Assembly (NCBI RefSeq): GCF_019668465.1
Contig: NZ_AP024828.1
Coordinates: 3,410,001-3,474,000 of the forward strand
Direction: 5' to 3'
Origin: Mycobacterium senriense
GTDB lineage: Bacteria; Actinomycetota; Actinomycetes; Mycobacteriales; Mycobacteriaceae
DNA length: 64,000 nucleotides
The position numbers and the translations under genes were made by a program. The notes beneath the pieces are model-generated. The model saw only the letters and a list, made by a program, of their open reading frames with translations, was not told the origin of the DNA and did not search any database. Of the stretch, positions 1 through 64,000 are shown piece after piece (the stretch's first letter is position 1; every line of letters starts with the position of its first letter).

Positions 1-672
1 ATGGCGCTGAACTTCTGTACCGCCTGCGCGATCGCGGCCTGGCAAGCGGTGCGCCTGGCCGCTACCGGACAGGCGGTGCTGGCCTTCAGCGGTTACTTCC
101 TGGTGCTGGAGCTCAACGTGGTCGTCCCGCTTGCCATCCAGGTTGTGGTGCGGGCACTGTGGCTCGACCTCATGCGCGCCAACCGCGACCCGCTGACCGG
201 GCTGCTGAATCGGAGGGCCTGCGACCGGGCGATCGTCGGCCGGATGCTGGCCGGCGCCCATCACATGCACCTGGCGGTGGCCATGGTTGATCTGGACCGC
301 TTCAAAGAGCTCAACGACACCCGCGGGCACGCCGCCGGCGACGAGGCGCTCATCGCGGTGGCGGGCACGCTGTCCACCGCATGCGGCGAGACCTCCGTCG
401 TCGGTCGCGTCGGCGGAGAGGAATTCCTGGTCGCCGATATCGTGACGTCCGAACAGCTGCCGTGCTGGGGCCGACAGCTCTGTGACGCCGTGGCCGCGGT
501 GAACGCGGCCGTGACCGCCAGCGTCGGAATCGCCACCCTGGCGCTGGGCAGCGTCATCTCGGAATATGCCGAGCACGCGTTTCACCAGTTGGTCGCGCAC
601 GCCGACACCGCGATGTACGAAGCCAAGCGTTGTGGGGGTAACCAGACCCGCCATCACCAGATCGCGGTCTGA
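1..672 (+). CDS. GGDEF diguanylate cyclase, 5' part outside the window
   Basis: Makes cyclic di-GMP from two GTP. The visible 223 residues begin with hydrophobic helices (about 1-55), the end of a membrane sensor region, followed by a GGDEF domain. Visible motifs are DPLTGLLN (63-70), the metal and substrate segment VDLDRFKELND (96-106) and the A-site GGEEF (138-142), all consistent with an active cyclase. The RxxD inhibitory I-site expected five residues before GGEEF is not present (GETS there). The window opens exactly on an ATG, but the membrane region looks incomplete, so the true start is probably upstream. Family assignment is firm; what it senses is unknown. Confidence 0.85.
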   Translation: MALNFCTACAIAAWQAVRLAATGQAVLAFSGYFLVLELNVVVPLAIQVVVRALWLDLMRANRDPLTGLLNRRACDRAIVGRMLAGAHHMHLAVAMVDLDRFKELNDTRGHAAGDEALIAVAGTLSTACGETSVVGRVGGEEFLVADIVTSEQLPCWGRQLCDAVAAVNAAVTASVGIATLALGSVISEYAEHAFHQLVAHADTAMYEAKRCGGNQTRHHQIAV

Positions 673-689
673 GGCCGATACGTCGCGTT

Positions 690-1604
690 CTAGCCGTCTG
701 CGGACGGGATTGTCCGCGGCCGCATCTCGTGGTGCTCTACGGCCGCGGCGGCCGCGATGAAGTCACGTGCCGAGCGAGACAACGGTCGACTGGAATTCCA
801 AATCATGCCTACATCGCGGTAGGCGTCGGCGTCGGCCAGCCGCAGCACACGAACTCCCGGCGCATACTCGCTGCCGTCGATCGGCACCAGGCTGATGCCC
901 AGCCCGGCGGCGACCAGGCCCGCGACCGTCGTGAGATTCGGCGCTTCCAAGCCGGTCCGGGGCCGAAATTGCGCTGCAGCACAAAGCTCGTCGAGCAATC
1001 GACGCATGCCGAATTCGAGGTGCATGGTCACGAAGGGCTCGTCAGCCAGATCGATCACGGACACCGCCGCAACGCCTGAAAACCGGTGAGCATCCGGGAC
1101 GGCGACACCAAGTCGTTGGCGAAACAGGCTGCGCCAGGCCAGACTTCGTTTACGCGGCCGTGGTGACACCACTCCGATGTCGACGACGCCGGACTCCACG
1201 CGATCGCCGATCAATTCAGCGGCCCCCTCCTCGAGGGTGAAAGTCACTCGCGGCGACGATTCCCCGAATCTGGCGATTAAACGCGGCACCACGGTTGCCC
1301 CAAACGAACTCAGGAAGGCCAACCGGATCTCGCTGACGGCCGGATTCGTCAAATCATCGATCGCGCGCCTGGCTGAATCGAGCTCCAACTGGGCCCGCCG
1401 CGCGTGCTCGTAGAAGATCCGGCCGTAGGTGTTAAGGGCCAGCCTTCTGCCGCGGCGATCGAACAGCGGCACCCCCACTTGCTGTTCGAGGCGCGCCAGC
1501 ATCCGGGTCAGCGTCGGCTGTGCGACATGAAGTTGCTCGGCTGCCGACGTGACGTGCTGCAGCTCCGCGAGTGTGATGAACCACTCGTAATCGCCGTGGG
1601 CCAA
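690..1604 (-). CDS. LysR-family transcriptional regulator
   Basis: LysR-type regulator with an N-terminal winged HTH (helices around residues 12-60, TSAAEQLHVAQPTLTRMLARL being the recognition region) and a periplasmic-binding-like effector domain from about residue 90. It is divergent from an MFS exporter 90 bases away, the usual arrangement where the regulator controls its neighbour and itself. Start choice: a GTG at 1613 opens the longest frame, but it overlaps an AGAGG ribosome-binding site. The TTG at 1604 lies 8 bases after that AGAGG and is preferred. The inducer cannot be read from the sequence. Confidence 0.85.
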   Translation of the reverse strand: MAHGDYEWFITLAELQHVTSAAEQLHVAQPTLTRMLARLEQQVGVPLFDRRGRRLALNTYGRIFYEHARRAQLELDSARRAIDDLTNPAVSEIRLAFLSSFGATVVPRLIARFGESSPRVTFTLEEGAAELIGDRVESGVVDIGVVSPRPRKRSLAWRSLFRQRLGVAVPDAHRFSGVAAVSVIDLADEPFVTMHLEFGMRRLLDELCAAAQFRPRTGLEAPNLTTVAGLVAAGLGISLVPIDGSEYAPGVRVLRLADADAYRDVGMIWNSSRPLSRSARDFIAAAAAVEHHEMRPRTIPSADG

Positions 1605-1628
1605 TCCCGCCACCTCTGCTTATGTGTT

Positions 1629-1638
1629 TGATGCATCA
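1629..1638. promoter_or_regulatory. Perfect palindrome in the lysR/MFS divergent promoter
   Basis: TGATGCATCA, identical on both strands, sits in the short gap between the LysR gene and the MFS gene. The related half-site GCATCAT recurs at about 1684-1690, just before the MFS start. LysR proteins bind dyads in such intergenic regions, so this is a likely operator core; no binding data are available. Confidence 0.45.
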
Positions 1639-1694
1639 TAGACCGGGAAATAATTCATTTCCTTTCAGACGGCGGGGCCCGAAGCATCATTGCT

Positions 1695-2930
1695 ATGCCT
1701 CAGGCCGTCGTCGCGCATCAAGCGGGAACCAAGGGATACCGGCGAGTGACAGCAGCGCTGTACGGCGCCGGTCTGGCCAGTTTCGCCGCGATGTACTGCA
1801 CGCAGGCCCTGCTGCCGGCTTTGTCGGGGAGTTACCGAATCACCCCCGCCACCGCGTCGTTGACCGTCTCGCTGACGACGGGGATGTTGGCGCTGTCGAT
1901 CATTCCGGCGAGTGTGCTGTCCGAGCGGTACGGGCGCATCACCGTGATGCTCGCCTCGGGGATAGCGTCCAGCGTCATCGGGATGCTGCTGCCGTTGAGC
2001 CCCACCCTCGGCGTGCTGCTCGCGGGACGCGCGCTGCACGGCGTCGCCCTCGCGGGCATACCCGCGGTCGCCATGGCTTTCCTCGCCGAAGAGGTGCACG
2101 CCTCCTCGCTCGGTTCGGCGATGGGCCGCTACGTCGCCGGGACCACGGTGGGAGGGCTGGCCGGGCGGATCGTGCCGTCGCTGGTCGTCGACGTCAGCAA
2201 TTGGCGGGTCGCGCTGCTGGCGTGCTCAGCCACGACATTGGTCGGCACGGCCGTATTCGCCCTTCTGGTGCCCGGGTCGCAATTCTTCACCCCGAAGGCG
2301 GCGAGCCTGCGTGACACGGCGCGCAACCTTGCCGCGCATGTGCGAAACCCCTTGTTGCTGAAGCTGTTTGCGTTGGGTTCGGTGCTGATGGGGGGATTCG
2401 TCACGGTTTACAACTACCTGGAATACCGACTGACCGACCACCCCTTCGGACTGGCATCCTCGGTCGTCGGCCTGCTGTTTGTGCTGTACCTCGTGGGCAC
2501 CTGGACGTCGGTCGTGGCGGGGCGGCTCGCAGACCGCCGGGGACGCTGGCTCGTGCTTGGCACTGCGTTGCCGATCACCGTGACCGGCCTGCTGCTCACC
2601 GTCCCGGATGCACTGGTCCTGATCGTGATCGGTGTCGGCGTGTTCACCGGTGGATTCTTCGCCGCGCACACCGTTGCCAGCGGCTGGGTGGGCGCGGTCG
2701 CGCACCGGGACCGCGCCGAGGCGTCCGCGCTGTACCTGTTCAGTTACTACCTAGGCGGGTCGGTGGGCGGTGCTATGGGCGGCCTCGTCTATGGCGTTGG
2801 CGGCTGGCCGGCGACGGTGTGGTTTGCGGGCGGGCTGCTGGTGGCCGGCTTGCTGCTCGTCGCACTATTGGTGCGGGAGAACGGATCCCGCGACGATAGC
2901 GTCGCCGGGTCGATGGCCGCGGCTCAGTGA
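1695..2930 (+). CDS. MFS transporter, YnfM/AraJ-like exporter
   Basis: A 411-residue inner-membrane secondary transporter with about twelve hydrophobic segments. The typical MFS loop motif between TM2 and TM3 is seen as LSERYGR (about residues 76-82), and a second-half equivalent as GRLADRRGRW (about 276-285). Resembles the YnfM/arabinose-efflux type, often paired with a divergent LysR gene as here, which suggests drug or metabolite efflux induced by the LysR ligand. ATG start; no strong ribosome-binding site. Family is clear, substrate unknown. Confidence 0.85.
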   Translation: MPQAVVAHQAGTKGYRRVTAALYGAGLASFAAMYCTQALLPALSGSYRITPATASLTVSLTTGMLALSIIPASVLSERYGRITVMLASGIASSVIGMLLPLSPTLGVLLAGRALHGVALAGIPAVAMAFLAEEVHASSLGSAMGRYVAGTTVGGLAGRIVPSLVVDVSNWRVALLACSATTLVGTAVFALLVPGSQFFTPKAASLRDTARNLAAHVRNPLLLKLFALGSVLMGGFVTVYNYLEYRLTDHPFGLASSVVGLLFVLYLVGTWTSVVAGRLADRRGRWLVLGTALPITVTGLLLTVPDALVLIVIGVGVFTGGFFAAHTVASGWVGAVAHRDRAEASALYLFSYYLGGSVGGAMGGLVYGVGGWPATVWFAGGLLVAGLLLVALLVRENGSRDDSVAGSMAAAQ

Positions 2931-2955
2931 CCCACCCGCTGCGCTAGCCCCGGAA

Positions 2956-3327
2956 TCAGCCGGGAGGCGTCCCGACGCACACACCGCCGGCGCACGCACC
3001 CGCGCCGCCCGGCCCGGCGGAGGCACCGGCACCCGGCACGCCCGCGCTGGCCCCACCGGGTCCGGCGCCGGCGCCGGATCCGCCCGGACCGGCGGTGGTG
3101 GCGCCGCCCGGTCCTACGGCGGGTCCGCCGCCCGGACCGCCGGGTGCCGGTGCCGCCGGCGCTGTGGTCGTGACGCTCGCCGGCGTCGTGACGGTGGTGG
3201 TGACGGTTGAGGTACTGGGGCTCTTGTTGTTGTTGCTCGAGCATCCCGCGGACAACGAACTCAGGGCAATCGCCGCGGCGACTCCTGCGGCGAGCGAAAC
3301 ACGGCGGGCAGTTCCACTACCGGTCAT
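2956..3327 (-). CDS. Pro/Gly/Ala-rich putative lipoprotein
   Basis: About 123 residues from the ATG at 3327. A TTG at 3390 in the same frame would overlap the end of the upstream cyclase gene and add a polar stretch ahead of the signal peptide, so the ATG is preferred. The N-terminus has a basic start (TARR), a hydrophobic core and a lipobox LSAGC, so it is probably exported and acylated on that Cys. The mature part is a Ser/Thr-rich linker and then a low-complexity run of Pro, Gly and Ala, ending with two Cys (ACAGGVCVG). No catalytic domain is visible. It follows the adenylate cyclase gene on the same strand and may be cotranscribed. Function not recognised. Confidence 0.6.
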   Translation of the reverse strand: MTGSGTARRVSLAAGVAAAIALSSLSAGCSSNNNKSPSTSTVTTTVTTPASVTTTAPAAPAPGGPGGGPAVGPGGATTAGPGGSGAGAGPGGASAGVPGAGASAGPGGAGACAGGVCVGTPPG

Positions 3328-3386
3328 GTCAAAGCCAATCTCTGAGGGGTCAAGTTCTTTGTCGCTGTACCCATTTCGGCTCGAGA

Positions 3387-5009
3387 TCAATCATCGGCCA
3401 GCGCGTCGACCGGTGACGCCAGCCGGGTGGGACGCTCGTGCCCGCGCAGGGTCACGGTGTCGCCCAAAGACCAACGCGCCCGCTCGTTTTCACTTGCACG
3501 CTCGATCGCGTCGGCCGTTGCGAGCATTCGGCTCGGGTACGACTTGGCCAGCTCGCACAGTCGTGCCGCCTCGTTGACCGGTTCACCGATCACCGTGTAC
3601 TCGAAACGTTCCCTGGCGCCGACGTTTCCGGCGACGGCTTGACCCGCCGCCACACCGATGCCGGCCGAGAGCTCGGACATTTCATTGGCCAGTCGGTCGG
3701 TAATGCAGCGGGCGGCGGCCAGCGCCTCGTCCTCCGGAGAATCGAGATGGTTCGGCGCACCGAAGATGGCCAGGGACGCATCGCCTTCGAACTTGTTGAC
3801 CAGTCCGCGGTGGCGGTCCACTTCCTCGACGACGATGGCGAAGAACTGGTTGAGCACTTTGACGACTTCGGCCGGGGGCTTGTTGGTCACCAACTGCGTG
3901 GACCCGACGATGTCGATGAAGACGACGGCCACATGGCGTTCCTCGCCGCCCAGCTTCGGCATCTCGCGTTCGGCCGCCAGAGCCACCTCGCGGCCGACAT
4001 GGCGGCCGAAAAGATCGCGCACCCGTTCGCGCTCCCGCAGGCCGTCGACCATGGCGTTGAAACCGCGCTGCAGCTCGCCGAGTTCGGTGCCGTCGAATAC
4101 CACCAAATCGCCGCGCAGGTCGCCCCTCTCGACTCGCTGCAGCGCCGCCCGCACGACTCGCACCGGCGTCGCGGTCAGCCAGGCCAGGATCCACATCAGG
4201 GTGCAGCCGAAAATCAGCGCCGCCGACGACACGATCAGCACACCGACCGCGAACTGGGTCTCGGTGAGATTGTTCAGCCATATCTCGAACAGCGCCAGGA
4301 GCGCGATGCCGATGACGGGAACGCCCGAACCGAGAAACCACACCGTCATCGTTCGGCCCATGATCCCCGACGCCAGCCGCCGCGGCGGCGGACCCGCCTC
4401 GAGCGCCTGAGCCGCCACCGGACGCAGCGCGAACTCGGCGAGCAGATAACTGCCGGTGGCCACTAGAACGCCGCAGAAGCTCACCCCGACCAGGAAACGG
4501 GGGATGAACATCGTGTTGACCAGGCCGTAGAGGACGGAATAAAGCACCGCTCCGGTTCCCCACAAGACGAGGTCGACCACCGCGATTCGCCACGGGGCGA
4601 TGAACGTGTTGCGTTCATCCTCGGCAGTCGGGGTGCGCTCCTCGATCGCCCAGCGCAACGCCAGGACGGTCCTGCGGGTGATCCAAAAGGTGCCCACCGT
4701 CAGCGCCAGGACGATGTAGGCCGGTGAAACCCCGAAGGTGAGCCACGCCGGCGCGTCGTCGAAGATGCTTGGTACCGGGATGGCGACGATTACCAGGATC
4801 AGCCCGGCGGCGATCCCGATCAGGTTCGCCCCCAGGACCAGAACGGTCATGATGATCTGGATGCGTATCCGGCGCCGGCCCTGGCTTTCCGATACCCGGC
4901 CGAGCAGCAGGGAGCCGTACGCCGGCGTCGCCGGCAGACGGCCGCTCTGACGGGTGATCCGCTCGAGCACCCGGCCTATTCGCTGTGCCACGGACTGGTG
5001 GGCCGACAT
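3387..5009 (-). CDS. Membrane class III adenylate cyclase with HAMP domain (Rv1318c-Rv1320c family)
   Basis: 540 residues: six hydrophobic segments (roughly 51-78, 96-118, 141-163, 172-195, 222-244, 255-280), a HAMP linker (about 280-332) and a C-terminal class III cyclase domain. The metal-binding aspartates are visible as FIDIVGST (D366) and [10 protein letters not shown] (D410), the adenine-selecting Lys probably as K406, and the transition-state pair as VNEAAR (N479, R483). The catalytic set is therefore complete and cAMP synthesis is expected. H37Rv carries three adjacent paralogues (Rv1318c, Rv1319c, Rv1320c); only one is present here, directly before the divergent nucS. Confidence 0.9.
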
Positions 5010-5054
5010 GGTGGCGTCAGCCTAATTTGTCGGCCACGCTCTAAGGTGAATCGG

Positions 5055-5726
5055 GTGCGTCTAGTGATCGCTCAATGCACCGTTGACTATGTCGGCAGGC
5101 TCACCGCGCACCTGCCCTCCGCCCGCAGGTTGCTGCTGATCAAGGCCGATGGATCGGTCAGTGTGCATGCCGACGACCGCGCTTACAAGCCGCTGAACTG
5201 GATGAGCCCGCCGTGCTGGCTGACCGAGGAGCCCGGTGATGAGTCCCCGGTGTGGGTGGTCGAGAACAAGGCCGGCGAACAGCTGCGCATCACCGTCGAG
5301 GAGATCGAACACGACTCCAGCCACGAGCTCGGCGTCGATCCCGGGCTGGTCAAGGACGGCGTCGAGGCGCACCTGCAGGCACTGCTCGCCGAGCACGTGC
5401 AGCTGCTGGGTGAGGGATACACACTGGTTCGCCGCGAGTACATGACCGCCATCGGGCCCGTCGACCTGCTCTGCCGTGACGAACGAGGTGGTTCGGTGGC
5501 GGTGGAGATCAAGCGCCGCGGCGAGATCGACGGCGTCGAACAGCTCACCCGGTACCTGGAGCTGCTCAACCGCGACACCGTGCTCGCGCCGGTGAAAGGT
5601 GTGTTCGCCGCGCAACAGATCAAACCGCAGGCCCGCACGCTGGCTATCGATCGCGGGATCCGTTGTCTGACATTGGATTACGACAAGATGCGCGGGATGG
5701 ACAGCGACGAATACCGGCTGTTCTGA
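5055..5726 (+). CDS. nucS: Mismatch-specific endonuclease NucS/EndoMS
   Basis: Orthologue of Rv1321, the actinobacterial and archaeal mismatch-repair nuclease that makes double-strand cuts at mispaired bases, with help from the sliding clamp, in genomes lacking MutS/MutL. The N-terminal DNA-binding half starts with [15 protein letters not shown]. The C-terminal RecB-like nuclease core shows [23 protein letters not shown] with the D..E.K catalytic set. GTG start at 5055, preceded by AAGGTGA 8 bases upstream, giving 223 residues; a GTG at 5046 would add three. Divergent from the cyclase. Confidence 0.92.
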
Positions 5727-5749
5727 CGCTGCGCCACTAAACTGATCGC

Positions 5750-6058
5750 ATGGCTCGGCGCCGTATCCCGCCACGCCGGCGGCGGCCGTTGGCGCCGCCG
5801 CCGGCACTGCGCCGGGTGGAGCTCGGGCCCGATGGTCACGAGTATGAAGTCCGTCCCGTCCCGGCGGCCCGCGCGGCCAAGACCTATCGGTGCCCCGGCT
5901 GCGACCACGAAATTCGTTCCGGCTCGGCACATCTGGTGGTGTGGCCGATCGATTCGACGCTCGCGTCAGGCCGCGGTCAGATCGAGGACCGCAGGCACTG
6001 GCACACGCCGTGCTGGGCGCACCGCGCTACTCGCGGTCCAACCAGGAAGTGGTCGTGA
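5750..6058 (+). CDS. Conserved small zinc-ribbon-like protein (Rv1322-like)
   Basis: 102 residues. A very basic N-terminus (MARRRIPPRRRRP) is followed by a compact core with potential metal ligands: CPGCDHEI near residue 48 and HWHTPCW near residue 83. The spacing suggests a small zinc-binding fold. It begins 23 bases after nucS on the same strand, an association kept in mycobacteria, so it is likely cotranscribed with nucS. Often labelled ATP/GTP-binding protein, but no P-loop is visible. Function unknown. Confidence 0.7.
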   Translation: MARRRIPPRRRRPLAPPPALRRVELGPDGHEYEVRPVPAARAAKTYRCPGCDHEIRSGSAHLVVWPIDSTLASGRGQIEDRRHWHTPCWAHRATRGPTRKWS

Positions 6059-6068
6059 ATTACCGGTC

Positions 6069-6533
6069 TCAGGCGGCCGGTTCGACGAGTTCGATCAGAA
6101 CTCCGCCGCCGTCCTTGGGGTGGATGAAGTTGATCCGGGAGTTTGCCGTGCCGCGACGGGGCGCGTCGTAGATCAGGCGCACGCCCTGCTCGCGAAGCTG
6201 CCCGACCAAGGTGTCGAGGTCACTCACCCGAACGGCCATCTGCTGGATGCCCGGACCGCGCTTGTCGAGGAACTTCGCGATCGTCGAGGACTCGTCGATC
6301 GGGGCCATCAACTGGATCTGTGCGGTGCCCGCCGGAGCGCCGCGCACGGCCAGCATGGCTTCGCGGATTCCCTGCTCCTCGTTGACTTCCTCGTGCACCA
6401 GGATCATGCCGAGGGTGTCGTGGTACCAGGCGATGGCGGCGTCCAGGTCGGCGACTGCGATGCCGACGTGATCGATCGCCGTCACCAGTGAGGTGGCCAG
6501 GATCTGACGGGCGTCAACTTGATCGGTCGTCAT
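6069..6533 (-). CDS. mce: Methylmalonyl-CoA epimerase (Rv1322A-like)
   Basis: 154 residues of the glyoxalase/VOC fold in two beta-alpha-beta repeats. The first begins AIDHVGIAVADLDAAIAWY, with the metal-ligand His; the second is QMAVRVSDLDTLVGQL. The C-terminal segment INFIHPKDGGGVLIELVE carries the terminal Glu ligand. It interconverts (2S)- and (2R)-methylmalonyl-CoA in propionate and odd-chain or cholesterol side-chain metabolism. The ATG at 6533 is chosen because homology starts there; the frame stays open far upstream across fadA4, but that is antisense shadow. Divergent from fadA4 and ends 10 bases from the convergent Rv1322-like gene. Confidence 0.88.
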   Translation of the reverse strand: MTTDQVDARQILATSLVTAIDHVGIAVADLDAAIAWYHDTLGMILVHEEVNEEQGIREAMLAVRGAPAGTAQIQLMAPIDESSTIAKFLDKRGPGIQQMAVRVSDLDTLVGQLREQGVRLIYDAPRRGTANSRINFIHPKDGGGVLIELVEPAA

Positions 6534-6614
6534 CACATAACGGTAACCTGGCGGCAAAGATTGCGCTTCCCCGGGAGGCCGAACCGGCCGTCGGCGCAGG
6601 GTTAGGAGATTGTC

Positions 6615-7796
6615 ATGACGACGTCGGTGATCGTTGCTGGAGCACGGACCCCCATCGGCAAGTTGATGGGTTCGCTGAAGGACTTTTCGGCCAGCGACCT
6701 GGGGGCCATCGCGATCGCGGCGGCGCTGGAAAAGGCCAATGTGCCCGCCGCCGCGGTCGACTACGTGATCATGGGCCAGGTGCTGACCGCCGGGGCCGGC
6801 CAGATGCCGGCGCGTCAGGCGGCCGTCGCGGCCGGCATCGGCTGGGATGTTCCGGCGCTGACCATCAACAAGATGTGTCTGTCCGGCATTGACTCCATCG
6901 CGCTGGCTGACCAGCTCATTCGCGCCGGGGAGTTCGACGTGGTGGTGGCCGGCGGCCAGGAGTCCATGACCAAGGCGCCGCACCTGCTGATGGACAGCCG
7001 CTCGGGCTACAAGTACGGCGACGTGACCGTGCTGGACCACATGGCCTACGACGGCCTGCACGACGTGTTCACCGACCAGCCGATGGGCGCGCTCACCGAG
7101 CAGCGCAACGATGTCGACAAATTCACCAGGCAAGAGCAGGACGAGTTCGCTGCCCGGTCCCACCAGAAGGCGGCCGCGGCCTGGAAGGACGGCGTTTTCA
7201 CCGACGAAGTGGTGCCGGTCAACATCCCGCAGCGCAAAGGTGATCCGCTGCAGTTCACCGAGGACGAGGGCATCCGGGCCAACACCACCGCCGAGTCGCT
7301 GGCCGGCCTCAAGCCGGCATTCCGCCGCGACGGCACCATCACCGCCGGTTCGGCCTCCCAGATCTCCGATGGCGCGGCCGCCGTCGTGGTGATGAGCAAG
7401 GCCAAGGCCCAGGAGATGGGGCTGAGCTGGCTGGCCGAGATCGGCGCGCACGGCGTGGTGGCCGGACCGGACTCCACCCTGCAGTCGCAGCCGGCGAACG
7501 CGATCAAGAAGGCGCTCGGCCGTGAGGGCATCTCCGTCGACCAGCTCGACGTCATCGAGATCAACGAGGCGTTTTCCGCGGTGGCCCTGGCGTCGACCCG
7601 CGAATTGGGCGTGAACCCCGACCTGGTCAACGTCAACGGCGGCGCGATCGCCGTCGGGCACCCCATCGGGATGTCCGGGGCGCGGATCACGCTGCATGCC
7701 GCGCTGGAGTTGTCACGACGCGGCTCCGGGTACGCCGTGGCGGCGCTGTGCGGGGCCGGCGGACAGGGCGACGCCCTGATCCTGCGCGCGGGTTAG
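6615..7796 (+). CDS. fadA4: Acetyl-CoA C-acetyltransferase (thiolase) FadA4
   Basis: 393-residue degradative or biosynthetic thiolase, orthologue of Rv1323. Catalytic residues are all visible: acyl-accepting Cys88 in [10 protein letters not shown], the His of [10 protein letters not shown] near residue 350 and the C-terminal Cys in [10 protein letters not shown]. It condenses two acetyl-CoA or cleaves acetoacetyl-CoA. Start ATG at 6615, with TTAGGAGATT just upstream as a good Shine-Dalgarno. Divergent from the epimerase, so propionyl- and acetyl-CoA metabolism share a promoter region. Confidence 0.93.
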
Positions 7797-7849
7797 CCAC
7801 CCTTCGGGGCCGTCGCCGACGTTGCTGGCGCGACGCGCCGATAGCGAAT

Positions 7850-7865
7850 TGTGATCTTCGTCATA
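7850..7865. promoter_or_regulatory. Candidate CRP (Rv3676-type) binding site
   Basis: TGTGA-N6-TCATA, one base from the mycobacterial CRP consensus TGTGA-N6-TCACA. It lies in the 181-base gap between fadA4 and the thioredoxin-like gene, about 113 bases before the GTG at 7978. A cAMP-responsive promoter is plausible, but single matches occur by chance. Confidence 0.35.
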
Positions 7866-7977
7866 TTTGCCGATCACGGCCCTTTTTCGGTGCGCTTTTT
7901 CGCCGGGTGGAGTCGCCGTCTGAGTGCCGCCGCGACCGGGTGGATGGGTAGCCCATCCGCATGACAAACTTGACGGC

Positions 7978-8892
7978 GTGACACGTCCGCGACCTTCTAT
8001 CGGCCCCGCCCTGGCTGGTGCGGTCGATCTCTCCGCTCTCAAGCAGCGGCCCCAGCCCGCGGGCCCTTCCGGAGGGCCCGCGCCGTCGGCGGCCGAGGGT
8101 GACGCCGGAATCATCGCGGTCACCGAGGCCAACTTCGAGGCCGAGGTGCTGTTGCGGTCCGAGGAAGTGCCCGTCGTCGTGCTGTTGTGGTCACCGCGTA
8201 GCGACGCGTGTGTCCAGTTGCTCGACACGTTCGCCGGCCTGGCCGCCCAGGACAACGGCAAGTGGTCGTTGACGACGGTCAACGTCGATGTCGCACCCAG
8301 GGTCGCGCAGATCTTCCGTGTCGACGCGGTCCCGACCGTGGTGGCGCTGGCCGCCGGTCAGCCGATATCGAGTTTCCAGGGGATGCAGCCGGCCGAGCAG
8401 TTGCGCGGCTGGTTGGATCAGATCCTCTCGGCGACGGCCGGAAAGCTCAAGGGTGCAACGGGTTCCGGCGAGCCCGAGGAGGTCGATCCCGTGCTGGCCG
8501 CGGCCCGCCGACAGCTGGAAGACGGCGACTTCGAGGCGGCCAAGGCGTCGTACCAGTCGATCCTGGACGCCAACCCTGCCAACGCGGAAGCCAAGGGCGC
8601 GATTCGCCAGATCGAATTCCTCACGCGCGCAACCGCGCAACGCCCGGATGCCGTCGCCGTCGCCGACGCCGCGCCCGGTGACATCCAAGCCGGCTTGGCG
8701 GCGGCCGACGTGCAGATTCTCAATCAGGATGTCGGCGCCGCCTTCGATCGCCTGATTGCCTTGGTGCGCAGCACATCCGGGGACGACCGCACTTTGGTGC
8801 GCACCCGGCTGGTCGAGCTCTTCGAACTTTTCGATCCGGCCGATCCCGAGGTCGTCGCCGGACGGCGCAACCTCGCCAACGCGCTGTACTGA
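7978..8892 (+). CDS. Thioredoxin-fold TPR protein, CnoX/YbbN-like (Rv1324)
   Basis: 304 residues from the GTG at 7978, matching the length of Rv1324. After a Pro/Ala-rich linker, a thioredoxin fold (about residues 40-150) is followed by TPR-like helices (about 165-304). The usual WCGPC active site is replaced by WSPRSDAC, leaving only one Cys, so a classical dithiol oxidoreductase is unlikely; a chaperone or redox-holdase role like CnoX fits better. Its stop lies 7 bases from the convergent glgB stop; in H37Rv a PE_PGRS gene (Rv1325c) lies between them and is absent here. Confidence 0.85.
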   Translation: MTRPRPSIGPALAGAVDLSALKQRPQPAGPSGGPAPSAAEGDAGIIAVTEANFEAEVLLRSEEVPVVVLLWSPRSDACVQLLDTFAGLAAQDNGKWSLTTVNVDVAPRVAQIFRVDAVPTVVALAAGQPISSFQGMQPAEQLRGWLDQILSATAGKLKGATGSGEPEEVDPVLAAARRQLEDGDFEAAKASYQSILDANPANAEAKGAIRQIEFLTRATAQRPDAVAVADAAPGDIQAGLAAADVQILNQDVGAAFDRLIALVRSTSGDDRTLVRTRLVELFELFDPADPEVVAGRRNLANALY

Positions 8893-8899
8893 CCCGGCG

Positions 8900-11095
8900 T
8901 TACTCGGGCTCGAGCCACAGCGCCGACGTGGGCGGCAGCACCAGCATCGCCGATGCCGGCCGGCCGTGCCACGGGTCCTCGGTGGCATCCACCCCGCCCA
9001 TGTTGCCGATCCCCGAACCGTTGTAGGAGGTCGCGTCGGTGTTGAGCACCTCGCGCCAGCGGCCGGCCGATGGCAGACCGAGTCGGTATCCGCCGTGCTC
9101 GGCGCCGGCGAAGTTGAACACGCACGCCATCACCGAGCCGTCCTTGCCGTAGCGCAGGAAGCTCAACACGTTATTGCCCGAGTCGTTGGCGTCGATCCAG
9201 GAGTAGCCGTCGGGGACGGTGTCCTGGCTCCATAGCGCCGGATGGCTGCGATAGATGTCGTTGATGTCGCGGACCAAGCGCAGGACCCCGTTGGAGAACC
9301 CCTGCTCGTCGAGCTGCCACCAATCCAGCCCGCGTTCCTCGGACCACTCCGCGCGCTGCCCGAATTCCTGTCCCATGAACAGCAATTGCTTGCCCGGGTG
9401 CGCCCACTGGTAGGCGAGCAGGCTGCGCAGCCCGGCCGCCTTGACATGATTGTTGCCCGGCATCCGGCCCCACAGCGTGCCCTTGCCGTGCACCACCTCG
9501 TCATGGCTGATCGGCAGCACGTAGTTCTCGCTGAACGCGTAGAGCATCGAGAACGTCATCTCGTGGTGGTGAAAGCTGCGGTAGATCGGATCGCGGCTGA
9601 TGTAGTCAAGCGTGTCGTGCATCCAGCCCATGTTCCACTTCATCGAAAAGCCCAGGCCGCCAAGGTTGGTCGGCCGCGTCACCCCGGGCCACGAGGTCGA
9701 CTCTTCGGCGATTGTGACGATTCCCGGGGCGGTCTTGTGCACCGTCGCGTTCATCTCCTGCAGGAACTGCACAGCCTCCAGGTTCTCCCGGCCGCCGTAG
9801 ATGTTGGGGGTCCAGCCACCTTCGGGGCGCGAGTAATCCAGGTAGAGCATCGAGGCAACCGCGTCGACCCGTAGGCCGTCGATGTGGAATTCTTCGAGCC
9901 AGAACAGGGCGTTGGCCACTAAAAAGTTACGCACCTCACGGCGACCGAAGTCGAAAACATAGGTACCCCAGTCGAGTTGCTCGCCGCGCTGCGGGTCGGA
10001 ATGCTCGTAGAGCGGGGTGCCGTCGAAGCGGGCCAGCGCCCAGGCGTCCTTGGGGAAGTGCGCCGGAACCCAGTCCACCAGCACGCCGATGCCGGCCTGG
10101 TGCAAGGCGTCGACCAGGGCGCGGAACTCGTCCGGCGTGCCGAACCGGGACGTCGGCGCGTAGTACGACGTCACCTGGTAGCCCCACGAGCCGGCGAAGG
10201 GGTGCTCGGCGACCGGCAGCAGCTCGACGTGGGTGAAGCCGTGTTCCACCACATAATCAGTCAGTTCACGGGCCAACTGCCGATAGTTGAGCCCGGGACG
10301 CCAGGAACCCAGGTGAACCTCATAGGTGCTCATCGGCTCGAACACCGGGTTGCGCTGCGCGCGTTCGGTCATCCAGTCGGCGTCTTCCCAGGTGTACGTG
10401 CTGAGCGTGACCCGCGACGCGGTGTGCGGCGGCACCTCGGTGGCGAACGCCATCGGGTCGGCCCGCTCGGTCACGACGTCGTCGGCGCCATGCACGCGGA
10501 ACTTGTACAGCCCGTCGAGGGGGAAGCCGGGCCAGAACAGCTCCCAGACACCCGATGAGCCCAGGGCCCGCATCGGGGCTTCGCTACCGGTCCAGCCGTT
10601 GAACTCACCGATCAGGTTGATGCCCTTGGCGTTTGGCGCCCACACCGCGAACGACACGCCGGCGACCACACCGTCGGCCGTGGTGAACGAGCGGGGGTGT
10701 GCGCCAAGGACTTCCCAGAGCCGCTCGTGGCGGCCCTCCCCGAACAGGTGCAGGTCGACCTCACCCAGCGTCGGCAGGAAGCGGTATGCGTCGGCGACGA
10801 CGTACGGCTCGGCGCCCTCGTAGGTGATCTGCAGCCGGTAATCGATCAGATTGGCGAACGGCAACACGACGGCGAAGAGGCCGGAATCGATGTGCTGCAT
10901 CGGGAAGCTGTCGTCACCGACCAGCGCGACGACTTCGGCCGCGTGTGGTCGGTACGCCCGAATGACGGTGTGATCGCCGTATTCGTGGGCGCCCAGAATG
11001 CTGTGCGGGTTGTGGTGGGTGCCAGCGATCAGGCGCGACAGGTCGGCCGGATCGGGCGCCAAGTGTGTCCGAGCGAGTTGGCCGGCTTGGCTCAT
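8900..11095 (-). CDS. glgB: 1,4-alpha-glucan branching enzyme GlgB
   Basis: 731 residues, as in Rv1326c. Introduces alpha-1,6 branches into glycogen and the GlgE-made alpha-glucan. An N-terminal CBM48/beta-sandwich region (to about 220) precedes a GH13 barrel. The nucleophile is D411 in GLRVDAV, the acid/base Glu is in IAEEST, and the stabilising Asp is in [12 protein letters not shown]. The ATG at 11095 is chosen over one nine codons upstream because GGAGGTGA sits 7 bases before it. It follows glgE by 23 bases on the same strand, so GlgE and GlgB are made from one transcript. Confidence 0.95.
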
Positions 11096-11118
11096 GTCCC
11101 TTTCACCTCCGGTCCGTT

Positions 11119-13218
11119 TCATTGCCTGCGGAGCAGTGTCATTCGTGATTCATGCGGTATGAGTGGCATATTGATGATGTGCGCGACCGCCCGCCCGGGG
11201 TCGAGCCGGACGTAATTGGCCTGGCCCCATTGGAATTCCTGGCCGGTGATCTCGTCACGCACCCAAAAGCGCTCGTATGGCTCCATACCCAAAGCGGCCA
11301 TATCTAAAAACAGCGTCGCCTCCTCAGCGCCGAACGCGTTGAGCGTCACCACCACCAGCACGCAATCGCCGGTCGCCGGGTCGAACTTGCTGTAGGCCAT
11401 CAGTGCATCGTTGTCGATGGCGTGGAAATGTATGGTTCGCAGCTGCTCCAGCGCGGGATGCAGCCGGCGAATTGCGTTGAGCTGCGTGATGAATGGCTCG
11501 AGCGAACGGCCTTCGGCGAGCGCACCCGCGAAATCGCGGGGCCGCAGCTCGTACTTCTCCGAGTCCAGGTACTCCTCGCTGCCCTCCCGCACCGCGCGGT
11601 GCTCGAACAGTTCGTAGCCCGAATACACGCCCCACGCCGGCCCCATGGTTGCCGCCAGCACCGCGCGGATGGCGAACATTCCGGGGCCGTTGTGCTGCAG
11701 GATCGCGTGCAGGATGTCGGGGGTGTTGACGAACAGGTTGGGCCGGCGGAAGTCGGCCAGCTTGGCGATGTCGTTGCCGAACTCGGTCAGCTCCCACTTC
11801 GCGGTGCGCCAGGTGAAGTAGCTGTAGGACTGGGTGAAGCCGAGTTTGGCCAGCCCGTACTGCCGGGCCGGCGGCGTGAACGCCTCGGACAAGAACAGCA
11901 CGTCGGGGTCGATGGCCTTCACCTGAGCGATCAGCCAGGCCCAGAAATCCGGCGGCTTGGTATGCGGATTGTCGACGCGAAAGAACTTGACGCCGTGGTC
12001 CATCCAGTGCCGGACCACCCGAAGCACCTCGTCGTAGAGGCCGGCCGGGTCGTTGTCGAAATTGATTGGATAGATGTCCTGGTATTTCTTCGGCGGGTTT
12101 TCCGCGTAAGCGATGGTGCCGTCGGGCAATTCGGTGAACCAGTTGCGATGGTCGCGCGCCCATGGATGGTCCGGCGCGCACTGCAGTGCCAGGTCCAGCG
12201 CCACCTCCATGCCCAGCTCGCGCGTCGCCGCGACGAAGGCGTCGAAGTCGTCGATGGTGCCCAGTTGCGGGTGGATGGCGTCATGGCCGCCCTCGTCGCT
12301 GCCGATCGCCCAGGGGGACCCCACATCTCCGGGGGCGGCGGTGGGGGAGTTGTTGCGGCCCTTGCGATGTACCTTGCCGATCGGGTGGATCGGCGGCAGG
12401 TACACGACGTCGAATCCCATTGCCGCGATGCGCGGAAGCTGGGCGGCGGCCGTCGCGAAGGTGCCGTGCACGGGGTTGCCCTCGGCGTCCCATCCGCCGG
12501 TCGAGCGGGGAAACATCTCGTACCAGGAGCCGAACCGGGCCAGTGGCCGGTCCACCCAGACGCCGTACTGCTCACCCCGGGTGACCAGGTCGCGCAACGG
12601 GTAGTCGGCCAGGATTTCCTCAATCTCCGGGCTCAGTGCCAGTGCGGTCCGGGTGACCGGGTCGCCGGGCTCGCGCAACGCGGTGGCGGCGGCCAGCAGC
12701 GGTTCGCGCAGTGCGCGCGGCACGCCCGTCGCCGCGCGCTCGAAGAGCCCCGCACCGACCAGAAGATCGTTGGACAGCTCGGTCTCGCCCTGGCCGGCGT
12801 CCAGTTTGGCGACCACCCCATGGCGCCACGAATGGATCGGGTCGCCCCAGCCGTCGACCCGGAATGTCCACAACCCGACCTGATCGGGGGTGAACTGACC
12901 GTGGAAAACGTAGGGCTCCAGGCCCATCGTCATCGGCAACTGCATCGGTTTGATCCGTTGCTGGTCCACCTTGCCGTCGCGTTCGGTCACCGGCTTTGCC
13001 GGGGCCTGAACCGCCTTGACGCGGCGGGTCTCGGTCGGCTGCGGATAGCCGGGCCCGAGGTAGCGCACGACTAGCGTCGCCGCGACCGCCTCGTGGCCTT
13101 CCCGCCATACCGCGGCACTGACCGGCACAACTTCGCCGACTACGGCTTTCGCGGGATACGCGCCACAGGATACGACCGGCTGGACGTCATCGATCTCGAC
13201 ACGACCGGGCACCACCAC
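11119..13218 (-). CDS. glgE: Maltosyltransferase GlgE
   Basis: About 699 residues, orthologue of Rv1327c. Transfers maltose from maltose-1-phosphate to the non-reducing end of alpha-1,4-glucan, the last step of the trehalose-to-glucan route. GH13_3 barrel with nucleophile D416 ([11 protein letters not shown]) and acid/base E445 (FLSEAFTPP). The start is ambiguous: three consecutive GTG codons (13218, 13215, 13212) follow ACGGAG, and no other start exists upstream before an in-frame stop. Head of the glgE-glgB operon, divergent from glgP. Confidence 0.93.
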
Positions 13219-13277
13219 TCCGTTCCGATTGTGTGCGGTCGATCCCGCGGTGTGCTCCGTGCGGAATCCCGCTCGTC

Positions 13278-13309
13278 GGGAAACTTCCTGTCGTGGGGAA
13301 ACTTTCTGT
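13278..13309. repeat. 18-base direct repeat between glgE and glgP
   Basis: Two copies of GGGAAACTTYCTGT (13278-13291 and 13296-13309) start 18 bases apart in the shared promoter region of glgE and glgP. The spacing of just under two helical turns is typical of tandem regulator sites. No known regulator is recognised. Confidence 0.4.
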
Positions 13310-13439
13310 GCGGGGAGGCATCATTGCGACCCCGATAACTACCCGATACCCACCCTAGTCTTCGGTCACACACCGCCGGAGAAATGCGGCCCGTCCCGCC
13401 GCAGTGCGCGGGCCGGGAACCTCAGTAAGGTAGGAACGC

Positions 13440-16082
13440 GTGAAAGCCCTCCGCCGGTTTACCGTCCGTGCTCACCTTCCGGAGCGTCTGACCGCGCTGG
13501 ACCAGCTGTCGACCAACCTGCGTTGGTCGTGGGACGAACCCACCCAGGAGCTTTTCGCGACCATCGACCCCGAGCTCTGGGAACGGTGCGGCAGCGATCC
13601 GGTGGCGTTGCTGGGCGCGGTGAAACCGGCGCGGCTCGACGAGCTGGCGATGGATGAGGCCTTCCTGGACCGGCTCGACACGCTGACCGCCGATCTGAAC
13701 GATTACCTGAGCCGCCCGTTGTGGTACCAGCAGAGGCAGGAGCAGGGCGCCGAAATGCCGGCCGCGATCGCCTACTTCTCGATGGAGTTCGGCATCGCCG
13801 AAGTGTTGCCCAACTACTCCGGTGGCTTGGGAATCCTGGCCGGCGACCACCTGAAGTCCGCATCGGATCTGGGCGTGCCGCTGGTGGCGGTGGGGCTCTA
13901 CTACCGGTCGGGCTACTTCCGTCAGTCACTTACCGCCGATGGCTGGCAGAACGAGACCTACCCGTCGCTGGACCCGCAGGGTCTGCCGTTGCGGCTGTTG
14001 ACCGATGCGACCGGCGAGCCCGCCCTGGTCGAGTTGATGCTGCCCGACTCCGCGCAGCTGCACGCCCGGATCTGGGTCGCGCAGGTGGGCCGGGTTCCGC
14101 TGTTGTTGCTGGATTCCGACGTCCCGGAGAACGAGCACGATCTGCGTGGCGTCACTGACCGCCTGTACGGGGGCGACCAGGAACACCGGATGAGGCAGGA
14201 AATCCTGGCCGGCATCGGCGGGATAAGGGCGATCCGTGCTTTCACCGACATCCACGGCCTGCCCGCACCCGAGGTGTTCCACATGAACGAGGGCCACGCG
14301 GGTTTCCTCGGAGCGGAACGCATCCGCGAGCTGATGACCGGTCCGGGATTGGACTTCGACACGGCGCTGACCGTGGTGCGCTCCAGCACGGTGTTCACCA
14401 CCCACACCCCGGTGCCGGCCGGCATCGACCGGTTTCCCATCGAGATGGTGCGGCTGTATTTCGACGACCACGCCGGCGATCAGACGGGGCCCGGCGAGAA
14501 GGCCGCGACATCCGATGGCACGCCCGTGTTGCTGCCGGGGGTGCCGACGGCCCGCATCCTGGCCCTCGGCGCCGAGGACGACCCCACCAAGTTCAACATG
14601 GCGCACATGGGGCTGCGGCTCGCCCAGCGGGCCAACGGTGTGTCGTCGCTGCACGGCCGGGTCAGCCGGTCGATGTTCAACGAACTGTGGCCCGGCTTCG
14701 ACGCGAATGAGGTGCCGATCGGCTCGATTACCAACGGAGTTCACGCGCGCACGTGGGCGGCCCCGCAATGGCTGCAGCTGGGTCGTGAGCTGGCCGGGTC
14801 GGATTCGTTCAGCGATCCGGGGGTTTGGCTGCGCCTCAAGCAGGTCGACGCGGGCCACCTGTGGTGGATCCGCTCGCAGCTGAGGTCCCTGCTCGTGGAC
14901 GACGTCCGGCGGCGGCTACGCCGCTCCTGGCTGGAACGGGGCGCCTCGGACGCCGAATTGGGTTGGATCGCAACGGCATTCGATCCAGAGGTGCTGACCA
15001 TCGGGTTCGCTCGGCGGGTGCCGACCTACAAGCGCCTGACGCTGATGCTGCGTGATCCGGATCGGCTGGAACAGCTGCTGCTCGACTCGGAACGGCCGAT
15101 CCAGTTGATCGTCGCCGGCAAGTCGCACCCGGCCGACGACGGGGGCAAGGCGCTGATCCAGCAGGTGGTGCGTTTTGCCGACCGGCCCGAAGTGCGCCAC
15201 CGCATCGCGTTCCTGCCCGACTACGACATGTCCATGGCGCGGCTGCTGTACTGGGGCTGCGACGTCTGGCTGAACAACCCGCTGCGACCGTTGGAGGCTT
15301 GCGGCACTTCGGGAATGAAGAGTGCACTCAACGGCGGGCTGAACCTGTCCATCCGCGACGGCTGGTGGGACGAATGGTACGACGGCGAAAACGGTTGGGA
15401 GATACCGTCTGCCGACGGCCTGGCCGACGAGCACCGGCGCGACGACCTGGAGTCCAGCGGGCTCTACACCCTGCTGGAAGAGGCCGTGGCGCCGAAGTTC
15501 TACGAACGCGACGAACACGGCGTGCCGCCGCGCTGGATCGAAATGGTGCGCCACACGGTGCAGACGCTGGGTCCCAAAGTGTTGGCGTCACGCATGGTGC
15601 GCGACTACGTCGAGCAGTACTACACGCCCGCCGCGCAGTCGCTGCGCAAGACGATCGCACCCGCCGACGACGCGGCGGGCGCCGGCGAGTTCGGCGCGGC
15701 CCGTGAGCTGGCCGCCTACCGCCGGCGCGCCCAGCAGGCCTGGCCCAAGATCGTCATCACCGACGTGGACAGCACCGGCCTGCCAGACAGCCCCGTGCTC
15801 GGCTCCAAGCTGACCCTGACCGCGACCGTGCAGCTGGCCGGCCTGGCGCCCGACGAGGTCACCGTTCAGGCGGTGGTGGGCCGCGTCGACTCCAGCGATG
15901 CGCTGCTGGAGCCGATCACCGTCGAGATGTCCTACACCGGCACCGCCGAGGGCGGCAACCAGGTCTTCTCGACGACGACCCCGCTGCCGCTGGCGGGATC
16001 GGTCGGCTACACCGTGCGCGTGCTGCCGCACAACCCGATGCTGGCGGCCAGCAATGAGCTCGGCCTGGTCACGCTGGCCTAA
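13440..16082 (+). CDS. glgP: Alpha-glucan (glycogen) phosphorylase GlgP
   Basis: 880 residues, orthologue of Rv1328. Phosphorolyses alpha-1,4-glucan to glucose-1-phosphate, a PLP enzyme of the short actinobacterial phosphorylase type. The PLP lysine is K627 in EACGTSGMKSALNGG. The N-terminal region contains YFSMEFGIAEVLPNYSGGLG. About 150 C-terminal residues form an added beta-rich domain beyond the catalytic fold. GTG start at 13440 with AGGTAGGA just upstream. Divergent from glgE, placing synthesis and breakdown of glucan around one promoter region. Confidence 0.93.
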   Translation: MKALRRFTVRAHLPERLTALDQLSTNLRWSWDEPTQELFATIDPELWERCGSDPVALLGAVKPARLDELAMDEAFLDRLDTLTADLNDYLSRPLWYQQRQEQGAEMPAAIAYFSMEFGIAEVLPNYSGGLGILAGDHLKSASDLGVPLVAVGLYYRSGYFRQSLTADGWQNETYPSLDPQGLPLRLLTDATGEPALVELMLPDSAQLHARIWVAQVGRVPLLLLDSDVPENEHDLRGVTDRLYGGDQEHRMRQEILAGIGGIRAIRAFTDIHGLPAPEVFHMNEGHAGFLGAERIRELMTGPGLDFDTALTVVRSSTVFTTHTPVPAGIDRFPIEMVRLYFDDHAGDQTGPGEKAATSDGTPVLLPGVPTARILALGAEDDPTKFNMAHMGLRLAQRANGVSSLHGRVSRSMFNELWPGFDANEVPIGSITNGVHARTWAAPQWLQLGRELAGSDSFSDPGVWLRLKQVDAGHLWWIRSQLRSLLVDDVRRRLRRSWLERGASDAELGWIATAFDPEVLTIGFARRVPTYKRLTLMLRDPDRLEQLLLDSERPIQLIVAGKSHPADDGGKALIQQVVRFADRPEVRHRIAFLPDYDMSMARLLYWGCDVWLNNPLRPLEACGTSGMKSALNGGLNLSIRDGWWDEWYDGENGWEIPSADGLADEHRRDDLESSGLYTLLEEAVAPKFYERDEHGVPPRWIEMVRHTVQTLGPKVLASRMVRDYVEQYYTPAAQSLRKTIAPADDAAGAGEFGAARELAAYRRRAQQAWPKIVITDVDSTGLPDSPVLGSKLTLTATVQLAGLAPDEVTVQAVVGRVDSSDALLEPITVEMSYTGTAEGGNQVFSTTTPLPLAGSVGYTVRVLPHNPMLAASNELGLVTLA

Positions 16083-16367
16083 GTGCTCGACAACGATCCA
16101 AAGCGGATGAAGCGCTGTCAACCTAATGTATTGGACTCGCGCGCAATAGCTTTCGCGGCAAGCCGCGGCCGCTCTGTTCGACGGCTTTGAGGGCAACGTG
16201 AGGTATCTAGTGGTGCCGGCCGGACCGTTGCCGTGCTCAGCCGCGGATCGGGCGCCGGTTGGTAATTTTCACAACAGTAATTAGTAGGTTTTCGAACCCA
16301 CCACGGGCGGTTGAGCGACAATTGCGACGCGGTCAGAGTCGCAACAGCCTCACAGTGAAGGTGCGCC
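16083..16367. other. Intergenic region after glgP
   Basis: 285 bases without a supportable gene. It includes a relatively AT-rich patch around 16260-16300 that could hold the promoter for the downstream frame, and GAAGG ahead of the ATG at 16368. No transposase, tRNA or clear terminator was seen. Confidence 0.5.
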
Positions 16368-16706
16368 ATGACGCACAGAATTGCTGTCACAGCCCGGACT
16401 CCCCCGAGGCGCGCAGTCGAGCGCGCGACGACGAATGGGGATGGCCGAGCCGGCAGAGTCGTCGATCCAGACACCGGCTTGGGCCGCAGACGTCTCCGGA
16501 CGGGCCGGCCCCCCGCCCCGCTCACTCGACGCCGACAACCCTCCCCGACGGCGGTGCTGCTGGTCGCGGCTTTCGGCGCCTTTCTCGCATTCCTCGACTC
16601 CACGATCGTCAACATCGCCTTCCCGGCCATCCAGCGGTACTTCCACAGCAGCGACATCAGCAGCCTGTCGTGGGTGCCGCGGATCATGGAGGTGGTCGGT
16701 GGCTGA
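16368..16706 (+). pseudogene. Truncated EmrB/QacA-type MFS exporter, N-terminal stump
   Basis: A 112-residue frame with a good start (GAAGG 7 bases before ATG). Its C-terminal part reads as TM1 of a DHA2 multidrug exporter: VLLVAAFGAFLAFLDSTIVNIA followed by FPAIQRYF and SLSWV. In intact family members SWV leads into TM2 and some 400 more residues. Here homology stops after SWV and the frame ends nine residues later (PRIMEVVGG). The stop overlaps the start of the first DegV gene by 8 bases. The remainder of the transporter is not in the window, so this looks like a deletion or rearrangement scar at the edge of the DegV array. Confidence 0.7.
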
Positions 16707-17613
16707 CGTTGCGGTGGTTACCGACAGCACTTGCTGCCTACCGAATGCGCTCATCGAGAGCTTCGACATCACGGTGTTGTCGCAGTATTTCGACGTTGGT
16801 GGTGGCGCCTCGCCCGAGGGTGGACACGAGCTGCCTGGCCGCGGGCTGCGGGAGTCGGAGTTCGACGGTGATTTCGAAGGGTTCTTTGCGGAACTGGACG
16901 CGTCGAAGACCGTCGCGACGACGTCGCCGCCCACCATCGAGGATTTTGTTGTGGCCTATGAACGGCTGTTGCAGCAGCACAGCGCTGTCGTCTCGGTGCT
17001 GATCTCCTCGAGCCTTAATCCGACCTGCTCGATGGCTCGCGAAGCAGCCGCACGGCTGAACTCTGAGGGCCGTGGTGAGCGGGTGGTGGTGATCGACTCG
17101 GCCGGCGTGGCCGGCCACCTGGGTGTGCAGGCGCTGGCGGGCGCGCGGGCGGCCGCTGCGGGGGAAGACACCTCGGGGGTCATCGCGGCGGTGCGCCGGG
17201 CGCGCCAGGAGGTCAGGCAGTGGTTCGTTGTCGACACGCTTGAGTATCTGAGGCGCGGCGGCCGGATTGGCGGAGCCGCCGCATGGCTCGGATCGGCGCT
17301 CGATCTCAAGCCGATCTTGATGATCGAATCGGAACTCAAGGCCGTTGAACGCGTGCGCACCCGCAGGCGTGCTATCGAGCGGTTGGTCGAGCTGATGCGA
17401 CAGCGCCGCGCGGTAGGCGCCGACAGGTGGTTCGTCACCCACACCTATGCGCACGAGGACGCGAAGCGGCTGGCCGAGCGTCTCGCCGAACTCTTCGGCA
17501 CCGAGCCGTTGTTCATCTCCGAGGTCGGACCCGTAATCGCAACACACACCGGTCCGGGGACGGTGTCGGCCGGTGGTCTTCCGGGAGCAGCGTTGGGCGG
17601 TGTGTATGGCTGA
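16699..17613 (+). CDS. DegV family protein, array copy 1
   Basis: 304 residues. DegV/FakB proteins bind a fatty acid and present its carboxyl group to the kinase FakA. Visible family features: VVTDST at 6-11, TTSPPT, SSSLNPT, DSAG, LEYLRRGGRIGGAAAWLG, LDLKPIL and the C-terminal ATHTGPGT with H283, equivalent to the ligand-contacting His of staphylococcal FakB proteins. It carries a short insertion near residue 40 (SPEGGHELPGRG) shared only with copy 4. GTG start preceded by GGAGG with a 6-base spacer, the strongest ribosome-binding site of the array. First gene of a probable six-gene operon ending in the large kinase/cyclase. Confidence 0.88.
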   Translation: MADVAVVTDSTCCLPNALIESFDITVLSQYFDVGGGASPEGGHELPGRGLRESEFDGDFEGFFAELDASKTVATTSPPTIEDFVVAYERLLQQHSAVVSVLISSSLNPTCSMAREAAARLNSEGRGERVVVIDSAGVAGHLGVQALAGARAAAAGEDTSGVIAAVRRARQEVRQWFVVDTLEYLRRGGRIGGAAAWLGSALDLKPILMIESELKAVERVRTRRRAIERLVELMRQRRAVGADRWFVTHTYAHEDAKRLAERLAELFGTEPLFISEVGPVIATHTGPGTVSAGGLPGAALGGVYG

Positions 17614-18487
17614 CGTTGCGGTGGTTACCGACAGCACGGCCTCGCTGCCGCCTGCGCTCGCGGACAGCCTGGACATCACGCTGGTTTCGCTCTATTACGA
17701 CCTCGGCGGCGGTTGGCTGCGCGAGTCGGAGTTCGATGGGGATTTCGGCAGATTCTTTGCCGAACTCGACGCATCGAAAAGCGTTGCGAAGACGTCGCCC
17801 CCGAGCGTCGAGGATTTCGTCGCCGTCTTTGAGCGGCTGCTGCAGCAGCACAGCGCCGTCGTCGCGGTCCTGATCTCCTCGGGTCTTTCGGAGACTTGCT
17901 CGATGACTCGACAGGCAGCCGCACGGCTGGAATCTGAGGGCCGCGGTGGCGAGCGGGTGGTGGTGATCGACTCGGCCGGTGCGGCCGGCCAATTGGGTCT
18001 TCAGGCGATCGCGGGCGCGCGGGCGGCCGCCGCGGGGGAAGACGCGACCGGGGTCACCGCGGCGACGCGCCGGGCACGCCAGGAAGTCCGGCAGTGGGTC
18101 GTTCTCGACACGCTTGAATATCTGCGCCGCGGCGGGCGGATCGGCGGCGCCGCCGCATGGCTCGGATCAGCGCTCGACCTCAAGCCGATATTGATGATCG
18201 AATCACAGTTCAGGGCCGTCGAACGCGTGCGCACGCGCAAGCGCGCCATCGAGCGGTTGATCGAGTTGATGCGACAGCGGCGCGGGGTGGGCGCCGATCG
18301 ATGGTTCATCCAGCACGCGGATGCGCTCGAAGACGCCAAGAGGTTGGCCGAGCGCCTCGCCGAAATCTTGGGCACAGAGCCGGAGTTCATCTCGGAGCTC
18401 AGCCCGGTACTCGCAACGCACACCGGTCCGGGGACGCTGGTGGCCGGAGGTCTTTCCGGCACGGCGTTGGGGGGTACGTATGGCTGA
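17606..18487 (+). CDS. DegV family protein, array copy 2
   Basis: 293 residues, MADVAVVTDST start shared with its neighbours. All fatty-acid-binding motifs are retained: KTSPPS, SSGLSET, DSAG, RRGGRIGG, LDLKPIL and LATHTGPG with T271/H272. It lacks the SPxGGHELPGRG insertion of copies 1 and 4. Its ATG lies within the last 8 bases of copy 1 (ATGGCTGA), so translation is probably coupled by termination-reinitiation. Predicted cytosolic lipid carrier; specificity unknown. Confidence 0.87.
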   Translation: MADVAVVTDSTASLPPALADSLDITLVSLYYDLGGGWLRESEFDGDFGRFFAELDASKSVAKTSPPSVEDFVAVFERLLQQHSAVVAVLISSGLSETCSMTRQAAARLESEGRGGERVVVIDSAGAAGQLGLQAIAGARAAAAGEDATGVTAATRRARQEVRQWVVLDTLEYLRRGGRIGGAAAWLGSALDLKPILMIESQFRAVERVRTRKRAIERLIELMRQRRGVGADRWFIQHADALEDAKRLAERLAEILGTEPEFISELSPVLATHTGPGTLVAGGLSGTALGGTYG

Positions 18488-19361
18488 CGTCGCAGTAGTT
18501 ACCGACAGCACAGCCTGTCTGCCGGATGCGCTCGTCGACAGCCTGGGCATCACGGTGTTGCCGCTGTATTACGACGTCGGTGGCGGCTGGGTGCTCGAGT
18601 CCGAGTTCGATGGTGACTTCAGACGGTTCTATGCGCAACTGGACGCATCGAAGAGCGTCGCGACGACGTCGCCGCCTACCGTCGAGGATTTCGTGGGGGT
18701 CTTTGGTCGGCTGCTGCAGCAGGAGAGCGCCGTAGTCGCGGTACTGCTCTCCTCTCACTTTTCCGAGACCTGCTCCATCGCTCGGCAGGCAGCCGCACGG
18801 CTGGGGTCCGAGGGCCGCGGTGGCGACCGGGTGGCGGTGATCGACTCGGCCGGCACGGCTGGCCACATGGGTGTTCAGGCAGTAGCGGCCGCGCGGGCGG
18901 CCGCTGCGGGGGAAGACGCCTCGGGGGTGACCGCGGCGGCGCGCCGGGCGCGCCAGGAGGTCATGCAGTGGTTCGTCCTCGACACGCTTGAGTATCTGAG
19001 GCGCAGCGGCCGGATCGGTGGCGCGGCCGCATGGATAGGATCGGCGCTCGACCTCAAGCCGATCTTGATGGTCGGGTCGGAGTTCACGGCTGTCGAACGC
19101 GTGCGCACGCGCAGGCGGGCAATCGAGCGGTTGGTCGAGCTGATGCGGCAGCGCCGCGCGGTGGGCGCCGATCGATGGTTCGTCCAACACACGGATGCGC
19201 ACGAGGACGCGAAGCGGCTGGCCGAGCGTCTCGCCGAGCTGTTCGGCATCGAGCCGGAGTTCATCTCAGAGCTCGGACCGGTATGCGCAAGGCAAGTCGG
19301 TCCGGGGTTGTTGTCGGACGGAGGTCTTTCCGGCACGGCGCTAGAGGGTACATATGGCTGA
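18480..19361 (+). CDS. DegV family protein, array copy 3, altered ligand motif
   Basis: 293 residues, overlapping copy 2 by 8 bases. Fold motifs are conserved (VVTDST, TTSPPT, RRSGRIGG, LDLKPIL), but the C-terminal ATHTGPG has become ARQVGPG: T271 is Arg and the conserved His at 272 is Gln. SSHFSET replaces SSGLSET. Since the His helps hold the fatty-acid carboxylate in FakB proteins, this copy may bind a different ligand or none. No frameshift or stop, so it is diverged rather than broken. Confidence 0.85.
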   Translation: MADVAVVTDSTACLPDALVDSLGITVLPLYYDVGGGWVLESEFDGDFRRFYAQLDASKSVATTSPPTVEDFVGVFGRLLQQESAVVAVLLSSHFSETCSIARQAAARLGSEGRGGDRVAVIDSAGTAGHMGVQAVAAARAAAAGEDASGVTAAARRARQEVMQWFVLDTLEYLRRSGRIGGAAAWIGSALDLKPILMVGSEFTAVERVRTRRRAIERLVELMRQRRAVGADRWFVQHTDAHEDAKRLAERLAELFGIEPEFISELGPVCARQVGPGLLSDGGLSGTALEGTYG

Positions 19362-20256
19362 CGTCGCAGTGGTTACCGATAGCACCTGCTCGCTGCCGCG
19401 GGCGCTCGTCGAGAGCTTGGACATCACGGTGGTGTCGCTGTATTACGACATCACTGGTGCCGAGTCGCCCACCGGCGGTCACGAGTTGCCTGGCCGGGGG
19501 GAGCGCGAGTCGGACTTCGACGGCGATTGGGCACGGTTCTTTGCCGAACTGGACGCGTCGAAGAGTGTGGCGACCACGTCGCCGCCCACCGTCGAGGATT
19601 TCGTCGCGGCCTACGAACGGCTGTTGCATCAGCACAGCGCCGTCGTCGCGGTCCTGCTCGGCACGAACCTGTCCCCGACCTTCTCGTTTGGTCAGCAGGC
19701 GGCCGCAGAAGTGGACAGCGATCGGGTGACGGTGGTCGACTCGGCCGGCACGGCCGGGCACCTGGGTGTTCAGGCACTGGCGGCGGCGCGGGCGGCCGCC
19801 GCGGGCTGTGACGCCCCGGCGGTGGCCGCGGCAGCGCGCCGGGCGCGCCAGGAGGTCAGGCAATGGGTGCTTGTCGACACGCTCGAGTATCTGCGACGCG
19901 GCGGCCGGGTCGGTACCGCGGCCGCATGGATCGGCTCTGCCCTCGACCTCAAGCCGATCTTGATGATCGAGTCAGAGATGAAGGCCGTCGAGCGCGTGCG
20001 CACGTTCAAGCGCGGGGTCGAGCGGTTGGTTGAGCTGATGCGACAGCGCCGCGCGGTGGGTGCCGATCGATGGTTCGTCCAACACGCCTATGCGCACGAG
20101 GACGCCCGCCGGCTGGCAGAGCGTCTCGCCGGGCTGTTCGGCACTGAGCCGGAGTTCATCTCCGAGGTCGGGCCGGTACTCGCAACTCATACCGGTCCGG
20201 GCATGGTGACGGTCGGCGGTCTTCCCGGCACGGCGTTGGAGGGTGCGTATGGCTGA
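19354..20256 (+). CDS. DegV family protein, array copy 4
   Basis: 300 residues, overlapping copy 3 by 8 bases. Like copy 1 it has the insertion near residue 42 (SPTGGHELPGRG), and ATHTGPG with H279 is intact. It differs by GTNLSPTFSFGQ in place of SSGLSETCSMTR and by a shorter loop before DRVTVVDSAG. The shared insertion suggests copies 1 and 4 are closer to each other than to their immediate neighbours, so the array probably arose by duplication of blocks or by later gene conversion. Confidence 0.87.
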   Translation: MADVAVVTDSTCSLPRALVESLDITVVSLYYDITGAESPTGGHELPGRGERESDFDGDWARFFAELDASKSVATTSPPTVEDFVAAYERLLHQHSAVVAVLLGTNLSPTFSFGQQAAAEVDSDRVTVVDSAGTAGHLGVQALAAARAAAAGCDAPAVAAAARRARQEVRQWVLVDTLEYLRRGGRVGTAAAWIGSALDLKPILMIESEMKAVERVRTFKRGVERLVELMRQRRAVGADRWFVQHAYAHEDARRLAERLAGLFGTEPEFISEVGPVLATHTGPGMVTVGGLPGTALEGAYG

Positions 20257-21115
20257 TGTCGCGGTGGTTACCGACAGCACCGGCTACCTGCCGCGTGCGC
20301 TCGTCGACAAGTTCGAAATCACGGTTGTCTCACAGTATTACGACGTCGGTGGCGGCCCGCTGCGCGAGTTGGACTTCGACGGTGATTTCGCACGGTTCTA
20401 CGCCGCACTGGACGCGTCGAAGACCGTCGCGACGACTTCGCCGCCAACTGTCGAGGATTTCGCGGTGGTCTTTGAACGGTTGCTGCAGCAGCACACTGCA
20501 GTCGTTGCGGTCCTGATCTCCTCGGGCGTTTCCGACACTTGCTCCATGGCCCGACAGGCGGCTGCCCAGTTGGAAGCTGCGGGCGGTGACGAGCGGATCA
20601 CGGTGATCGACTCGGCCGGCTTCGGTGGACACTTGGGGCTCCAGGCGATGGCGGCCGCGCGCGCCGCGTTGTGCGGAGCCGACCCGCAGGGCGTCATCGA
20701 GCGCGTACGTCAAGCGCGCCAAGAGATTAAAGGCTGGGCTCTGGTGGACACGCTCGAGTACCTCCGCCGAAGCAACAGGGTGGGCGCTGTGGCCGCATGG
20801 GTCGGATCGGCGCTCGACCTCAAACCGATCCTGACGATCGAATCAGAGCTCAAGGCCGGCGAGCGCGTGCGCACGCGTAGGCGCGGGATCGAGCGGCTGA
20901 TCGAACTGATGCGCCAGCACCGCGCGGCGGGCGCCGACCGGTGGTTCCTGCAACAGGCGTATGCGCACGATGATGCGAAACAGCTGGCCGAACGTCTCGC
21001 CGAACTGCTCGGCACCGAGCCGGAATTCGTCACGGACGTCGGACCGGTAGTCGCAACGCACATCGGACCGGGCACGCTGGTGGTCGGCGGACTTCCAGGG
21101 GCGGCTTTGAGGTAA
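20249..21115 (+). CDS. DegV family protein, array copy 5
   Basis: 288 residues, the most diverged in its middle and C-terminus (RRSNRVGAVAAWVG, LKPILTIESELKAGERV, ATHIGPG with H271, ending GGLPGAALR without the VYG/TYG tail of the others). The shorter end fits its position as last copy, since no further DegV start overlaps it. It stops 4 bases before the ATG of the kinase/ATPase/cyclase gene; the GAGGT that serves as ribosome-binding site for that gene lies inside its last codons. Confidence 0.86.
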   Translation: MADVAVVTDSTGYLPRALVDKFEITVVSQYYDVGGGPLRELDFDGDFARFYAALDASKTVATTSPPTVEDFAVVFERLLQQHTAVVAVLISSGVSDTCSMARQAAAQLEAAGGDERITVIDSAGFGGHLGLQAMAAARAALCGADPQGVIERVRQARQEIKGWALVDTLEYLRRSNRVGAVAAWVGSALDLKPILTIESELKAGERVRTRRRGIERLIELMRQHRAAGADRWFLQQAYAHDDAKQLAERLAELLGTEPEFVTDVGPVVATHIGPGTLVVGGLPGAALR

Positions 21116-21119
21116 CCGG

Positions 21120-24100
21120 ATGAGTACCGCCGCGAGTGTCGAATGCAGTAAGTGCGGGGCTGGGAACCGGCCTCAGGCGAAGTTCTGCAACAGCTGTGGT
21201 GCCCCGATTGTGGTCGAGGTCGCGTGCCCCGGCTGTGGCGCGCGCCAACCGGGCTCACAGCGCTTCTGCGACGAGTGCGGAACCATGCTGGGTGCCCAGT
21301 CCATGGCGTCGCAGCCGGCGGCACCGCCGGTTCCCCGGACACTGGCAGAAGGGCGTTACACGTTGGGCCGTTTGCTCGGCGAAGGTGCCGGCAAGCGGGT
21401 GTACCTGGCAACCGACACCCGCCTGCAGCGCGACGTGGCCGCAGCAGTGTTCAAGGCCGGCGGCACGGACGAGGCCGCCATGCGCCGCGCGCGCCGGGAA
21501 GCGGAGGCGATGGCGAAGCTTGGCGAGCATCCGAACATCGTCAACGTGTACGACTTCGGCGAGGAGGCCGGGCAGCTATACCTGATCAGCCAGTACATGG
21601 CCGGCGGCGACCTTTACGGTCTGTTGTCAGACGCGGTGGATCACCGGCTCGCCGTCGAAGAGGTGGTCCGGATCGGGCAGGACATCGCCAGTGGGCTGGC
21701 GCACGCGCACGGGCAGGGAGTGGTGCATCGCGACGTCAAACCGCAGAATGTGTGGCTGGCGCCCGACGGCACCGCCAAGATCGGAGATTTCGGCCTCGCG
21801 GTCGCGGAAGGCTCAACGCGTGTGACGGCCGTGGGGACGGTAATCGGAACGGTCGCCTACATGCCGCCCGAACAAGCTCTCGGTCGCGGCTCTGACGCCC
21901 GTTCGGACATCTACTCCCTTGGCGCTTTGCTGTACGAATTGCTCTGCGGGATAACACCTTTCGCGGGCGAGTCGCCTGCTGCCATTGTCTCCCAGCATGT
22001 TTCGACCGCTCCGGTCGCGCCAAGCGGGCATCGCTCCGGCATTCCCGCACCGCTCGACCAGTTGCTGCTGAGGATGTTGGCGAAGTCGCCCGAGGCGCGT
22101 CCCCAGCAAGCAACCGAGGTTCGCGATGCGCTTGGGGCGATCGCCGCCGCGGTCGCGAGTGGCGATGGCGCGACTCGGGATATGGCGGCGCTCGACCGCA
22201 TCACCGACAGCACGTTCCTCGGGCGAGAACGAGAAACGCACGAGCTCCGCGCCGCGATCGATGACGCCATGGGCCGCCGCGGCCGCACCGTGCTGATAAG
22301 TGGAGAGTCGGGAATCGGCAAGACACGCCTCGCGTCTGAGGCCGCGGCATACGCCGCCCTTCGGGGCGCGCAGGTTCTATGGGGCCGCTGCTATGCGGGC
22401 GCGGGTGCTCCTGCCTATTGGCCGTGGGTGCAGGTGATCCGCGACTATGCACGTGGTCACGATGCCGAAACGGTGGCTTCTGACCTGGGCTCAGGTGCGT
22501 TCGAGATCGCCCAGATCGTCTCCGAGATACGCGAGCGTATGCCGGAGATCCCCGAATCGCCGCCGCTGGACGCCGAACAGGCGCGCTTTCGGTTGTTCGA
22601 CTCGGTGTCGCGGTTTCTGATCGGCGCCGCCGACCGCCAGCCACTCGCGATCTTCCTCGAAGACCTGCAACAGGCCGACCACCCCTCGTTGATGCTGTTG
22701 GCGTTCGTCGTGCGCGAGCTGTCCCACTCGCGCGTGTTCCTGCTGGGCACTTATCGAGACGACGAGCTTCCCGACAACCATTCCTTGAACGAGGTACTCA
22801 CCGGGCTCAGCAAGGAACGCGGATACGCACGCGTCAAGCTGCGGGGGCTCTCCGATCAACATGTCAAGGCGATGCTCGAAGCGGTACTGCAGCAACCGCT
22901 GGAGCGACGAAGTGAACTCGCGCTTGCAGACGCCGTTTGCCGCGAGTCGGAGGGCAATCCGTACTTCACCGAAGAGATCGTCCGCCATCTGATCGACTCT
23001 GAGGTGCTCGACTGGCGCGACGGCCGATGGGTCACCAACATCCAGGATGGCGAGGAGCTCGGCATCCCTCGGGGTGTCCACGAAGTGGTCTCCCGTCGGT
23101 TGGAGAAGCTGCCGACCGAAACACTCGAGCTGCTTTCGACCGCGGCGGTGATCGGCCGCGAGTTCGATCTGCCGATCCTGACGCACGTCAGCGGGCTGGA
23201 GGCGGACGTCGCGTTTGCGCGGATGCAGCCGGCCCTGGACGGGGCGATCGTGCGGCAGACCGCCGGCGAGCCGGGCCGGTACGGCTTCGCGCACGGCGCG
23301 ACTCGCGACGCGCTGTATGACGATCTGCCCGCGCTACGGCGCTCCCAGCTGCACATCGCCGCCGGCGAGGCGATCGAGGAGCTCTACGAGGAGCGAATCG
23401 AGTCTCATCTGTCTGCAATCGCATTCCACTTCGCGAAGGCCGCTCCATACGGTGACGCCGCGAAGGCGGCCGACTATGCGTGGTGGGCGGGGGAACGCGC
23501 GGCGGCAACGTATGCCTACGAAGACGCGGTCAGCCTTTACGCGACGGCGCTCCGGCTCTTCGACACGATCTCGGAGGTGGTACCGCAGCGCCGATGCGAT
23601 CTGCTGCTGGCGCTGGGGGACGCGCGGTGGCGGGCCGGCGAAGCCGAAGGCGCTCGTAAGACATTCGGCGAGGCTGCGACCATCGCGCGCGAGTTGGCGC
23701 TCAACGACCACTTTGCCCGTGCCGCCCTCGGATACGGCGGCGGCCCGGGCGGCTTCTCGATCACCGATCGTGCCGATGAACAGCTGGTGGCGTTGTTGGA
23801 GGAAGCGCTCGAAGTGCTGCCGGCACGTGACAGCGCGCTCAGGGTGACGGTGCTTGCCCGGCTGGCCCTCGAGCTCCGCCGCAAGGGCGCGCTGGCGGAA
23901 GCCGACCGGACCAGCGCGCAGGCCATCGAGATGGCCGAACGCGTCGGCGACACGAAGATCTTGTTGCTGGCCATGCATAGCCGGCAGTGGTCAACCTTGG
24001 GCCCCGACCGGACCGAGGACGCCATCGCGTCCGGCGAGGAGATGGCGCGGCTCGCCCGGATCGTCGGTGACCGGGACATGGAGTTCGAGGGCCATCAGCT

Positions 24101-25559
24101 GCGCCTGATCGCGCTTGCCCAGCTCGGCGACTTCCGGGCGGTAGATCAAGAGATCGCGGCGTGTGACCGGCTGGCCGGCGAGCTACACCAGCCGCGCTAC
24201 CTCTGGCAGACGGCGGTGTTCCGCACGATGCGGGCATTGATGCAGGGTCGCTACAAGGAGTCGGAGCGTCTCGCGCAGACGGCGCTGTCGATCGGCCAGC
24301 GTGCCGAGCCGGAGGTAGCGGCAGTGGTCTTTGGCGCGCACTCGTTTCTGACCCGGCTCGCGGATGGCACTCTGGAACAGCTGCGCGACGTCGGCCGCGA
24401 AGCCGCCGCGCGCTACGGGCAGGCGTGGCCGGCATCGTACGTGTGGCTGCTGACCGAGATCGGCCAGCTCGATGAGGCTCGCGCCAAATTCGCGGAGCTC
24501 ACGGCCGACGGCTTCGAGGCGCTCCGACGCGGCAGTGACTGGTTGACTTCGGTCTGCGTGCTCTCGATGGCGTCCATCCCGATCGGTGATCGAGAAGCCG
24601 CAAGCGCACTCTACGAGCTGCTGGTGCCCTACGAAGACCGCTGCACTCTGTTTCTGGCCGGAGCCGGGTGCCTCGGCTCCAACCACACGTTCCTCGCCTT
24701 CGCCGCTGCGGCGGCCGACCGCCATGAGGACGCCGTGCACCACTTCGACCTGGCCCTCGCGCGCAATGCGGAGATCGGCAGCGATTACGTGACGCCCCGG
24801 GTCTGCTACGAGTACGCACGCATGCTGCTCAGCACTTCTGAGCCGGGGATTCGGGACAAGGCGATGGGCCTGATCGACCGGGGACTTGACCTCGCGCAGC
24901 GCAACAGCATGCGCGTCGAGGTCGAGCGACTCGTGCAGCTGCGCCGAGGGAGCGAGGAGCGCCCCCAACAGCAGCTCGGGTGGTCGGTGATGGACGACGT
25001 CGCGGAGTCCGTCGAGGCGGACCGGCCCGACCTCAGCAGGGTGGCCGCTCCCGACGGAACGGTCACGATCATGTTCTCGGACATCGAAGGTTCGACGGTG
25101 CTCGCCGAGCAGCTGGGCGACGAGCGCTGGCTGAGGCTTTTGCACCGCCACAATGCCGTCATTCGTCGTCAGCTGGCCGCACACAGTGGCTTCGAGGTCA
25201 AATCGCAGGGCGACGGTTTCATGGTCGCCTTCGCCAGCGCTCGCAACGCGCTGCGCTGCGCGATCGCGATCCAGCGCGACTTGGCGGCCTATCGCGATCA
25301 GTCCGGCAGCCAGGTGTTGCGCGTCCGGATCGGACTGCACACCGGAGAGGTGATCCGCGAGCAGGAGGACTTCTTCGGGCACACCGTGATCCTCGCGGCG
25401 AGGATCGGGGCGAAAGCCAACGGCAACGGGATCCTTGTGTCGGCGGTGCTGCGCGGACTGGTAGCCGGCAGTCACGAGTTCCGATTCGGCGAATCGCGCG
25501 ACGAACAACTCAAGGGGCTGCAGGATCCCCAGCGCATCTATGAGGTCTGCTGGGAATAG
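21120..25559 (+). CDS. Zinc-ribbon / Ser-Thr kinase / STAND ATPase / TPR / class III cyclase fusion protein
   Basis: 1479 residues. Two zinc ribbons open the protein (C9, C12, C23, C26 and C36, C39, C50, C53). A Ser/Thr kinase domain follows (about 80-345), with glycine loop GEGAGKRV, catalytic HRDVKPQN (203-210) and DFG (223-225); the VAIK lysine is displaced (VAAAVFK). Next is an AAA/STAND-like ATPase with Walker A GESGIGKT (about 395-402) and a Walker B-like IFLEDLQQAD (about 510-520), then a long helical TPR-like region. The C-terminal class III cyclase domain (about 1310-1479) keeps metal ligands D1321 and D1365 and R1428, but Ile1424 replaces the usual Asn. Four bases after the DegV array, so probably its output protein. 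Domains are sure; role is inferred. Confidence 0.88.
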   Translation: MSTAASVECSKCGAGNRPQAKFCNSCGAPIVVEVACPGCGARQPGSQRFCDECGTMLGAQSMASQPAAPPVPRTLAEGRYTLGRLLGEGAGKRVYLATDTRLQRDVAAAVFKAGGTDEAAMRRARREAEAMAKLGEHPNIVNVYDFGEEAGQLYLISQYMAGGDLYGLLSDAVDHRLAVEEVVRIGQDIASGLAHAHGQGVVHRDVKPQNVWLAPDGTAKIGDFGLAVAEGSTRVTAVGTVIGTVAYMPPEQALGRGSDARSDIYSLGALLYELLCGITPFAGESPAAIVSQHVSTAPVAPSGHRSGIPAPLDQLLLRMLAKSPEARPQQATEVRDALGAIAAAVASGDGATRDMAALDRITDSTFLGRERETHELRAAIDDAMGRRGRTVLISGESGIGKTRLASEAAAYAALRGAQVLWGRCYAGAGAPAYWPWVQVIRDYARGHDAETVASDLGSGAFEIAQIVSEIRERMPEIPESPPLDAEQARFRLFDSVSRFLIGAADRQPLAIFLEDLQQADHPSLMLLAFVVRELSHSRVFLLGTYRDDELPDNHSLNEVLTGLSKERGYARVKLRGLSDQHVKAMLEAVLQQPLERRSELALADAVCRESEGNPYFTEEIVRHLIDSEVLDWRDGRWVTNIQDGEELGIPRGVHEVVSRRLEKLPTETLELLSTAAVIGREFDLPILTHVSGLEADVAFARMQPALDGAIVRQTAGEPGRYGFAHGATRDALYDDLPALRRSQLHIAAGEAIEELYEERIESHLSAIAFHFAKAAPYGDAAKAADYAWWAGERAAATYAYEDAVSLYATALRLFDTISEVVPQRRCDLLLALGDARWRAGEAEGARKTFGEAATIARELALNDHFARAALGYGGGPGGFSITDRADEQLVALLEEALEVLPARDSALRVTVLARLALELRRKGALAEADRTSAQAIEMAERVGDTKILLLAMHSRQWSTLGPDRTEDAIASGEEMARLARIVGDRDMEFEGHQLRLIALAQLGDFRAVDQEIAACDRLAGELHQPRYLWQTAVFRTMRALMQGRYKESERLAQTALSIGQRAEPEVAAVVFGAHSFLTRLADGTLEQLRDVGREAAARYGQAWPASYVWLLTEIGQLDEARAKFAELTADGFEALRRGSDWLTSVCVLSMASIPIGDREAASALYELLVPYEDRCTLFLAGAGCLGSNHTFLAFAAAAADRHEDAVHHFDLALARNAEIGSDYVTPRVCYEYARMLLSTSEPGIRDKAMGLIDRGLDLAQRNSMRVEVERLVQLRRGSEERPQQQLGWSVMDDVAESVEADRPDLSRVAAPDGTVTIMFSDIEGSTVLAEQLGDERWLRLLHRHNAVIRRQLAAHSGFEVKSQGDGFMVAFASARNALRCAIAIQRDLAAYRDQSGSQVLRVRIGLHTGEVIREQEDFFGHTVILAARIGAKANGNGILVSAVLRGLVAGSHEFRFGESRDEQLKGLQDPQRIYEVCWE

Positions 25560-25562
25560 GGC

Positions 25563-27560
25563 TCAGGCCGACAGGCCCTCCTGCGAATCCGACGCGGTGC
25601 GCAATCGCTGCAGCGCCTGGCGCACCTGCTCCCCGTTGGTGGTCTGCCAGAACGGCGGCAACGAGGCTCGCAGGTAACCGCCGTAGCCGGCGGTGACCAT
25701 GCGCGAGTCGAGCACCGCGACCACTCCGCGATCGGTGACGCGGCGCAACAGCCGCCCCGATCCCTGCGCCAACAGCAGCGCCGCGTGGTTGGCCGAAACG
25801 GCCATGAAGCCGTTGCCGCCGCGCGCGGCGACCGCCCGCTGCCGGGCGCCCAGCAGGGGGTCGTCGGGGCGGGGGAACGGGATGCGGTCGATCAGCACCA
25901 ACGACAGCGACGGCCCGGGCACATCGACGCCCTGCCACAGCGACAGCGTGCCGAACAGGGAGGTCTGCGGGTCGGCGCTGAACTGCTCGACGAGCGCAGA
26001 GGTGCTGTCGTCGCCCTGGCACAGCACCGGCGTCGAGAGGCGTTCGCGCATGGCCTCGGCGGCCGCCCGGGCCGCGCGCATCGACGAGAACAAGCCCAGG
26101 GTGCGGCCGTCGGCGGCGGTGATGAGTTCGGCGATCTCGCTCAGCTGCTCGGCCGAGCCGGTGCCGTCGCGGCCGGGTGGGGGCAGGTGCGCGGCCACGT
26201 ACAGGATTCCGGCTTTGGCGTGCTGGAACGGCGAACCGACGTCCAGGCCACGCCACGGCGCGTCGTCGTCATCCTCGGTCGTCAGCCCCCACGCCGCGGC
26301 CATGGCGTCGAACGAGCCGCCGATGGTCAGCGTCGCCGACGTCAGCACCACCGTCGACCGCGAGAACACCCGGGACCGCAGCAGCCCCGCGACCGAGAGC
26401 GGTGCCACCCGCAACACCGGGCGCGATGAGCCCCTGATCTCCTCGTGCTCCAGCCACACCACGTCGGTGCGGTCGGGGATGGCCGGGCCGAATGATTCCA
26501 GCACGCGCGACGCGGTGTCCGAGATCTCGCTCAGCGCCGCAACGGCTTCGGCGCGCGCCGACGCCGCCTTGGGGTCGTTGGTGGTGTCAATGGCCGAGCG
26601 CGCCGCCGTCGACACGTCGCGCAGCGCCGTCAGGTAGGTCGCCAGCTCGTCGTCGAGGCGGTCGATGCGGCCTGGCGTGCTGTCGTGGATGAGCGAGGCG
26701 AAATTCGCCGTCGTCGCCTCCATACGCTGGACCAATCCCGGGTCCACCAGTCGGGCGATCCGCCGGGCGGCCACCCCGAGGGAGGCCGACGTCAGCTCCG
26801 CGGTCGCCACCGACGTCACCCGGTCCACCAGCTCGTGTGCTTCGTCGACGACCAGCAGCGCATGCTCGGGCAGCACCACCGATTCGGCGACCGCGTCGAT
26901 GGCCAGCAGCGCATGGTTGGTGACCACGACGTCGGCGCGGCCGGCCTGCGCCCTGGCGCGTTCGGAGAAGCACTCGGTGCCGAACGGGCAACGCGCCACG
27001 CCGAGGCATTCCCGCGCGGAAACGCTGACCTGCGACCAGGATCGGTCACCGACGCCGGGCTTCAGGTCGTCGCGATCGCCCGATTCGGTGCTCGACGCCC
27101 ATTCGGTGAGCCGCTGCACGTCGCGGCCCAACGCGCTGACCGCCATCGGGTTGAAAAGCTCCTCCTGCGGCCGGTCGTCGCCGTCGTCACCGTCGGCCGC
27201 CCCACCGTTGTGAATCTTGTTCAAGCACAGATAGTTTCGCCGCCCCTTGAGCAACGCGAACTGCGGGCGACGCGGGAGGGCGTCGGCCAGCGCATCGACC
27301 AGCCGGGGCAGATCGCGATCGACGAGCTGGCGCTGCAAAGCGATCGTGGCCGTGGACACGACGACGGGGCAGTCGTCGTCCAGGGCGTGGACGACCGCGG
27401 GCACCAAGTAGGCGAGCGACTTGCCGGTGCCGGTGCCGGCCTGCACGACCAGGTGCTCGTCGGTGGCGAAGGCCCGCGCCACCGCGGCGGCCATCTCCTG
27501 CTGGCCGCGGCGTTCACTGCCGCCGAGTGCGGCCACCGCGGTGGCCAGCAGCTCGGACAC
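25563..27560 (-). CDS. dinG: DinG-family ATP-dependent helicase
   Basis: 665-residue superfamily 2 5'-3' DNA helicase, orthologue of Rv1329c. Walker A AGTGTGKS (41-48), DEAH box (239-242), and the four cysteines expected for the iron-sulfur cluster, C112, C185, C191 and C197. The C-terminal helicase motif QGSGRLLRR is present. Involved in resolving R-loops, D-loops or G-quadruplexes in related proteins. GTG start at 27560. Convergent with the kinase/cyclase gene, 3 bases apart, and downstream of pncB on the same strand. Confidence 0.92.
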
Positions 27561-27632
27561 GGAAACGTCGGACGTGGCTACCCTCTTCGCTGTTCAGGGC
27601 GGCGCTCGCGCCGCGGCATCTTTCGGGCGGTG

Positions 27633-28949
27633 CTAGCGCCGGCCGGCGGGAATCTGCGTGGTCGTGATCGCGGGATCGCCGTGCGACAAGTTCAATCCCT
27701 CCCACGGCAGACTGCGCAGCCCGGAAGTTACCAGCTCTCGCGCCGCGGCGAGGTTCGGTTTGGACACCAGTTCTCCGGCGCGGACCAGCGCGACGGTCAA
27801 GACCCGGGCCGGATCGGAGACGACGGGTTGTTGGCCGGCGGGATACACGATCTCCTCGGTGATGATGCCCGAGCCGCGCGACAGGCGCAGGGCCTCCTTG
27901 CGTCCGCCGTGAGATTGCTTGTGGCTGCTGCGCTTCTGGACCGGGAGGCCGTCCACCTCGACGAGCTTGTACACCATGTTCGCCGTCGGGGCGCCCGAGC
28001 CCGTCACCAGCGACGTGCCCACGCCGTAACTGTCCACCGGCTCGGCGGCCAGGGCCGCGATGGAGAACTCGTCGAGGTCGCCGGAGACCAAGATGCGGGT
28101 CCCGGTGGCTCCCAGCCTGTCGAGTTGTTCACGGACCTGGCGGGCCAGCACGCCCAGCTCGCCGGAGTCGATGCGCACCGCACCGAGCCCGGTGCCGGCG
28201 GCGGCCACCGCATTGGCCACACCGGTCGTCACGTCATAGGTGTCCACCAGCAGGGTGGTGTCCACGCCGAGCGCGTCGACCTGCGCTCGAAATGCCGCCA
28301 ATTCCGTCGATTCGGTGGGGGAATCGGCGTGGGCGTGCAGCATGGTGAACGCGTGCGCGGAGGTGCCCTCGGTGGGTATCCCGTAGCAGCGCTGCGCCTC
28401 CAGATTGGATGTCGCCGCGAAGCCGGCGAGGTAGGCGGCGCGCGCCGCGGCGACGGCCGCCTGCTCGTGCGTGCGGCGCGACCCCATCTCGATCAACGGG
28501 CGCCCCCGGGCCGCGCTGACCATGCGCGCCGCGGCGGACGCGACCGCGGTGTCGTGATTGAAAATCGACAGCGCCAGCGTCTCGAGCACCACGCATTCGG
28601 CGAACGTCCCGCTCACCGACAGCACCGGGGAACCGGGGAAGTACAGCTCGCCTTCGGCGTAGCCGTCGATGTCCCCGCCGAACCGGAATTCGCGCAAGTA
28701 GCGCAACGTGTCCGGGTCGAGGAATTGCTCCAGCGATTGGCACGCCTGGTCATCGAAGGTGAACTGCGGCAGCGCTTCGAGCAGCCGGCCGGTCCCGGCG
28801 ACCACGCCGTAGCGGCGGCCTTCGGGAAGACGTCGGGCGAAAAGCTCGAAGGTTGTCCGCCGATCGGCGCTGCCGTCTCGCAGCGCCGCCGCCAACATCG
28901 TCAGTTCGTACTTGTCGGTCAGCAGCCCAGTAACGACCGGGTCGTTCAT
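27633..28949 (-). CDS. pncB: Nicotinate phosphoribosyltransferase
   Basis: 438 residues, orthologue of Rv1330c (pncB1). Converts nicotinate and PRPP to nicotinate mononucleotide in the NAD salvage pathway. Family landmarks include TDKYELTM near the N-terminus, [12 protein letters not shown] with the Arg and His of the active site, and [13 protein letters not shown] and [10 protein letters not shown] in the phosphate-binding region. ATG start at 28949. Divergent from clpS, whose start lies 66 bases away. Confidence 0.93.
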
Positions 28950-29015
28950 TCCATAACGGTATCGGCTGTGATCGGGGCTCGGAAACGACGTCCAACCCTC
29001 GGTATCGTGTACGCC

Positions 29016-29321
29016 ATGGTTGTTATGTCAGCGCCCACTAAGCCGGGCACTACAGGACAACGAGAGTCCGCTCCGGTAGAGGCCACGTCGAGCCCGTGGG
29101 TCACGATCGTCTGGGACGACCCGGTCAATCTGATGACCTACGTGACGTATGTGTTCCAGAAGTTGTTCGGCTACAGCGAGCCGCACGCCACCAAGCTGAT
29201 GCTGCAGGTGCACAACGAAGGAAAGGCCGTGGTGTCCGCCGGCAGCCGCGAATCCATGGAAGTCGATGTGTCCAAGCTGCACGCCGCCGGTTTGTGGGCG
29301 ACCATGCAGCAGGACCGCTGA
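29016..29321 (+). CDS. clpS: ATP-dependent Clp protease adaptor ClpS
   Basis: 101 residues, matching Rv1331. Binds the N-domain of the Clp ATPase and delivers N-degron substrates. The core [20 protein letters not shown] contains the adaptor DDPVN and N-degron pocket residues, followed by [17 protein letters not shown] and the Glu-rich edge. The first ATG (29016) gives the same length as the H37Rv protein; an ATG at 29025 is possible. Confidence 0.94.
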
Positions 29322-29345
29322 AACCCGAGGCGCTGGCGATTACCT

Positions 29346-29927
29346 GTGCGCAAATGGAAGCGGGTCGAGACCGCGAGCGGTCCCCGTTTTCGCTCGTCCC
29401 TGGCTCCGCATGAGGCCACCCTGCTCAAGAACCTGGCCACCGCGATGATCGGCCTGCTCGACGAGCGTGAATCGTCTTCGCCCGCAGACGAACTCGAGGA
29501 GATCACCGGGATCAAGACCGGCAACGCCGACCCGCCGAAAGATCCCACGCTGCGACGGCTGCTGCCCGACTTCTACCGGCGCGACGACGAGGACACCGCG
29601 CCACCCGACGATGCGGACAGCCTCAACGCCGCGCTGCGCAGCCTGCACGAGCCGGACATCGTCAACGCCAAACGCGTTGCCGCACAGCGGGTACTGAGCA
29701 CGATCCCGGAGGGCGGCGGCCGCTTCGAGCTGACCGAAGACGACGCGAACTCCTGGGTCGCGGCGGTCAACGACATCCGGCTGACCCTGGGAGTCATGCT
29801 CGAGGTCGGGCCCGAAGGCCCGGAGCGCCTGCCGGCCGACCATCCGCTGGCCGTGCACTTCGACGTGTACCAGTGGCTGACGGTGTTGCAGGAGTACCTG
29901 GTCCTGGTGCTGATGGGGCCCCGATGA
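29346..29927 (+). CDS. DUF2017 family protein (Rv1332-like)
   Basis: 193 residues starting at a GTG. Mostly helical, with an acidic central stretch (RRDDEDTAPPDDADS) and a conserved C-terminal segment DVYQWLTVLQEYLVLVLMGPR. It follows clpS by 24 bases, an association seen across actinobacteria, and was once labelled a transcriptional regulator, although no DNA-binding motif is apparent. Probably part of the clpS operon. Biochemical function unknown. Confidence 0.8.
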   Translation: MRKWKRVETASGPRFRSSLAPHEATLLKNLATAMIGLLDERESSSPADELEEITGIKTGNADPPKDPTLRRLLPDFYRRDDEDTAPPDDADSLNAALRSLHEPDIVNAKRVAAQRVLSTIPEGGGRFELTEDDANSWVAAVNDIRLTLGVMLEVGPEGPERLPADHPLAVHFDVYQWLTVLQEYLVLVLMGPR

Positions 29928-29937
29928 TCGGCGACAG

Positions 29938-30987
29938 GTGAACGCCATCACCGACGTCGGCGGCATCCGCGTCGGCCACTACCAACGACTGGATCCCGAT
30001 GCGTCCCCGGGCGCCGGCTGGGCCTGCGGCGTCACCGTCGTGCTCACCCCACCCGGCACCGTGGGCGCCGTCGATTGCCGCGGCGGTGCGCCTGGCACCC
30101 GGGAGACCGACCTGCTGGACCCGTCGAACACCGTGCGGTTCGTGGACGCGGTGTTGCTCGCCGGAGGCAGCGCCTACGGCTTGGCCGCCGCGGACGGCGT
30201 CATGCGCTGGCTGGAGGAACGCGAACGTGGCGTGGCGATGGACGGCGGGGTGGTGCCCATCGTGCCGGGCGCGGTGATTTTCGATCTGCCGGTGGGCGGC
30301 TGGGAGTGCCGCCCGACGGCCGAGTTCGGCTACGCCGCCTGCGCCGCCGCCAAGGACGGCGCGGCGGCGGGTGTCGGGAACGTCGGCGCCGGGGTCGGGG
30401 CGCGCGCCGGCGCGCTCAAGGGCGGCGTCGGCACCGCGTCGAGGCTGCTGCCGTCCGGGGTGACCGTTGGGGCGGTGGCCGTGGTGAACTCGGTGGGCGA
30501 GGTCGTCGACCGGGGCACCGGCTTGCCGTGGATGGCGGACCTGACTCGGGACTTCGGCCTGCGGCCGCCGCCGGCCGAGCAGATCGACGCCTTCGCCCGG
30601 TTGCCGTCCCCGTCGAATCCGGTGGACAACCCGCTCAACACCGTCATCGCGGTGGTGGCCACCGATGCCGCCCTGAGTTCGGCGGCGTGCCGGCGGGTGG
30701 CGATCGCCGCTCACGACGGCCTGGCCCGCAGCATCCGGCCGGCGCACACGCCGGTCGACGGTGACACGGTGTTCGTGTTGGCCACCGGTGCGGTCGAGGT
30801 GGCTGCGGCGGCCAGTTCCAAACCACCGCCCGCCGCCTTCTCCCCGGAGACTCCGTTGGCCACCGAGGTAGGCATCGCCGCCGCCGATTGCCTGGCGGAC
30901 GCGGTGCTGGGCGGCGTGCTGGCCGCGGAGTCGATCGCCGGCATACCGAGCTACCGCGACGTGCTGCCCGGGGCATTCGGTCGATGA
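29938..30987 (+). CDS. P1/S58 family peptidase (DmpA/NylC-type Ntn hydrolase, Rv1333-like)
   Basis: 349 residues, GTG start 10 bases after the DUF2017 stop. DmpA/NylC proteins cleave themselves and use the new N-terminal Ser or Thr as nucleophile on N-terminal aminopeptidase or amide substrates. The predicted site is NPLN-TVIAVVATDA at about residue 237, giving a Thr nucleophile as in NylC. The fold motifs GGSAYGLAAADGVMRWL and GAGVGARAGALKGGVG are present. In H37Rv this gene is followed by mec-cysO-cysM; here the next gene is the rhomboid protease. Confidence 0.86.
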   Translation: MNAITDVGGIRVGHYQRLDPDASPGAGWACGVTVVLTPPGTVGAVDCRGGAPGTRETDLLDPSNTVRFVDAVLLAGGSAYGLAAADGVMRWLEERERGVAMDGGVVPIVPGAVIFDLPVGGWECRPTAEFGYAACAAAKDGAAAGVGNVGAGVGARAGALKGGVGTASRLLPSGVTVGAVAVVNSVGEVVDRGTGLPWMADLTRDFGLRPPPAEQIDAFARLPSPSNPVDNPLNTVIAVVATDAALSSAACRRVAIAAHDGLARSIRPAHTPVDGDTVFVLATGAVEVAAAASSKPPPAAFSPETPLATEVGIAAADCLADAVLGGVLAAESIAGIPSYRDVLPGAFGR

Positions 30988-31048
30988 GATCGACCGGCCG
31001 CTGCGGCCGGTAGCCTTGACATGCTGGAAACACGCTGGAAGGGCAGCC

Positions 31049-31732
31049 ATGGGTAAGACGACCCCGCGGGGACGCCCCGGCGCGCGCGCCGCCCAGCCGA
31101 CGAAGCGGTCCACCGCGACGGTGGGCGCCGCAACGATCCTCACCTTCGTGGCCTTGCTCTACCTCGTCGAGTTGATCGACCAGCTGTCCCGGCACTCGCT
31201 GGACGCCAACGGCATCAGGCCACTGGAAGCCGACGGCCTGTGGGGCATCGTGTTCTCCCCGGTGTTGCACGAGAGCTGGCAGCACCTGGCGGCCAACACC
31301 GTTCCGCTGCTGGTCCTGGGATTCCTGATGACGCTGGCCGGTCTGTCCCGGTTCGTCTGGGCGACCGCGATCGTGTGGATCCTGGGCGGCTTCGGCACCT
31401 GGCTGATCGGCAACGTCGGCAGCAGCTGCGGCCCCACCGACCACATCGGTGCCTCCGGCCTGATCTTCGGCTGGCTGGCCTTCCTGCTGGTGTTCGGGAT
31501 CTTCGTCCGCCGGATGCGCGACATCGTCATCGGGCTGATCGTGTTGTTCGCCTACGGCGGCGTCCTGCTCGGAGCCATGCCCGTGCTCGGCAGATGCGGT
31601 GGTGTGTCATGGCAGGGCCATCTGTGTGGGGCGATAGCCGGCGTCGTGGCCGCCTACATGTTGTCGGCACCGGAACGTAAGCGCCGGACATCGAGGAACG
31701 CCGGCACCAGCGTTGCGCGGCCCAAGACATGA
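31049..31732 (+). CDS. Rhomboid family intramembrane serine protease (Rv1337-like)
   Basis: 227 residues with six membrane segments. The catalytic Ser is in GASGLIFG and the catalytic His in SWQGHLCG, with the usual early [10 protein letters not shown] motif. It cleaves transmembrane segments of other proteins. The ATG at 31049 is chosen over an upstream in-frame start at 31016 because GGAAGG precedes it at good distance. Its last four bases, ATGA, contain the murI start, so the two are translationally coupled. Confidence 0.9.
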
Positions 31733-32544
31733 GCTCCGCATTGGCACCCATCGGGGTCTTCGACTCCGGTGTCGGGGGACTCACCGTCGCGCGGGCAATC
31801 ATCGACCAGCTGCCCGACGAGGACATCATCTATGTGGGCGATACCGGCCACGGCCCGTACGGCCCGCTGACCATCCCGGAGGTCCGCGCGCACGCGCTGG
31901 CCATCGGTGACGACCTCGTCGGCCGCGGCGTCAAGGCGTTGGTCATCGCCTGCAACACGGCGTCCGCGGCATGCCTGCGGGATGCGCGCGAACGCTATGA
32001 CGTGCCCGTCGTCGAGGTGATCCTGCCGGCGGTGCGCCGCGCGGTCGTCACCACCCGCAACGGTCGCATCGGCGTCATCGGCACCCAGGCGACCATCAAC
32101 TCGCACGCCTATCAGGATGCGTTCGCCGCCGCCCGCGACACCGAGATCACCGCGGTGGCCTGCCCGCGCTTCGTCGACTTCGTGGAGCGCGGCGTGACGA
32201 GTGGCCGTCAGGTGCTCGGGCTGGCCGAGGGCTATCTGGAGCCGCTGCAGCGCGCGCAGGTGGACACGCTGGTGCTCGGCTGCACGCACTATCCGTTGCT
32301 GTCGGGGCTCATCCAGTTGGCGATGGGTGACAACGTGACGTTGGTCTCCAGCGCCGAGGAAACCGCCAAGGAAGTGCTTCGGGTGCTGACCGAGCGGGAC
32401 CTGCTCCGCCCCCACGACGCGCCCCCTGCGACACGGGTTTTCGAAGCCACCGGCGACCCCGAGGCATTCACCGCTTTGGCGGCGCGCTTCCTGGGTCCGG
32501 CGGTCACCGGCGTCCAGCCCGTTCAGCAGGTGCGCATTGATTGA
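31729..32544 (+). CDS. murI: Glutamate racemase MurI
   Basis: 271 residues, orthologue of Rv1338. Supplies D-glutamate for peptidoglycan. Both catalytic cysteines are visible: C75 in ACNTASAA and C185 in [19 protein letters not shown] at 11-20 and [10 protein letters not shown] at 36-45 are classic family motifs. The ATG overlaps the rhomboid stop by four bases. Confidence 0.95.
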
Positions 32545-32571
32545 CCTGCGGACGAGATTCTCGTCACACCA

Positions 32572-33399
32572 ATGCGGCGATGTTTTCGTCACGGTGCCAG
32601 TGGGCATGGCACAGTGGTGTCCGTGCGAATAACCGTGCTCGGCTGCTCGGGCAGCGTGGTGGGTCCGGATTCGCCCGCGTCGGGTTATCTGCTCCGGGCA
32701 CCGGACACTCCGCCGTTGGTCATCGACTTCGGCGGAGGCGTTTTGGGCGCGCTGCAGCGCTATGCCGATCCCGGTTCGGTGCACGTGCTGTTGTCCCATT
32801 TGCACGCCGACCATTGTCTGGATTTGCCCGGACTTTTCGTGTGGCGCCGCTACCACCCGACGCGTCCGCTGGGTAAGGCGTTGCTCTACGGCCCGGGGGA
32901 CACCTGGTCGCGGTTGGGTGCGGCGTCGTCCCCCTACGGCGGCGAAATCGACGACTGTTCGGACATTTTCGACGTTCGGCATTGGGTCGAAGGTGAGCCG
33001 GTGACGATCGGCGCGCTGACGGTGACGCCGCGAGTGGTGGCCCATCCGACCGAGTCCTACGGCTTGAAGATCACCGACCCCTCCGGCGCCTCGTTCGTCT
33101 ACAGCGGTGACACCGGTTTCTGCGATCAGCTCGTCGAGCTGGCTCGCGGCGCCGACGTCTTCCTCTGCGAGGCCTCGTGGACGCATTCGCCGGACCGTCC
33201 GCCCGCGCTGCATCTGTCAGGCACCGAAGCCGGCCGGGCCGCGGCCGAGGCCGGCGTGCACGAACTCTTGCTCACCCACATCCCGCCGTGGACCTCGCGC
33301 GAGGACGTCATCAGCGAGGCCAAGGCCGAGTTCGACGGTCCCGTACACGCGGTGGTGTGCGGCGAGACGTTCGATATCCGGCGTTCTGAAAGGGTCTGA
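32572..33399 (+). CDS. Metallo-beta-lactamase-fold cAMP phosphodiesterase (Rv1339-like)
   Basis: 275 residues. The MBL metal motif HLHADH and further ligands in AHPTESYG and YSGDTGFCD are present. Rv1339 has been described as an atypical class II cyclic nucleotide phosphodiesterase that lowers cAMP, which is relevant to a window with two cyclase genes. The start is uncertain: the ATG at 32572 matches my recollection of the H37Rv annotation, but homology to the MBL fold starts at VRITVLGCSGS, so GTG at 32617 or 32623 is possible. Likely cotranscribed with murI. Confidence 0.87.
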   Translation: MRRCFRHGASGHGTVVSVRITVLGCSGSVVGPDSPASGYLLRAPDTPPLVIDFGGGVLGALQRYADPGSVHVLLSHLHADHCLDLPGLFVWRRYHPTRPLGKALLYGPGDTWSRLGAASSPYGGEIDDCSDIFDVRHWVEGEPVTIGALTVTPRVVAHPTESYGLKITDPSGASFVYSGDTGFCDQLVELARGADVFLCEASWTHSPDRPPALHLSGTEAGRAAAEAGVHELLLTHIPPWTSREDVISEAKAEFDGPVHAVVCGETFDIRRSERV

Positions 33400-33423
33400 G
33401 TAGACCCGGCTACTGTGGGCGTC

Positions 33424-34203
33424 GTGTCCAGACGAGAAGACGGCCGCCTTGACGATGAGCTTCGGCCCGTGGTCATCACCCGTGGTTTCACTGACCATCC
33501 CGCCGGTTCGGTATTGATCGAATTCGGCCACACCAAGGTCATGTGCACCGCCAGCGTGACCGACGGGGTGCCGCGCTGGCGCAAGGGGTCGGGCCTGGGG
33601 TGGCTGACCGCCGAGTACGCGATGTTGCCGTCGGCGACCCACACCCGTTCGGACCGCGAGTCGGTGAAGGGCCGCCTGGCCGGGCGCACCCAGGAGATCA
33701 GCCGGCTGATCGGACGGTCGCTGCGGGCGTGCATCGACCTGGCGGCGCTGGGGGAGAACACCATCGCCGTCGACTGCGACGTCTTGCAGGCCGACGGCGG
33801 TACTCGCACCGCGGCCATCACGGGCGCCTTCGTGGCGTTGTCGGACGCGGTGACCTATCTCGCGGCGGCGGGCAAGCTGTCGGATCCCCGGCCGTTGTCC
33901 TGTGCGATCGCGGCGGTCAGTGTCGGCGTGGTCGACGGGCGGATCCGGGTCGACCTGCCGTACGAGGAGGACTCCCGCGCCGAGGTCGACATGAACGTCG
34001 TCGCCACCGACACCGGGACCCTCGTCGAGGTTCAGGGGACCGGCGAGGGAGCGACGTTCCCGCGCTCGACGCTGGACAAGCTGCTCGATGTGGCCCTGGC
34101 CGCCTGCGAAAAACTGTTCACCGCGCAGCGCGAAGCGCTGCAGCAGCCATACCCCGGTGCGCTCCCCGAGGGGGCCCCGGCGCCGAAGGCGTTCGGCAGC
34201 TGA
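33424..34203 (+). CDS. rphA: Ribonuclease PH
   Basis: 259 residues, orthologue of Rv1340. Phosphorolytic 3'-5' exoribonuclease that trims tRNA 3' ends. The conserved N-terminal [13 protein letters not shown], the phosphate and RNA-binding segment [17 protein letters not shown] and [18 protein letters not shown] with the metal Asp are present. GTG at 33424 gives the H37Rv length. Follows the Rv1339-like gene by 24 bases; rdgB lies further on, interrupted here by an oppositely oriented gene. Confidence 0.94.
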
Positions 34204-34296
34204 CCCACCTGCTGGTCGCCGGCCTGACCCCGGCCTAACCGCCGCGCGGTTCACCACCGCCGACACCGCGGGCACGACGAGACCCATTGCGGTCGG

Positions 34297-34740
34297 TCAT
34301 GACTCGTCCTCCCGCAGCTCGAAGATCGGGATGGTGCGCGTGGTTTTCGACTGGTAGTTCTCGAACGCGAACGCGGGTACGGTCGCGTTGATCTTGGGGA
34401 TGATCGCCTCACGTTCGGACGAGTCGAGCTCGTGCGCGACGACGTCGAATGAGGCCGTGGCGACTTCAACGCGCGCCCGCGGGTTGGCCCGCAGGTTGTG
34501 CACCCACGCCGGGTTGATGTCGGCGCCACCGTAACCGGCGACGATCAGCAGCTTGCCGTCGATGCGGAAGGCCACCAGCGGCGCGACGCGAGGCTCGCCG
34601 GACTTCGCGCCCGTCGTAGTCAGGAGCAACAGCTCGTTGCCTTCAAATCGCCCGCCGACCATGCCGGCGTTGGCGCGGAACTCGTCGGTGATGTTGTTGT
34701 TGAGCGCCTTGAGCGTCTCGGTATCGGGTTTTTGACTCAC
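34297..34740 (-). CDS. Deazaflavin (F420)-dependent nitroreductase family protein
   Basis: 147 residues from the GTG at 34740 (a GTG at 34755 is also possible). Contains the DDN/FDOR-A signatures: GNELLLLTTTGAKSGEPRVAPL followed by LIVAGYGGADINPAWVHNLRANP. These split-barrel enzymes use F420H2 to reduce quinones, nitroimidazoles or fatty acids. In H37Rv rphA is followed directly by rdgB, so this gene is an insertion here. The frame remains open far upstream but that part is antisense to rdgB. Physiological substrate unknown. Confidence 0.82.
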   Translation of the reverse strand: MSQKPDTETLKALNNNITDEFRANAGMVGGRFEGNELLLLTTTGAKSGEPRVAPLVAFRIDGKLLIVAGYGGADINPAWVHNLRANPRARVEVATASFDVVAHELDSSEREAIIPKINATVPAFAFENYQSKTTRTIPIFELREDES

Positions 34741-34880
34741 TCTGGACGCAGCCACTTGGTCGCCCCGTCTATTCCTGCGGAGCGCGTCGCGCGTAGGCCG
34801 TGCGCCGACCCATCGTCTCGCAGACCGTAAAGTGGCCGGGTGCATCGGCAACGACCCAGGCGCATGTTCAGGAATAGCTG

Positions 34881-35492
34881 TTGACCCGGCTGCTGGTCGC
34901 CAGCCGCAACCCCAAGAAGCTGGCGGAGTTGCGCCGGGTGCTCGACGCGGCCGGCCTGACCGGATTGGCGTTGGTGTCGCTCGACGACGTGGCGCCCTTC
35001 GAGGAAGCGCCGGAGACCGGCGCGATTTTCGAGGACAACGCGCTGGCCAAGGCGCGGGATGCCTTCGCCGCGAGCGGGCTGGCAAGTGTGGCCGACGATT
35101 CCGGGCTGGAGGTCGCCGCGCTCAACGGCATGCCCGGTGTGCTGTCGGCGCGCTGGTCGGGCCGGCACGGCGACGACGCGGGCAACACCGCATTGCTGCT
35201 GGCTCAATTGCGCGACGTGCCCGACGGACGGCGCGGTGCGGCGTTCGTGTCCGCGTGTGCGCTCGTCTCGGCCGCCGGCGAGGTCGTCGTCCGCGGCGAG
35301 TGGCCCGGCAGCATTGCCCGCGAACCACGCGGCGACGGTGGCTTCGGCTACGACCCGGTCTTCGTTCCTCAGGGGCATGACCGCACGGCGGCGGAGCTGA
35401 GCCCGTCGGAGAAGGACGCCGTCTCGCATCGCGGTCGCGCGCTGCGGCTGCTGTTGCCGTCGCTGGAAACGCTGGCCCGATCCGGGGGCTAG
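34881..35492 (+). CDS. RdgB/HAM1 non-canonical purine NTP pyrophosphatase
   Basis: 203 residues, orthologue of Rv1341. Hydrolyses dITP, XTP and related damaged nucleotides. Family motifs: SRNPKKLAEL near the N-terminus, FEDNALAKA, DDSGLEVAAL, and DGGFGYDPVF toward the C-terminus. TTG start at 34881, with AGGA 7 bases upstream and an in-frame stop immediately before it. Confidence 0.93.
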   Translation: MTRLLVASRNPKKLAELRRVLDAAGLTGLALVSLDDVAPFEEAPETGAIFEDNALAKARDAFAASGLASVADDSGLEVAALNGMPGVLSARWSGRHGDDAGNTALLLAQLRDVPDGRRGAAFVSACALVSAAGEVVVRGEWPGSIAREPRGDGGFGYDPVFVPQGHDRTAAELSPSEKDAVSHRGRALRLLLPSLETLARSGG

Positions 35493-35522
35493 GGCGACCG
35501 GCCCCGCCGGAGCTGCGCGGGC

Positions 35523-35873
35523 CTACAACCCGAAACGCGCCTTGACGTCCCGGGTTTGGAAGTGCTCCACGATGATGCCGAGCAGCGGGATGGTCCCGGA
35601 CAGCAGCACGCCGACCGTCTTGCCGAGCGGCCAGCGCACCTTGACCGCCAGATTGAAGGCGGTCAGCACGTAGATGAAATACACCCAGCCGTGGACCACT
35701 TCGATCCACCGGATCTCGTGGCCGAAGGCGAGGTGCGACACGATCTCGTAGCACAGCGCGATGAGCCACAGCCCCGTCGTCCACGCCATGATCCGGTAGC
35801 CGAGCAGCGCGGTGCGGATCTTGTCGGCGGGCACTGCGGGCACTGATGTTCCGGGCGTCTCCGGCGTGGTCAT
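35523..35873 (-). CDS. DUF3817 membrane protein (Rv1342c-like)
   Basis: 116 residues with three hydrophobic segments (about 24-47, 61-80, 86-103). Carries the DUF3817 hallmark of a conserved His region (VHGWVYFIYVLTAF). Its ATG overlaps the stop of the upstream lprD-like gene (ATGA at 35873-35870), so the two are coupled. Function unknown; an inner-membrane location is expected. Confidence 0.82.
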   Translation of the reverse strand: MTTPETPGTSVPAVPADKIRTALLGYRIMAWTTGLWLIALCYEIVSHLAFGHEIRWIEVVHGWVYFIYVLTAFNLAVKVRWPLGKTVGVLLSGTIPLLGIIVEHFQTRDVKARFGL

Positions 35874-36250
35874 GCGGTTGTCCTCTTCTGCTTTTCGGCG
35901 TCTTGCGCGGCGAGCTCGGCCAGGTAGGTGTTGTACTCGCGCAGCGCGGGGTCGTCGGGTGCCTGCGACGCGGGCTTGGGACGCGCGGGCAGCAGCCCGG
36001 CGGGGATCTCCGTCATCGCGTCTGTGCTCCGTGGCTGTGGCGGTTCCTCTTCATAGCGAACGAATTTGCGGTAGGCGTACACGCAGAATCCGGCGAACAG
36101 CGGCCACTGCAACGCATAGCCGAGGTTCTGAAAGGAGCCGGAGACGGAATTGAATCTGGTCCACTGCCACCAGCCCAGGGCCAGGCACCCGCACGCCGCG
36201 ACGATAACCAGCGCGACGAGCGCGGGCCTGCGACGATGCGTAGTGGACAC
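35870..36250 (-). CDS. lprD: LprD-like membrane/lipoprotein (Rv1343c)
   Basis: 126 residues, GTG start matching Rv1343c in length. The N-terminal segment has a hydrophobic stretch containing VIVAACGCLALGWWQW, annotated in H37Rv as a lipoprotein signal, though it could equally be a transmembrane anchor. A second hydrophobic segment follows (LQWPLFAGFCVYAY). The C-terminus is polar, ending LAELAAQDAEKQKR. Coupled with the DUF3817 gene. Role unknown. Confidence 0.8.
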   Translation of the reverse strand: MSTTHRRRPALVALVIVAACGCLALGWWQWTRFNSVSGSFQNLGYALQWPLFAGFCVYAYRKFVRYEEEPPQPRSTDAMTEIPAGLLPARPKPASQAPDDPALREYNTYLAELAAQDAEKQKRTTA

Positions 36251-36345
36251 CCCTTGACCGTACCGCTCACGATCTGGGCCCGGCGAATTCGTCGAGCCGC
36301 GCCACGGCCACGGGCGCCGGCGCCAGGAGGGGATACTGACGACTT

Positions 36346-37605
36346 GTGAGCACGTCTTCAACCCGTGTCGCGGCCATCTTGAACGGTTTGGCCCGCATAC
36401 GTCCCTGGCAAGAAGCGCTGTATCGCGACATCCACCAGCACCCGGAACTGTCGCATCAGGAGCATCGCACCGCGGACTTGGTCAAGCAGCGCCTCCAGGC
36501 GTGCGGCTACGACGTTCACTTCGGGATCGGCGGTACCGGAGTGGTAGGAATTCTGCGCAATGGTGACGGGCCGGGCGTGCTGATGCGCGCGGACATGGAC
36601 GCCCTGCCCGTGCAGGAGGACACCGGCCTGCCCTATGCCAGCACCACGCGCGCTCGCAGCGCGGACGACGACGTACCGGTGATGCATGCCTGCGGCCATG
36701 ACGTCCACGTTGCCTGCCTGCTCGGCGCCGCGACGCTGCTCGCCGACCGCAGAGAACAATGGAGCGGCACCGCGATCGCGCTGTTCCAGCCGGCGGAAGA
36801 GGTCGGCGACGGGGCCGGCGGAATGGTGAACGACGGTCTGGTCGACATCCTGCCGACCGTCGACGTGGCCCTCGCGCAACACGTGGCGCCACTGCCGGCG
36901 GGTCACGTCGCCACGCGGTCCGGGCCCATTGCCGCGGCCGCGGACAGCATGCGGATCACGGTATTCGGGCGCGGCTCGCACGGATCGATGCCGCAGGCCG
37001 GTGTCGATCCCGTTGTCTTGGCGGCGATGATCGTGCTCCGGCTGCAGACCATCGTCTCGCGCGAGGTCGCGCCCACCGACACGGTGGCGCTCACCGTCGG
37101 AAGCATTCACGCCGGCAGCAAGAGCAATGTGATCAGCGACCGCGCGGTGCTGGAACTGAACCTGCGAACCTACGATAAGGCCGTCCGCACAACGGTTTTG
37201 GATGCCATCCGCCGGATCGTCGTCGGCGAATGTCAGGCCTCGGGATCACCCCGCGAACCCGAATTCGAGCTCTACGACGCCTTTCCGCCCACCATCAACG
37301 ACCACGACACCACCGATCGGGTGAGCGGCGCGTTCGTGGAGCATTTCGGTGACCGCTTCGCCATCCTGCCCACCGGCGGCACGGCCAGCGAGGACTTCAG
37401 CGTGATTCCCGACGCCCTGGGCGTCCCTTACGCGTACTGGGCCTTCGGCGGCACCGACGCGAAGCTGTTTGCGCAGGCGTTGGAGTCGGGGCGAGTCAAC
37501 CAGGACATCCCCGTCAACCACTCGCCGTACTTCGCCCCGGTCGTGCAACCCACCCTCGACGTTGGTACCGAGGCCCTCGTGGTTGCGGCGCTCGCCTGGC
37601 TTTAG
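36346..37605 (+). CDS. M20D family amidohydrolase/peptidase
   Basis: 419 residues, GTG start, with AGGAGG somewhat far upstream. Metal-dependent N-acyl amino-acid amidohydrolase of the hippurate / IAA-amino-acid hydrolase type. Metal ligands: HACGHDVHV near 113-121, PAEE near 149-152, and a late GGTASEDF and NHSPYF. The lid or dimerisation domain begins around SMRITVFGRGSHGS. Not part of the H37Rv order, where mbtL follows Rv1343c. Likely substrate is an acylated or conjugated amino acid. Confidence 0.87.
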   Translation: MSTSSTRVAAILNGLARIRPWQEALYRDIHQHPELSHQEHRTADLVKQRLQACGYDVHFGIGGTGVVGILRNGDGPGVLMRADMDALPVQEDTGLPYASTTRARSADDDVPVMHACGHDVHVACLLGAATLLADRREQWSGTAIALFQPAEEVGDGAGGMVNDGLVDILPTVDVALAQHVAPLPAGHVATRSGPIAAAADSMRITVFGRGSHGSMPQAGVDPVVLAAMIVLRLQTIVSREVAPTDTVALTVGSIHAGSKSNVISDRAVLELNLRTYDKAVRTTVLDAIRRIVVGECQASGSPREPEFELYDAFPPTINDHDTTDRVSGAFVEHFGDRFAILPTGGTASEDFSVIPDALGVPYAYWAFGGTDAKLFAQALESGRVNQDIPVNHSPYFAPVVQPTLDVGTEALVVAALAWL

Positions 37606-37714
37606 TGGCCGAGCCTCACCGCAGCCCGAGTCGGCAGGCCGCTGACCCGGTACTGCGTTCCTGCGCCGTCGTCGACAAGTCTGTCCGCGAACTCAGCGGT
37701 ACGATCGGCACGCC

Positions 37715-37798
37715 GCGGGCGTGGCGAAATTGGCAGACGCGATGGTTTTAGGTGCCATTGCTCGAAAGAGCTTGAGGGTTCGAGTCCCTCCGCCCGCA
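37715..37798 (+). tRNA. tRNA-Leu (anticodon UAG)
   Basis: 84 bases. Acceptor stem GCGGGCG pairs with CGCCCGC, the anticodon loop is TTTAGGT (TAG anticodon), the long class II variable arm is CTC-GAAA-GAG, and the T arm contains GGTTCGAGTCC. The 3' CCA is not encoded. Anticodon stem ATGGT/GCCAT has one G-U pair. Confidence 0.95.
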
Positions 37799-37966
37799 CT
37801 CGTCTCGCTGGGGTAGCCCAACTCGGTTAGCTGGTGGGGCATAAGTCCGCCGGAAGCCGGGTACCTCTTCTGGCTAGCGACTATCTGAGGTCCGGGTAAA
37901 CGATGGAGCCGTCCAGTGGGCCGGCACCATGCAGAACGGGCCAAGAGCGGCGGGGGATGGAATCAC

Positions 37967-38404
37967 GTGAACCGCGGCGACGACGACCAAAACCTCACTG
38001 AAGTGGCGGCGGAGACCACCGCGGATTATGGTGCCGACTTCCTTGACGAGCAGGATGACGGTTCGACGAAAGCTACTACCGCGGCGGAAATCATCGAAGG
38101 GTTGCCGACCGGATCGGCACTGCTGGTTGTTAAGCGTGGCCCGAACGCCGGTTCTCGATTCTTACTCGATCAGCCGGTCACGTCGGCGGGGCGCCATCCC
38201 GACAGCGACATTCTGCTCGACGACGTAACTGTGAGCCGCCGCCACGCCGAGTTTCGCCTCAATGACGACGGCAGTTGGGAGGTCGCCGACGTCGGCAGCC
38301 TCAACGGGACCTACGTCAACCGTCAGCCGGTGGACTCAGCGGTGCTGGCCAATAACGATCAGGTGCAGATCGGCAAGTTCCGGCTGGTCTTCCTGACCGG
38401 GTAA
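37967..38404 (+). CDS. FHA-domain protein, GarA paralogue
   Basis: 145 residues, GTG start with a GGGGGATGG purine run upstream. The C-terminal FHA domain is very close to GarA (Rv1827): GLPTGSALLVVKRGPNAGSR, GRHPDSDILLDDVTVSRRHAEF, VGSLNGTYVNRQPVDSAVL and QIGKFRLVFLTG. The disordered N-terminus is shorter and different but keeps an AETTADY segment (T17/T18) equivalent to the PknB/PknG phosphorylation site of GarA. It ends right after the FHA core without the GarA tail. GarA binds TCA and glutamate enzymes; this copy may be a second such switch. No equivalent at this position in H37Rv. Confidence 0.85.
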   Translation: MNRGDDDQNLTEVAAETTADYGADFLDEQDDGSTKATTAAEIIEGLPTGSALLVVKRGPNAGSRFLLDQPVTSAGRHPDSDILLDDVTVSRRHAEFRLNDDGSWEVADVGSLNGTYVNRQPVDSAVLANNDQVQIGKFRLVFLTG

Positions 38405-38419
38405 TCCTGGCGACGCCGG

Positions 38420-38845
38420 TCAGTCCGCCACGAAGCGGGCACGGACCTCCGGGGCCGGCAGCGGACAACTGTCGTACTTGCCGCCGACGCGATAGCGGAT
38501 CGCCGCGAACCTGTCGTAGAGCCAATCTCGCAGCGGAGCCGGAATGACGCGCGCGGCCAAGAGCATTCGCCACGGTCCGCCGAGATAATCCGCCACGCGC
38601 AGCACGGCCTCGGATCGGACGGCCACCCGTTCCGACGGCCCGCCCGGGTCATCCACAAACACCATCGAGTCGACGGCGCCGATTTCCGGGTGCCGCTCGA
38701 TGATCGCTTTGGCGAAGACGCTCTCCAACGCCGCGAAGCGCAGCGGACCGGTGGGATCGAACCGAAGGATCGTGCGGACCGACCGGTTGCACACCCCGCA
38801 GACCCCGTCGTACAGCAGCACGGGCGCCACCAACTCACCGCTCAT
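38420..38845 (-). CDS. Thiol-disulfide oxidoreductase, DCC/DUF393 family
   Basis: 141 residues from the ATG at 38845. The family's defining motif is visible at the N-terminus: LLYDGVCGVCNRSV (DGxCxxC). The C-terminal half contains the conserved DWLYDRFAAIRYRVGG. Predicted soluble redox protein with a thioredoxin-like fold; partners unknown. GGGAGG lies only one base before the ATG, an unusually tight spacing. Divergent from irtA across the IdeR box, so it may also respond to iron. Confidence 0.8.
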   Translation of the reverse strand: MSGELVAPVLLYDGVCGVCNRSVRTILRFDPTGPLRFAALESVFAKAIIERHPEIGAVDSMVFVDDPGGPSERVAVRSEAVLRVADYLGGPWRMLLAARVIPAPLRDWLYDRFAAIRYRVGGKYDSCPLPAPEVRARFVAD

Positions 38846-38880
38846 GCCTCCCAGGTTACCGGGCGGGGCCCAGGTTGACC

Positions 38881-38899
38881 TATGGTAAGGCAACCCTTA
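38881..38899. promoter_or_regulatory. IdeR iron box upstream of irtA
   Basis: The 19 bases TATGGTAAGGCAACCCTTA match the IdeR/DtxR consensus dyad (TTAGGTWAGSCTWACCTAA) at most positions, including the central GGTWAGGC and CC. IdeR-Fe(II) represses irtAB in M. tuberculosis; the site lies in the gap between the DCC gene and irtA. Confidence 0.75.
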
Positions 38900-38998
38900 G
38901 TTTGTGGGGGTAACGTACCAAGTCGTGGGCGGCCGGCCGATGATCGCGGCGCCCACGTCGGGTCGTGGCAGGTGTCGAATTCTGGGCGTGCGCGGCCG

Positions 38999-39100
38999 AT
39001 GCCGGCCGCATCGATCCGTGACCTCGTGGCGGTGAACCCGCCGGGTCGTCAGATCGGCGAGGCCGTCGCGGCGCGGAGCGCCGCGAGAAAGGACCGCTAA
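38999..39100 (+). CDS. Possible 33-codon leader ORF ahead of irtA
   Basis: An ATG frame ([20 protein letters not shown] and 12 further residues) ends in a TAA whose last base is the A of the irtA ATG (TAATG). The frame has no similarity I recognise and could be a chance open frame, but the exact junction would allow coupled translation of irtA. Longer in-frame starts reach back to the IdeR box. Confidence 0.3.
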
Positions 39101-41715
39101 TGGCACGCGGATTCTCCGGCGTGATGCTGCGCAGCTTCGGCGCGCGCGACCACACCGCAACGGTGATCGAAACCGTCCGGATCGCTCCGCATTTCGTGCG
39201 GGTGCGCATGACGTCGCCGACACTGTTCGAAGACGTCGATGCCGAACCTGCTGCGTGGCTGCGGTTCTGGTTCCCGGACCCGGACGGATCGAAAACGGAA
39301 TTCCAGCGCGCCTACACGATCTCGGAGGCAGACGTCCCCGCCGGACGTTTCGCGGTCGACATCGTGCTGCATGATCCCGCCGGCCCGGCGTCGTCATGGG
39401 CGCGCACCGTGCGGCCCGGGGCGACGATCGCGGTCATGGCCCTGATGGGCTCGTCGCGATTCGACGTGCCCGACGAGCAGCCGGCCGGTTACCTGCTGAT
39501 CGGCGACTCGGCGTCCATCCCGGGGATGAACGGGATCATCGGCGTCGTCCCCGACGACGTCCCGATCGAGATGTACCTCGAACAGCACGACGACAACGAC
39601 ACCTTGATCCCGGTTGCGCCGCATCCCCGGCTTCGATTGCACTGGGTCATCCGCCACGACGAGAAATCGCTGGCCGCCGCCATCGAGAGTCGGGACTGGT
39701 CGAATTGGTACGCGTGGGCGACGCCCGAGGCGACGACGCTCAAGCAGGTGCGAGCGCGGCTGCGCGACGAGTTCGGATTTCCCAAATCCGAGGTACACGC
39801 CCAGGCTTACTGGAGCGCCGGCCGCGCGATGGGCACCCGCCGCGGCGACGAACCGGCGGTATCCGGCAGCGCCGCGCCCAGCGTTTCCACGGAAGACATT
39901 GCGGCGCAACTGGAGTCGGCCGCGCAGATATCCGACGCGGACCCCGCCCCTCTAGCACGCGGGAACTGGCGCGCGCAGGGCGCCGGCCGGCTGCTCGCGC
40001 CGCTGCGGTCGGCGCTGATCGTCTCGGGCGTGCTGCAGGCGGTGATCACGCTGGTGCAACTGGCGCCGTTCGTGTTGCTGGTCGAGCTGGCGCGGCTGCT
40101 GGTTTCCGGGGCGCCCGCGTCCCGGCTGTGGGATATCGGCATCGCCGCGGTGTCGCTGCTGGGCCTGGGCGCGTTGCTCGGTGCCGCGCTCACTCTCTGG
40201 CTCCACGTCGTCGACGCCCGGTTCGCGCGCGATCTGCGATCACGACTGTTGCACAAGCTGTCTCGGCTGCCCCTGGGCTGGTTCAGCGCACGCGGCTCGG
40301 GGTCGATCAAACAACTGCTGCAGGACGACACGCTGTCGTTGCACTACCTCGTCACCCACGCCATCCCGGACGCGGTGGCCGCGGGCGTCGCACCGGTCGC
40401 GGTGCTGGTCTATCTGTTCGCCGTCGACTGGCGGGTGGCGCTGGTGTTGTTCCTTCCCGTCCTGGTTTACCTGGTGCTGACGTCGTCGCTGACGATTCAG
40501 TCGGGCCCGCGCATCCCGCAGTCGCAGCGCTGGGCGGAGACGATGAACGGCGAGGCCGGCGCATACCTGGAAGGCCAGCCGGTGATCCGCGTCTTCGGCG
40601 GTGCGGCCGCATCCAGCTTCCGGCGCCGCCTGGACGAATACGTCGGCTTCCTGGTCGCCTGGCAGCGCCCGCTGGCCGGCAAGAAGACCTTCATGGACCT
40701 GGTCACCCGTCCCGCCACCTTCCTCTGGCTCATCGCGGTCATGGGGACTCTGCTGGTGGTCACCGGCCGGATGAATCCGGTGGATCTGCTGCCGTTCTTG
40801 TTGCTGGGCACCACCTTCGGCGCACGTCTGCTCGGCATCGCCTACGGCCTCGGCGGCATCCGCGCCGGCATGTTGGCCGCGCGGCGCCTGCAGAACACGC
40901 TCGACGAGGCGGACCTCGCGGTGCGAGACCAGGACGAAGCCCACCGGGATCCGGCGGGCACGGTGGTGTTCGACAACGTCGGCTTCGGCTACCGCCCCGA
41001 CGTTCCCGTCATCCATGACGTGTCGCTGACCTTGCGGCCCGGCACGGTCACCGCGCTGGTCGGCCCCTCCGGATCCGGCAAGTCGACGCTGGCCGCCTTG
41101 CTGGCCCGGTTCCACGACGTCGGACAGGGTGCGATACGCGTTGGGGGACAGGATATTCGGTCGATGACCGCCGACCAGCTCTATGCTCAGGTCGGATTCG
41201 TGCTGCAGGAAACGCAATTGGTGCACGGCACCGTCGCGGAAAACATCGCGCTGGCCGTCCCGGATGCCACCACGGCGCAAATCGAACAGGCGGCCCGCGA
41301 GGCGCAGATCCACGACCGCATCATGCGACTGCCGGACGGCTACGACACCATGCTCGGCGCCGGAAGCGGGCTCTCCGGCGGTGAGCGCCAACGACTCACC
41401 ATCGCCCGCGCGATCCTGGCCGACACCCCGGTGCTCATCCTCGACGAGGCCACCGCCTTCGCCGACCCCGAATCGGAATACCTTGTGCAGCAAGCGCTCA
41501 ACCGCCTGACTCAGGACCGCACCGTGCTGGTGATCGCGCATCGATTGCACACGATCACCCGCGCCCACCAGATCATCGTGCTCGACCACGGCCGCATCGT
41601 CGAACGCGGCACCCACGACGAGTTGCTGACCGCCGACGGCCGGTACCGGCGGCTGTGGGAGGGCGCCCGCCGTGACCAGGTGGCCGCCGGCACGACGGGC
41701 GAGGGGGCACGATGA
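39100..41715 (+). CDS. irtA: Siderophore (carboxymycobactin) importer subunit IrtA
   Basis: 871 residues, orthologue of Rv1348. The N-terminal siderophore-interaction domain (about 1-270) binds [12 protein letters not shown] and [16 protein letters not shown] mark it. It reduces the imported ferric siderophore. A six-helix exporter-type membrane domain (about 300-600) and an ABC ATPase follow, with Walker [10 protein letters not shown] (about 655-663), signature LSGGERQR and Walker [11 protein letters not shown]. Works as a heterodimer with IrtB. Preceded by GAAAGGA and by an IdeR box. Overlaps irtB by four bases. Confidence 0.95.
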
Positions 41716-43448
41716 TTCGCACGTGGTTGAGTTTGGTTCCGGCGGATCGCCGCAACCAGGTCATCACCTACACGGTGCTGGCATTGATCTCCGTGGTGGT
41801 GCGCGCGGTGGCCACCGTGCTGTTGGTCCCCCTGGTGGGGGCGTTGTTCAGCGACCAGCCGCAGCGTGCCCTGGTCTGGCTGGGCTGGCTGACCGCGGCG
41901 ACCGTGACCGGCTGGGTGATCGACACCGCAACCGCGCGTATCGGTTTCAACCTGGGCTTCGCGGTGCTGGATCACAGCCAGCACGACGTGGCGGATCGGC
42001 TGCCCGGCGTGCGGCTGGAATGGTTCACCGCCGAGCACACCGCGACCGCGCGGCAGGCGATCGCGGCCACCGGACCCGAACTCGTCGGCCTCGTCGTCAA
42101 CCTGCTCACGCCGTTGATCTCCGCCATCCTGCTGCCCGCCGCCATCGCGGTGGTCCTGCTTCCGGTTTCCTGGCAACTGGGGCTCGCCGCGCTGGGTGGC
42201 CTGCCGCTGCTGTTGGGCGCGCTGTGGGCATCGGCCCGCTTGGCGCGGCGCGCCGATGCCGCGGCCGCCGACGCCAATAGCGCGCTTACCGAACGGATCA
42301 TCGAGTTCGCCCGCACCCAGCAGGCGCTGCGGGCCGCGCGGCGCGTCGAGCCGGCGAGGAGCCTGGTCGGCGATGCGCTGGCCGCCCAACACGGCGCCAC
42401 CATGCGCTTGCTCTCCATGCAGGTCCCCGGGCAGCTGCTGTTCAGCCTCGCCAGCCAGCTTGCGCTGATCCTGCTGGCCGGGGCGACCACCGCGCTGACC
42501 GTGAACGGAACGCTCACGGTGGCGGAGGCGATCGCGCTGATCGTCGTCATCGTGCGCTACCTGGAACCGTTCACCACGATCAGCGAGCTGGCGCCGGCGC
42601 TGGAGAGCACCCGCGCCACGCTCGACAACATCCGTTCGGTGCTCACCGCGCCGCTGATGAATGCCGGTAACGGCACGCTGCCGGGTGCCACGGCGCCCCG
42701 TATCGAGTTCGACGATGTCGTGTTCCGCTACGACGGCGCGAGTGCGCCGGTGCTCGACGGGGTGAGTTTCGCGATGGAGCCGGGCAGCACGACGGCGATC
42801 GTCGGACCGTCCGGTTCGGGTAAGAGCACCATCCTGGCGCTGATCGCCGGGCTGCACGAGCCCACCGGCGGCCGCGTGCTGATCGACGGGGTCGACGCGG
42901 CGACGCTGGACGGAGACGCCCGTCGGGCGGCGAGCAGCGTGGTGTTCCAGCATCCCTACCTGTTCCACGGGTCGATCCGCGACAACGTGTTCGCCGGGGA
43001 TCCCGGCGCCGGTGCTGATCGGTTCGCGCGGGCGGTGGCTCTCGCGCGTGTCGACGAGCTCGTCGGGCGGCTGCCCGACGGCGCCGACACCGTGGTGGGC
43101 GAGGCCGGCTCGGCACTGTCCGGCGGTGAGCGGCAACGGGTCAGCATCGCCCGCGCGTTGCTCAAGCCCGCACCGATACTGCTGGTAGACGAGGCGACCA
43201 GCGCGCTGGACACCGAGAACGAGGCCGCGGTGGTCGACGCGCTGACCGCCGATCCGCAATCGCGCACCCAGGTGATCGTCGCGCATCGGCTGGCCAGCAT
43301 CAGTCACGCCGACCGCGTCCTGTTCCTCGACAGCGGCCGCGTTGTCGAGGAGGGAACGGTTGACGAATTGCTCGCTGCGGGCGGCCGTTTCGACGATTTC
43401 TGGCGGCAGCAGCACGAAGCCGCCGAATGGCGGATTCTGGCCGACTAG
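41712..43448 (+). CDS. irtB: Siderophore importer subunit IrtB
   Basis: 578 residues, orthologue of Rv1349. Membrane domain with six segments (about 20-320) and an ABC ATPase with Walker [10 protein letters not shown] (about 364-372), signature [10 protein letters not shown] and Walker [13 protein letters not shown]. No siderophore-reductase domain; it pairs with IrtA to import iron-loaded carboxymycobactin across the inner membrane. ATG lies in the ATGA overlap with irtA. Confidence 0.95.
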
Positions 43449-43461
43449 CGCGCCGCGGTTG

Positions 43462-43478
43462 ACCGCAACTCTTGCGGT
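43462..43478. promoter_or_regulatory. Perfect inverted repeat after irtB
   Basis: ACCGCAA-CTC-TTGCGGT, seven-base arms with a three-base loop, 14 bases after the irtB stop. It could act as a transcript hairpin or attenuator, or as an operator for the next gene. No T-run follows, so it is not a classical intrinsic terminator. Confidence 0.45.
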
Positions 43479-43493
43479 ATGCCTTACAGTTTG

Positions 43494-43506
43494 TCAGTCG
43501 GACTGA
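43494..43506. promoter_or_regulatory. Palindrome upstream of the APH-fold gene
   Basis: TCAGTC-G-GACTGA, six-base arms around one base, 30 bases before the ATG at 43536 and overlapping the likely promoter. Probable operator; the cognate regulator is unknown. Confidence 0.4.
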
Positions 43507-43535
43507 GCTGTCTGCGTACAGGAGGCGTGCTGCTT

Positions 43536-44612
43536 ATGAGTGCCGTGCTGTCGATACCGCGTTACCCCGGCGACGTGACCCCACAGTGGTTGTCGGCCGC
43601 GCTCAGTGGCAGCGGCACACCCGTCGAGGTCGCCGACGTGGACGTGGTTGCGATCGGCACCGGGCAGACCGGGGCCACCTACCGGGTGACCGCCCGCTAC
43701 GCGACGGATCCCGGTGACCTGCCGCAGACCTTTGTGATCAAACTGCCCGCCCAGGACGACACGGTCCGCGACCGGGTGGTCATCGGCTACCGCAGCGAAT
43801 GCGCGTTCTACTCCTCGGTGGTGGATCGGGTCCAGGTGCCCACTCCGCGCTGCTTCTACTCCGAGATCACCGAGGATGCAATGAATTTCGCGCTGCTGCT
43901 CGCCGATCAGGCGCCGGCGGTGCAGGGCGATCAGCTCGTCGGCTGCGGGGAAACCGAAGCCCACCTTGCGGTTACCGCGCTGGCCGGTCTGCACGCCCCC
44001 AGTTGGTGTGATCCCGTCTGGCTGGATTTCCCGGGCATCGCGTTTGGCCGACCGGACGAGGCCGGTGCGGGCGGTATGGGCGAGGTGGCGAAGTTGAGCG
44101 CCGACATCACGCTGGAGAAGCTGGGCGCCCGGATGAGCGCCGAAGACCGCGATACCTTCAGTGCCGCAATGGGTTTGATCGCGCCCTGGCTGCTGTCCGA
44201 GTATGACCGGTTCGCCCTGCTGCACGGCGACTATCGCCTGGACAACCTGCTGTTCGATCCGGAGCGAACCCGGGTCAGCGTGGTGGACTGGCAGACGCTC
44301 GGCGTGGGCCTGCCGACCCGGGATCTCGCGTACTTCACCGCGACCAGCCTCAATCCGCAACTGCGTGCGAGCATCGAAGAGGGGCTGGTCGCCGATTATC
44401 ACCGCGCGCTGGCGGCCGGCGGGGTCGGCGACTACGACCGCGAAACCTGTTGGCGCGATTACCGGCTCGGGGTATTGCAGGCCCCGCTGATCTCGGCACT
44501 CGGGTTCGCGTTCGCCGCCGCCACCGAGCGCGGCGACGACATGGTGCTGACCATGATCAGCCGCGGCTGCCAAGCGATCCGCGAGCTGGGGACGCTGGAC
44601 CTGATCGGCTGA
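43536..44612 (+). CDS. Aminoglycoside-phosphotransferase-fold protein (acyl-CoA-associated kinase type)
   Basis: 358 residues from the ATG at 43536, preceded by AGGAGG at 10 bases. Protein-kinase-like fold with Brenner motif LLHGDYRLDNLLFD (catalytic Asp) and VVDWQTLGVGLPTRDLAYF (metal Asp). Such proteins often sit next to acyl-CoA dehydrogenase or dehydrogenase genes in mycobacteria and probably phosphorylate small hydroxylated metabolites rather than antibiotics. A longer frame begins at 43479 but spans the palindrome region. Substrate unknown. Confidence 0.8.
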   Translation: MSAVLSIPRYPGDVTPQWLSAALSGSGTPVEVADVDVVAIGTGQTGATYRVTARYATDPGDLPQTFVIKLPAQDDTVRDRVVIGYRSECAFYSSVVDRVQVPTPRCFYSEITEDAMNFALLLADQAPAVQGDQLVGCGETEAHLAVTALAGLHAPSWCDPVWLDFPGIAFGRPDEAGAGGMGEVAKLSADITLEKLGARMSAEDRDTFSAAMGLIAPWLLSEYDRFALLHGDYRLDNLLFDPERTRVSVVDWQTLGVGLPTRDLAYFTATSLNPQLRASIEEGLVADYHRALAAGGVGDYDRETCWRDYRLGVLQAPLISALGFAFAAATERGDDMVLTMISRGCQAIRELGTLDLIG

Positions 44613-44616
44613 GCGC

Positions 44617-45045
44617 TCAGAGGTCGCCGGTGAAATCGGCGCTGAGCCAGCGGTCCGGGCGGATGGTGAACAGCACCTCCTCGACGCCTTCCATGCTGCG
44701 CACGAACGCGCGCCCACCTTCCTCGCCGAGGTAACGGATGGCGACCGACTCGGCCACGTCGACCGGGGCCGGGTTGGTCGTCTCGACAATCGAGCCCTCG
44801 ACCACCACGTATTGATACGGCGGCTCCTCGCGCTGCACCACCAGCGTCACGGCCCCCGCCCGCTCGATGAGGCGAGCTTTGCGGCTCGACGCCCCGGTCA
44901 TGATCCGGATGTTTCCACCGGGGGTGTAGTCGTACCAGATCGGGACGCTGGCCGGCGGCCGGCCTTCGGTGGCGGCGACGGACAGCACAGCCACATGCTT
45001 GTCGGCCAGGAATTCCTGGCGCTCGGTTTCGCTGAAGGCTTTCAT
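44617..45045 (-). CDS. PPOX / FDOR-B split-barrel flavin or F420 protein
   Basis: 142 residues. Pyridoxamine-phosphate-oxidase-like split barrel: VAVLSVAATEGRPPASVPIWYDY with MTGASSRKARLIERAGAVTLVV, the typical cofactor-phosphate segment. Likely binds F420 or flavin. Third gene on the minus strand after the acyl-CoA dehydrogenase and SDR (gaps of 40 and 54 bases), so probably cotranscribed. Convergent with the APH-fold gene, 4 bases apart. Confidence 0.8.
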   Translation of the reverse strand: MKAFSETERQEFLADKHVAVLSVAATEGRPPASVPIWYDYTPGGNIRIMTGASSRKARLIERAGAVTLVVQREEPPYQYVVVEGSIVETTNPAPVDVAESVAIRYLGEEGGRAFVRSMEGVEEVLFTIRPDRWLSADFTGDL

Positions 45046-45099
45046 GACGAGTGCAAACGCCCGGGCGGTGGAGCTATTCCCGATCTGCCCAAAGGGCGG

Positions 45100-45921
45100 T
45101 CAGTACTGCGTCGAGCCCTGATCCACCGGGATCTGCGCCGCGGTGACCTTGCGCGACTCGTCGCTGGCCAGCCAGCACACGGTATCGGCGATCTCCTCCG
45201 GCTCGGCGACCCAGTCGGGCAGGAACGGGGTGAGGACGTGCGACAGCTGTGGGTTGGTTTCCATGGTCCTGCCCACCGCGTTGACCATGTCGCCGGAGCC
45301 CATCGCGGTGTTCACCGGACCCGGATGAACGCTGTTGACCCGGATCGAATGCTTACCCAGCTCCGCGGCGAAGGCCCGCGCCAGCCCGGTGACGGCGTGC
45401 TTGCTGGCGGTGTAGTGGATCATGAACGGCTGCATCTTCATTCCGGCCGCGGAGCTGATCAGGATGATGGAGCCGCCGCGGCCGCCTTCGATGATCTTGT
45501 CCGCGCCGGCCATCACGGTGTTCCAGGTCCCGGTCACGTTGATGTCCATGACGTCGCGAAAATTCTCCGGCGTGATGTCGTCCCAGGCCTGCGGAGCCGC
45601 GACCCCGGCGTTGGCCACGATGATGTCCAGCCGGCCCAGCTCGGCGACGCCGTCCTCGACCACCTTGCGCAGACCGTCGAAGTCGCGGGTGTCCACGACC
45701 GAGGCGATGATCCGGCGGTTCGCCGCTTCGACCAGGCGCACCGTCTCGCTCAGATCGTCGGGCGTCGCCGGGTCGTAGGGCACGCAGGACGGCAGCGTGC
45801 CCGCGATGTCGACGGCGATGATGTCGGCGCCTTCGGAGGCCATGCGCACCGCGTGCGCCCGCCCCTGGCCGCGTGCCGCGCCGGTGATGAATGCGACTCT
45901 TCCGGCAAGCTTGCCGCTCAT
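45100..45921 (-). CDS. Mycofactocin-coupled short-chain dehydrogenase
   Basis: 273 residues. NAD-binding TGAARGQGRAHAVRMASEGADIIAVDI is the signature of SDRs with tightly bound NAD that pass electrons to mycofactocin. Catalytic residues Ser (ISSAAG), Tyr and Lys (HYTASKHA) are present. It likely oxidises a secondary alcohol. GGAGGAG six bases before the ATG. The mycofactocin assignment is by motif resemblance. Confidence 0.83.
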   Translation of the reverse strand: MSGKLAGRVAFITGAARGQGRAHAVRMASEGADIIAVDIAGTLPSCVPYDPATPDDLSETVRLVEAANRRIIASVVDTRDFDGLRKVVEDGVAELGRLDIIVANAGVAAPQAWDDITPENFRDVMDINVTGTWNTVMAGADKIIEGGRGGSIILISSAAGMKMQPFMIHYTASKHAVTGLARAFAAELGKHSIRVNSVHPGPVNTAMGSGDMVNAVGRTMETNPQLSHVLTPFLPDWVAEPEEIADTVCWLASDESRKVTAAQIPVDQGSTQY

Positions 45922-45961
45922 TCTTGCTCCTCCGTTGGGTTCGGTTGCTGCGCGGCCACTC

Positions 45962-47134
45962 TTATCGCTGCGCCGCCTTGACGAGATTCGCCCCGATGAT
46001 CAACCGCTGAATCTCACTGGTGCCCTCGTACAGTCGCAGCAGCCGCACATCCCGGTAGATGCGTTCGACGGCAACGCCGCGCATGTAACCGGTGCCGCCG
46101 TGAATCTGCACCGCGAGATCCGCGACATTGCCGGCCATTTCGGTGCAGAAGACCTTCGCGGCCGACGGTGCGATCCTGCGGTCCTCGTCGGCGACCCACA
46201 GCCGAGCGGCTTCGCGCACCAGCGCACGCCCGGCCATCACCCCGGTCTGCTGGTCGGCGAGCATGCCCTGCACCAACTGGAAGCCTCCGATCGGCGTCCC
46301 GCCCTGCGTCGCGGTGGCGGCGTACGACACCGATTCGTCGAGCGCGCGTTGGGCGGTGCCCACCGCCAGGGCCGCGATGTGTACGCGGCCGCGGGCCAAC
46401 GAGGTCATGGCCGCGCGGTATCCGTGGTCCTCACTGCCGCCGACGAGGGCATCGGAGCCGACGCGGACGTCGGTGAAGTTCACGTCGGCCGTCCAGGCGC
46501 CCTCCTGGCCCATCTTGGCGTCCTTGGCGCCCACCTCGACGCCGGCGGCGTCCGCGGGCACCAGGAAGACGGCGATTCCCGGACCCTGGTCGTCCGCGGG
46601 CCGGGTACGCGCGAACACCACGAAAAGATCGGCGACGGGCGCGTTGGTGATGAAGCGCTTCTGCCCGGAAAGGACCCAATCATCGCCGTCGCGAACGGCT
46701 TTGGTGCGCAAGCCGGCCGGGTTCGATCCGGCGCCGGGTTCGGTCAGCGCGAACGAGGCGACGACGTCACCGGATGCGATCGATTCGAGCCAGCGCGATT
46801 TCTGTTCGTCGGTGCCGAACCCCACCAGCACCTGTCCGGCGATGCCGTTGTTGGTGCCGAACATCGACCGCAAGGCCAGCGACGTGTAACCCAACTCCAT
46901 CGCCAGCTCGACGTCCTGCATCAGGTTGAGGCCAAGGCCGCCCCACTCCTGGGGAATCGCGTAGCCGAACAGGCCCATCTTCTTGGCCTCGTCGCGCAGG
47001 TCGTCGGGGACGCAGTCGGTGTCGAGGATCTCCTGCTCCCGGGGGACTACCACGCTGCGAACGAAATGCCTTGTCTGAGCGAGGATCTCGCGGAAGTCCT
47101 CGTCGGATACTTCCGCGACTTCGGCGGTGGCCAT
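45962..47134 (-). CDS. Acyl-CoA dehydrogenase (FadE type) 1
   Basis: 390 residues from the ATG at 47134; a GTG at 47143 is also in frame, but AGGAG sits one base before it and 10 before the ATG. FAD-dependent alpha,beta-dehydrogenation of an acyl-CoA. Signature FALTEPGAGSNPAGLRT and the catalytic base in RLYEGTSEIQR are visible. Heads a three-gene minus-strand operon and is divergent from fabG2 over a palindromic promoter. Confidence 0.9.
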   Translation of the reverse strand: MATAEVAEVSDEDFREILAQTRHFVRSVVVPREQEILDTDCVPDDLRDEAKKMGLFGYAIPQEWGGLGLNLMQDVELAMELGYTSLALRSMFGTNNGIAGQVLVGFGTDEQKSRWLESIASGDVVASFALTEPGAGSNPAGLRTKAVRDGDDWVLSGQKRFITNAPVADLFVVFARTRPADDQGPGIAVFLVPADAAGVEVGAKDAKMGQEGAWTADVNFTDVRVGSDALVGGSEDHGYRAAMTSLARGRVHIAALAVGTAQRALDESVSYAATATQGGTPIGGFQLVQGMLADQQTGVMAGRALVREAARLWVADEDRRIAPSAAKVFCTEMAGNVADLAVQIHGGTGYMRGVAVERIYRDVRLLRLYEGTSEIQRLIIGANLVKAAQR

Positions 47135-47187
47135 AAGCTCCACACTCCTCTCTCGATCCGGGACACCCCGGTTCAGGGCTGGATCCT

Positions 47188-47206
47188 ATATCAAATATGA
47201 TATTTG
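47188..47206. promoter_or_regulatory. Overlapping palindromes between fadE and fabG2
   Basis: Two overlapping dyads: ATATCA-AATA-TGATAT (47188-47203) and CAAATAT-G-ATATTTG (47192-47206), both with perfect arms, in an AT-rich island within a GC-rich genome. Placed midway between divergent acyl-CoA genes, it is a strong operator candidate for a TetR or GntR regulator such as those encoded nearby. Confidence 0.55.
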
Positions 47207-47256
47207 GCTTACGGGTGCCCGGTGTAGGCGATAACAGTGAAGGGTGTGTGATCGGA

Positions 47257-47997
47257 GTGGCGATGTTGACAGGTCAGACCGCGGTAATCACGGGCGGAGC
47301 GCAGGGGCTGGGTCTGGCCATCGCTGAACGCTTCGTCGCCGAAGGCGCGCGAGTGGTACTGGGCGATGTCAACCTCGAGGAAACGCAGGTGGTGGCCAAG
47401 CAGTTGGGTGGCGATGACGTCGCGGTCGCGGTTCGGTGCGATGTCACCCAGTCTTCGGACGTCGAAACTTTGATCCAGACCGCGGTCGAGCGTTTCGGCG
47501 GCCTGGACATCATGGTCAACAACGCCGGCATCACCCGGGACGCGACGATGCGCAAGATGACCGAGGAGCAATTCGATCAGGTGATCAACGTGCACCTGAA
47601 GGGTACCTGGAACGGCACCCGACTGGCCGCCGCCGTCATGCGCGAAAACAAGCGCGGCGCCATCATCAACATGTCCTCGGTGTCGGGCAAGGTCGGCATG
47701 ATCGGCCAGACCAACTACTCAGCGGCCAAGGCCGGCATCGTCGGCATGACCAAGGCGGCCGCAAAAGAGCTGGCCTACCTGGGCGTCCGGGTGAACGCGA
47801 TTGCACCTGGTCTGATCCGCTCGGCCATGACAGAGGCCATGCCGCAGCGCATTTGGGATTCCAAGGTCGCCGAGGTGCCGATGGGCCGGGCCGGCGAGCC
47901 CAGCGAGGTCGCCAGCGTGGCGCTGTTCCTGGCTTCGGATCTGTCGTCGTACATGACCGGCACCGTTATGGAAATCACCGGCGGCCGCCACCTATGA
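47257..47997 (+). CDS. fabG2: 3-oxoacyl-ACP/acyl-CoA reductase FabG2 (SDR)
   Basis: 246 residues from the GTG at 47257 (ATG at 47263 and GTG at 47248 are alternatives; GGAG precedes the ATG by 5 bases). Closely matches Rv1350. SDR with [22 protein letters not shown], catalytic Ser in MSSVSG, and YSAAK. Reduces or oxidises 3-oxo/3-hydroxyacyl thioesters. In H37Rv it also lies downstream of irtAB. The stop is overlapped by the thiolase start (ATGA). Confidence 0.9.
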
Positions 47998-49214
47998 GTG
48001 CCGAGGCCGTCATCTGTGAACCCGTTCGGACCCCGATCGGTCGCTACGGCGGAATGTTCAAGGCGTGCAGCGCCGTAGACCTCGGCGTCACCGCTCTCAA
48101 AGGCCTGCTCGAGCGGACCGGGCTGGCGCCCGACGCCGTGCAGGACGTGATCCTCGGCCACTGCTATCCCAACAGCGACGCGCCGGCGATCGGGCGCGTG
48201 GTGGCGTTGGATTCCGGTCTGCCGGTGACGGTTCCGGGCATGCAGGTCGACCGGCGGTGCGGGTCGGGCCTGCAGGCGGTCATCCAGGCGTGCCTGCAGG
48301 TGGGCGCCGGGGACGACGACCTCGTCGTCGCCGGCGGCTGCGAGAGCATGAGCAATGTCGCCTTCTACTCCACCGACATGCGTTGGGGCGGCGCCCGCAA
48401 CGGTGTACAGGTGCACGACGGGCTGGCCCGGGGACGGACCACCGCCGGCGGCCGGAATTACCCGGTGCCGGGCGGAATGCTGGAGACGGCCGAGAATCTG
48501 CGCCGCCAGTACGGCATTTCACGTCAGGAGCAGGACGAGCTCGCGGTGCGATCCCACCAGCGCGCCGTCGCCGCGCAGAAAGACGGCGTCCTGGCCGAGG
48601 AGATCATCGGAGTCGCGGTCCGCACCCGCAGCGGCGAGGAACTCATCGACACCGACGAACACCCGCGCGCCGATACATCGGTCGAGTCGCTGGGCAAGCT
48701 CAAACCCCTTCTGTTGAAGGATGATCCGGAGGCGACGGTCACCGCGGGCAACGCCAGCGGGCAGAACGACGCCGCATCGATGTGCGTGGTCACCACACCG
48801 GAGAAGGCCGACGAATACGGTCTGAAGCCGTTGGTGCGCCTGGTGTCCTGGGGCGTGGCGGGGGTCGCACCGAACGTCATGGGCCTCGGGCCGGTGCCCG
48901 CGACCGAGGTCGCACTGGCCAAGGCGGGCCTGCAGCTGTCCGACATCGACCTCATCGAACTCAACGAAGCCTTTGCCGCGCAAGCGCTTGCGGTGATGCG
49001 GGAGTGGAACTTCGGCGCCGCCGATCACGAACGGACCAACGTGCACGGTTCGGGGATCTCGCTGGGCCATCCGGTGGGCGCGACGGGCGGCCGGATGCTG
49101 GCCACCCTGGCACGCGAACTCCATCGCCGTGAGGCGCGCTACGGCCTGCAGACGATGTGCATCGGCGGCGGGCAGGGCCTGGCGGCCGTCTTCGAACGGG
49201 TCGCATCGCGATGA
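47994..49214 (+). CDS. Thiolase (acetyl-CoA acyltransferase)
   Basis: 406 residues. Catalytic Cys in [10 protein letters not shown] near residue 93, His in [10 protein letters not shown] and Cys in CIGGGQG. Cleaves a 3-oxoacyl-CoA to release acetyl- or propionyl-CoA. The frame stays open upstream through fabG2, but the ATG at 47994 overlaps the fabG2 stop and starts the homology. Overlaps the CoA-transferase gene by four bases, giving a coupled fabG2-thiolase-transferase-fadE-gntR series. Confidence 0.9.
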
Positions 49215-50410
49215 TCGTTTCGGCGTTGCCACTGGACGGTCTCACCGTCGTGGAGGTGTCGAGTTTCGTCGCCGCTCCGCTGTGCGGCATGACGCTGAGT
49301 CAGCTTGGTGCGGAAGTCATCCGAGTCGACCCGATCGGCGGCGCATCCGATGTGCAGCGGTGGCCACTGGCCGCGGACGGCACCTCGATCTATTGGACCG
49401 GCCTGAACAAGGGAAAGCGTTCGGCCACCATCGATCTGCGTTCCCCGGAGGGCCATGAACTGGTCCAGCGGCTGATCGTCGAGGGTGACGGCATCGTGGT
49501 GACAAACGCCGCGGGATTGTCCTGGCTCAGCCACGAAGTGCTGGCGGCCACGCGCCCCGACGTGATTCACGTTCAATTGCTCGGGCGCGGCGACGGTTCC
49601 ACCGGAGTGGACTACACGGTCAACGCGGGGCTGGGCTATCCGCTCGTCACCGGTCCGACCGATCATGGCGGAGCGATCAATCACGTGCTGCCGGCCTGGG
49701 ACGTATGCTGCGGCCTGTACGCCGCGCTGGCGGTCGTCACCGCCGTGCGCCACCGCGAGCAATCCGGGACGGGAGCGCGGATCAGCCTGGCGTTGGAGGA
49801 CGTCGCCCTGGCCACCGCGGCCAACCTGGGTTTGCTGACCGAACCGCAAGTCAATGGGACGCAACGCGAACGGCTGGGTAACGCTATCTACGGCCAGTAC
49901 GGGCAGGACTTCGTCAGCAGCGACGGTGCCAGGTTCATGGTGGTCACCTTGACCGGCAGGCACTTTCGCGACCTGCTCGCGGTGACGGGCACCGGCGCCG
50001 CGGTGTCGGCGCTCGCCGAGGCGCTGGGCGCGGATTTCGGGTCCGAGGGCGACCGCTACCGCTACCGTGACGTGCTGTCCAGTCTGTTCGCCACCTGGTT
50101 CAGCGATCACACCGCCGACGAGATCACCACCGCGCTGTCCGCGACCACGGTGCTGTTCGAGCGGTACCGCACCTTCGCCGAGGTAGCTGCGGGGCCCAAG
50201 GTCACCGACAATCCGATGTTTTCCCGGCTGCGGCAACCCGGTCTCGGCGAGTACTTCGCCCCGGGCCTGCCGGCCGCATTCGACGGCACACATCCGGCCA
50301 GCGCTCCCGCGCCGGCCCTGGGACAGGACACCGCCGACGTCCTTGCGCGCCTGGGGTTGAGCGCCGCCGACATCGAGCGCCTGACCAACGCCAAGACCAT
50401 CGCCTGCTGA
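49211..50410 (+). CDS. CaiB/BaiF family III CoA-transferase
   Basis: 399 residues. Moves CoA between carboxylic acids. N-terminal PLDGLTVVEVSSFVAAPLCGM and GAEVIRVDP are family marks. The catalytic Asp is likely in LPAWDVCCGLYAALAV near residue 170. ATG overlaps the thiolase stop. Could activate the pathway substrate with a CoA taken from a product, an ATP-free alternative to the ligases encoded downstream. Some AMACR-like racemases share the fold, so racemase activity cannot be excluded. Confidence 0.87.
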   Translation: MIVSALPLDGLTVVEVSSFVAAPLCGMTLSQLGAEVIRVDPIGGASDVQRWPLAADGTSIYWTGLNKGKRSATIDLRSPEGHELVQRLIVEGDGIVVTNAAGLSWLSHEVLAATRPDVIHVQLLGRGDGSTGVDYTVNAGLGYPLVTGPTDHGGAINHVLPAWDVCCGLYAALAVVTAVRHREQSGTGARISLALEDVALATAANLGLLTEPQVNGTQRERLGNAIYGQYGQDFVSSDGARFMVVTLTGRHFRDLLAVTGTGAAVSALAEALGADFGSEGDRYRYRDVLSSLFATWFSDHTADEITTALSATTVLFERYRTFAEVAAGPKVTDNPMFSRLRQPGLGEYFAPGLPAAFDGTHPASAPAPALGQDTADVLARLGLSAADIERLTNAKTIAC

Positions 50411-50434
50411 GCCGCCGGAAGGGAAACACAGCAC

Positions 50435-51628
50435 ATGACCAAACTCGCCCAGACCCTCGGATTGACCGAGGTGCAGACCGAGATCATCGCCACCGTAAGA
50501 AAATTCGTCGAGAAGGAAGTCATTCCCCACGCGGCCGAACTGGAACGCAGTGACACCTACCCGCAGGCGATCGTCGACCAGATGCGCGAGATGGGCCTGT
50601 TCGGCCTGATGATTCCGCAGGAGTACGGCGGTCTGGGTGAGTCGCTGTTGACCTACGCCCTGTGCGTCGAGGAGCTGGCACGGGGCTGGATGAGCGTATC
50701 CGGCGTGCTGAACACGCATTTCATCGTGGCGTACATGCTGCGCCAACACGGCACCGACGAGCAGAAACAGCGGTTCCTGCCGCGGATGGCAGCCGGTGAG
50801 ACCCGCGGCGCCTTCTCGATGTCGGAGCCGGAGCTGGGTTCCGACGTGGCCGCGATCCGCACCCGGGCACGGCGGAACACCGACGGCACCTACACCATCG
50901 ACGGCCAGAAGATGTGGCTGACCAACGGCGCCACCTCCACGCTGGTGGCGGTGCTGGTGCGCACCGACGAGGGGTCGGACAAACCCCACCGCAACCTCAC
51001 CGCGTTCCTCGTCGAGAAGCCGGTCGGTTTCGGTGAAGTCGTTCCCGGCCTGCGCATTCCGGGCAAGATCGAGAAGTTGGGCTACAAGGGCATCGAGACG
51101 ACGGAGATGATTTTCGATGGCTACCGGGCCGGCCCCGACGACGTGCTCGGCGGCACCACCGGCCAGGGCTTCTTCCAGATGATGGACGGCATCGAGGTCG
51201 GCCGCGTCAACGTGTCGGCGCGCGCCTGTGGTCTCGGGATTCGTGCCTTCGAGCTCGCGGTGCGCTACGCGCAACAACGCCAGACCTTCGGCAAGCCGAT
51301 CGCCGAGCATCAGGCCATCGCCTTTCAGCTCGCCGAGATGGCCACCAAAGTCGAAGCAGCACACCTGATGATGGTCAACGCGGCGCGGCTGAAGGACTCG
51401 GGCGAGCGCAATGACGTCGCCGCCGGGATGGCCAAATACCTGTGCAGCGAATACTGCACCGAGGTAACCCAGCAGAGCTTCCGGATCCACGGCGGCTACG
51501 GCTATTCCAAGGAATACGAAATCGAGCGGCTGATGCGCGACGCCCCATTCCTGCTGATCGGTGAGGGCACCAGCGAGATCCAGAAGAACATCATCAGCAA
51601 GCGACTGCTCGCCGAGTATCAGGTGTAA
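50435..51628 (+). CDS. Acyl-CoA dehydrogenase (FadE type) 2
   Basis: 397 residues. FAD-binding AFSMSEPELGSDVAAIRT and MWLTNG, catalytic Glu in GEGTSEIQKN. It differs clearly from the other FadE in this window, so probably acts on a different acyl chain or at a different step. GGAAGGG upstream. Its stop is 4 bases before the GntR regulator start. Confidence 0.9.
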   Translation: MTKLAQTLGLTEVQTEIIATVRKFVEKEVIPHAAELERSDTYPQAIVDQMREMGLFGLMIPQEYGGLGESLLTYALCVEELARGWMSVSGVLNTHFIVAYMLRQHGTDEQKQRFLPRMAAGETRGAFSMSEPELGSDVAAIRTRARRNTDGTYTIDGQKMWLTNGATSTLVAVLVRTDEGSDKPHRNLTAFLVEKPVGFGEVVPGLRIPGKIEKLGYKGIETTEMIFDGYRAGPDDVLGGTTGQGFFQMMDGIEVGRVNVSARACGLGIRAFELAVRYAQQRQTFGKPIAEHQAIAFQLAEMATKVEAAHLMMVNAARLKDSGERNDVAAGMAKYLCSEYCTEVTQQSFRIHGGYGYSKEYEIERLMRDAPFLLIGEGTSEIQKNIISKRLLAEYQV

Positions 51629-51632
51629 GCAG

Positions 51633-52325
51633 ATGAGCGTTCCGGAATTCGCTGCGCGGCCTCAACTTTCCGAGGACGTCGCGCGGCTCATCCGCGGGCG
51701 GATATTCGATGGGGCGTACGCCGCCGGATCGTATGTCCGGTTGGACCAATTGGCCGCCGAGTTGGGTATCAGTGTCACACCCGTGCGTGAGGCACTTTTC
51801 GCGCTGTGCGCCGAAGGCCTGATCAACCAGCAGCCGCGCCGGGGTTTCGTGGTGTTGCCGGTCACCGGACGCGACGTCACCGATGTGGCGAACGTGCAGG
51901 CGCACGTGGGTGGTGAGTTGGCCGCGCGGGCCGCGCTCAACATCACCGATGATCAACTGCACGAGCTCAAGGAGATCCAGGCGCAGCTGGAGGAGGCCTA
52001 TGCCGGCGACGAACACGAACGGACCGTGCGGCTGAATCACGAATTTCACCGCGCCATCAATGTCGCGGCGGACTCGCCCAAGCTCGCTCAGCTGATGTCG
52101 CAGATCACCCGGTATGCCCCGGAATCGGTGTTTCCCGCCATCGAGGGCTGGCCCGAGCAATCGATGCAGGACCATCGGCGGATCCTGTCCGCGCTGAAAA
52201 AGCACGACGACCAGCTCGCCCGCGCGGCGATGTCGGAACACCTTGCCGCCGGCGCGGTGCCGTTGATCGACCACCTGGTGGCGCGCGGGGTGGTGGCCGA
52301 CGGGGGCGGCCAAACGTCCTCGTGA
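51633..52325 (+). CDS. GntR-family regulator, FadR/FCD type
   Basis: 230 residues. N-terminal winged HTH (about 8-75; QLAAELGISVTPVREALFALCAEGL) and a C-terminal all-helical FCD ligand domain with likely metal or ligand residues in NHEFHRAIN and DHRRIL. It is the last gene of the fabG2 operon and convergent with the ligase operon, so it probably senses an acyl or aromatic acid intermediate of the pathway. The operator could be the palindrome at 47188-47206. Confidence 0.87.
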   Translation: MSVPEFAARPQLSEDVARLIRGRIFDGAYAAGSYVRLDQLAAELGISVTPVREALFALCAEGLINQQPRRGFVVLPVTGRDVTDVANVQAHVGGELAARAALNITDDQLHELKEIQAQLEEAYAGDEHERTVRLNHEFHRAINVAADSPKLAQLMSQITRYAPESVFPAIEGWPEQSMQDHRRILSALKKHDDQLARAAMSEHLAAGAVPLIDHLVARGVVADGGGQTSS

Positions 52326-52352
52326 ATCCGCCTCGGCGGCAACGCAGAACTG

Positions 52353-53894
52353 TCAGCCCTGGACCCGGGTCCCCTGAGCCCGGTCTGATAACATCTCGCG
52401 CAGTCGACGGATGTCGACCTTGCCGGTGCCGCCGCGCGGAACGTCGTCGCCGGAATCCAGCAGCAGCCACACCGTCGGGACCTTGAAGGCGCTCAGCAGA
52501 GTTCGGGCGGAGCGGCGCAGCTGGTCGGCGCTCAGCGCACGGCACACCACCGCCGCGCCCACCCGGTTGCCCGCAGCGCCGGGAACATTGATGACGAAGG
52601 CGTTGTCGATGCCGTCGATCGCGCGCAGGGCGCTCTCGACCTCACTGGGGTAGACGGTCGCGCCGCTGACTTTGAACATGTCGTCGGATCGCCCGTGATA
52701 GAACAGGAATCCGTCTTCGTCGAGGTGGCCGAGGTCACCTGTGGGGTAGAAGCCGTCGGCGGTGAACAGGTCCTCGCGGGTTCGCCCGCAGATGCCGCGC
52801 AGCGTGTGCGGTCCGCGGATGTGGATCATCCCGGTGGCGCCCGCCGCCACGGGCGCGCCGCTGTCGGTGTCGACGATGCGGACCTCCATGCCGGGGAAGG
52901 GTTTTCCGCAGCTGCCCCACGCCGACGCGGGCATGTCGGTATCGGCGGGGTAGCCGCAGTACGGGCCGAAGGCTTCGGTCATGCCGAACAAGGTGGCGCG
53001 CGCGCCGGGCTGGGCGCGCTGCTCGGCCGGCAGCACGGCCTGCAGGCTCCCCGCGTGTAGGGTCGACAGGTCCGCGCCCACCTTGCCGGCGTGCCGCGCC
53101 AACGTCTCGGCCTGGTCCGGCCAGCCCCGAAACAGCGTGACCCGTTCGTCTTCCAGCAGTTTCAGGGTCGTTTCGGGCCGGGGAATTTCTTCGGTCACCA
53201 GGGTGGCGCCGGCCAGCAGGGCCGAGAGTATTCCGCTGCCGAAGCCGCCCACCCAGAAGAAGGGCATCGGCAGATACAGCCGGGTCTCGGCGGTGATGCA
53301 CCGCGCCGCGAGGCCCGACCGCACGGCGCCCAACGCGCTGCCGTGCGAGTGGATGACTCCCTTCGGGGAACCGCTGCTGCCCGAGGTGAACATGATCACC
53401 AACGGGTCGGCGGGCGTGACCGTCGACGCCATGGGGCCGACGATGTTGCGGGCCTGTGCGCTCGCGCCGGCGTTATCGAGCCGGTCGGCCGGCCAAATCT
53501 CGTGTAATGCAGGAAGATCGGTTCTTCGCACCGTCGCGAGGTCGTCGAGGTAGCGGTGGCCGCGAAATTCCTCGACGCTGACCAAGAACTGCACCGCGGC
53601 CGCCCGCAGCTGCGCGGCCAGCTCCGCGACCGTCAGTAGGGTGCTCAGCGGGACCAGCACCGAACCGATACGGGTCAGGGCGATGGCGACCTGCACCCAG
53701 CGGGTGCTGTTCGGCATGATGAGTCCCACCCGGGTGCCCTTGCCCACGCCCGCCTCGATGAAGACCGCAGCCAAGTCCTTTGTGGTGGAGTCGAGTTGGT
53801 GGTAACTGATCCGGGAGGTCGGATCGATCACCATCGGCGCGTCGCCGTCGTGGTCGGCCCGCAACCGCACCAGTTCGTCGATGGTGCTAGACAT
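52353..53894 (-). CDS. AMP-forming acyl-CoA ligase 1
   Basis: 513 residues. Activates a carboxylic acid through an acyl-adenylate. ATP-binding FTSGSSGSPKGVIHSHG, A-motif YPTGDLGHLDEDGFLFYHGR and C-terminal catalytic Lys in GGTGKVDIRRLRE. Its ATG overlaps the stop of ligase 2 by 8 bases. Last gene of a six-gene reverse operon. Confidence 0.88.
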   Translation of the reverse strand: MSSTIDELVRLRADHDGDAPMVIDPTSRISYHQLDSTTKDLAAVFIEAGVGKGTRVGLIMPNSTRWVQVAIALTRIGSVLVPLSTLLTVAELAAQLRAAAVQFLVSVEEFRGHRYLDDLATVRRTDLPALHEIWPADRLDNAGASAQARNIVGPMASTVTPADPLVIMFTSGSSGSPKGVIHSHGSALGAVRSGLAARCITAETRLYLPMPFFWVGGFGSGILSALLAGATLVTEEIPRPETTLKLLEDERVTLFRGWPDQAETLARHAGKVGADLSTLHAGSLQAVLPAEQRAQPGARATLFGMTEAFGPYCGYPADTDMPASAWGSCGKPFPGMEVRIVDTDSGAPVAAGATGMIHIRGPHTLRGICGRTREDLFTADGFYPTGDLGHLDEDGFLFYHGRSDDMFKVSGATVYPSEVESALRAIDGIDNAFVINVPGAAGNRVGAAVVCRALSADQLRRSARTLLSAFKVPTVWLLLDSGDDVPRGGTGKVDIRRLREMLSDRAQGTRVQG

Positions 53895-55455
53895 CGAAGA
53901 GCTCTCTGAGTCGCCGCATGTCGACCTTGCCACTGGACAGCAGCGGAATCTCGGCGCCGCGTAGGGCGAGGAACCGTTTGGGAATCTTGTACGCGGACAG
54001 TTCCGTTTTCAGCAATGCGACCAGTGCGGCTGCGTCGAAATCCGCGGCTCCTCCTGGCTGCACGACCACCGCGGCGACGATTTGCCCGCGCCGGGCGTCG
54101 GGGATGCCGATCACATAGGCCGGCGCCCCGCCGGTGACCCTGGTGATGGTCTTTTCCACTTCGGCTGCCGAGACGTTGGCGCCCGCCGTCTTGATCATCG
54201 CGCTGCGCCGACCGACGAAATAGACGAATCCGTCGGCATCGATGCGCACCAAATCGCCGCTGTGGAACCAACCGTCGGCATCGAAACACTCTTCCCGGCT
54301 GCGCTTGTAGTAGCGCTGCATCAGGTACGGCCCGCGAAGGCACAGTTCGCCGACCTCGCCGACCGCAACGGCGGCCGCGCTGTCGGGATCGATGACCTTG
54401 GTCTCGAATCCCGGTGCCGGCTTGCCGAACGAGCCGCGCCGGTGTTCGGGTTGGTCGGATTCGTCATCACCGATAAGCACGACGCTGCCGGCCTCGGTCA
54501 TCCCCAGCATGTTGTGCCGCAGTTCCGGGTCGGCCGGGCGCGCGCCCGGAGCCATGATCGGGTATAGGTTGCCGCGCCGCATCGACGCCAGGTCACGTCG
54601 AGGGTAGCTCGGATGGTCGGCCAGGTGGGCGATCCCGGTCACGAATCCATTCGTGACGGTGGGCTTTTCGGCTTCCAACAGGTCGAGCGTCGCCCCCGCA
54701 TCAGTGGCGTTGGAACACACCAAGGTCGATCCGGCCATCAAGGCCGCGAGTAGGCCGAACGCAAGCCCGCCGATCCAGAAGAACGGCGAGTTGCAGAACA
54801 GCCTGTCGTCGGCCGTCAAGCCCCGGATCCGGTTGAGGTTGCGCTGATGCGCGAGCAGGCTGCCGTGCGTGTGCACCGCCCCCTTCGGGGCGCTAGTGGA
54901 GCCCGACGTGTACACAATCGCGAGCGGATCACCCTCCGCGACGTCATCTTCCAGCGCCGTCAGCAGCGCCGGATCGACGGCGTCGGCCAGCCGGTGCACC
55001 GGCTCGTGAGTGATCGCCACGTGGCGCAGCTGCGGTGCCGCGGCACACCACAACCGGAACCCGAGATCGGCGCCGGAGAATATCTCGGACAGTCGCTGCA
55101 CGTAATCGTGAGAGCGAAACGATGCGGCAGTCAACAGGATTCCCACATCGCTGTCGACCAGTTGCTCGCGCAGCTCGCGGGCGGTGGCGAAGGTGGAGAA
55201 CGGGACCACCACGGCACCGATTCGCGCCGCGGCCAGCATCCCGACGACGAACTCGGGTCCGTTCGGATACAGCAGCCCCACATGGGTTCCCTTGCCGGCG
55301 CCGAGGCCAATCAGACCGCGGGCGAGTCCCGCCGACCGGACATCGGCCTCGGCGTAGCTGATCCGATCGGCATCGCAGACCAGAAGCGGGTGATCACCGC
55401 GTAAACGTGCTTGCTGCCGCAGGATCTCGGCGACTGTCAACGGATCAACGGGCAT
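53887..55455 (-). CDS. AMP-forming acyl-CoA ligase 2
   Basis: 522 residues. ATP-binding VYTSGSTSAPKGAVHTHG, HSGDLVRIDADGFVYFVGR and C-terminal Lys in LSSGKVDMRRLRE. Similar domain order to ligase 1 but clearly distinct in sequence. The ATG at 55455 is preferred; the frame runs upstream without homology. Overlaps the preceding ligase 3 stop by 11 bases. Confidence 0.88.
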   Translation of the reverse strand: MPVDPLTVAEILRQQARLRGDHPLLVCDADRISYAEADVRSAGLARGLIGLGAGKGTHVGLLYPNGPEFVVGMLAAARIGAVVVPFSTFATARELREQLVDSDVGILLTAASFRSHDYVQRLSEIFSGADLGFRLWCAAAPQLRHVAITHEPVHRLADAVDPALLTALEDDVAEGDPLAIVYTSGSTSAPKGAVHTHGSLLAHQRNLNRIRGLTADDRLFCNSPFFWIGGLAFGLLAALMAGSTLVCSNATDAGATLDLLEAEKPTVTNGFVTGIAHLADHPSYPRRDLASMRRGNLYPIMAPGARPADPELRHNMLGMTEAGSVVLIGDDESDQPEHRRGSFGKPAPGFETKVIDPDSAAAVAVGEVGELCLRGPYLMQRYYKRSREECFDADGWFHSGDLVRIDADGFVYFVGRRSAMIKTAGANVSAAEVEKTITRVTGGAPAYVIGIPDARRGQIVAAVVVQPGGAADFDAAALVALLKTELSAYKIPKRFLALRGAEIPLLSSGKVDMRRLRELFDV

Positions 55456-56908
55456 GGTCGCGCTGCACCGCGGGCTCGCGGAAGAAGTCCCGAATTGCAC
55501 CGAGATCGGCCTTCCCCGAGGGTGTCCGGGGGATGGCGTCAACGATCGCGATTTCGGTGGGTATCTCGTAGCGGGCCAGCCGCTCTCGTAGATACTCCAC
55601 CAGCGCGTCGGCGTCGGCTCGTTCGCGTAGCTCAACCATCGCGACCGGCGTCTCGCCGAGCCGCTCGTCAGGTCGGGCGATCACGGCCGCACCGGCCACT
55701 GCGGGGTGTCTCTCCAGTGCCATGCGGACGTCGTCGGGCATCACCTTGAAACCGCCGCGGATGATCGCCTGGTCGGCGCGGCCCACGATCCAGAGAAACC
55801 CATCGGCGTCGATCCGTGCCATATCCGTGGTCCGCATCCACTGCGCGGCGGGCCCCAGTTGGCCCGGCTTGACTTCCAGCAGGCCGACTTGGCCCGGGCC
55901 CAACGGGGTTCCGTCGTCGGCCACGACCCTGAGTTGGGCGCCCGGATTGGCCCGACCGACGCTGCCTCGTTTGGTTTGCCAGTACCGCTGGTACTCGGCA
56001 AGGGTCCAGCCCGCCACACCACCGCCGAATTCGGTTGCCGCATAGGAGGTCAACACCGGGATGCCGTACTTCTCGGTGAAGGCATCGGCATCCTCTGCCG
56101 ACAGCGGCGCCGTCCCGCAGGTGACGGCCTTCAGACTCTGAAGGTCGGCGCGCGGAATATCGGAGTGCAAGACGGTGCGGAGGGCGGCCGGTACCAGCGA
56201 CGCCGCGCGGGGCCGATACTTGCGCACCGCCGCGGCCCAAGCGTTCAGCTCGAATCGTTCCAGCAGCACGAACGCTCGCGCCTCGGCGATGCATTGCAGC
56301 ACCCGGAACACGCCGCCGATATGCACCAGCGGCGAGTTCACGATCGCGACGCCTCGGCGCAGCTCTCGAGGCGGCGCAGCCTGTTCGGGATCCGGCCCCA
56401 TCACGCTGCGCGCCAACATGTCGTAGCCCAGATCGATTCGCTTGGGCGGGCCCGTGGTGCCGCTGGTCAGCATGCGCACCGCGACACCGGACGGCGACGG
56501 GGTGCCGCCGGTGGGCGGCGCGGACACGTCGACGTCGTCCAGCAGGCGCGAAATCGTGATCGTCGGCGTGCCCGCGGCAACCAGCGTCGCCAGATCGTCG
56601 CGCTCGCCGACGATCACGGGGAGCTGCAGTCCCGCGATGTCGGTCTTGGTGCGCTCGTCGCCGCGAGAGGGGTTGATGACCACGACCGTTCCGCCGCCCA
56701 GCAGCACGCCCAGAAACGCGCCCACGTGTCCCGGCCGGTTGCGCAACAGCATCCCGATCTCGCCTCCGGCGGTGACCGCGGCGATGCGGTGTGCCGATGT
56801 GGCGAGTTGGGCCCAGGAGATCCATTGGCCGCCATACTCGATGGCGTGCGCGTCCGGTTCCAGGTCGAGCACGTCGGCGATGCGTTGAACCAGCGGGTGA
56901 CGCGACAT
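55445..56908 (-). CDS. AMP-forming acyl-CoA ligase 3, shorter
   Basis: 487 residues, shorter in the N-terminal domain than ligases 1 and 2. ATP-binding LTSGTTGPPKRIDLGYD, with an unusual sequence after the Lys; RIDADGFLWIVGRADQ and C-terminal Lys in TPSGKADLGAIRD. ATG overlaps the upstream crotonase stop by one base (TGATG). Confidence 0.86.
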   Translation of the reverse strand: MSRHPLVQRIADVLDLEPDAHAIEYGGQWISWAQLATSAHRIAAVTAGGEIGMLLRNRPGHVGAFLGVLLGGGTVVVINPSRGDERTKTDIAGLQLPVIVGERDDLATLVAAGTPTITISRLLDDVDVSAPPTGGTPSPSGVAVRMLTSGTTGPPKRIDLGYDMLARSVMGPDPEQAAPPRELRRGVAIVNSPLVHIGGVFRVLQCIAEARAFVLLERFELNAWAAAVRKYRPRAASLVPAALRTVLHSDIPRADLQSLKAVTCGTAPLSAEDADAFTEKYGIPVLTSYAATEFGGGVAGWTLAEYQRYWQTKRGSVGRANPGAQLRVVADDGTPLGPGQVGLLEVKPGQLGPAAQWMRTTDMARIDADGFLWIVGRADQAIIRGGFKVMPDDVRMALERHPAVAGAAVIARPDERLGETPVAMVELRERADADALVEYLRERLARYEIPTEIAIVDAIPRTPSGKADLGAIRDFFREPAVQRDHAR

Positions 56909-57708
56909 CAGCGAATCTTCGGTGTGCGCGCGGAGCCGCGGGCTTCCGAATCGCTCTGAGCGGCCAGCTCGGCGGTGCCCAGCGGGTTGCCCAGCCGGGT
57001 GTAGATCAAGTTCTGCGCCATCGCCGTGCGATACGGCTTGTCCAGCGACTCCCAAATCGCTTTGACGGTGCCCGCGGTCGCGGTCGGCGGATTGGCGGCG
57101 ATGGTCGACGCAATCTCGTGGGCGCGGTTCCACAGCTGGTCGGCGGCGACGACCTCGGAGACCAGTCCGATTCGCAGCGCTGTGTCGGCACTGACACGCT
57201 CGTCGTTGCCCATCAGGGCGATGCGCAACGTCTCGCCCAGTCCGATCCGCCGCATCAGGCCGACCGGCTCCAGTGCGCAGACCAGGCCGGCCGACACGTG
57301 AGAGTCGAAGAACGTGGCGTCTTCTGCGCAGATGACCACGTCGGACTCGTTGACGAAGTAGAACGCGCCAGCGGTGCACATTCCCTGAACCGCGCAGACC
57401 ACCGGTTTCCACATCTTCTGCCACTTGGGGCTCAGCAGCTCCCCGGGATCCTCGTGGTTCCAGATGTTTTCGGGCTGGCCGTACGGTGTCTTGATGTCAA
57501 GCCCGGCACTGAACGCGCGGTCTCCGGCCGCCCGCAGCACCACCGCATGCACCGACTCGTCGAGTTTGACCGTGCGCCAGGCGCGGGCCATCTCCTCGCA
57601 CATGGTGCGGTTGAACGCGTTCAGCTGATCGGGGCGATTCAGCGTGATGGTGGCGACATGGCTGTCCGCGTCGACGTCGAGCAGGATGGTTTCGAAGGTC
57701 ATCGGCAT
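56908..57708 (-). CDS. Crotonase-fold protein 1 (EchA-like, atypical active site)
   Basis: 266 residues. Oxyanion-hole segments FSAGLDIKTP and GMCTAGAFYF are visible. At the two positions of the enoyl-CoA hydratase glutamates it has Tyr (GAFYFV) and His (FFDSHVSAGL), so simple hydration of a double bond is unlikely. The DSHVSAG pattern recalls crotonases that cleave C-C bonds (6-oxocamphor hydrolase or ring-opening types). Start overlaps the upstream crotonase by 10 bases. Confidence 0.82.
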   Translation of the reverse strand: MPMTFETILLDVDADSHVATITLNRPDQLNAFNRTMCEEMARAWRTVKLDESVHAVVLRAAGDRAFSAGLDIKTPYGQPENIWNHEDPGELLSPKWQKMWKPVVCAVQGMCTAGAFYFVNESDVVICAEDATFFDSHVSAGLVCALEPVGLMRRIGLGETLRIALMGNDERVSADTALRIGLVSEVVAADQLWNRAHEIASTIAANPPTATAGTVKAIWESLDKPYRTAMAQNLIYTRLGNPLGTAELAAQSDSEARGSARTPKIR

Positions 57709-58511
57709 TGCCAATTCGGTTTGCGTTTCTCGACGAACGCCCTGGGGCCTTCGGCCGCGTCCTCGGTGCGCAGCACACGTTCGCGGAAAGTTTCGGCGAG
57801 TATCTCCGCCTCGTGCAGTGGCACGTTCAGGCCCTTGAGGATCGCCAGTCGGGTGCCCCGAACAGCGAGCGGCGCATTGGAATTGACGATCTCGGCGATC
57901 TCGTGAGCTCGCTCCAGCAGGTTGTCGTGCTCGACGATCTCGCTGATCAGCCCGAGCTCGTAGGCGCGTTGTGCGCTCATTCGCTCGTGCTTGCCCATCA
58001 AGGCCATTCGCAGCGCGATCGAGCGGGGCAACACCCGAGACACCCGCACCAGTTCCCGGCCGGCCACCAATCCGATGCTGACGTGTGGATCGAAGAAGGT
58101 CGCCTGCTCGGAAGCGATGACGATGTCGGTCGTCGTGACCCAGTCCATCCCGGCGCCACAGCAGATTCCGTTCACGGCGGTCAGCACGGGCTTGGCCATG
58201 GTGCGGAACGGCGGCGTGCCCTCCTGGGGCGCCTCCCATTGGTCGTACGTGGACAGGTACGGCCGCTCGTAGATCACTTTGCCGTCTTCGGGGATCTCTT
58301 TGACGTCGGCGCCGGTGCAGAACGCGCGGCCGGTGCCGGTCACGATGGTCAGCCATACGTTGTCGTCGTTTTCGGCCTCGTCGTAAGCGGCTCGCAGCTC
58401 GGTGATCATGTGTGGGCTGAGCGCATTGAGCGCATCCGGGCGGTTCAGGGTGACAGTCGCGGTGTGCCCGTCGACTTCGTACTTGATCGTGTCGAACGAA
58501 TCAGTGGGCAT
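57699..58511 (-). CDS. Crotonase-fold protein 2 (EchA-like, atypical active site)
   Basis: 270 residues. FCTGADVKEI and GICCGAGMDW form the oxyanion hole. The two hydratase glutamate positions carry Asp (GMDWVTTTD) and His (FFDPHVSIGL). The Asp/His combination and DPHVSIG motif are shared with crotonase 1, pointing to a hydrolytic or retro-Claisen reaction. It follows crotonase 3 by 15 bases on the minus strand. Confidence 0.82.
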   Translation of the reverse strand: MPTDSFDTIKYEVDGHTATVTLNRPDALNALSPHMITELRAAYDEAENDDNVWLTIVTGTGRAFCTGADVKEIPEDGKVIYERPYLSTYDQWEAPQEGTPPFRTMAKPVLTAVNGICCGAGMDWVTTTDIVIASEQATFFDPHVSIGLVAGRELVRVSRVLPRSIALRMALMGKHERMSAQRAYELGLISEIVEHDNLLERAHEIAEIVNSNAPLAVRGTRLAILKGLNVPLHEAEILAETFRERVLRTEDAAEGPRAFVEKRKPNWQCR

Positions 58512-58526
58512 TGATCATCCCTTCGA

Positions 58527-59387
58527 TCATCGGCCATCGAATTTCGGTGGGCGTCGCTGCCGGAAGGCCTCCAGGCCCTCCTTGAAATCGCTTGTCCGGC
58601 AGGACAGTTCCAGGTTGAACAGCTCCTGGGTCAGCGATTGGCTCAGCGTTGCTTGCTGGCCGAAGTTCAGGGCCTGTTTGGCCAGGCCGATTGCGGCCGT
58701 CGGTCCGGAGGCCAGTCGGCGCACCAACTCCTCGGCGGCGTGGTCGAGGTCGGGTGTGCCCACCGCCTGGTGAATCAATCCCCAATCGGCCGCATCCGGC
58801 GCGCTCACCTTCTCGCCGAGCAGCAGCATGCGCCTGGCCCGCGCCATGCCGACGAGCCGGGGCAGTAACCAGGTGGATCCGGAGTCCGGGCTGAACCCGC
58901 GGTCGATGAAGGGCTCCCAGAACACCGCATCGTCGGCGGCCACGGTGAAGTCGGCGGCCAGCGCGAGGTTGCAGCCGAATCCCACGGCCCAGCCCCGCAC
59001 GCTGCACACCACCGGCAACTGGATGGTCGCCACGAGCTCGATCACCCGGTGCGCGGCGTGCGGGATCCGTCGGACCAGATCGCCGGTGCGGGGACGCTGC
59101 CCGCCCGGATTGTTTGCGGCCACCCAGTCGGCGCCGGCGCAGAAGTCGTCGCCCGCGCCGCGGATGTGGACGGCTCGCAGCGAATCGTCGGCGCCGGCAT
59201 CGGTCAGTGTTTGGACCAGATTACCGATCATTAACTGCGTCAACGAATTACGCCGGGATGGACGGTCGATCGTCACCCGTAATACCGCGCCGTCGCGGTG
59301 CACTGTTACCGAACCCTCGGCACCGGCCGTGTCGGCCCCCTGACTCACCGTCGAATCCGGCCTTTCTTCGCCGATACGGTTACCCAT
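58527..59387 (-). CDS. Crotonase-fold protein 3 (EchA/isomerase-like)
   Basis: 286 residues from the ATG at 59387; a GTG at 59348 is an alternative because no ribosome-binding site precedes the ATG (a leaderless transcript is possible). FCAGADWVAAN and GWAVGFGCNLAL form the oxyanion hole. The first Glu position is Asn and the second is Phe (FWEPFIDRG), with FSPDSGSTWLLPRLVG resembling dienoyl- or enoyl-CoA isomerases that use an Asp. First gene of the reverse operon. Confidence 0.82.
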   Translation of the reverse strand: MGNRIGEERPDSTVSQGADTAGAEGSVTVHRDGAVLRVTIDRPSRRNSLTQLMIGNLVQTLTDAGADDSLRAVHIRGAGDDFCAGADWVAANNPGGQRPRTGDLVRRIPHAAHRVIELVATIQLPVVCSVRGWAVGFGCNLALAADFTVAADDAVFWEPFIDRGFSPDSGSTWLLPRLVGMARARRMLLLGEKVSAPDAADWGLIHQAVGTPDLDHAAEELVRRLASGPTAAIGLAKQALNFGQQATLSQSLTQELFNLELSCRTSDFKEGLEAFRQRRPPKFDGR

Positions 59388-59437
59388 ACAGTAGGCAATA
59401 CGATTGATACGCTGTATAAGTTAGCAAGGATACGCTG
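59386..59437. promoter_or_regulatory. Repeat-rich divergent promoter region
   Basis: Contains an inverted pair ATACAG (59386-59391) and CTGTAT (59412-59417), a short dyad CAAT-ACG-ATTG (59396-59406) and a direct repeat GATACGCTG (59406-59414 and 59429-59437). Lies between the reverse ligase/crotonase operon and the forward thioesterase gene. Likely binding region for the TetR or GntR protein; none of the elements matches a consensus I know. Confidence 0.4.
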
Positions 59438-59546
59438 CCTGCGAAACAACCCGGGGTGAAACAGAGACCCATGGCCGCGCCGGCGACGATGCGGAGCGCA
59501 GCGATGTGGGGGTACCTCCCGCTTGCGGGGGAGAGGAGTGGCGCAG

Positions 59547-60242
59547 ATGACTTTGTCGGAGGGGCATGCCGCGCCCGCGTCGACGGGCAACGGCGACGCC
59601 AGATTCGGCGAGGCGCCGCTCGCCCAGACCGTCGCCGCAGCTGCCGCCATGCGGCGCCTGAGCTCGCTGCTGGTCTCCCTCGAGCACCCGCACCGCGCGG
59701 TCGACGCCATGCTGCAGAAGTTCGCCGAATGGGAGGGCGAGCTGTCGGCCGCGGCGCCCGCGGACAACGCGCCGCGCATCGGCGAACTGCCCGACGATCC
59801 TCGCCGCGTCTACCTCAACCACGCAACCGACATCGGTGCGTACAACCCGTGCTTTCCCGAATACCGGTTCGACCGATTAGATGCCGAGAACGCAACGGGC
59901 AGTGTCGAGTTCCCGCTGGTCTACGAGGGGCCGCCGGGGCTGGTGCACGGCGGATTCGTGGGCGTGTTCTTCGACTGCGTCATACAGCACCACAACTGTG
60001 TCACCGGGATGTCCGGCAAGACCCGATCCCTGGTGGTGACCTTCCGCCGCCCGACGCCGGTGCTGACCGAGCTGCGATTCGACATCACCCGCTCCGAGGG
60101 TGAGCGCGGCATCACGTCGACCGGGCGGCTGTTTCTCGACGACGACGTCCTGTGTACCGGCGAGGTCAACACATTGGCGTCACGGCCCGAGAAGCTTGCC
60201 GGATCGCGATTCGGCAGGCGCCGAAAGGAGTCCGATACATGA
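59547..60242 (+). CDS. Hotdog-fold acyl-CoA thioesterase (PaaI-like)
   Basis: 231 residues from the ATG at 59547, with AGAGGAG 8 bases upstream. The hotdog core holds GPPGLVHGGFVGVFFDCVIQHHN (HGG motif with a following Asp), typical of PaaI-type thioesterases. An N-terminal helical extension of about 100 residues is unusual for the family. Predicted to release CoA from a pathway intermediate or dead-end acyl-CoA. Overlaps the next gene by four bases. Confidence 0.82.
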   Translation: MTLSEGHAAPASTGNGDARFGEAPLAQTVAAAAAMRRLSSLLVSLEHPHRAVDAMLQKFAEWEGELSAAAPADNAPRIGELPDDPRRVYLNHATDIGAYNPCFPEYRFDRLDAENATGSVEFPLVYEGPPGLVHGGFVGVFFDCVIQHHNCVTGMSGKTRSLVVTFRRPTPVLTELRFDITRSEGERGITSTGRLFLDDDVLCTGEVNTLASRPEKLAGSRFGRRRKESDT

Positions 60243-61147
60243 CCGCCTCGAGCAGCTCAGACGATCGGGTGCTCTTCGACGTCGATCCCGATCGGCACAT
60301 CGCGACCATCACGCTGAACAATCCCAAGCAACGGAACTCGTATGACGCGTCGATGCGTGAGGCAGTCGCCCGTTGCCTGGACCGGGTGGCCGAGGACGAC
60401 GACCTGACAGTGGTGTTACTGCGCGGTGCCGAGGGGGTGTTTTCCACCGGAGCCGACATGAACAACGCCTACGGCTGGTACGGCGCCTCGGCGCCACAGA
60501 GCCAGGTAGCCGCCGACGACCGGGCGGCCAACCGCCGCCCCAGCCAGCGCCGGCGACTTTCCGTGGACCGCAAGTCTTTTGGCTTCTATCACAATTTCAT
60601 GGGCTTCCCGAAGGTGACGGTGGGGGAGATCGCCGGCTACGCCCTCGGCGGCGGCTTCGAGATGGCGTTGATGACCGACATCTCGGTCATCGCGCGCGAC
60701 ACCAAGATCGGCATGCCGGCAACCCGTTTCCTCGGACCCGCGCTCGGCAGCCTGCACATGTTCTTTCACCGGCTCGGGCCGGTGCTGGCCCGGCGCCTGC
60801 TGCTGACCGGCGACATCATCGAGGCGGCTGAGATCGAACACCTCGGAATCTTCACCGACACCTGCGCGCCCGGCGCGGTGACGGCTCGGGCACGCTATTG
60901 GGCCGAAAAGGCGGCGAAGATGCCCGCCGACGGGGTCGTGATCGCCAAGGAGGCATTCCGGCTCGTCGAACAGAGCCAGGCGTACCAGGGCGAAGAGGTC
61001 GCCAGCTATCTGTTCCACGCCTTCGGCACAAATCTGCAATTCGGGCCGGACGAATTCAACTTCATCAAAACCCGTGCGCAGCACGGCGCCAGGGAGGCTT
61101 TTCGGTTACGCGACGAGCACTTCCACGTACCGGAACCCGAAGGCTGA
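60239..61147 (+). CDS. Crotonase-fold protein 4 (EchA-like)
   Basis: 302 residues, longer than usual because of an Arg-rich insertion near residues 90-115 (NRRPSQRRRLSVDRKS). FSTGADMNNAYGW and GYALGGGFEMAL keep the first hydratase Glu; the second position (IGMPATRFLGPALG) lacks it. May be a hydratase variant or an isomerase. ATG overlaps the thioesterase stop (ATGA). Confidence 0.83.
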   Translation: MTASSSSDDRVLFDVDPDRHIATITLNNPKQRNSYDASMREAVARCLDRVAEDDDLTVVLLRGAEGVFSTGADMNNAYGWYGASAPQSQVAADDRAANRRPSQRRRLSVDRKSFGFYHNFMGFPKVTVGEIAGYALGGGFEMALMTDISVIARDTKIGMPATRFLGPALGSLHMFFHRLGPVLARRLLLTGDIIEAAEIEHLGIFTDTCAPGAVTARARYWAEKAAKMPADGVVIAKEAFRLVEQSQAYQGEEVASYLFHAFGTNLQFGPDEFNFIKTRAQHGAREAFRLRDEHFHVPEPEG

Positions 61148-61166
61148 GAAGCCATTTCGAGCGGGG

Positions 61167-61964
61167 TTAGCGGACCGCCGCCGCCTTCGTCCGGCTCCGA
61201 GTGGTAGCCGACTTGGTCGGCTTGCGCTGTCGTGACGGCGCCGCCTTGCCACTTTTCGTTCCCTTTCGCTCTTCGATCAGCCGGCTGGCGTGGTCGAGAA
61301 TGCAGGTCAGGCCGTACTCGAAATTGGTTTCATCGGGCGCGCCGATGCGGTGACCTATCCCGGTCACCTGAGCGAGGAGCGGGGTCTTCTCCGGGTCGAT
61401 GGACACGGCGTCTTCGATGGCCCGGGGGCCGACGTCGGACGACTGGTTCTTTTCATAGAGCCGTTGCAGCACCACCGACCCGCGCACGTGAACCGAAATC
61501 GCCGAGTAGGTGTCGAACGCGTCCTCCGCCGACAGGCCGGCCTGCACCAGGTTGGAGATCGCCTTCTCCATCTCCTGAGCACCCATCCGCGCCGCCTTCG
61601 GGGAAAGGGCCGCCCGAATCAGAATCAGGTCGCACAGAATTGGGTTGCCCATGAACGTCTTACGCATCAATCGCGCGTGGTTGGCCAACGTCTCGCGCCA
61701 GTCGCTGGCCTCGACATAGGGAGTGGCGAAGACGTACTTACTCAGGGCGCGGTCGGTCATCGCGTTGAGGAGGTCGTCCTTCTTGCGGAAGTACCAGTAG
61801 ATGCTCGTCACACCGACACCGAGATGTTTGCCGAGCAGCGGCATGCTCAGATTGTCGATCGACACCTGCTCCGCGAGTTCGAATGCGCCACTGATGATGT
61901 CATCGGGATTGATGGACCCGCGTTCGCGTCGCTGGCGCTTATCGGCGGTTGCCTGTCTTGCCAC
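61167..61964 (-). CDS. TetR-family regulator with basic C-terminal tail
   Basis: 265 residues from the GTG at 61964, chosen because GGAGG lies 8 bases before it; an ATG at 61979 overlaps that site. HTH near residues 20-65 (LSMPLLGKHLGVGVTSIYWYFRKKDDLL). The ligand domain is helical. The last 32 or so residues are a Lys/Arg/Ser/Thr-rich tail (KSGKAAPSRQRKPTKSATTR...), uncommon in TetR proteins and possibly a non-specific DNA contact. Divergent from an SDR, with a long dyad just upstream. Confidence 0.85.
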   Translation of the reverse strand: MARQATADKRQRRERGSINPDDIISGAFELAEQVSIDNLSMPLLGKHLGVGVTSIYWYFRKKDDLLNAMTDRALSKYVFATPYVEASDWRETLANHARLMRKTFMGNPILCDLILIRAALSPKAARMGAQEMEKAISNLVQAGLSAEDAFDTYSAISVHVRGSVVLQRLYEKNQSSDVGPRAIEDAVSIDPEKTPLLAQVTGIGHRIGAPDETNFEYGLTCILDHASRLIEERKGTKSGKAAPSRQRKPTKSATTRSRTKAAAVR

Positions 61965-62016
61965 TACGGGCACCTCCATCAAAATCTGTTTCGTGCATGC
62001 GGTCTGGCAGCCGTGC

Positions 62017-62042
62017 TGCCGGTAATATCGAATTTACCGGCA
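62017..62042. promoter_or_regulatory. 26-base near-perfect dyad upstream of tetR
   Basis: Nine-base perfect arms TGCCGGTAA and TTACCGGCA flank an 8-base centre that is itself partly symmetric (ATCGA). It begins 53 bases upstream of the TetR start codon and 130 bases before the SDR. Length and symmetry fit a TetR operator, probably autoregulatory. Confidence 0.65.
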
Positions 62043-62171
62043 CTTCTTATCTGACCTGCGTATACGCCTTCGTGTCGCATTCTTCCTCTGCTACTGTAAT
62101 ACCTATCGTAGGCTTTTTGGTAAATCGGCTGGACAGGCGAAAATGACCAGACTAGAGCTACGGGTAAAGCG

Positions 62172-62969
62172 ATGGATCTAGGGCTGGCGAATGCCACTGC
62201 GGTGGTAGTCGGCGGTAGCCGCGGGATGGGATTGGCCACGGCGCGCTGCTTTGCCGACGAAGGCGCCAGGGTGGCGGTCGTCGGGCGTAGCCGAGGCGCC
62301 CTCGATGCGGCGGTGACCGATCTCACCCGGCGCGGCAGCCCGGAGGCGGTCGGACTGGCCGCCGACATCCGGGACGACGATGCGGTCGGCGTGGTGTTCG
62401 GCGAGCTCGCGAAGCGATGGGACGGCGAACTCAACGCACTGGTCATCACGGTGGGGCCTGGCGCCGCGGGCACGTTCGAAGATCTGACCGACGACCAGTG
62501 GCGCGAGTCGGTCGAAGACGGCGTGCTGGGGATGGTGCGCTGCGTGCGTGCCGCGCTTCCGCTGTTGCGCAAGGCGCAATGGGCCCGGATCGTCACCTTC
62601 TCGGCGCACTCGACTCAGCGGCAAAGCGTCATGCTGCCGGCCTACACGGCGGCCAAGTCGATGCTGACGAGCGTTTCGAAGAACCTGTCGCTGCTGCTGG
62701 CCAAGGACGAGATCCTGGTGAACGTGGTATCGCCCGGCAGCATCGCGTCGGAATCCCTGGTCGGGTGGGCGAATTCGGTGGGGGTCGACGGCAACGACCC
62801 CTACGCTCTGATGGAGGCCATCGCCAAGCATTTCGGCCATCCTGCGCACATGCCGCGTGCGGGCCTGCCGGACGAAATCGGCCCGGTCGCCGCATTCCTG
62901 GCCTCGCGCCGCAACTCCTACATGACTGGAGCCAACATCAACGTCGATGGCGGCTCAGACTTCACCTGA
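62172..62969 (+). CDS. Short-chain dehydrogenase/reductase
   Basis: 265 residues. NAD(P)-binding VVGGSRGMGLATARCF and VGRSRGALD. The catalytic Ser is in FSAHSTQRQ, and Tyr/Lys in YTAAKSML. ITVGPGAAG replaces the usual NNAG. C-terminal YMTGANINVDGGSDFT is typical. Likely oxidises a hydroxy intermediate of the catabolic cluster. Divergent from tetR and followed 42 bases later by the DapA-family gene. Confidence 0.86.
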   Translation: MDLGLANATAVVVGGSRGMGLATARCFADEGARVAVVGRSRGALDAAVTDLTRRGSPEAVGLAADIRDDDAVGVVFGELAKRWDGELNALVITVGPGAAGTFEDLTDDQWRESVEDGVLGMVRCVRAALPLLRKAQWARIVTFSAHSTQRQSVMLPAYTAAKSMLTSVSKNLSLLLAKDEILVNVVSPGSIASESLVGWANSVGVDGNDPYALMEAIAKHFGHPAHMPRAGLPDEIGPVAAFLASRRNSYMTGANINVDGGSDFT

Positions 62970-63011
62970 TCTTGGTTCAAGAAATCGATTGGCAGACAAG
63001 AGGAGTCGACC

Positions 63012-64000
63012 ATGGCTACGGCAGCAGAGGCGCGTGCGTGGGCGCCCGGCGCGTTGCGGGGGATCGGTGATTCCCTTTACACCCCGTTCTGCGGCACCGA
63101 CGGCGATGACATCGACTGGGACGCGTACCGGACGCTGGTGCGCTACTGCGTGGGCGATCTCGGGCATCCGATGTTGTGGTGCACCAGCGGAATTGCGGAG
63201 TTCTGGTCGCTGACCCTCGACGAGCGCAAACGCCTGCTGGAGGTGGCCGTCGACGAGGCGCGCAGCATCAATCCCGACGTGGTGGTACAGGCCTGCACGG
63301 CGGCCATGTCGGCCAAGGACTGTGTGGATTTGACGGTGCACGCCCAGGAGGCGGGCGCCGACATCGCCTACATCCAAACGCCGATGATGGAGGCACACGG
63401 CGGCGACGGCGTGCTGCGCTTCTTCGAATACGTGGCGGCGCGCACGAATATCGCGTTGGGCATGTTCAATTCGCCTTCGTCCGGCTATGTGTTGACACCG
63501 GCCGAAAGTGCCCGGATTTACCACGAGGTTCCCGCGGTGTGTGCCACCAAGGAGGGCGCCTTCCGGCCGGCGAGCAGCCGGATGCTGCATGAACTGGCGC
63601 CCGGTCTGGCGGTGTGGGAATGTGACAAGACGGTGTACCGGGCCGGGTGGCTGCGCGACGGAATCGTCTGCCCGGCGCAATTGGGCACCGCGGGTTACCT
63701 TTTCGAAACGCCCACGCGACGCCTGTTCTCCGAATACTGGGAGCTGGTGCGCAGCGACAAGCTCGTGGAGGCCATGGACTACGGCCGCGAGTCCGGCCTG
63801 GACCAGTTCGATCTCGACATCGGATCCTGGTGGACGTGCTACCCGGGGCGAGCGGATTACTTCACGCACTGGGGCGGCGCGTTCAAGTACGCCGCGTCGC
63901 TGCTTGGCCTGCCAATCGGGGCGTATCCGCACTCCCGTCCCCCGCAGGCCGAGCTGCCCGCCGCGGCGAAGGCCCAGATCGAGAACGCCTACCAGCGCCT
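63012..64000 (+). CDS. DapA-family (dihydrodipicolinate synthase-like) lyase, 3' end outside the window
   Basis: 329 residues visible, frame open to the window edge. ATG preceded by AGAGGAG at 7 bases. TIM-barrel of the class I aldolase DapA/NanA family: DSLYTPF near the N-terminus, CTSGIAEFWSLTLDERKRLLEVAVDEA, AYIQTPMMEA with the expected Tyr, and ATKEGAF with the predicted Schiff-base Lys. Trp/Cys-rich C-terminal region (GSWWTCYPGRADYF). Within a CoA-catabolic cluster it probably performs a retro-aldol or hydratase-aldolase step rather than lysine biosynthesis. Confidence 0.82.
   Translation, partial: MATAAEARAWAPGALRGIGDSLYTPFCGTDGDDIDWDAYRTLVRYCVGDLGHPMLWCTSGIAEFWSLTLDERKRLLEVAVDEARSINPDVVVQACTAAMSAKDCVDLTVHAQEAGADIAYIQTPMMEAHGGDGVLRFFEYVAARTNIALGMFNSPSSGYVLTPAESARIYHEVPAVCATKEGAFRPASSRMLHELAPGLAVWECDKTVYRAGWLRDGIVCPAQLGTAGYLFETPTRRLFSEYWELVRSDKLVEAMDYGRESGLDQFDLDIGSWWTCYPGRADYFTHWGGAFKYAASLLGLPIGAYPHSRPPQAELPAAAKAQIENAYQR

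What the first reader, a model, noticed from the sequence alone, without database searches (positions are those of the whole stretch)
16699..21115. Five tandem DegV (FakB-like) paralogues in one operon
Five full-length, intact DegV genes lie head to tail between glgP and dinG, where H37Rv has none. DegV proteins are cytosolic fatty-acid carriers. A five-member array suggests carriers tuned to different acyl chains, or a dose effect. I know of no described mycobacterial system of this form.
Basis: partly seen in the sequence, partly recalled or inferred. Interest (0 to 1): 0.8.

Follow-up and report, generated by a model that had tools for sequence, protein, structure and literature searches.

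The report
Fatty-acid carrier array beside signalling gene
Five related fatty-acid-carrier genes stand in a row in a mycobacterial chromosome, just before a kinase/cyclase signalling gene; relatives carry one to four, and the old copies differ at positions that may shape the fat-binding pocket, so this looks like an evolving set of lipid-reading proteins rather than simple repetition.

Summary
Confirmed: five intact DegV genes (16699-21115) lie head to tail between glgP and dinG, each overlapping the next by 8 nt. A 1479-aa kinase/AAA/cyclase gene follows directly. In 8 of 12 array loci an MFS-cNMP-patatin fusion gene precedes the array; the window keeps only an in-frame deletion remnant. DegV and kinase/cyclase stand together in 12 of 12 loci, with 1 to 5 DegV each; in the genus sample 8 of 248 genomes have the pair. 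Copies 2, 4 and 5 belong to supported orthologue clades under purifying selection: old diversification, not recent dosage. The predicted fold is FakB's. Equivalents of FakB1 pocket positions 121 and 158 differ between clades, weak support for different acyl specificities. Copies 1 and 3 lost a recalled carboxylate-binding residue. A FakA-like gene is present; PlsX and PlsY were not found, so the textbook FakA-FakB-PlsX-PlsY route looks incomplete. Best explanation: acyl-diversified carriers serving a lipid-turnover or lipid-sensing cassette under kinase/cyclase control. Nothing was tested biochemically, and every literature call failed.

The parts
16368..16706 (+). In-frame remnant (112 aa) of the MFS-cNMP-patatin gene: keeps about 100 N-terminal residues and the last residues; its stop overlaps the GTG start of DegV1
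   Evidence: 93% identity over residues 1-103 to the 1112-aa gene of L063; translation and junction; no full copy among the matches in the own genome
16699..17613 (+). DegV copy 1 (304 aa); 12-aa loop insert; recalled Ser-93 equivalent is Asn; no match above 80% identity among the 32 array genes
17606..18487 (+). DegV copy 2 (293 aa); member of the D2 clade
18480..19361 (+). DegV copy 3 (293 aa); carboxylate His equivalent is Gln; no match above 80% identity among the 32 array genes
19354..20256 (+). DegV copy 4 (300 aa); member of the penultimate-position D4 clade; 12-aa loop insert
20249..21115 (+). DegV copy 5 (288 aa); member of the last-position D5 clade; AlphaFold2 model mean pLDDT 90.6
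21120..25559 (+). KinCyc: zinc ribbon, Ser/Thr protein kinase, AAA_16 with weak TPR, class III nucleotidyl cyclase (1479 aa)
   Evidence: Pfam and NCBIfam; cyclase domain closest to Ma1120; catalytic motifs

Best explanation
The five genes encode FakB-type cytosolic fatty-acid carriers that diversified to hold different acyl chains and are made together with a kinase/cyclase that controls the process. In the fuller cassette of relatives KinCyc would make a cyclic nucleotide. That would bind the cNMP domain of a membrane protein joining an EfpA-like transporter to a patatin-type lipase, which would release fatty acids from membrane lipid. The DegV proteins would pick these up and present them to the chromosomal FakA-like kinase or to another acyl-activating enzyme, and possibly report the ligand back to KinCyc. 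In the window's strain the transporter-lipase is deleted, so the carriers must work with KinCyc and with fatty acids from elsewhere. Shown: gene order, families, fold of copy 5, orthologous sublines, pocket-position differences, a FakA-like gene present, PlsX and PlsY not found. Inferred: lipid binding, acyl specificity, cyclic-nucleotide control, any contact between DegV and KinCyc or FakA, co-transcription.
For: DegV next to KinCyc in 12 of 12 array loci. The MFS-cNMP-patatin gene is directly upstream in 8 of 12, all three domains confirmed in 8 of 8. The 12 loci hold 32 array DegV, 1-5 per locus. Successive DegV overlap by 8 nt at all four junctions in the window and at 12 of 15 junctions in seven other loci. 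The array forms one clade with sublines D5 (9 rows, 100/99), D4 (7 rows, 99/98) and D2 (4 rows, 100/99). dN/dS is 0.14-0.22 within sublines. The model of copy 5 matches FakB1 loaded with palmitate, TM 0.82. FakB1 A121 equivalent: Ala in 4 of 4 D2, Val in 6 of 7 D4, Phe in 7 of 7 D5 tested; A158 equivalent: Gln 4 of 4, Gln 7 of 7, Gly 7 of 7; others solved FakB1 A121I, A158L and F263T mutants (PDB titles). A FakA-like C-terminal domain is in 20 of 20 genomes examined, and the own gene has Dak2, middle and C-terminal domains. MFS part closest to EfpA, E 2e-53. MFS-cNMP-patatin genes also stand beside another cyclase-AAA-TPR gene in 7 further loci, one cut by a contig end before any cyclase domain.
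Against: In the window the MFS-cNMP-patatin gene is deleted and no full copy was found elsewhere; 4 of 12 array loci lack it, so it is not essential to the DegV part. PlsX and PlsY were not found, so the fate of acyl-phosphate is unknown. The FakA-like gene is not linked to the array and scores far below the FakA equivalog cut-off (160 against 975 bits). Copies 1 and 3, and 4 of the other 27 array genes (two in 1164985.4, one each in G074 and G219), have changed a residue thought to hold the carboxylate. The pocket test is weak: P about 0.05, an 85% cut-off of my own choosing, two deeper D5 members left out that have Ala and Leu at the 121 equivalent, and the third probed position (263) does not separate the sublines at that cut-off. 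All five DegV lie far below the FakB1 equivalog cut-off (124-136 against 350 bits). The cyclase lacks the Asn before AAR that I recall as canonical, though its nearest solved relative Ma1120 does too.
Confidence: 0.42

Rival explanations
1. The DegV proteins are not carriers for metabolism but ligand-reading adaptors of KinCyc: each bound acyl chain alters the kinase or cyclase output, and the array is a set of interchangeable lipid-reading heads.
For: KinCyc is the constant partner (12 of 12 array loci), while the MFS-cNMP-patatin gene is missing or reduced to a remnant in 4 of 12; PlsX and PlsY were not found; copies without the carboxylate residue persist as intact ORFs; KinCyc has an AAA_16 domain and weak TPR and nSTAND3 matches, as sensor NTPases do.
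Against: No predicted or measured DegV-KinCyc contact; 1 of 13 KinCyc loci (L071) has no DegV beside it; a FakA-like gene that could use the carriers is present in all 8 array genomes examined.
Confidence: 0.25
2. The cassette is a second-messenger defence-like module: a sensor-type cyclase plus a cNMP-gated membrane lipase effector, with DegV as an accessory.
For: Patchy distribution (8 of 248), different places and both orientations in the glgP-dinG gap; GC3 0.77-0.82 against 0.85-0.91 in the five flanking genes; cNMP domain matches Pycsar effector models, E 2e-12, and the patatin region a phospholipase effector weakly, E 3e-6; the kinase domain matches PD-T4-6 defence-kinase models, E 7e-82, which may only reflect the kinase fold; transporter-lipase lost in-frame in two loci in different ways.
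Against: The PADLOC matches are domain-level; no cyclase model is among the 25 of 35 rows shown for KinCyc and none matches DegV; the cyclase domain is closest to Ma1120; several ordinary ORFs of the window also have GC3 of 0.73-0.82; the flanks were not scanned for defence genes.
Confidence: 0.13
3. Neutral or dosage-driven tandem duplication: copies arise by unequal recombination and carry no special function beyond more of the same protein.
For: Copy number varies 1-5 among relatives; third-position identity is patchy, a sign of recombination; copies 1 and 3 have no close orthologue and have lost a conserved residue.
Against: Copies 2, 4 and 5 are old lineages kept across species with dN/dS 0.14-0.22.
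Confidence: 0.2

Closest known systems
FakB1/FakB2/FakB3 fatty-acid carriers of Staphylococcus and Streptococcus (DegV family)
   Same: Same family, and copy 5 has the same predicted fold (TM 0.74-0.83 to the FakB chains listed); several carriers for different acids have a precedent: pneumococcal FakB1, B2 and B3 structures are loaded with saturated, mono- and polyunsaturated acids (PDB titles); Thr, Ser, His and Arg positions kept in 26 of 32 array genes
   Different: Five tandem paralogues directly before a kinase/cyclase; PlsX and PlsY not found; far below the FakB1 equivalog cut-off. That the known FakB genes are scattered is recalled.
EfpA (mycobacterial MFS transporter)
   Same: Closest solved structure to the MFS part of the upstream gene of relatives (8ufe, E 2e-53)
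   Different: Here fused to cNMP-binding and patatin domains, and deleted in the window
Rv3239c-type MFS-cNMP-patatin protein (recalled, no call)
   Same: Recalled domain order is the same
   Different: Recalled as having no DegV or kinase/cyclase beside it; not tested here
Ma1120 cyclase (of Mycobacterium avium, as I recall)
   Same: Closest solved relative of the KinCyc cyclase domain (4wp3, E 7e-43)
   Different: KinCyc carries zinc ribbon, kinase and AAA/TPR regions in front
Pycsar/CBASS signalling
   Same: Cyclase plus cyclic-nucleotide-binding membrane or phospholipase effector (weak domain matches)
   Different: Cyclase closest to Ma1120; no evidence of defence

Membership tests
DegV/EDD family (PF02645, TIGR00762) | Full-length match above curated cut-off | tested here: met
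   203-223 bits (cut-off 27) and 220-236 bits (cut-off 99.7), 5 of 5 copies
DegV/EDD family (PF02645, TIGR00762) | Two-domain fatty-acid-binding fold | tested here: met
   Model of copy 5 only, pLDDT 90.6; top hits 2dt8 (fatty-acid-binding DegV) and 5uto (FakB1) at TM 0.83 and 0.82
FakB1 equivalog (NF038249) | Score above the curated cut-off of 350 bits | tested here: not met
   124-136 bits
FakB-type carrier | Carboxylate-binding Thr, Ser, His and kinase-facing Arg (roles and numbering recalled) | tested here: inconclusive
   All present in copies 2, 4 and 5; Ser to Asn in copy 1, His to Gln in copy 3; 26 of 32 array genes keep all four
FakB-type carrier | Binds fatty acid and serves as substrate carrier for FakA | not testable with these tools
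   FakA-like gene present, unlinked; YloV subfamily cut-off met (474 against 396 bits), FakA equivalog cut-off not met (160 against 975)
FakA-FakB-PlsX-PlsY pathway | PlsX and PlsY present | tested here: not met
   0 matches in the own genome for PF02504 and PF02660; each search rings in 8 of 14 control genomes
Pycsar/CBASS defence | System-specific cyclase plus effector | tested here: inconclusive
   Weak effector-domain matches only; no cyclase model in the 25 of 35 rows shown for KinCyc; cyclase domain closest to Ma1120
FakB carriers with distinct ligands | Different acyl ligands per copy | not testable with these tools
   Only residue differences at pocket equivalents

The most novel reading that the evidence does not exclude
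The DegV array is a lineage-specific, expandable repertoire of lipid-reading proteins that feed a kinase/cyclase signalling hub: bacteria with it read several fatty acids at once and turn them into a cyclic-nucleotide or phosphorylation signal, independently of the FakA-PlsX-PlsY pathway.
Probability: 0.15. Interest if true: 0.85.

Novelty: new variant of a known kind. Interest (0 to 1): 0.6.

Why it matters
Mycobacteria live on lipids, yet what DegV and FakA-like proteins do in a genome where PlsX and PlsY were not found is open. A natural series of loci with 1 to 5 carriers, with and without the lipase gene, gives a ready comparison. If the copies bind different acids, this would be a carrier repertoire next to, and perhaps under, kinase/cyclase control: a link between fatty-acid handling and cyclic-nucleotide signalling that can be tested directly.

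Tried and rejected
Recent assembly or dosage array: rejected for copies 2, 4 and 5 by the tree and identities.

Plasmid origin: copy 3 has no close match in the plasmid collection (23 of 23 matching records below 60% identity). Phages were not searched.

CRP-like site in front of the operon: 11 matches with up to 2 mismatches in the window against 16.1 expected, none between 16083 and 25559. Sigma-70-like promoter: none found in 16050-21200.

Divergent second DegV genes in G013 and G123 (30-33% identity to the array): nothing else in the 16 kb around either resembles the cassette genes.

KinCyc homologue outside the genus (G602, 38%): no DegV or MFS-cNMP-patatin gene within the 18 kb taken.

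The tree used 32 array and 5 of 15 canonical DegV; the two divergent ones were left out. The subline-position test used 18 of 32 array genes, and its 85% cut-off was my choice. In one search the genomes with a single match were not each classified as canonical or array type; in G074 the single match must, by inference, be the array gene seen, so no canonical DegV was seen there.

Full report
What is there. Five complete DegV genes occupy 16699-21115 on the + strand, each sharing 8 nt with the next. They are 67-80% identical to each other and 37-39% identical to the genome's only other DegV match, a canonical single copy. The host genome is held in 3 contigs of 5.83 Mb. Among the seven named genomes found by the array search, those labelled Mycobacterium colombiense and M. 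vulneris are closest at glgP, 97-98% identity.

The operon. Four bases after copy 5 begins a 1479-aa gene with zinc ribbon, protein kinase, AAA_16 with weak TPR, and class III cyclase domains. In 13 homologues checked, the window's included, the kinase HRD and DFG motifs and the first cyclase metal motif are present in 13 and a Walker A motif in 11. In front of the array the window has a 112-aa ORF; in relatives this is the N-terminus of a protein of about 1110 aa with MFS, cNMP-binding and patatin domains. The window's ORF keeps about 100 N-terminal residues and the C-terminal end, in frame. L067 shows a different in-frame deletion of the same gene. The window's genome shows no other full copy. 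That these genes form one transcript is inferred from overlaps and spacing.

Distribution. In 248 genus genomes the full-length kinase/cyclase is in 8, and all 8 carry array-type DegV. With the named genomes, 12 distinct loci carry 32 array DegV: 5 (window), 4, 4, 3, 3, 3, 3, 2, 2, 1, 1, 1. The kinase/cyclase is beside the array in 12 of 12; the MFS-cNMP-patatin gene is intact in 8, a remnant in 2 (window, L067) and not seen in 2 (G064, G159). One further kinase/cyclase (L071) has no DegV. The cassette lies between glgP and dinG in both orientations (compare L077 with L069 and L075), and apparently elsewhere in G104, G159 and G064, where no dinG was seen in the stretch taken; in G064 a piece of glgP lies next to it. 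In 351 family genomes of 31 genera, array-type DegV at E 1e-48 was found only in the window's genome and one congener. MFS-cNMP-patatin genes also occur beside a different cyclase-AAA-TPR gene in seven loci, one of them cut by a contig end before any cyclase domain (domains of one).

History of the copies. The array is one clade against canonical DegV (100/100). Copies 2, 4 and 5 fall into sublines with orthologues in other species: D2 (4 rows, 100/99), D4 (7, 99/98) and D5 (9, 100/99), the last two tied to the penultimate and last position. Copies 1 and 3 have no match above 80%. Within sublines dN/dS is 0.14-0.22; between window copies it is 0.26-0.49 (counting method, approximate). Third-position identity is patchy along the genes, a sign of recombination.

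Function of the DegV proteins. The model of copy 5 (pLDDT 90.6) matches a fatty-acid-binding DegV (2dt8) and palmitate-loaded FakB1 (5uto) with TM 0.83 and 0.82. The Thr, Ser, His and Arg that I recall as carboxylate- and kinase-facing are kept in copies 2, 4 and 5; copy 1 has Asn for Ser, copy 3 Gln for His; 26 of 32 array genes keep all four. PDB titles show that others mutated FakB1 at A121, A158 and F263. At the A121 equivalent D2 has Ala (4 of 4), D4 Val (6 of 7; the window has Thr) and D5 Phe (7 of 7 tested; two deeper D5 members have Ala and Leu); at the A158 equivalent D2 and D4 have Gln (4 of 4, 7 of 7) and D5 Gly (9 of 9); at the F263 equivalent D2 has Leu, D4 Val, D5 Val or Ile. Only 38 of 288 columns separate the sublines at my cut-off and 3 separate all three, one of them the A121 equivalent; two of the three probed positions being among the 38 has P about 0.05. 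This is a lead, not proof, of acyl tuning.

Pathway. A FakA-like C-terminal domain is present in 20 of 20 genomes examined, 8 with and 12 without the kinase/cyclase. The own gene carries Dak2, middle and C-terminal domains, lies next to recG, meets the YloV subfamily cut-off and falls far below the FakA equivalog cut-off. PlsX and PlsY were not found, while each search rings in 8 of 14 control genomes. So if acyl-phosphate is made, its user is unknown.

Judgement. Observation confirmed; acyl-tuned carriers plausible; simple dose unlikely for three of five copies. What looks new is the setting: a variable carrier set tied to a kinase/cyclase, in most relatives with a cNMP-binding transporter-lipase.

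Noticed in passing
window 3390-5021 (-): A HAMP-domain class III cyclase lies about 11 kb from the array; in G064 a HAMP cyclase, with a similar-looking ORF after it, stands beside the moved cassette (L070).
   Followed up: partly
L072, L080, L081, L082, L083, L084, L085: A second, DegV-free cassette: a cyclase-AAA-TPR gene directly before an MFS-cNMP-patatin gene (in L085 cut before any cyclase domain), in at least two loci with a separate cNMP-patatin gene nearby.
   Followed up: partly
L054, L055; L101, L102 (G013, G123): A divergent second DegV, 30-33% identical to the array, with no cassette gene in 16 kb.
   Followed up: partly
G075, G089, G134, G086: DegV matches come only in fragments, in G075 with a stop inside; those of G086 lie at contig ends. 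DegV seems broken or split in these genomes.
   Followed up: no
L070 9453-9617: A 55-aa piece of the glgP C-terminus lies next to the moved cassette, with a transposase ORF on the other side.
   Followed up: no
window DegV1 and DegV4; the other D4-clade genes; NS7390_1, 1465703_1, 1164985.4_1, G159_1: A 12-residue loop insert (SPxGGHExPGRG type) near residue 38 marks some copies and not others.
   Followed up: no
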